Shown: positions 1-8,020 of the stretch, one piece after another | Layout: the number at the start of each line of letters is the position of its first letter | How positions within the stretch are numbered: position 1 is the stretch's first letter | DNA from: Coleofasciculus sp. S288 | GTDB taxonomy: Bacteria > Cyanobacteriota > Cyanobacteriia > Cyanobacteriales > Coleofasciculaceae | Length of the DNA stretch: 8,020 bases | Assembly: GCA_020216575.1 (NCBI GenBank) | Contig: JAIUYC010000129.1 | Location: forward strand, 1 to 8,020 | Direction of reading: 5' to 3' | Position numbers and translations under genes: made by a program | Notes under the pieces: model-generated | Database searches by the model: none | What the model saw: the letters and a program-made list of their open reading frames with translations, nothing else | What the model was told of the DNA's origin: nothing

Positions 1-64
1 ATCTACTCCCACCCCACCGAGATAGCGGCGAGTCAAGCGAAACGGCTAGTGCAAGAAGGCGTGA

Positions 65-82
65 TGAGCAGGGGGCAGAGGG
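65..82. repeat. Short G-rich dispersed-repeat-like fragment
   Basis: The stretch TGAGCAGGGGGCAGAGGG has the look of the GAGCAGGGGGCAGAG-type repeats scattered between genes in many cyanobacterial genomes. Only one short copy is present here, so the assignment rests on recognition of the pattern and not on internal repetition. If correct, it marks this position as intergenic, which argues against an open frame running through it. Confidence 0.3.
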
Positions 83-92
83 CTTTTATGAA

Positions 93-117
93 AGAAAGCT
101 TGTATAGTAAGCTTTTT
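93..117. terminator. Possible bidirectional terminator downstream of ppsA
   Basis: Bases 93-101 pair with 109-117 (core AAAGCTT with AAGCTTT, plus a G-T wobble and an A-T pair) around a 7-base loop. On the plus strand the stem runs into TTTTT and then a second TTTTT after AACC. On the minus strand, about 40 bases past the ppsA stop, the tail is the weaker TCTTTCATAAAA. The stem is AT-rich, so termination would be modest. It could serve ppsA, a convergent plus-strand gene from the left, or both. Confidence 0.4.
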
Positions 118-156
118 AACCTTTTTCAACTGGATAGTTATTTCCACCACGCTGCA

Positions 157-2595
157 CTAGCCTGTGATTCCCTCAACGTCCGCCACCATCAACAGCGTCT
201 TCAAAACAGAATCGGGGTTGAGGCTAATAGAGTCAATGCCCTGTTCTACCAAGAACTTCGCAAACTCAGGATAGTCACTCGGCGCTTGACCGCAGATGCC
301 AATTTTACGACCTTTTTCTTTTGCCGTTGCGATCGCCATTTTCACCATCCGCTTTACACCAGTACTGCGTTCGTCAAAAATACGAGCCACCAAAGCCGAA
401 TCTCGATCTAACCCTAACGTTAGCTGAGTCAGGTCATTAGAACCAATCGAGAAACCATCAAATACCTCCGCAAACTCATCCGCTTGGATGACATTACTCG
501 GCAACTCGCACATCACATAAACCTGCAAGCCATTAACGCCTCGCTCCAAACCATGTTTCGCCATCTCCGTCAACACCTGACGCCCTTCATCTGGTGTGCG
601 ACAGAAGGGAATCATCGGGATGACATTCGTTAACCCCATCTCGTCCCGCACCCGCTTGAGTGCCTGACATTCCAGAGCAAAGGCATCGCGATAATTCTCA
701 TCGTAATAGCGAGACGCCCCACGCCAGCCGAGCATCGGGTTTTCTTCTTTCGGCTCAAACTGCTTGCCACCCAAAAGGTTAGCATACTCGTTGCTCTTGA
801 AATCCGACATGCGCACAATCACGGGTCTGGGATAAAATGCAGCAGCAATCATTCCCACCCCAGACGTTAGCTTATCCACAAAGAACTGGGGTTTACTGTC
901 GTAGAGTTTAGTTAGCTCAGTAATTTGAGCTTTCACCAATTCATCATCCAACTGGTCAAAGTGAATCAATGCCAGTGGGTGTGCTTGAATGTTGTTGGCA
1001 ATGATAAATTCCAGCCGAGCTAAACCCACGCCATCACAAGGGAAGGCCGACAGGCTAAACGCTTTTTCGGGATTCCCCACATTCATCAAGATTTGGGTGC
1101 GAGTTCGCGGCAGGCTTTCCAGGGCAATCTCTTTCACCTCAAACGGCAGCAACCCGCTATAGACTCGCCCTTCATCCCCTTCCGAACACGAAACCGTTAC
1201 CTCTTGACCCGTCTTCAATACCTCTGTAGCATCACCACAACCAACAATTGCAGGAATGCCCATTTCCCGTGCAATAATTGCCGCATGGCAAGTACGCCCA
1301 CCTTGATTGGTGACAATTGCACTCGCTTTTTTCATAATCGGTTCCCAGTCTGGGTCAGTCTTATTCGTAACCAAAACTTCGCCAGGTTGGAACAGATGGA
1401 TTTTGTTAACATCCAGAATGATGTGGACTTTGCCCTGACCAATTGCCGCACCAACGCTTCGACCTGTAACCAGAACCTCGTTGCGCTCTTTCAGTTTGTA
1501 ATCCCTTAAAATGTTGGCAGATTTCTGGGATTGCACCGTTTCGGGTCGCGCTTGAACGACAAACAGTTCCCCCGTAACGCCATCTTTTGCCCACTCAATA
1601 TCCATCGGCGTATAGACACCCCGCACTTGGGAATAGTGGTCTTCAATTTCCACCGCCCAATGCCCAAGTTGCAGAATCTCCTCATCGGTGAGGCAGAATT
1701 TCTCCTTTTCGGATTCCGATACCCAGACGTTTTTCGTTAATCTGGAACTACCCACGTCGTAGACCATTTTGATTCTCTTGTTGCCCAGCCGTTTCTCCAA
1801 AATTGGGCGGAATCCATCTTTTAACGTTGGCTTGAACACCAAGTATTCATCTGGGTTAACGGCACCTTGGACAACGTTTTCCCCTAACCCGTAAGCAGCG
1901 GTAATCAGTGCCGCATTCTTGAAGCCGCTTTCGGTGTCAATAGTGAACATGACACCAGAGGAAGCTAGGTCAGAACGCACCATTTTCTGAATGCCGACGG
2001 AGAGGGCAACGTCTAACTGGTCGAAGCCATTGTGTTGACGATAGGAGATAGCGCGGTCGGTAAACAGAGAGGCGAAGCACCGTTGGCAATATTCCAGCAC
2101 CCGTTTGAAGCCTTGGACGTTCAAATAAGTTTCCTGTTGACCTGCAAAACTGGCATCAGGAAGGTCTTCAGCCGTAGCAGACGAGCGAACGGCGACTTCC
2201 GTATCTTCTCCGTAGCGATCGCACAACTTCTGATAAGCTGCTCCAATCGCCGCCTCCAGTTCTGGCGGAAAGTCTGCACCAAGGATTAATCTCCGGGCTT
2301 TTTTGCCATGCTGCTGAAGGTTGCTGACATTATCCACATCTAGATCAGCAAACAGTTGGCGCAATTTGGCTTCTAGTCCCGCTTTCTCAATGAAGTAACG
2401 GTAGGCATAGGCAGTGATGGCAAACCCATTGGGAACATTAATTCCCTTGGGCTTTAGTTGGCGGATCAGTTCACCGAGAGAGGCGTTTTTCCCACCAACC
2501 AAGGGAATGTCCTCAATTCCTATTTGATCAAACCAAAGAATCAACGCTTGCTCGTCGCTGGATTGGGTAGATGTCACTGTGGTAGATGTCAGCAT
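157..2595 (-). CDS. ppsA: Phosphoenolpyruvate synthase (pyruvate, water dikinase)
   Basis: This enzyme converts pyruvate, ATP and water to PEP, AMP and phosphate in the cytosol, the entry step of gluconeogenesis from pyruvate. The 812-residue product has the family's three parts in order. The N-terminal ATP-grasp-like nucleotide-binding domain covers about 20-355 (VGGKNASLGE at 33-42, AVRSSATAEDLPDASFAGQQ near 135-154, QARPET at 348-353). The swivelling phosphohistidine domain has GGRTCHAAIIAREMGIPA at 432-449, with His437 the phosphate carrier. The C-terminal TIM barrel binds pyruvate/PEP (VRMSDFKSNEY at 594-604, GSNDLTQLTLGLDRD at 718-732, CGQAPSD at 768-774, with Cys768 the expected acid/base). 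All key residues are present, and the length is close to the roughly 790 residues of E. coli PpsA. The ATG at 2595 is the natural start, with GGGA 8 bases upstream as a weak ribosome site. The gene appears to be transcribed alone: a terminator lies between it and the upstream channel gene, and a structured leader precedes it. Confidence 0.97.
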   Translation of the reverse strand: MLTSTTVTSTQSSDEQALILWFDQIGIEDIPLVGGKNASLGELIRQLKPKGINVPNGFAITAYAYRYFIEKAGLEAKLRQLFADLDVDNVSNLQQHGKKARRLILGADFPPELEAAIGAAYQKLCDRYGEDTEVAVRSSATAEDLPDASFAGQQETYLNVQGFKRVLEYCQRCFASLFTDRAISYRQHNGFDQLDVALSVGIQKMVRSDLASSGVMFTIDTESGFKNAALITAAYGLGENVVQGAVNPDEYLVFKPTLKDGFRPILEKRLGNKRIKMVYDVGSSRLTKNVWVSESEKEKFCLTDEEILQLGHWAVEIEDHYSQVRGVYTPMDIEWAKDGVTGELFVVQARPETVQSQKSANILRDYKLKERNEVLVTGRSVGAAIGQGKVHIILDVNKIHLFQPGEVLVTNKTDPDWEPIMKKASAIVTNQGGRTCHAAIIAREMGIPAIVGCGDATEVLKTGQEVTVSCSEGDEGRVYSGLLPFEVKEIALESLPRTRTQILMNVGNPEKAFSLSAFPCDGVGLARLEFIIANNIQAHPLALIHFDQLDDELVKAQITELTKLYDSKPQFFVDKLTSGVGMIAAAFYPRPVIVRMSDFKSNEYANLLGGKQFEPKEENPMLGWRGASRYYDENYRDAFALECQALKRVRDEMGLTNVIPMIPFCRTPDEGRQVLTEMAKHGLERGVNGLQVYVMCELPSNVIQADEFAEVFDGFSIGSNDLTQLTLGLDRDSALVARIFDERSTGVKRMVKMAIATAKEKGRKIGICGQAPSDYPEFAKFLVEQGIDSISLNPDSVLKTLLMVADVEGITG

Positions 2596-2689
2596 AACTC
2601 TTTTCCCAACAACTAATACTTTCAGTTTAGCTTTAGAAAATATTTGGGATCGCTACACACCCCCGGAGAATCTTCTGTAAAATTGGCAT

Positions 2690-2746
2690 CATTTCAGCCT
2701 TGCGAGAGTTCCTTAAAAACTGAAATGCTTACCAATAAAGAACTCT
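2690..2746 (-). promoter_or_regulatory. Interleaved stem pair in the ppsA leader (candidate RNA pseudoknot or switch)
   Basis: Read on the minus strand, AGAGTTCTTTA (2746-2736) pairs with TAAGGAACTCT (2715-2705) over 11 positions with a single U-G wobble. CATTTCAG (2727-2720) pairs with CTGAAATG (2697-2690) over 8 perfect pairs. The arms alternate, so the two helices either form an H-type pseudoknot (linkers of 8, 4 and 7 bases) or exclude each other as a two-state switch. On the plus strand the wobble becomes a C-A mismatch, so the fold favours the ppsA sense strand. It ends about 95 bases before the ppsA start codon. I do not recognise a known riboswitch. Functional assignment is inference, and chance pairing in AT-rich DNA is possible. 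Confidence 0.4.
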
Positions 2747-2845
2747 GGTTTTGATAGATAATGATTCTGTTTTCACTGGACAGGCATAAAAATATTGATG
2801 ATTCTTCTTCTTTGTTCACCAAATTGCGTCATTTTTAAAATTATG

Positions 2846-2874
2846 CTAATATGGTAGGGTTGAGAAAAAATCAA
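2846..2874 (-). promoter_or_regulatory. Weak promoter-like pair for ppsA
   Basis: On the minus strand TTGATT (2874-2869) and TATTAG (2851-2846) are separated by 17 bases, each matching four of six positions of the sigma-70 -35 and -10 consensus. CATAAT directly follows as an alternative -10. The pair lies just after the terminator of the upstream unit and would give ppsA a leader of roughly 240 bases that includes the interleaved stems. AT-rich DNA yields such matches by chance, so this is only a candidate. Confidence 0.25.
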
Positions 2875-2888
2875 TTATTTGTTAATCT

Positions 2889-2919
2889 AAAAAAAAGTAC
2901 CTCTCGCTACAGCTAGAGG
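2889..2919 (-). terminator. Intrinsic terminator of the mutL-channel unit
   Basis: On the minus strand CCTCTAGCT (2919-2911) pairs with AGCGAGAGG (2908-2900) with one internal mismatch, closing a tight loop. After TAC comes a run of eight T residues (2896-2889). This is a standard Rho-independent terminator about 60 bases past the channel stop codon, and it separates that gene from ppsA. Confidence 0.75.
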
Positions 2920-2938
2920 CTGTTAGCAACTCTGTTCA

Positions 2939-2990
2939 TAATTGATGATTAGTGATTTACAAGAAGCTACCAATTACTAATCACCAATTA
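2939..2990. repeat. Inverted repeat spanning the channel gene stop codon
   Basis: Bases 2939-2957 are almost the exact reverse complement of 2972-2990 (19-base arms, two imperfect positions, 14-base spacer). In the minus-strand RNA one of the imperfections is a U-G wobble. The right arm contains the channel gene's last two codons (Asn, Trp) and its TGA at 2983-2981. The AT-rich ATTGGTGATTAGTAATT-type sequence resembles dispersed repeats often seen between cyanobacterial genes. It could act as an mRNA 3' stabiliser ahead of the terminator at 2889-2919, or be a small mobile-type repeat that inserted at the gene end and supplied the stop codon. Confidence 0.6.
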
Positions 2991-3793
2991 GTCTTTTCCA
3001 ACTTAGTCCCGCAGATTTTGCAGAACTGAGCATCCTTATCATGGAAGGGCAAACCACAACCCGAACAGGACTTCTCAACTTGGTTCGCTGTTTTGAGTAA
3101 TTGCTTAATCAAATCCCCTAATTGCCAAGGAATCAGAGCAATTCCCGTCAAAATCATTAGCACTGTCAGCAATCTGCCGCCTTCTGAAACCGGAGTAACA
3201 TCTCCAAACCCTACGGTTGTCATTGTGACAACAGAAAAATAGAACGCATCTAAAAACGTTCCAAACGCCTCAGCATTGACTCGATGCTCAACTTGATAAA
3301 TAAAACCCGAGTAAATAAAAATAATTGTAAATAAGGTAAATAAAATTCTGGCAAAAATAACGCCGTCTTCAGAGCTGATTCTTAAAAAATAAATCTTCAG
3401 ATTTATAAACCGAATTAATCGCAGCAGTCGAAACCATCTGAAAATTCGGATAAATTGGATATTGGTGAGTCTCAGAATGAAAGGCAAAATAGCAATCAAG
3501 TCAACGAGAGCGAAGGGACTAAAAAAGAACTTTAATTTCTCTTCGGCACACCAAAGCCGGATTAGATACTCCGTAACAAAAATAACTCCAATTAATCGAT
3601 CAATCGTATCAATAATAGTACGAACCGAATCAGGGATTGGGTAAGTTTGAGCGACGAAAATCGCTGAAGATAGCAGAATGAGTGCCAGAATGAACAAATT
3701 TACGGCTCTACCGACTGGCGTTTCAATATCTTCTAAGTAATGGGCAATCTTTCGCCGCAACGGTATTGTAGAAAAATTTAAATTAAATTCCAT
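2981..3793 (-). CDS. Voltage-gated-type K+ channel with C-terminal zinc ribbon
   Basis: This is a 270-residue six-helix cation channel of the ion transport family, expected in a membrane as a tetramer. Residues below count from the ATG at 3793. S1 is about 29-50 and S2 about 62-82 (conserved E75, R79). S3 is about 92-108 (D98). S4 is the voltage sensor, with arginines at every third place (116, 119, 122, 125, 128). S5 is about 145-168, and S6 about 207-226. The pore helix leads to the selectivity filter TVGFGD at 193-198, a potassium-type signature. A soluble tail follows with CxxC (243, 246) and CxxC (258, 261), a small zinc ribbon. An in-frame TTG at 3805 would add four residues. I prefer the ATG, which overlaps the mutL end by 11 bases, consistent with translational coupling. 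The last codons lie in an inverted repeat. K+ selectivity is inferred from the filter; gating and physiological role are unknown. Confidence 0.88.
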   Translation of the reverse strand: MEFNLNFSTIPLRRKIAHYLEDIETPVGRAVNLFILALILLSSAIFVAQTYPIPDSVRTIIDTIDRLIGVIFVTEYLIRLWCAEEKLKFFFSPFALVDLIAILPFILRLTNIQFIRIFRWFRLLRLIRFINLKIYFLRISSEDGVIFARILFTLFTIIFIYSGFIYQVEHRVNAEAFGTFLDAFYFSVVTMTTVGFGDVTPVSEGGRLLTVLMILTGIALIPWQLGDLIKQLLKTANQVEKSCSGCGLPFHDKDAQFCKICGTKLEKTNW

Positions 3794-5684
3794 GACTCTT
3801 GCCAATCACCCAATGACGGCGGAAGAAGCGAGACAGTGCTGACTCTTCTAGCGGTAAATAAATGGGGCGTCCGTGGGGACAAGTGCGAGGATTGCGAGTC
3901 ACTTTCCATTGGTCTAATAATGCCTGCATTTCTGGCAAGCTTAACGGTGTACCATTGCGAATGGCACTGCGACAAGCTGTTGCCACCTGAGCGGCTTGCA
4001 AGTCTCCTCCCAAGCTCAGTTCTAAGAGGGCATCCGCACAATCGTCTCGTTTTGTCAAGAGTTCGGGAGCGTTGCGGACTGCCCACACGCGATCGCCAAA
4101 GGGTTCCACATCCAATCCCAAGCGCTGAAGTTGCTCAACCTGAGCGGGTGTCAAATAATTGAGAATGACTGGAGTTTCCAACGGTACAAGCTGCCAGCGA
4201 TCGCACAATTGCTCGTACAATACCCGCTCGTGGGCAATGTGCTGCTCGATTAACCACATCCCTGTCGGATGCTCTGCCAGGATGTACATCTTGTGAATCT
4301 GAGCTACAGCCCGCAGTTCAATTAGTCCAATTTCAGTCGCTTTCTTGGTATTTTTATCATCTTGGGGTGTGGGTTGAACGGAACGGTTTACATGATAAGC
4401 TCCTTTTTCTTCCGACACCTTGATCAACTTCGCCACTCGTTCAGATTGAGAGGCGGTGGGAAGATTAGCAGAACTGATGCGTAAGGCTTGCTCAATCGCT
4501 TGCGTCACCTGTTCTTGCCAGTAACTGAGCGAGTGCAAGTAAATTTCTGCCTTAGCCGGATGCCGATTCCAATCAATTTGGCTCGGGCAAATCTGGAGGT
4601 GGAGGAAACAAATCGGAAAGCGATCGCGCGGCACTGTTCGCGCCAACGCCGCCAAAATAGTTTGTTCCAACTCAGGCGATCGCACTAAGCGTCCATTCAT
4701 CGCCACCTTTACCCAATCCGGGCGTCGCCGATGACATCGATCCGGTAGTCCCAAAACGAGTTCAATTTTAGACGAGGGGTTAGGGGAAGACGGGGAGACG
4801 CGGAGAGGGGGAGACGTGGAGAGGTTTATTAAAGAACTCCCCGCGTCCCCGCGTCCCAATGCCTCCGTGTCCCCGCGTCCCCGTATCCCCGTGTCCCCGC
4901 GTCCCCGTATCCCCGTGTCCCCGTGTCCCCGCGTCCCCGTGTCCCTGCGTCCCCGCGTCCCCATGTCCTCCTCTTCCCCAGTTCCTGAAGGTGTTGGCAC
5001 ATCCAGCGCTAAATACTGCAAGTCAGTCTGTCGCACTTGCTTCAAGATTTGGGGCAGAATCTGCTGTGCCACCTTGCCCGGACTAATAGTAAACCAGGGG
5101 CGATCGTTTTGTTGCACCTGCCAGGTAACGCTGGGATGGCAGAGGGCAATTTGCTGAATGGTTGCCTGTACAGCTTTGAGTTGTTGAGCAATGCTTGGTA
5201 ATCCTTTGCGACGCACAGGCCAATTCCCGAATAAATGAGAGACGCTGACAACCGTACCGGGTGCGATCGCGGCAGCTTCGATTCGGAGCGGTTCGCCTTG
5301 GGAATTATACGTCACTCGCCACCCCTCAACCGTTCCTGCCAGTCGGCTCAAAATTTCTAGTTTTGCCAGCGCCGCCAAACTGTGTAAGGCTTCTCCGCGA
5401 AAGCCCAAACTCGTAATCTTCCACAAATCATCCTTACTGCGAATTTTACTCGTGCTGTGAGCAGAGGCGGCGTGTTGCAAATCTTTCAAACTCATGCCAG
5501 TCCCATTATCCGCCACTCGTACTCGCCACTGCTCAGACCATAGTGAAACCACGATACGAGTTGCACCAGCATCAAGAGCATTATCCACCAGCTCTCGCAC
5601 TACTGCTGCTAACGAGTCAATCACCTCGCCAGCAGCAATCAAATTCACCACCTCCTGAGGGAGGGTTTGGATACCAACAGACAT
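3783..5684 (-). CDS. mutL: DNA mismatch repair protein MutL, endonuclease type, with internal repeat insertion
   Basis: MutL links mismatch recognition by MutS to strand removal. The N-terminal GHKL ATPase shows RELVDNALDAGA (30-41, catalytic Glu31 and Mg-binding Asn35), DNGTGM (59-64), TSK (78-80) and GFRGEAL (94-100). The transducer domain resumes at about 306 (KIELVLGLPD, then VAMNGRLVRS, and NRHPAKAE at 373-380). The C-terminal dimerisation domain carries a metal-dependent nicking site: EQHIAHERVLYE at 480-491 (a variant of DQHA-x2-E-x4-E), ACRSAIRNG at 570-578 and CPHGRP at 602-607. This fits MutH-less organisms, where MutL itself nicks. The 633-residue length exceeds the usual cyanobacterial size because residues about 240-303 are encoded by eight-base tandem repeats, giving DTGIRGRG-like units and then a Ser/Pro-rich stretch. 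The ATG at 5684 places the conserved IAAGEV where expected (16-21). It overlaps the downstream channel gene. Confidence 0.96.
   Translation of the reverse strand: MSVGIQTLPQEVVNLIAAGEVIDSLAAVVRELVDNALDAGATRIVVSLWSEQWRVRVADNGTGMSLKDLQHAASAHSTSKIRSKDDLWKITSLGFRGEALHSLAALAKLEILSRLAGTVEGWRVTYNSQGEPLRIEAAAIAPGTVVSVSHLFGNWPVRRKGLPSIAQQLKAVQATIQQIALCHPSVTWQVQQNDRPWFTISPGKVAQQILPQILKQVRQTDLQYLALDVPTPSGTGEEEDMGTRGRRDTGTRGHGDTGIRGRGDTGIRGRGDTEALGRGDAGSSLINLSTSPPLRVSPSSPNPSSKIELVLGLPDRCHRRRPDWVKVAMNGRLVRSPELEQTILAALARTVPRDRFPICFLHLQICPSQIDWNRHPAKAEIYLHSLSYWQEQVTQAIEQALRISSANLPTASQSERVAKLIKVSEEKGAYHVNRSVQPTPQDDKNTKKATEIGLIELRAVAQIHKMYILAEHPTGMWLIEQHIAHERVLYEQLCDRWQLVPLETPVILNYLTPAQVEQLQRLGLDVEPFGDRVWAVRNAPELLTKRDDCADALLELSLGGDLQAAQVATACRSAIRNGTPLSLPEMQALLDQWKVTRNPRTCPHGRPIYLPLEESALSRFFRRHWVIGKSHGI
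4783..4823. repeat. G-rich octamer repeats, opposite orientation, within mutL
   Basis: On the plus strand GGGGAGAC (4792-4799), GCGGAGAG (4800-4807), GGGGAGAC (4808-4815) and GTGGAGAG (4816-4823) form four eight-base units, preceded by a related GGGGAAGAC. They face the C-rich octamers at 4839-4966 across the 15-base spacer 4824-4838, so the whole looks like an imperfect inverted structure with G runs on opposite strands. In mutL they encode the Ser/Pro-rich stretch at about residues 288-301. Confidence 0.75.
4839..4966. repeat. Tandem octamer repeat (16 units of CCCCGYRT) inside mutL
   Basis: The plus strand shows CCCCGCGT, CCCCGTGT and CCCCGTAT units in tight succession: 128 bases, exactly 16 eight-base steps. 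Twelve consecutive units (4871-4966) have at most one base off the CCCCGYRT pattern, while 4855-4870 are degenerate. Three units make 24 bases, so the mutL frame reads an eight-residue period: MGTRGRR, then DTGTRGHG, DTGIRGRG twice, DTEALGRG (residues 241-279). Similar GGGGACACGGGGACGC-type repeats are familiar between genes in cyanobacteria. Here they are inside a conserved repair gene, in a place where MutL homologues have a transducer-domain loop. On the coding strand they give nine GGGG runs with 4-base gaps (4871-4938). Confidence 0.95.
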
Positions 5685-5696
5685 AAACGCTCAACA

Positions 5697-5739
5697 TGTT
5701 GGAGGTTAGGAGGTTACAAGGTTGAAGATTAGAAGGTTC
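5697..5739. repeat. Short 7-8 base tandem repeats upstream of mutL
   Basis: On the minus strand this reads as CCTTCTAA, TCTTCAA, CCTTGTAA, CCTCCTAA and CCTCCAA, a degenerate 7-8 base tandem array of a type common in filamentous cyanobacteria. It ends about 12 bases before the mutL start codon, so it lies in the mutL leader, leaving only a weak GAG as ribosome site. An inverted relative occurs at 5868-5894. Confidence 0.65.
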
Positions 5740-5765
5740 ATAGTAGTCTTTCCCATTTTTGCCAC

Positions 5766-5824
5766 TCGTAGAACAGGCGTCTCGCCTGTGTAACTATGGC
5801 GCAGGCAAGATGCCTGCTCTACGA
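5766..5824. repeat. Double palindromic repeat element between the kinase gene and mutL
   Basis: Arms 5766-5790 and 5800-5824 are inverted copies: 21 of 25 positions match, the four differences all being transitions, around a 9-base spacer. Each arm is itself a perfect small hairpin: ACAGGCGTCTCGCCTGT (5773-5789) and GCAGGCAAGATGCCTGC (5801-5817), each with a 7-bp stem and 3-base loop. The element can thus fold as one long stem or as two side-by-side hairpins. It resembles the CAGGC-rich palindromes dispersed in many cyanobacterial genomes. It might also weaken read-through from the kinase gene, but no T run follows it on the minus strand. Confidence 0.85.
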
Positions 5825-5867
5825 AGATTTTTACAAAATTGCAACCTACCCGTCTTTTAACCCCTCA

Positions 5868-5894
5868 CCTGCAAACCTGCAATCTTCCAACCTA
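5868..5894. repeat. Inverted counterpart of the 7-8 base repeats, downstream of the kinase gene
   Basis: On the plus strand this reads CCTGCAAA, CCTGCAA, TCTTCCAA, CCT, the same kind of unit as at 5697-5739 but in opposite orientation. The shared core is AGGTTG-AAGATT followed by AGGTT in both. The two arrays bracket the double palindrome at 5766-5824, which gives a nested arrangement. It starts (in the gene's direction) about 14 bases past the kinase stop codon. Confidence 0.6.
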
Positions 5895-5907
5895 AGTAAT
5901 TTTGAAC

Positions 5908-7521
5908 CTACCTCAACGGTAGAGTCACTTTAAAAATTGTGCCAACCCCGACTTCACTCTTCACTGCAATTCTACCACCGTGCAATTCCACCGACTTTTT
6001 CACAATTGCTAAACCCAGTCCAGTTCCAGGAATAGTACCCACATTTTTTGCTCGATGGAATGACTCAAATAACCGCTGTTGGTCTTCCTTGGGAATGCCA
6101 ATACCCTGGTCTTCTATCTCAAACACTACCTCTTCGTCTTGGCAATAACAACCAAAGCAGATAGTACTTCCTTGAGGTGAATACTTGATAGCATTGGTTA
6201 GCAAATTATTCAAAATGTGTTGTAGGAGTTTCTCATCTATGCAGGCAGTTGTATTTTGACCCGAATAGACAAAGTTAACTTTGTGATTTTTCCCGCTTCC
6301 CAGTTTGATTTCTTCAACTAAATTCCTGCCAAATTCTTGTAACTCCAGAGGCTTGGGATTAAACTCCAGTTTTCCTGATTCTGCTTTGCCCAAAAGCAAC
6401 ACATCGTCTAAAAGTTCTGTCATCCGTTGGACAGCTGCTTTAATCCGATCATAGTGTTTTAGGTGTTTATCTTCCAATCCTGTATGAGTATAATGTTCCA
6501 GCAATTCAGTAGATGAAAGAATGGAGGATAGAGGGTTGCGAAACTCGTGGCTTGTCATTGAAATAAAACCAGATTTGAGTTCTCGGAGTTCTCTTTCGCG
6601 TTCGAGTGTCCTTATCATCTCAGCTTCTGCACGCTTCCGCTCTGTGATATCCCGACCAATGTAAATAAAATTTTTTATTCCCTCTACCTCTGTCTGAACG
6701 GCTGAACAGGAAAAGGCAATGAAAATTTCTTCTCCTGCTTTGGTCTGGCAAATAACTTCTATATCCTTTAATAGCTCACCCGGCATTGAGGAAGACAAAT
6801 CATTGACTTTTTGTAAAAACTTTTCATCTTTAATTAGCTTTAAAACTGGCTTATCAATTAATTCATGCTGGTTGTAACCCAATAAATCTTGAGTGGATTG
6901 ATTCACGGTTTTTATAATCCCGGACGCTGATGTGACAATCAAAGCATCCGCCATTGAGCTGATAATTCTATCAATATAAGCGTTTGAAGCAGCTAAGGAA
7001 CTTAATAAGAGACTGGTTTCATTCACTTGCTGGACTAGCCTTTGCTGCAAAACCATCTGTTCTGTGGTCTCTTCAAAAAAGACTATTAATCGTTTTTCAA
7101 AAACTCCTTCATTGAAGTAATCGCTAATATACAAATCGAAATATAGAGAGGGACTAGAAGCTGATACAATTGACTTAGTTCCTGTGGCTGACGGACTTGC
7201 GAATGCAGTGCGATCGCTAGCAAACTCTGGTGGCAAAAAAGCAGGAGCGCGAAGTGAAACGTCCTTCTGATTTGAGCGTGCAATTCCTTTTAACTCATAA
7301 ATCATCTGCCGTCCTTCTAAGATATCGAGCAGGGTATCTTCAACGCCTAAGAGTTCAGGAAAAGGAATGCGGGCATCCTCTCCTACTCTCAAATCATCTG
7401 GATCGTAAGCAAAGCGGTTTGCACCCGATGAGGCTTCTAGAACAATCAAGTTCCGGTCCACTGCCAAGTATTCGTGACGTGGGGTGATGAATTTTTGGAG
7501 AAGAGGGTTCATGCTCAGCAT
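5908..7521 (-). CDS. Cytoplasmic PAS-domain sensor histidine kinase
   Basis: This protein of 537 residues should autophosphorylate on a histidine in response to a signal and pass the phosphate to a response regulator. Residues count from the ATG at 7521. An N-terminal region (about 12-155, with DRNLIVLEASSGANRFA and a later LYFDLYISDYF) looks PAS-like but is not a domain I can name, and is interrupted by an Ala/Ser/Pro-rich stretch at about 92-124. A PAS domain follows at about 183-291, ending in GRDITERK, and then a short coiled coil. HisKA has SHEFRNPL with His325. HATPase_c shows NNLLTNAIKYSP (Asn439, Asn443), DQGIGIP (471-477), FESF and GTGLGLAI (499-506). There is no membrane helix, so it senses inside the cell. 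An in-frame TTG at 7533 or the ATG at 7512 are alternative starts; the ribosome site is weak for all. No response regulator is visible nearby, so it is an orphan and its signal is unknown. Confidence 0.93.
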   Translation of the reverse strand: MLSMNPLLQKFITPRHEYLAVDRNLIVLEASSGANRFAYDPDDLRVGEDARIPFPELLGVEDTLLDILEGRQMIYELKGIARSNQKDVSLRAPAFLPPEFASDRTAFASPSATGTKSIVSASSPSLYFDLYISDYFNEGVFEKRLIVFFEETTEQMVLQQRLVQQVNETSLLLSSLAASNAYIDRIISSMADALIVTSASGIIKTVNQSTQDLLGYNQHELIDKPVLKLIKDEKFLQKVNDLSSSMPGELLKDIEVICQTKAGEEIFIAFSCSAVQTEVEGIKNFIYIGRDITERKRAEAEMIRTLERERELRELKSGFISMTSHEFRNPLSSILSSTELLEHYTHTGLEDKHLKHYDRIKAAVQRMTELLDDVLLLGKAESGKLEFNPKPLELQEFGRNLVEEIKLGSGKNHKVNFVYSGQNTTACIDEKLLQHILNNLLTNAIKYSPQGSTICFGCYCQDEEVVFEIEDQGIGIPKEDQQRLFESFHRAKNVGTIPGTGLGLAIVKKSVELHGGRIAVKSEVGVGTIFKVTLPLR

Positions 7522-7925
7522 AGGATTTGACAAGCCTTTCGGTGAATATTTTATTGACGTAGTAGCTATCTTTATGAAAGTTTGATAAACTTCTGAGGTT
7601 AGCTCTAAATTTTTAACTTAAACCAGAGTTAACATTGGCAACAACAAATCTGCCGTTGCAGTGTTGCAAGAAATTAGAAGCGAGCGCCTCAAATTAATAT
7701 TCCCTGGTCAACCCCAGAGAAACAACTGTAAATTTACTGAATTTTAGAGCTTTCTGGGAATGGGGTTACACAAGTTGTATGGGAATCGAGGGATGTTGCA
7801 GTTCCGCAATCAAGTAATTAGAAAGCAATTGTTATTTAAGTTGGTAAACGGTTTGAGCAGTTAGCGCAGCTTAGTTTTGAGATAAATCCACTTAGTGGAG
7901 AATTTAATAACTCCGTGAGTAATTT
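7522..7925. other. Divergent intergenic region between the kinase and the right-edge gene
   Basis: About 400 bases without a credible gene separate the minus-strand kinase from a plus-strand start at 7926, so promoters for both should lie here. I see no convincing -35/-10 pair. Visible structures are TTGCA-GTGT-TGCAA (7656-7669), the small palindrome TCCAC-TTA-GTGGA (7887-7899), and a loosely similar pair of segments at 7655-7680 and 7795-7826 sharing GTTGCAGT and AATTAGAA. None of these is strong enough to name. Confidence 0.5.
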
Positions 7926-8020
7926 ATGAAAAAAAATAATGCTTTTAGTAACTTACTAATTTGGTTTCGGAATAACGTGGTTGGTAAATACGGTATTCCT
8001 AAGTACGGAGATGATGATGA
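7926..8020 (+). CDS. Start of an unidentified plus-strand gene, cut by the window edge
   Basis: An ATG at 7926 opens a frame that stays open to the window end for 31 codons, beginning MKKNNAFSNLLIWFRNN and continuing VVGKYGIPKYGDDD. TGAG lies 6 bases before the ATG and could serve as a ribosome site. The first residues are basic, then a short hydrophobic-aromatic stretch, then an acidic run; this is not a clear signal peptide or membrane helix. I do not recognise the family. The frame is short, so it may not be a real gene, but the start context and the long divergent upstream region support one. Confidence 0.5.
   Translation, partial: MKKNNAFSNLLIWFRNNVVGKYGIPKYGDDD

Follow-up and report, generated by a model that had tools for sequence, protein, structure and literature searches.

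How does a conserved DNA repair gene come to carry a tandem array of eight-base units within its reading frame, and what would a change in that array do to the protein? The question arises in Coleofasciculus sp. S288 (assembly GCA_020216575.1, which is fragmented, with 1069 contigs and 67% completeness), where positions 1-8,020 of contig JAIUYC010000129.1, the 8,020-nucleotide stretch analyzed here and hereafter called the window, encode a MutL protein. Its frame matches Pfam families PF13589 (HATPase_c_3), PF02518 (HATPase_c), PF01119 (DNA_mis_repair), and PF08676 (MutL_C), and the best PDB matches of the MutL model in Foldseek were the MutL N-terminal domains 9n2k and 1nhj/1b63. The gene and the repeat element within it comprise the following features.

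3783..5684, minus strand: mutL, 633 aa, with ATPase, transducer, and C-terminal endonuclease-type domains (open reading frame, Pfam, Foldseek)
4783..4979, minus strand: palindromic repeat element, in frame in mutL, with outer ends GGGGAAGA.. on both strands (inverted arms 4783-4812 / 4950-4979)
4784..4824, plus strand: facing arm of GGGGAGAC-type units, G-rich on the plus strand (TRF periods 8 and 16; inverted repeats with the main array)
4825..4837, minus strand: AT-rich spacer separating the two arms (gap between TRF arrays)
4838..4968, minus strand: main octamer array, mutL sense-strand unit GGGGACRC/GGGGATAC, 16.4 copies, with a 24-bp higher-order repeat (TRF, lag identities)

An initial annotation, made from the letters alone, had placed an octamer block and a facing G-rich set within the mutL frame, and both were recovered. 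TRF reported the main array at 4838-4968 (period 8, 16.4 octamers, score 157) and the facing G-rich set at 4784-4824, as period-8/16 arrays at 4784-4822 and 4788-4824. Lag-8 identity in 4838-4968 was 0.80, a level that 0 of 10,000 mononucleotide shuffles attained (the highest was 0.54); outside the array, no 131-bp stretch of the window exceeded 0.40. Identities within the main array were 0.79 at lag 16, 0.87 at lag 24, and 0.84 at lag 32, and TRF on the mutL gene gave a best period of 24 with 5.5 copies. Facing each other, the arms make up a single palindrome. Because complementarity between its outer ends, 4783-4812 and 4950-4979, is 73%, a figure to be read with the fact that facing octamer arrays match anyway, the element is better bounded at about 4783-4979. 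The insert has a GC content of 0.70, against 0.51 in the remainder of mutL, and contributes MutL residues ~239-300, with the facing arm (4784-4824) encoding Ser/Pro-rich sequence in the mutL reading. As had also been proposed, the motifs on either side are intact: the protein retains GFRGEAL in the ATPase as well as two C-terminal blocks, EQHIAHERVLYE and CPHGRP, which we take to be endonuclease motifs.

An RNA fold of 4783-4968 was only modestly better than shuffles (z -1.74, equaled by 8/200 shuffles), and RNA structure as the function of the element was rejected on that ground. The window had no Rfam match at gathering scores. In a protein search with the insert alone, covering lengths of about 348-1107 aa, the 182 candidates included four other proteins that reached E<=0.001, of which one bears the name pyruvate,water dikinase and another glycosyltransferase; the insert peptide is therefore rare at that sensitivity. 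With a period of 8 and the unit GGGGACRC, the mutL element departs from the 7-nt unit GGGGA(T/C)T of Rehm et al. Upstream of mutL, the window also holds a period-8 array at 5703-5738 (AGGTTAGA) and a short ACCTGCAA repeat at 5867-5882, with an inverted repeat, judged by eye, between them.

The octamer arrays are not confined to mutL. A search of the host genome, which the initial annotation had suggested, found the same arrays scattered elsewhere: the exact three-unit pattern matched 43 times in the host against 1 for the reversed control, and two perfect units were present on 29 host contigs. The three-unit pattern occurred in 16 of the 57 genomes searched, host included, and some exceeded the host (for example, G017 with 198); the reversed control pattern was itself common in a few other genomes, above all G050. 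Host octamer clusters numbered 29, of which 19 lay outside genes, in keeping with the earlier remark that repeats of this style sit mostly between genes. Of the 10 inside genes, nine were in frames open through the array and one split its gene. Four further genic cases (L150, L153, L154, and L156) came from looser lists, outside the 29 clusters. The genic arrays are as follows.

L117: nSTAND NTPase gene, open frame through the array
L119: L-aspartate oxidase NadB, open frame through the array
L120: kinase-AAA protein, open frame through the array
L122: 830-codon frame matching nothing in Pfam or NCBIfam, open through the array
L130: sensor-kinase/receiver protein, G-rich strand antisense, open frame through the array
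L134: beta-helix/OmpA protein, open frame through the array
L137: histidine kinase, open frame through the array
L139: valyl-tRNA synthetase (ValS), open frame through the array
Window: MutL, open frame through the array
L143: split gene, the array separating two frames
L150: VIT/vWA protein, genic array from the looser list
L153: CobD-type aminotransferase, genic array from the looser list
L154: LL-diaminopimelate aminotransferase type, genic array from the looser list
L156: double ABC ATPase, genic array from the looser list

Forty host stretches were fetched, four of which (L145, L147, L148, and L149) had no array above the score cut. Across the window and every host locus fetched, eight pairs of neighboring arrays lay within 200 nt: seven facing with the G-rich arm first, one in tandem, and none with the C-rich arm first. 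The order of G-rich arm, short spacer, and C-rich arm seen in mutL was the same at other host loci.

Other arrangements were grouped into element types by eye. In a second type, a conserved tail (AGAGAGATTTTCATCCT..GTTCATGG..) comes after the octamer array; L150, L153, and L154, which are unrelated genes, carry it in frame and have in common a peptide around TERFSSxVVN. This type was also seen at L130, L131, L133, L142, and L152. A third type has inverted ends (gtggtcataagtagttggttgag / caccaactggttttgaccgcaccc) flanking an octamer array (L121, L127, L129, L140, and L144) and sits outside the long open reading frames seen. Separately, the HypD gene at L132:4989-5060 carries, both in frame, a G-rich array of another kind and, after it, an array of the heptamer CCAAAAT.

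The initial annotation had proposed checking whether close relatives lack the insert. A MutL match was found in 35 of 37 genomes searched, host included. Among relatives with both MutL halves listed, one half stops at residue 224-250 and the other picks up at 292-307. The DTGTRG-type peptide was absent from the 29 other aligned mutL loci, two of which (L002 and L003) are truncated where their contigs stop, and three of the 29 (L010, L012, and L017) hold a different G-rich octamer or double octamer there. The insert is thus absent from the orthologs aligned, but only in part from P0006, the closest MutL homolog found, which keeps the C-terminal part of the insert (SSSINLSVSPPLRVSASSPNLSS). P0006 is identical to the window MutL at 572/593 aligned residues (96.5%) and differs by a single gap of 40 residues, equivalent to 120 bp, 15 octamers, or 5 x 24 bp as read off the protein rather than the DNA. 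Since P0006 retains the C-terminal part, the element is likely older than the difference in array length. P0002-P0005 were dropped as not being MutL. The two contig-end loci (G003:C549 and G011:C283, from two relatives) both end in the same loop, which suggests that long repeats may have broken the assembly there.

Insertion is also suggested for other genic copies. By matching contigs, the host groups in one family with Symploca SIO2E9 and Limnofasciculus. NadB matches in all 18 other genomes of the family end at residue 303-309 and restart at 359-367, and the best NCBIfam match of L154 breaks at residue 235 and resumes as a second stretch. At the CobD-type site, four relatives fitting the search pattern carry unrelated sequence of other lengths. 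ValS is a weaker case, because its insert just precedes a CAAD domain that many relatives lack. Target sites were compared in the loci of relatives that fit the pattern (6/9 for NadB and 4/9 for the aminotransferase), and for neither NadB nor the CobD-type gene could the ortholog loops be aligned to the base. These comparisons bear on whether a whole element, long array included, jumped recently into mutL as a finished unit of MITE or RPE type, with no array change inside the gene. Such a jump would fit the arm arrangement common to other host loci, as well as the sister type with its conserved post-array tail in three unrelated genes (L150, L153, and L154). We nevertheless regard it as unlikely, given that P0006 already holds the C-terminal part of the insert and is without the 40 residues only, that the array has an internal 24-bp repeat, and that no target duplication was found among ortholog loops that do not align to the base. 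Because P0006 has the C-terminal part and differs by exactly 15 octamers' worth, growth or loss of the array must be joined to any account of invasion.

We then considered the site itself. Loop lengths were obtained from 115 of 120 MutL homologs (five failed an anchor) and ranged from 24 to 92 residues (sd 16.4), as compared with 96-109 residues (sd 1.9, 115 homologs) for the HPAK to EQHI stretch, interdomain linker included. Every MutL with an extracted loop has some loop there, of at least about 11 residues as anchored, and the octamer-type peptide was present in only 6 of the 118 loops extracted, counting that of the window. From 86 cyanobacterial loci, six of which failed anchors and six more of which were duplicates, we retained 74 distinct mutL genes. 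With a TRF score of at least 40 and the loop taken with 30-bp margins, an array lay in the loop in 21 of the 74, with some loop repeats common to near relatives, so that 21/74 is not a tally of independent gains; arrays lay elsewhere in the gene in 14/74. The loop accounts for only 6,900 of the 132,177 bp in these genes. Best periods of the loop repeats include 7, 8, 14, 16, 21, 24, and 27, representing several unrelated units, mostly other than the window's octamer and including heptamers such as CCAATTC. The loop is permissive, and the window is not unique in this respect: other cyanobacteria carry other short tandem repeats there. The initial annotation had read the insert as a repeat that invaded a conserved gene. 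The host-wide repeat family bears out its repeat origin, but a one-off invasion of a conserved site is not supported, because the loop is hypervariable and 21/74 mutL loops carry tandem repeats.

An AlphaFold model was built from 54 diverse sequences (pLDDT 75.6) and replaced a poor one from 50 close homologs (pLDDT 47.8). It placed one strand at residues 221-229 and another at 303-311, with pLDDT under 50 at 235-299 and block means of about 31-40 in the insert. According to this model, the array would form a disordered loop lying between two strands of the transducer, which agrees with the disordered loop envisaged at first. That the insert is instead an ancient functional MutL domain is highly improbable. 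It would sit well with the presence of some loop in every MutL from which one was extracted, yet loop lengths and sequences are unrelated between genera and the loop is predicted to be disordered. An insert conserved across distant cyanobacteria, the result that the initial annotation said would mark an ancient domain, was not seen among the homologs examined, and the ancient domain was rejected because the loop is not conserved.

Next, we examined what the length of the array would mean for the protein. As the period of 8 and the codon length of 3 are coprime, the array encodes an 8-residue repeat per 24 bp. Of the six frames across 4783-4968, four, mutL's among them, have no stop, and the others hold one and two. 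Changes of -2, -1, +1, or +2 units, made in silico at one array position, brought a stop at codons 279-306, which would remove what remains of the transducer and the entire C-terminal domain, whereas changes of -3 and +3 units left the frame open at 625 and 641 aa, respectively. Since 8 is not a multiple of 3, the gain or loss of one or two octamers would truncate MutL. The computed frames and the P0006 difference together fit one feature of a contingency locus, namely a tandem repeat in mutL whose copy number would alter the product. Higher-order periods of the genic arrays are not all multiples of 24 (L156 reads 16, and the lag-32 identity in mutL is near that at lag 24), and a frame filter is therefore not visible in every genic array.

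The split gene (L143; G000:C996, 491-1500, minus strand) offers a possible view of a failed array. Here, a 15-unit array lies between two protein halves in different frames, and the halves match the same single open reading frame in 13 of 14 loci of relatives at 28-45% identity, with the half matches consecutive or slightly overlapping. The gene is secreted-looking, and its halves had no Pfam family match. If the assembly is right, L143 shows the effect of an array of the wrong length. No further split gene was seen among the non-genic arrays, as judged from nearby open reading frame lists and Pfam scans of ten frames, with arrays beyond those Pfam-scanned judged from the lists alone: at L128, L152, and L155 the two neighbors of the array belong to different families by Pfam, and at L118, L121, and L129 one gene adjoins the array.

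With a host assembly that is fragmented and 67% complete, misassembly could account for the lengths of the arrays and for the break in frame at L143. For mutL in particular, a short-read artefact in the length or presence of the array is very unlikely. The 1069 contigs at 67% completeness, and the MutL contigs of two relatives (G003 and G011) that end in this loop, would be in its favor, but no stop interrupts the frame anywhere in the array, P0006, a separate record, carries the C-terminal portion of the insert as well, and the unit type agrees with many other arrays.

Truncation by slippage also raises the idea that selection has kept the array as a reversible mutator switch, with slips of one or two units turning MutL off and later slips turning it on. 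In line with this are the 8-bp unit, the truncation of MutL before its C-terminal domain by the tested changes other than three units, and a frame-off array in the same genome (L143). A 6-bp mutL repeat switch has, moreover, been described in Salmonella (PMC2955026). Similar arrays in many unrelated genes, however, and other repeats in many mutL loops, are what neutral tolerance would be expected to give, and we consider selection for a switch improbable. The broader proposal, that mutL is a reversible mutator switch derived from a domesticated palindromic repeat, and that the transducer loop is a standing site refilled by different 7-/8-bp repeats per lineage, appears doubtful to a similar degree. 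Loops of 8 nt are poorly seen by MutS and poorly handled by mismatch repair.

The account that we consider probable is that a palindromic octamer element of a host-wide family sits in frame in mutL, in a loop predicted to be disordered, with an array varied by slippage. On this account, the element would have arrived in mutL before its array length changed, the 8-bp array would lengthen and shorten by replication slippage, and selection on frame would filter the resulting lengths, since an intact MutL is predicted only for three-unit steps (24 bp). Cells with a slipped array would be temporary mutators. We read the element as an RPE-like palindromic octamer repeat that is slippage-prone and frame-filtered.

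Short tandem repeats are typical of cyanobacteria, and short tandemly repeated repetitive (STRR) heptamers occur in heterocystous species. The mutL element differs from STRR heptamers in its octamer unit, its palindromic arrangement, and its place within a conserved gene. The best-known in-frame repeat elements of housekeeping genes are those of Rickettsia; in this cyanobacterium, octamer palindromes occur in NadB, ValS, MutL, and other genes. Among the papers listed in a literature search covering titles and abstract openings, there was no description of octamer elements in cyanobacterial coding genes. By virtue of its 8-bp unit length, every genic array is a potential frame switch. MutL stands out most, since a slipped cell that lost it would have a higher mutation rate. 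As a recurrent repeat site, the MutL transducer loop makes neutral tolerance versus evolved mutability testable by length typing.

In behavior, the closest known system appears to be the Rickettsia palindromic elements (RPE), outlined in a review (PMC10969869) as small, dispersed palindromic repeats, many of them in frame in unrelated genes with a recurring peptide. To the extent of that outline, the mutL element is likewise palindromic, with inverted arms, and dispersed in one genome (seven facing pairs, G-arm first), and its relatives are in frame in unrelated genes (9/29 clusters in open frames and 1 splitting its gene, plus L150, L153, L154, and L156). It differs in being built of variable-length octamer tandem arrays and in belonging to a cyanobacterium; the likeness drawn here is one of behavior. 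Another described family of genome-dispersed palindromes also codes for protein, but its description concerns a 25-residue motif in unassigned open reading frames rather than an octamer array in conserved genes. In sequence style, the closest system in the accounts consulted is that of the G-rich heptamers GGGGA(C/T)T / GGGAATC, reported from Nostoc and Xanthomonas by Rehm et al. (2015; PMC4692102). Both consist of short, G-rich tandem repeats spread through the genome of a cyanobacterium. By that report, the Nostoc heptamers are mostly intergenic (68%), with some intragenic, their facing pairs are few, and they are under-represented on the sense strand of conserved genes; the host arrays, in contrast, have a unit of 8 rather than 7, frequent facing pairs, and copies on the sense strand of conserved genes. 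In consequence, the nearest parallel would be the Salmonella mutL allele switch, given by Chen et al. (2010; PMC2955026) as three 6-bp units in the ATP lid, of which one is lost in frame; the same paper gives the repeats in mutL and mutS of other bacteria as mostly mono- and trinucleotide. In both systems, the copy number of a tandem repeat in mutL controls, or here would control, MutL activity. The array described here differs in having about sixteen 8-bp units in a loop of the transducer, and slippage there would change the reading frame; it is known from sequence.
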